Positions 1 through 10,335 of a stretch of DNA of 10,335 bases are shown here, piece by piece. Position 1 is the first letter of the stretch. Each line of letters starts with the position of its first letter. The position numbers and the translations under genes were made by a program. The stretch comes from Candidatus Nanohalarchaeota archaeon. GTDB taxonomy: Archaea; Nanohalarchaeota; Nanosalinia; Nanosalinales; JAFCCC01. The notes beneath the pieces were generated by a model. The model was not told the DNA's origin, did not search any database, and saw only the letters and a program-made list of their open reading frames with translations. The stretch spans positions 1 through 10,335 of the forward strand of contig JAFCCC010000015.1 of assembly GCA_017610385.1 (NCBI GenBank), in the 5' to 3' direction.

Positions 1-2477
1 GCACAGGAACTGTTTTAAAAGAATTGTACTGTGTGGCTCCGTCCTCGGATAATGGATATTTGGTTAAAACAGAAGAACATGCTTGTGCAAATGGTTGTTC
101 TAATGGTGCTTGTAAAGGGACAGAACCGCAAAAGTGGACTTGTGTAGATTCTGATAATGGAAAGAACTATTGGAAGAATGGGAATGTAAAAATATTGAAA
201 CCTGATGGAACGTTAGACAGTACGAAAGAGGATGTTTGTAGTTCTGATGGGGTAACTATGAAAGAATACTATTGTAAATCCGTTAGCTCAGACGATGGAT
301 CTAATTTAAGGGCAATACAAGTTCATCAATGTGCAAATGGTTGTTCTAATGGTGCTTGTAAAGGGACAGAACCACAAAAGTGGACTTGTACTGAGACAGA
401 TAATGGAAAGGACTACAATGTAAAAGGGACCACAAAGCAGTTTAAACCAGATGGAACTCAAACGTATAGTAATTCAGATTGGTGCACAGGAACTTGTGCA
501 AATGGTTGTTCTAATGGTGCTTGTATTGGAAATGAACCTCAACAATGTGTTGATGAAGATGGTGATGGATATGGTAAAGCAGGTACAACGCAATATTGTG
601 CAAATAAATATGTTGATTGTGATGACACTAATTTCAATATAAGACCATTTTTAGTTGATATTTGTGATACCTTGGATAATGATTGTGACTGTTTGAATAA
701 TCCAAAAGACACAAACGGAGATGGGGTATTTTGTGGCCCTGGCGATGAAAATGTTGACGAAGATTGTTCAGGAAGATGTGGAGACGGAAAAGTAGAAGAT
801 ACAAGAGAAGAATGTGATAAAACAAACTTAAACGGCAAAACGTGTGCAACTTTTGGGTGTACGGGAGGAACTCTGAAGTGCACAAATTATTGTAAATTTG
901 ATACTAGTTCTTGCACGGGTTGCGCTGGTGGAGATAAGTGTAATAACGGCGTAAAAGATGCTGGAGAAGAATGTGACGGAAATAAATTTGGGTATATGAC
1001 TTGTCAATTATATGGCTGTACTGGAGGAAGTTTAACTTGTACAGATACTTGTACAATAGATACGTCTAGCTGTACTGGCTGTGGTGGCGGCTATTGTGGA
1101 GATGGTATTAAAAATAATAAAGAAGAATGTGAAGGATCAGACTTTGGAAGTTTAACTTGTGAGACTTATGGCTGTACTGGAGGAAGTTTAACTTGCTCTA
1201 ATTGTTTTGCAGATAGTAGCACATGTACTGGATGTCCTACACAGTGTACTGATGAGGATAGGGACGGATATGGAGTATATGGGCTTTATGATTGCGATAA
1301 TTCTGGAATAGATTGTAATGATACAAATGCTAGTATAAATCCGAGTGCCACAGAAATTTGTGGAGATGGCATAGATAATGATTGTGTCGATGGAGATCAA
1401 GAATGTGCTGATGATACAACAGAATGTCCTGCAAATGCAATAGAATGTACTACAAAAGAACAAGTAAAAGCATGCACAGATGATTATAAAGAGAATAAAG
1501 TTACAAAAGAACATGTAAGTACCTGTTTTAATTCGGTAATTAAAGAGAACAGTTGTCGTGCAGCCTATATTTTTGCGGCAGGGCCAATTACTTCATTTGC
1601 TAATGCAATAACTAAAGATGATGTGATGGGTGTGGGAGAGTATTTTTTAGCCAGAGCAAATTATCCGTGGCCACAGAGATATCTTTTACCTGGATTGAGA
1701 ATGCAGTGGATTGCGATATCCAATTTCTACTTTGGGGGCTGTGATATTTCAAAAATTAAAAATAATATTGCACCAAAAATTAAGGCAAATATGCCGTCTA
1801 CAGCAAGTTCAAATTCTGTTTTACAGTTTGACGCAGCAGAAAGTTCAGATGAAGATGGAAAAATTTCAGAATATAAATGGACTTTTGGGGATGGTGCATC
1901 AGGAGAAGGTAGTTCACCAATACACGTTTATGAAAATGCTGGAGAATATATTGTAACTACTGCAATAAAAGATGACGTTGGGGATGGAGTGATACTTGCA
2001 AAAGATATTACCATAGATGGGTCTGCATCAGAAACTGAGCAAGAATATACCTGTTATAATATTAAATCAGGATGGAATGCAATTTATATTAGTTCATCTA
2101 AAAATATACCTGTAAATGCGATTGGGAATGGTTGCGAAAACGCTGTAATTTATGGATTAGATGATAATGGCAGATTATCCGCTGCAGTGGATAATTTAAA
2201 AAGTGGAAAAGGATATTTTATTAGAACAGATAACAATTGCAAATTAACTTCTGAAATTAAAAAAGTAGATGATTCGCAAATTCAATTAAATAAAAATTGG
2301 AATCTAGTAGGAACAACACAAGATTTGTTAGTTTCTAAAATCAAGGAAAGTTGTGGTAGTCCAGTGTCTGTAATGGGAATAAGTGCAGAACACACATTAT
2401 ACACAGAATCAACGAAATTAGAAGCTGGAAAGGGATATTTAGTGAGAGTTCCAGAAACTTGCACAGTTTCTAGATAA
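1..2477 (+). CDS. Cys-rich mosaic surface protein with MopE-like and PKD domains (5' end missing)
   Basis: The frame is open to the left edge (first full codon at 3), so the true start and any signal peptide lie outside; the TTG at 24 is unlikely to be the real start. The visible 824 residues end at TAA 2475-2477. Modules in nucleotide positions: repeated units ending in CANGCSNGAC (84-542); MopE-like motif 546-692 (VDEDGDGYG, DCDDTN, DNDCD); a DTNGDGV-type acidic loop about 708-760; three tandem Cys-rich repeats resembling the Myxococcus disulfide-rich type (777-1235, GDG...EEC...GCTGG.L.C); second MopE-like motif 1245-1410 (DEDRDGYG, DCNDTNASINP, DGIDNDC); an unrecognised segment 1425-1742; PKD domain about 1790-2020 with WTFGDG; two C-terminal GWN...GKGY units (2052-2250, 2287-2470). 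No C-terminal membrane helix is seen. The many cysteines suggest an extracellular disulfide-stabilised or metal-binding protein. Function is unknown; adhesion, envelope or metal capture are all possible. Confidence 0.9.
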   Translation, partial: TGTVLKELYCVAPSSDNGYLVKTEEHACANGCSNGACKGTEPQKWTCVDSDNGKNYWKNGNVKILKPDGTLDSTKEDVCSSDGVTMKEYYCKSVSSDDGSNLRAIQVHQCANGCSNGACKGTEPQKWTCTETDNGKDYNVKGTTKQFKPDGTQTYSNSDWCTGTCANGCSNGACIGNEPQQCVDEDGDGYGKAGTTQYCANKYVDCDDTNFNIRPFLVDICDTLDNDCDCLNNPKDTNGDGVFCGPGDENVDEDCSGRCGDGKVEDTREECDKTNLNGKTCATFGCTGGTLKCTNYCKFDTSSCTGCAGGDKCNNGVKDAGEECDGNKFGYMTCQLYGCTGGSLTCTDTCTIDTSSCTGCGGGYCGDGIKNNKEECEGSDFGSLTCETYGCTGGSLTCSNCFADSSTCTGCPTQCTDEDRDGYGVYGLYDCDNSGIDCNDTNASINPSATEICGDGIDNDCVDGDQECADDTTECPANAIECTTKEQVKACTDDYKENKVTKEHVSTCFNSVIKENSCRAAYIFAAGPITSFANAITKDDVMGVGEYFLARANYPWPQRYLLPGLRMQWIAISNFYFGGCDISKIKNNIAPKIKANMPSTASSNSVLQFDAAESSDEDGKISEYKWTFGDGASGEGSSPIHVYENAGEYIVTTAIKDDVGDGVILAKDITIDGSASETEQEYTCYNIKSGWNAIYISSSKNIPVNAIGNGCENAVIYGLDDNGRLSAAVDNLKSGKGYFIRTDNNCKLTSEIKKVDDSQIQLNKNWNLVGTTQDLLVSKIKESCGSPVSVMGISAEHTLYTESTKLEAGKGYLVRVPETCTVSR
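84..542 (+). repeat. Tandem CANGCSNGAC-containing coding repeats
   Basis: Three copies of an identical 30-nt core encoding CANGCSNGAC lie at 84-113, 330-359 and 495-524. Copies 1 and 2 extend to 84-143 and 330-389 with a single mismatch in 60 nt (G at 128 against A at 374, silent in a Pro codon), so the duplication looks recent or homogenised. Protein units run from one WTC to the next: 135-380 (82 residues) and 381-542 (54 residues), with a partial unit before position 135. Each full unit carries a DNGK..Y segment, a KPDGT segment and the Cys core. I do not recognise a named family. Confidence 0.85.
777..1235 (+). repeat. Three tandem Cys-rich disulfide-type repeats (coding)
   Basis: Units begin at Cys codons 777, 939 and 1095, giving lengths of 54, 52 and 47 residues. 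Each carries an (N/D)G.K/I....EEC start, a conserved GCTGG(T/S)L(K/T)C centre and an S(S/T)CTGC end. A 29-nt stretch is identical between units two and three (1011-1039 and 1167-1195), so they duplicated recently or convert one another. The pattern resembles the Myxococcus-type cysteine-rich repeats found in bacterial and archaeal surface proteins; the third unit is the shortest and has lost residues near its second Cys cluster. Confidence 0.8.
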
Positions 2478-2480
2478 AGT

Positions 2481-2488
2481 TTTATAAT
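2481..2488 (+). promoter_or_regulatory. TATA box of the ABC importer operon
   Basis: TTTATAAT is centred about 26 nt upstream of the ATG at 2511, the distance expected between an archaeal TATA box and a transcription start lying at or next to the start codon. No Shine-Dalgarno sequence precedes the ATG. Together these suggest a leaderless transcript. The upstream gene ends at 2477, so the promoter occupies the 33-nt gap. Confidence 0.6.
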
Positions 2489-2510
2489 TTACAAGTGTAA
2501 GATAAATTAT

Positions 2511-3563
2511 ATGACAAAAAAAGGTAAAGTTTTTTCTAATTCCTTGTTACTTTTTTCTCTGTCAGCAATTTTAGTTCTTGTTTTAATTGGAGTGATTTTT
2601 TCAATTTTAGCACAATCAAATCAAGTTGTTGTTTATGTTTCTCATGATCAAGATTATTCAGAACCAATTTTGCTTGATTTTCAAAAAGAAACAGGCATAA
2701 AAATTAAAGCGGTTTATGATACAGAAAGCACTAAAACCACTGGTTTGGTAAATAGACTAATTGAAGAAAAAAACAATCCTCAAGCAGATGTTTTTTGGAA
2801 TAATGAAGTTTCAAGAACCTTAGTTTTGAAAAATAAAGATATTTTAGAACCATATTGTTCTATTAATGCAGAAGGTATTGACAAGAAATATAAAGACAAG
2901 GAGTGTTACTGGACGGGTTTTGCGGCACGAGCAAGGATTTTATTAATTAATACAGATCTGGTTTCTTTAAAAGATGCACCAAAAACTCTAGAAGAATTAA
3001 CTGATAAAAAATGGCAAAATAAAATTACCTTAGCGAATCCCTTGTTTGGTACAACTGCGTCGCATATGAGCGCTTTATTTGTTGTGTTGGGTAAGGAAAA
3101 GGCAGAAACTTTCTTTAAAAAACTTAAAGAAAATGGACTCATAATTTCGGAAAGTAATGGTCGAACGAGGGATGCTGTAGCTAGCGGAACAATTGAAATT
3201 GGTTTTACAGACACTGATGATGCAAATGATGCGGTAGTTGATGGCAAAGCAGTTTCAGTAATTTATCCAGATCAAGGAAAAGATCAAATTGGCACATTAA
3301 TTATTCCAAACTCAGTGATGTTAATTAAGGGCGGAAAAAACAAAGAAAACGCAAAAATACTGATTGATTATTTATTAAGTCCGGAAACTGAACGAAAGTT
3401 AGCTTTTAGCAAAGCGGCTCAAATGCCGTTACATATTGGCGTGAAAAAGCCAAAAAATGTTCCAGATGTTTCAAAAATTAAAACAATGAATGTGACTTGG
3501 CAAGAAGTAACTGAAATGCTTCCTCTTTCTCAAGAATTCTTAATGAATTTATTTATATCGTAG
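2511..3563 (+). CDS. Ferric-iron-type ABC transporter substrate-binding protein
   Basis: A 350-residue extracytoplasmic binding protein of the AfuA/FbpA-like family (COG1840 type), predicted to capture a small ligand, nominally Fe3+, and deliver it to the permease encoded next. Residues about 10-34 form a hydrophobic N-terminal helix without a lipobox Cys, so it is probably a membrane anchor. Family-like segments are VVVYVSHDQDYSEP (39-52), TKTTGLVNRLIEEKNNPQADVFWNNE spanning 74-99, YWTGFAARARIL (133-144), ANPLFGTTASH (175-185), GFTDTDDAND (231-240) and SAQMPL-like AAQMPL near 312. The His45 and Glu99 regions align with typical iron-site segments, but no adjacent Tyr-Tyr pair is visible, so substrate is uncertain (iron, phosphonate or another small ligand). 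Two cysteines (116, 132) could form a disulfide. The ATG at 2511 is supported by the TATA spacing and the start of the hydrophobic anchor. It is the first gene of the importer operon. Confidence 0.9.
   Translation: MTKKGKVFSNSLLLFSLSAILVLVLIGVIFSILAQSNQVVVYVSHDQDYSEPILLDFQKETGIKIKAVYDTESTKTTGLVNRLIEEKNNPQADVFWNNEVSRTLVLKNKDILEPYCSINAEGIDKKYKDKECYWTGFAARARILLINTDLVSLKDAPKTLEELTDKKWQNKITLANPLFGTTASHMSALFVVLGKEKAETFFKKLKENGLIISESNGRTRDAVASGTIEIGFTDTDDANDAVVDGKAVSVIYPDQGKDQIGTLIIPNSVMLIKGGKNKENAKILIDYLLSPETERKLAFSKAAQMPLHIGVKKPKNVPDVSKIKTMNVTWQEVTEMLPLSQEFLMNLFIS
3552..3558 (+). promoter_or_regulatory. Possible internal TATA box before the permease gene
   Basis: TTTATAT is centred 24 nt upstream of the permease ATG at 3579 and lies within the last codons of the preceding gene. 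No Shine-Dalgarno sequence precedes that ATG. It could give the permease-ATPase pair its own near-leaderless transcript, but TATA-like words are frequent in DNA this AT-rich. Confidence 0.35.
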
Positions 3564-3578
3564 AAATGAAATTAATTT

Positions 3579-5168
3579 ATGTTCAAAACAATTAAAAAGA
3601 ATCCTGGCAAGTTTTTTGGTTTTTCTATATTATTAATTGGTTTTTTACTTGCTATTGTACCTTTATTTTACACTCTAATTACGTCTTATGTTCAATCGCA
3701 ATATTTTACCTTTTTCAATCCGAAACAACTTAGAATTTATTGGTCATTGTTTTCACAATCAAGAATCCTTTTGATTTTTGGGCGAACAATGCTGTTGGGG
3801 GTGGGTACAGCCACAATAAGTATTTTAATTGGGGGCTCTTTCGCATTTGTTTTTGAAAGAGTGCAATTTAAATTTGCAAAAATTCTAAGGGGGTTGTGCC
3901 TTGTACCAATATTAATTCCACCATACATTATAACTATTTCGTGGATGCAAATGTTTGGCATTACAGGATATATATCAAAATTGCCAATCTACAATCTATT
4001 TTCGACTATGAGCATAATGGGGCTCTGTTTATTTCCAATAGTATTTTTAATTGTTTCAGCAGGATTAAAAAGAATAAGTTCAAGGGTAGAAGAATCTGCT
4101 AGACTTGTTTCTGGAAAGTTCAGGACTTTTTGGAAAATTACCCTGCCTTTACTTATGCCGTATTTACTTACAGCAAGCTTTTTTGTTTTTGTACTTTCAA
4201 TTTCAGAATTTGGAGTACCTATGTTGTTGCATCAAAATGTATTTGTTTCAGAGATATTTTATCGGTTCGGAGCGTTTTTTGATCATGAAGCTGCAATTAG
4301 TATGACCCTTCCATTACTAATCCTTGTTTTATTTTTAATAGTTATACAATCTAAAATTCTTGGAAAAAAGCCAGTTCAAACAATTAACTCAAATTTTACT
4401 CAAAAGAAAATAAAACCTTCAAAAAAAGCAGAATTCAGCATTTACTTTTTTATACTTTTAATTCTCAGTTTTTCGTTTTTGATTCCAATTGCATCATTAT
4501 TTTATCTTGTAAATTGGGCGGGTTTTACATATGCAATAAGAACTTCACTTACTGCTATCTGGAATAGTTTGTGGATATCAATTGGTGGAGCTAGTTTACT
4601 CACTTTCTTTGGATTTTTCGCAGCGTATTTTTTGAGTAGTATTTCTGGAATTAAAAAAAGGGTTTTAGATATTTTAATAATGATTCCCATTATAATTCCA
4701 AGTTCTGTTGTAGGAATTTCTTTGATTCGGACATGGAATAACCCATCAACATCATGGATTTATGGTTCCATATTAATTTTGATATTAGTATATTTAACAA
4801 GATTCTTGCCTTATGCAATAAAATTGCAGGAATCAAATTTTACACAATTAACTAAAAATTTAGAAGAAAGTGCTCACTTAACAGGTACAAGCTTTTTTAA
4901 AATTATTAAGAAAATTTTAATTCCATTATTATTCCCGGGAATTATCGCGACCTGGGCAATTTCATTTATTTTAATTATAAGAGAATTGGGAGCTAGCATT
5001 TTAGTTTATCCGCCAGGTTTTGAAACTTTACCAATTAGAATATTTAATTTAGTGCATTATAATGCACCAGAAAGTATTGCAGCGCTTTGTTTACTTTTAA
5101 TTGTAATTGTTTTAATACCTCTGGCATTTATTTATATCTTATATAAAAATCAAACGAGGAAAAAATGA
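3579..5168 (+). CDS. ABC importer permease, fused two-domain FbpB type
   Basis: A 529-residue membrane protein that would form the transport channel of the importer. It has about twelve predicted membrane helices in two halves (roughly 13-36, 66-91, 107-126, 143-161, 190-212, 239-257; then 287-311, 331-354, 371-392, 398-414, 444-468, 501-523). Each half has an EAA-type cytoplasmic loop that docks on the ATPase: EESARLVSGK...ITLP at 171-190 and EESAHLTGTS...ILIP at 429-449. This fused architecture and length are usual for ferric-iron-type (FbpB/AfuB) permeases, in contrast to importers with two separate permeases. A Lys-rich linker (about 262-283) joins the halves. The gene starts 15 nt after the binding-protein gene; its stop overlaps the ATPase start by 4 nt (ATGA), so the two are surely co-transcribed. 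An alternative ATG at 3566 is out of frame. Confidence 0.92.
   Translation: MFKTIKKNPGKFFGFSILLIGFLLAIVPLFYTLITSYVQSQYFTFFNPKQLRIYWSLFSQSRILLIFGRTMLLGVGTATISILIGGSFAFVFERVQFKFAKILRGLCLVPILIPPYIITISWMQMFGITGYISKLPIYNLFSTMSIMGLCLFPIVFLIVSAGLKRISSRVEESARLVSGKFRTFWKITLPLLMPYLLTASFFVFVLSISEFGVPMLLHQNVFVSEIFYRFGAFFDHEAAISMTLPLLILVLFLIVIQSKILGKKPVQTINSNFTQKKIKPSKKAEFSIYFFILLILSFSFLIPIASLFYLVNWAGFTYAIRTSLTAIWNSLWISIGGASLLTFFGFFAAYFLSSISGIKKRVLDILIMIPIIIPSSVVGISLIRTWNNPSTSWIYGSILILILVYLTRFLPYAIKLQESNFTQLTKNLEESAHLTGTSFFKIIKKILIPLLFPGIIATWAISFILIIRELGASILVYPPGFETLPIRIFNLVHYNAPESIAALCLLLIVIVLIPLAFIYILYKNQTRKK
5156..5160 (+). promoter_or_regulatory. Shine-Dalgarno-like GAGGA of the ATPase gene
   Basis: GAGGA ends 4 nt before the ATG at 5165, inside the permease coding end. 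It supports this start for the operon-internal gene, in contrast to the neighbouring promoter-proximal genes, which lack such a motif. Confidence 0.5.
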
Positions 5169-5878
5169 AATCATCTTACTTGGAAATTCGAAATTTGAAA
5201 AAATATTTTGAAAAAATTAAGGCCGTTGATAATGTTTCTTTTAGCATAAATCAAGAGCAAATAGTGGGCTTATTAGGCTCTTCTGGTTGTGGAAAAACAA
5301 CATTATTAAGAGTAATTGCGGGGTTAGACTTACCAGATTCAGGAACAGTAAAATTAAATGGGCGAATTCTTGAAAGTGAAAAAGTGTCTTTAAGTTGCAA
5401 CAAACGAGGGGTGGGCTTAGTTTTTCAAGATTTGGCACTTTGGCCACATATGACTGTAGAACAACACATTCAATTTGTTTTGGATTCGAGAAAAACCAAA
5501 GAGAACTTTAAAAAATATCTTAAATTGGTAAATTTAGAAGAATGTTCTAATAAATTCCCAGAAGAACTTTCTGGAGGACAACAACAGAGAGTTGCACTTG
5601 CAAGAACATTGGCGCAAGATTTAAATCTGTTGTTATTAGATGAACCTTTAGCGAATTTGGATATAATTCTTAAAAAAGAAATTAAAAAGAAACTATTGAA
5701 TTTAAGGAAGAAATTAAAATTAACAATAATTTATGTTACACACGATATCTCAGAATTAGTTGGTTTGGCGGATAAAATTATAATTATGAATAATGGTAAA
5801 GTAATACAACAAGGCTCATTAAATTCTATTAAAAATAATCCTAAAAATAACTTAGTGAGAAATTTAATTTCTATTTAA
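5165..5878 (+). CDS. ABC importer ATPase, FbpC-like, short form
   Basis: A 237-residue cytoplasmic nucleotide-binding subunit that would drive the importer by ATP hydrolysis. All core motifs are intact: A-loop Tyr14, Walker A GSSGCGKTT (38-46), Q-loop Gln88 in VFQDL, signature LSGGQQQ (135-141), Walker B LLLLDE with catalytic Glu160, D-loop ANLD (163-166) and H-loop His193 in VTHD. Ferric-iron and CUT1-type ATPases are commonly about 340-370 residues because of a C-terminal TOBE regulatory domain; this one stops just after the core, so that domain is absent. The stop is clean and no frameshift is seen. It overlaps the permease by 4 nt and is preceded by GAGGA. The 3' end overlaps the convergent minus-strand gene by 15 bp. 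Substrate assignment rests on the neighbouring genes, not on this protein. Confidence 0.93.
   Translation: MKSSYLEIRNLKKYFEKIKAVDNVSFSINQEQIVGLLGSSGCGKTTLLRVIAGLDLPDSGTVKLNGRILESEKVSLSCNKRGVGLVFQDLALWPHMTVEQHIQFVLDSRKTKENFKKYLKLVNLEECSNKFPEELSGGQQQRVALARTLAQDLNLLLLDEPLANLDIILKKEIKKKLLNLRKKLKLTIIYVTHDISELVGLADKIIIMNNGKVIQQGSLNSIKNNPKNNLVRNLISI
5831..5850 (-). terminator. Possible T-rich terminator of the minus-strand gene
   Basis: Just past the minus-strand stop (5864-5866), the minus strand reads two T5 runs (complement of AAAAA 5831-5835 and 5843-5847) about 12 nt apart. Archaeal termination often uses T-tracts without a hairpin. The tracts lie inside the end of the ATPase gene. Weak evidence, since A/T runs are common here. 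Confidence 0.3.
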
Positions 5879-7732
5879 TTTTTTAATTTCTAAAATTAAA
5901 AATACAATAATCGAGATTCCGATAACTGAAATTAAAATCCAAAGAAAAATTCTTGAAGAGTGGTTTGGTGTGTAATTTTCTGTAATCTTGGTAGGATTTT
6001 TCAAAATTGAAATTGATTTTTGTAATTGATCTATTTCTTGACCAGAATCTCGAACTTGTAAAATTACATTATAACTTCCAGATTTTGGATAACTATATTG
6101 GACACTTTTAGAGGGACTCCAGTCGGTTTCATAGTTTCCATCGCCATCAAAATCCCAGCGAGATTCTAAAATCGCTAAATCCTCTCTATCATAAGAATTA
6201 GAAGTAAAATAAGCTTTATCATTGTTATAAATTTTTTTAGGAAAAACAGAAAAATTTGCAACTGGGTTTTGATTTTTAGAATATATTCCAATTTCTTTTG
6301 AGGTATTAGAAATTTCTCCGTCAGAATCTTTAACTTCTAACTGAATTAAATACTTCCCAGAATCTGAAAAAGATTGTGTAATATTTTTTGTAGTTGTCCA
6401 TGTAGAAAAGGGATTTGAATTAAACCTCCAGCGATATTTTAAATTAGATTTATCTTCTAAATCAGAACTATTTGAAAAGTCAAAAATGATTTCAGAATCA
6501 ATAAATCCATAATCTTTAGATTTTATGTGTGCAATTGGTTTGGTATTTGGTGTTTCATCTAAAACATATAAACCTTTCAAAGTTCCAAGAATTATTTCTA
6601 CTTTATTATCTGAATCAATATCTGCAAAGGTGGGACACACAGATAATTGACTAGGTAATTTGTATTTCCATTCTAATTCAGAATAACTGTAAGAAAAAAT
6701 TTCCTTGGAATTTAAGGGTGTATAAAAAATCTCTATTTCATTATCGGAATCAATATCTGCGGCAGTTAAACAATTTTTATTACTTGTTGTTACATTAAAT
6801 TGTTTTAAAATCTCTTGAGTTGCAGAATCTATAATATTAATTTTTGAATTTTGAATATATACAATCTGAGGTTCCGGTGAATTTTTGAAATTTGCAACTA
6901 ATATTGAATTCTCTGAAAATGCTTGAAAATCAGAGGACTTTGATTCTTGAAAAATTGAATTTCCGTTGGCATTTAAAATATGCAAATTAGAATAAATGTC
7001 TTGAAAAATAAGTTTTTGACTGTAAATTAATTGCTGGGGATTCATTGAATATTCTTTTTTGAACTTTGTAACTCCGGTTTCTGCTTCAAGAACAATAATA
7101 GATTCAAATCCTGTAAAAATTTCAGGTAAAGAATCAGAATCTATGTCGTCAATTGCGAAGAATTTAGATTCTACATCTGGTCTTTCCCAAAGAACAGCGC
7201 CAGTAGAATTTAATAAAAGAGGGTGATTAATTGAAATAAGTATTTCATTGGAATTATTTCCAGAGGCATCAAAAATGACTGGTTGAGATGTAACAAAGTC
7301 GTCTAAATAAACCTTCCATTCCAAAGTTCCTTCTGGTGAAATAGAATAAATTTGGCGGCCTGCAGCCACAATAATGTGTTGTTGGTCGAAAGAATCAGTT
7401 AAAATGGCTGGTGCATTTTCTATATTGGCCCCCAAAGAAATAGACCATATTTTATTTCCATTTGAATTAAATAAATATAGTGTGTTTTCTGATCCAAATA
7501 GCAATTTTGGCTCTTTTGACATAAGATTAACAACTAAAATTGGTGTAGTAACTTCTCTTTCGAAAATGGAATGCCATTTTAAACTAGGTATGTTTATATT
7601 TCCAGTAATTGAAACAATTCGAGAATTAGCATTATTTAAATTTGAAGATGGCCAATCATCTGCACTATTTAAACTAACAAAAAGAGTTAGAAGAATTAAA
7701 GGTATTATAAAAACTTGTGAAATTCTAGTCAT
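5864..7732 (-). CDS. Secreted beta-propeller/PKD protein with C-terminal membrane anchor
   Basis: A 622-residue product starting at the ATG 7732-7730. This start is preferred over the upstream ATG at 7780 because it begins directly with a signal peptide (1-24, hydrophobic IIPLILLTLFVSLNSA) and has a TATA box 30 nt upstream. Residues about 40-395 look like a beta-propeller of FG-GAP/PQQ-like blades: recurring (L/I)Y.(F/I)(N/S).(N/E)G...W segments and three acidic loops of the DIDSDN.(V/I)EI type (195-205, 326-335, 371-380), which in FG-GAP proteins bind Ca2+. Two PKD domains follow (399-484; 490-577, with DFDGDG), then a membrane helix (595-614) and a short basic tail. At least eight N-x-S/T sequons suggest N-glycosylation outside the cell. 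Ligand and role are unknown; adhesion or envelope structure is plausible. Confidence 0.88.
   Translation of the reverse strand: MTRISQVFIIPLILLTLFVSLNSADDWPSSNLNNANSRIVSITGNINIPSLKWHSIFEREVTTPILVVNLMSKEPKLLFGSENTLYLFNSNGNKIWSISLGANIENAPAILTDSFDQQHIIVAAGRQIYSISPEGTLEWKVYLDDFVTSQPVIFDASGNNSNEILISINHPLLLNSTGAVLWERPDVESKFFAIDDIDSDSLPEIFTGFESIIVLEAETGVTKFKKEYSMNPQQLIYSQKLIFQDIYSNLHILNANGNSIFQESKSSDFQAFSENSILVANFKNSPEPQIVYIQNSKINIIDSATQEILKQFNVTTSNKNCLTAADIDSDNEIEIFYTPLNSKEIFSYSYSELEWKYKLPSQLSVCPTFADIDSDNKVEIILGTLKGLYVLDETPNTKPIAHIKSKDYGFIDSEIIFDFSNSSDLEDKSNLKYRWRFNSNPFSTWTTTKNITQSFSDSGKYLIQLEVKDSDGEISNTSKEIGIYSKNQNPVANFSVFPKKIYNNDKAYFTSNSYDREDLAILESRWDFDGDGNYETDWSPSKSVQYSYPKSGSYNVILQVRDSGQEIDQLQKSISILKNPTKITENYTPNHSSRIFLWILISVIGISIIVFLILEIKKLNRN
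5879..5884 (+). terminator. Possible T-tract terminator of the importer operon
   Basis: Six T residues follow the ATPase TAA (5876-5878) immediately, a position where archaeal transcription often ends. No hairpin was seen. The tract lies inside the convergent minus-strand gene. Confidence 0.35.
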
Positions 7733-7758
7733 ACTTAGTTTATTATGTATTTGCGGAG

Positions 7759-7766
7759 AATATAAA
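7759..7766 (-). promoter_or_regulatory. TATA box of the beta-propeller/PKD gene
   Basis: The minus strand reads TTTATATT, centred about 30 nt upstream of the ATG at 7732. This implies a transcript beginning a few nucleotides before the start codon, and favours that ATG over the in-frame ATG at 7780, which would lie upstream of the box. Confidence 0.55.
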
Positions 7767-7799
7767 CATAAATTTATCAAACACGGGGATTGTTAAACA

Positions 7800-7805
7800 A
7801 TATAA
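7800..7805 (+). promoter_or_regulatory. Possible TATA box of the vWA gene
   Basis: ATATAA is centred about 30 nt upstream of the ATG at 7833, again fitting a leaderless or very short leader. It is a poorer match to the archaeal consensus than the minus-strand box and no Shine-Dalgarno motif precedes the ATG. The two promoters share a 100-nt divergent region (7733-7832). Confidence 0.4.
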
Positions 7806-7811
7806 GCACTA

Positions 7812-7829
7812 AAATACAAAAAAGTATTT
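7812..7829. promoter_or_regulatory. Inverted repeat between TATA and start of the vWA gene
   Basis: AAATAC (7812-7817) and GTATTT (7824-7829) are perfect inverted repeats separated by A6. The element sits between the putative TATA box and the ATG at 7833, where an archaeal repressor could block initiation. It could equally be chance in AT-rich DNA. Confidence 0.3.
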
Positions 7830-7832
7830 AGG

Positions 7833-10335
7833 ATGTTTCGAAAAGGACAATTAAGTACATACTTAAAACCAGTAACGGTTCTTTTAATGACTGTTCTATT
7901 AGTTGTTGTGCTTTTTGTGGCTTTACAATTTGGCGCTAATATAAAAACCACAAGAGCTTCTTATGAACTACAGTCTCAGGCTTCAAAGATTAAAGATGAC
8001 ATAGTACGTTGTCTTTCTGTAAATACTAATTACACTAAATCTGAAATAGTAATTAACAGATCCAAATTGAGTGATCTTCAAGATACTTCAAATTATATGG
8101 AACCTGATTGTGCTGAAGATTTTCAGTATGGCTGGAACGCCTCAGTAAAATTAGAGTATCTTCCGGGTGTTGCAAGAATTATATCAGAAGAAGATGCAAG
8201 TATTATTTTAATATTGGATATTTCTGGTTCTATGGCGTGGACAGGAGATAGTGGACAACCCAAAATTGAAGAAGTAAAGCAAGGCGCTATTAATTTTATA
8301 GATCAAGTTTCTGGAGGGGTTAAAGTAGGAATTATTACATTTAATGGAGCCACAAATCTTGTACAATCTCTTACCACAGATAAAACACTATTAAAACAAA
8401 AAATAAGAACGATTTCTAATCCGAATGGAGGAACGTGTTTGGGTTGTGGAATCACACGAGCTTTAGATGAGCTTAAAAGAAATGGAAAAGGAAACCTTTA
8501 CGGCATTTTATTAACTGATGGTTGCCCTTGCCCAGATGTTACTTATCCTGCGGCCATTCAAAAAGCACAGCAAATGGGTGTAAAAATACATACAATCGGT
8601 TTTAGTTTAAAGGATACTATAAGTGGCAGATGTACTTGTCGGGTAACAGACGCGATAACGCATTTGGATCGTATTGCATCCGAAACTGGGGGCAAAAGGT
8701 TTTTAGCCAAAGATTTAACAACTTTAAAAGAAGTTTACCAAGAAATTTCTACACAAATAGAAAAAGGATATGCACAATATGGACTATCAGAAACTACGTG
8801 TTCTCTGGAGCCTCTTATGGGTTACCGAGGAAAAATAGATCTTGCATTTATCATAGATCGTTCAGACAGCATGAATAAACCCGTTATTTGTGATTATATT
8901 GAAAATATTGTTTCGGGACTTCGAGAAGTAGGAATTAAAGTAAATTATACAGTGTATGGTATGCCAGATCAACCAATGACTACTCCAGACGCTGCAATTA
9001 AATATTTTGCTGTTAGAAGTATGTGGGATCCTTCTTGTATGGACAAGAAAGCAAACTGGACAGATTCGTTTAGCTTTCATTTATGGAGAGATGGTAAACC
9101 AGAAGGATGGGGTCCCTCAACGTCGTGGGTACTTGATGATTATGACTGGCAAGAGGACTCTGAAAAAGTGATTGTGATTTTCGGAGACCAGGATCCTACA
9201 GGCGGCTGTGATGGAGACTATTATGAAAGTCATTCTGCTACAAGTTTTTCTACTAACAGCAATTTCAAAGTCGAAAATGTGGCGAAATTATGCACTAATT
9301 GTATGGACCGGCATGGAGACACATATCCCTTAGAATATTGGAATCCTTGGAAAGGTTATCCTGGAAAAGATAATGCCACTCAAATACCCATGGATAGCGA
9401 AGTGGAAATTATGAGCAATATTAGTTCAAAGGCAAATGAAAAAGGGGTGGAGATAACATTTCTTAGAGCTCTGGAATATCAACTAAAAAAGCAATATAAA
9501 TTCGGTTCTCCGACCGTGAATGATGCAATAGAAGCAATGGAAAATGTTTCTTCGGAGACTGGTGGTTCTGTATACTTTTATACTATGTGGGATTCATTCC
9601 TATCAGATTTAAAGGAAAAGTTCTTTTATTACCAATTAAGAGATAGTGTGGAAACCTGCCCAAATGTTCTTTACACGTTTGGGGAAAAGGAAGGATCTTT
9701 TGGAAGATCTTTAGATGAGGAAACAACACTTTCTTTTCCAGTATCTGTACTTCAAAATAAAAATCTTATTGTGCCCGGAACACTAACAGTACAAGTAAGG
9801 GATGGGGATTTAGAAAGGATTGTAAGTAAAATTAATAAAGTGTATTCTATTGGCAATTCTAAACAAGAAAGTTATTCTTCTGTTTTAGAATTAAATTTAG
9901 ATAATAGTATTGAAATCAAAGATGCTGTTTTGAAAAAACCGAAAAAAGTAGAATATACTCTTTCAGGTGGGCTCTCAGAAACTGACCCACTTATTGTAGA
10001 TGAAGATTTGCGTGTTGGTCTGTATGGAGAAGATATATTTCAAGATCAAGATGGCCTTCCAACCACTGCCGCTAATGCGAATTATACTGGAGAACCAATT
10101 AAATTTTACGCACGTCAGAATGCTGCTTTACAAATCTTAGCAATGAATTATGAAAGACCTACCTTAGAAATTAGTCCTTTATATCTTCATTGTTGTGGTG
10201 ATCAAACGCAGAAAATTGGAGATGGTGTTTTTGAAGATGCAGATATAGATTTAGATGCATACAATAATGCTTCAATTGGATATACATTTTTTTACTCATT
10301 TCCAACCATTAAAATTGGAGAAACAGAAGAATATT
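7833..10335 (+). CDS. Membrane-anchored double vWA-domain protein (3' end missing)
   Basis: From the ATG at 7833 the frame stays open for 834 codons to the right edge; no stop is present, so the end lies outside. The N-terminus MFRKGQLSTY followed by a hydrophobic helix (about 13-33) fits a class III prepilin/archaellin-type signal with possible cleavage after Gly5, or a plain membrane anchor. vWA domain 1 (about 121-310) has a full MIDAS metal site: Asp129, Ser131 and Ser133 (DISGS), Thr201 (GGT) and Asp229 (LTDG). It also has three Cys pairs at 202/205, 231/233 and 267/269. vWA domain 2 (about 336-600) has DRSDS at 342-346 and a strand-end Asp452 (VIVIFGDQD), with likely Thr430; it carries long insertions (about 376-440, 455-520) with Cys353, 402, 459, 487 and 490. 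Residues 610-834 are beta-rich with no recognised family. About ten N-x-S/T sequons suggest an outside location. vWA proteins bind ligands through the MIDAS metal; the ligand here is unknown. Confidence 0.9.
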   Translation, partial: MFRKGQLSTYLKPVTVLLMTVLLVVVLFVALQFGANIKTTRASYELQSQASKIKDDIVRCLSVNTNYTKSEIVINRSKLSDLQDTSNYMEPDCAEDFQYGWNASVKLEYLPGVARIISEEDASIILILDISGSMAWTGDSGQPKIEEVKQGAINFIDQVSGGVKVGIITFNGATNLVQSLTTDKTLLKQKIRTISNPNGGTCLGCGITRALDELKRNGKGNLYGILLTDGCPCPDVTYPAAIQKAQQMGVKIHTIGFSLKDTISGRCTCRVTDAITHLDRIASETGGKRFLAKDLTTLKEVYQEISTQIEKGYAQYGLSETTCSLEPLMGYRGKIDLAFIIDRSDSMNKPVICDYIENIVSGLREVGIKVNYTVYGMPDQPMTTPDAAIKYFAVRSMWDPSCMDKKANWTDSFSFHLWRDGKPEGWGPSTSWVLDDYDWQEDSEKVIVIFGDQDPTGGCDGDYYESHSATSFSTNSNFKVENVAKLCTNCMDRHGDTYPLEYWNPWKGYPGKDNATQIPMDSEVEIMSNISSKANEKGVEITFLRALEYQLKKQYKFGSPTVNDAIEAMENVSSETGGSVYFYTMWDSFLSDLKEKFFYYQLRDSVETCPNVLYTFGEKEGSFGRSLDEETTLSFPVSVLQNKNLIVPGTLTVQVRDGDLERIVSKINKVYSIGNSKQESYSSVLELNLDNSIEIKDAVLKKPKKVEYTLSGGLSETDPLIVDEDLRVGLYGEDIFQDQDGLPTTAANANYTGEPIKFYARQNAALQILAMNYERPTLEISPLYLHCCGDQTQKIGDGVFEDADIDLDAYNNASIGYTFFYSFPTIKIGETEEY

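Follow-up and report, generated by a model that had tools for sequence, protein, structure and literature searches.

Paired cysteines at the MIDAS loops of a vWA domain in a putative nanohalarchaeal surface adhesin, and a recurrent TCxxC[GA] signature in archaeal vWA proteins

Gene organization of the window

The window analysed here is a 10,335-nt stretch of DNA from a Candidatus Nanohalarchaeota archaeon (contig JAFCCC010000015.1, assembly GCA_017610385.1) and corresponds to the entire length of that contig, referred to as C4. At its left end, a CDS at 3–2477 (+) encodes a protein that looks secreted, is very rich in cysteine, and has a PKD domain as well as MopE-type metal-binding motifs (PF11617). 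The region 2511–5878 (+) was recognized by eye as an Fe(III)-type ABC importer comprising a binding protein, a double permease, and an ATPase. A divergently oriented gene for a beta-propeller/PKD surface protein (5864–7780, −) adjoins the vWA gene described below. A similar-looking divergent beta-propeller/PKD gene is also located alongside the vWA gene of locus L004, and the two genes may form a syntenic pair.

The vWA gene occupies the right end of the window as an open frame of 834 amino acids (7833–10334, +) that remains open at the contig end. Window positions 10272–10335 are identical to nucleotides 1–64 of contig C2 (L033, G000:C2), and the overlap lies in frame inside the vWA gene. Contigs C4 and C2 are probably adjacent, and because this 64-nt overlap is identical and in frame, the full host protein probably continues into C2 and reaches ~883 amino acids. 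The full protein contains 19 cysteines; as this number is odd, at least one of them must be unpaired or engaged intermolecularly.

Downstream of the vWA gene, C2 contains an operon-like run of genes for proteins with pilin-like N-termini. A papain-family (C1, PF00112) protease and a C25-family protease are encoded at L033 1967–3568 and 4495–6591, respectively, and both have cysteine-rich segments and an N-terminal membrane-type helix in front. Judging from the left-hand CDS and the C2 run, the proteins encoded around the vWA gene are extracytoplasmic and cysteine-rich.

The following features were assigned to the host gene:

7833–10335, +, host gene for the vWA surface protein (frame cut by the contig end; exact in-frame 64-nt overlap with C2)
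7842–7943, +, N-terminal RKGQLST and hydrophobic stretch, residues 4–37 (inspected by eye)
8187–8765, +, vWA domain 1 (vWA1), residues 119–311 (PF00092, AlphaFold2 model, and fold alignment)
8832–9620, +, vWA-like domain 2, approximately residues 334–596, with DRSDS at 342–346 (translation)
9654–10335, +, C-terminal part of the scaffold, starting at residue 608 (in L006, joined to the N-terminal segment without a break)

By eye, the RKGQLST motif and the hydrophobic stretch resemble a class III/pilin-like signal or anchor; no Pfam match to a pilin signal peptide was obtained in residues 1–60. In the vWA-like domain 2, residues 525–583 gave a weak, sub-threshold match to PF25106. A vWA-less relative, L006 (279 amino acids), matches host residues 2–109 and 608–670 in a single frame. 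Because L006 joins these two segments free of vWA sequence, the tandem vWA domains may have been inserted into a pre-existing scaffold, or else lost from L006. The scaffold is thus found vWA-free, the module-on-scaffold arrangement of a PilB-like pilin, and the host protein resembles a secreted, pilin-like scaffold into which two vWA domains are inserted. From its analogy to PilB (PMC8179133) and PilY1 (PMC9210963), we infer that it may be a modular surface adhesin, with an adhesive role and a location on a pilus.

The first vWA domain and its six cysteines

Residues 124–303 match PF00092 with an E-value of 1.4e-20 (74.7 bits against a cut-off of 23.8), and all five MIDAS residues (D129, S131, S133, T201, and D229) are intact in vWA1. 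Three cysteine pairs accompany them:

8217–8231, +, MIDAS DxSxS motif, D129/S131/S133 (translation)
8433–8435, +, MIDAS Thr201 (translation and alignment)
8436–8447, +, cysteine pair 1, C202-x-x-C205, in the T-loop at the start of the helix after Thr201 (translation and AlphaFold2)
8517–8519, +, MIDAS Asp229 (translation and alignment)
8523–8531, +, cysteine pair 2, C231-x-C233, in the D-loop (translation and AlphaFold2)
8631–8639, +, cysteine pair 3, C267-x-C269, in the b5-loop, which follows the next strand (translation and AlphaFold2)

The codons for cysteines 202, 205, 231, 233, 267, and 269 start at 8436, 8445, 8523, 8529, 8631, and 8637, respectively, and the three pairs have the contexts TCLGCG, DGCPC, and GRCTC. 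All six cysteines and the MIDAS residues are present in the translation of 7833–10334 at the positions given in a first-pass annotation of this DNA; the right boundary of the region, which was placed at 8640, has to be moved to 8639, where the final cysteine codon ends. The cysteines are more tightly clustered than the composition of the protein would predict: in a post hoc test with 20,000 shuffled versions, 58 had three C-x(1,2)-C motifs inside 70 amino acids.

An AlphaFold2 model of vWA1 was built from an alignment of 50 vWA homologues, with TCxxC-containing relatives left out (model residue + 111 = protein residue), and had a mean pLDDT of 88.9 and a pTM of 0.86. Its alignment by VIA-align gave Z values up to 25 and a Rossmann-like fold. 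In the predicted secondary structure, C202 and C205 lie at the N-terminus of helix 203–217, C231 and C233 in the loop after the strand ending at 228, just before D229, and C267 and C269 in loop 258–270 after strand 250–257, where the pLDDT is ~67. In the vWA topology these three loops are all located on the MIDAS edge, the latter two following neighbouring strands. The predicted secondary structure and this topology support the earlier proposal that all three pairs would lie on MIDAS-edge loops.

Distribution of the three pairs among relatives

When 297 archaeal genomes were searched, just L004 and L005/L019 were found as full-length relatives beyond the window. L004 is the best orthologue (40% identity over residues 3–465), and L005/L019 share 28–35% identity. 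In L004 the MIDAS is intact, GGTSIQDG replaces TCLGCG, the D-loop (DGCPSK) has one cysteine, and the b5-loop has one, giving a T-loop + D-loop + b5-loop count of 0 + 1 + 1. L005 has none of the six cysteines (0 + 0 + 0). The D-loop and b5-loop counts match each other across the orthologues (2 + 2 in the window, 1 + 1 in L004, and 0 + 0 in L005).

The 2 + 2 + 2 pattern was found in the window alone among 216 full vWA domains, and was absent from the domains added by further archaeal searches (156 genomes; matches mostly ~320-aa frames). Full-protein scans of genome contigs and of viral contigs returned no relatives. A T-loop pair without a D-loop cysteine occurs in two domains (L016 and L121), and in two others (L160 and L168) a D-loop pair represents the sole loop cysteines. 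Conservation of the three pairs together, as the first-pass annotation had proposed to examine in a homologue alignment, was therefore not observed, and the trio is not conserved as one unit. Since the pairs vary independently, which that annotation had itself named as counting against a single cluster, we reject the reading of all six cysteines as one conserved metal cluster.

The TCxxC[GA] signature in archaeal vWA proteins

vWA domains were surveyed in 394 archaeal genomes and in genome contigs (mostly bacterial). T-C-x-x-C-[GA] immediately after the MIDAS Thr was found in 47 of 290 unique vWA domains, a proportion that does not represent a population frequency because domains of this kind were used to build the survey profile. 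With TCLGCG after the Thr and a D-loop cysteine in DGCPC, vWA1 belongs to this TCxxC[GA] group, a grouping made here, and two further members (L151 and L203) are paralogues encoded in the genome of the window. A D-loop cysteine accompanies the motif in 23 of 25 full TCxxC domains, as compared with 7 of 172 domains without TCxxC (Fisher, 9e-22, a nominal value because rows are related). A four-cysteine set with two residues each in the T-loop and D-loop recurs in L028, L150, L151, and L129. The TCxxC domains are found in long, often cysteine-rich, surface-type frames.

These data reveal a new pattern, in which TCxxC[GA] recurs in archaeal surface-type vWA proteins, nearly always with cysteines in the next MIDAS loop. 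The first-pass annotation knew of no named vWA family with the window's arrangement. This holds as far as searched: a Pfam family specific to TCxxC vWA domains was not encountered, those examined match plain PF00092, and no description of a CxxC beside the MIDAS in archaea was found in the open-licence literature. However, the first pair is not unique to the window, as TCxxC[GA] occurs in many archaeal vWA proteins.

Similarity to known vWA proteins

The best fold match of vWA1 is Mfa5, located at the tip of the type V pili of Porphyromonas gingivalis (6tnj; Z 25.2, rmsd 2.3, 190 residues), and many other vWA chains have similar Z values. Mfa5 belongs to another pilus type, and the TCxxC motif is absent from the alignment. 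PilB, a minor pilin of Streptococcus sanguinis (7b7p, PMC8179133), likewise combines a pilin scaffold with a vWA whose MIDAS is intact, and vWA1 aligns to it with Z 23.0 (rmsd 3.1, 201 residues). In PilB, however, one vWA lies at the C-terminal end of the pilin module, whereas the host protein has two inserted vWA domains, and the class III signal is recognized by profile in PilB but by eye only in the host protein. Disulfides are not mentioned in the text on PilB (PMC8179133).

PilY1, located at the tip of the Pseudomonas aeruginosa type IV pilus (PMC9210963), resembles the host protein in having an extracytoplasmic, intact-MIDAS vWA with unusually many cysteines, of which C147 and C152 are functionally important, providing a bacterial precedent. 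The C-terminal domain of PilY1 is unmatched in the host protein, and a PilC/PilY1 beta-propeller gave no Pfam match in the 834 amino acids scanned; the likeness is one of analogy and implies neither matching cysteine positions nor orthology. The N1 vWA of collagen VI alpha-1 (9han), a eukaryotic matrix protein, has a cysteine at Thr+4 (the position of C205) and a D-loop cysteine, but neither CxxC nor the third pair; a statement on bonding between those two cysteines was not found in the paper on this domain. The secreted vWA of CLCA1 (6pyo) likewise has a cysteine near the MIDAS Thr (GGTSICSG), but this is a single residue at Thr+3, and there is no D-loop CxC.

Proposed role of the cysteine pairs

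We consider it probable that the six cysteines of vWA1 form disulfides, in whichever pairing, that hold the MIDAS loops in place in an archaeal adhesin. Of 43 domains containing two or more cysteines, 40 have an even number (binomial P, 1.5e-9, with relatives non-independent), as do all 24 full domains that carry a TCxxC pair, in which totals range from 4 to 24. These even numbers, together with the separate loss and gain of pairs and the matching D-loop and b5-loop counts of the orthologues, fit local disulfides and disfavour a six-cysteine metal centre. Of the three options put forward in the first-pass annotation, namely a second metal centre, a disulfide cap, and a redox switch, the cap is the best supported.

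On this model, the host protein would be a modular adhesin, extracytoplasmic and probably pilin-like, on the surface of an archaeon with a small genome, and its two vWA domains would be inserted into a scaffold that also occurs vWA-free. A C202–C205 disulfide would be situated at the helix start behind MIDAS Thr201, and two staples would join C231/C233 to C267/C269. The staples would hold the T-loop, the D-loop, and the next loop around the Mg/Mn ion, so that the ligand-binding face would be fixed in a force-bearing adhesin. The genome encodes a DsbA-like membrane-anchored protein with a CDAC motif; VKOR was looked for and not found. Locus L208 (G000:C13, 93225–93527, −) corresponds to a membrane-anchored protein of 596 amino acids; its DsbA-like thioredoxin modules have CPYG in place of CPxC, and there is a single CDAC.

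We infer both the oxidation state of the six cysteines and their pairing; the arrangement given above is the most likely one, although less certain than disulfides as such. The exact pairing is uncertain because a disulfide within C-x-C is strained, and the co-occurrence of TCxxC with D-loop cysteines also fits bonds between the T-loop and D-loop. Such cross-links (C202/C205 with C231/C233), combined with a C267–C269 bond, are the main, though less likely, alternative, which is a variant of the disulfide model and not exclusive of it. The cysteines of collagen VI alpha-1 N1 at corresponding loops agree with this pairing, but L004 has D-loop and b5-loop cysteines and no T-loop cysteine, L016 and L121 carry a T-loop pair and no D-loop cysteine, and a disulfide within C-x-C, here in an exposed loop, would again be strained.

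It is unlikely that the TCxxC pair and D-loop cysteines form a second structural site, for Zn or Fe, next to the MIDAS, with the third pair as an extra. The resemblance of CxxCG to a zinc-knuckle turn, the strong co-occurrence described above, and the recurrent four-cysteine set are consistent with such a site, and Zn(Cys)4 also gives an even cysteine number, yet it leaves the two-cysteine sets at the same loops (1 + 1 in L004; a D-loop pair only in L160 and L168) unaccounted for. T-loop pairs without a D-loop cysteine, a D-loop cysteine spacing ranging from one to many residues, totals of up to 24, and the extracytoplasmic setting with many secreted cysteine-rich neighbours also argue against it. 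The second metal centre of the first-pass annotation is accordingly disfavoured: the trio is not co-conserved, L004 retains an intact MIDAS with 1 + 1 cysteines, and cysteine numbers are even whatever their total.

A redox switch, in which the CxxC after Thr201 would be reversibly oxidized and would gate the binding of metal or ligand, possibly when force is applied, seems improbable. The CxxC adjoins the metal ligand Thr201 at a helix N-terminus, the placement of thioredoxin-like redox motifs, mutation of Cys152 in the PilY1 vWA alters both surface sensing and the response to force (PMC9210963), and the DsbA-like protein is encoded in the genome; however, the pair is missing from L004, which retains the MIDAS, and the fold of vWA1 is not thioredoxin-like. 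That the CxxC behind the MIDAS Thr is a thioredoxin-like redox gate common in archaeal surface vWAs, to which the window protein adds two stapled loops, is quite improbable.

Archaea with small genomes are considered dependent on contact with other cells, and their means of attachment are poorly known. A cysteine signature at the vWA metal site could serve as a marker for candidate adhesins in these organisms, and it yields a testable claim, namely that disulfides lock the binding face or switch it. Taken by itself, the window protein would differ modestly from known vWA adhesins of the pilus type, and the more useful outcome is the wider TCxxC[GA] signature.

L016 919–3492 encodes a vWA protein with SSCIGCG beside the MIDAS and Ser at the MIDAS Thr position; by eye, the N-terminus of this protein seems to contain a C-type-lectin-like domain.
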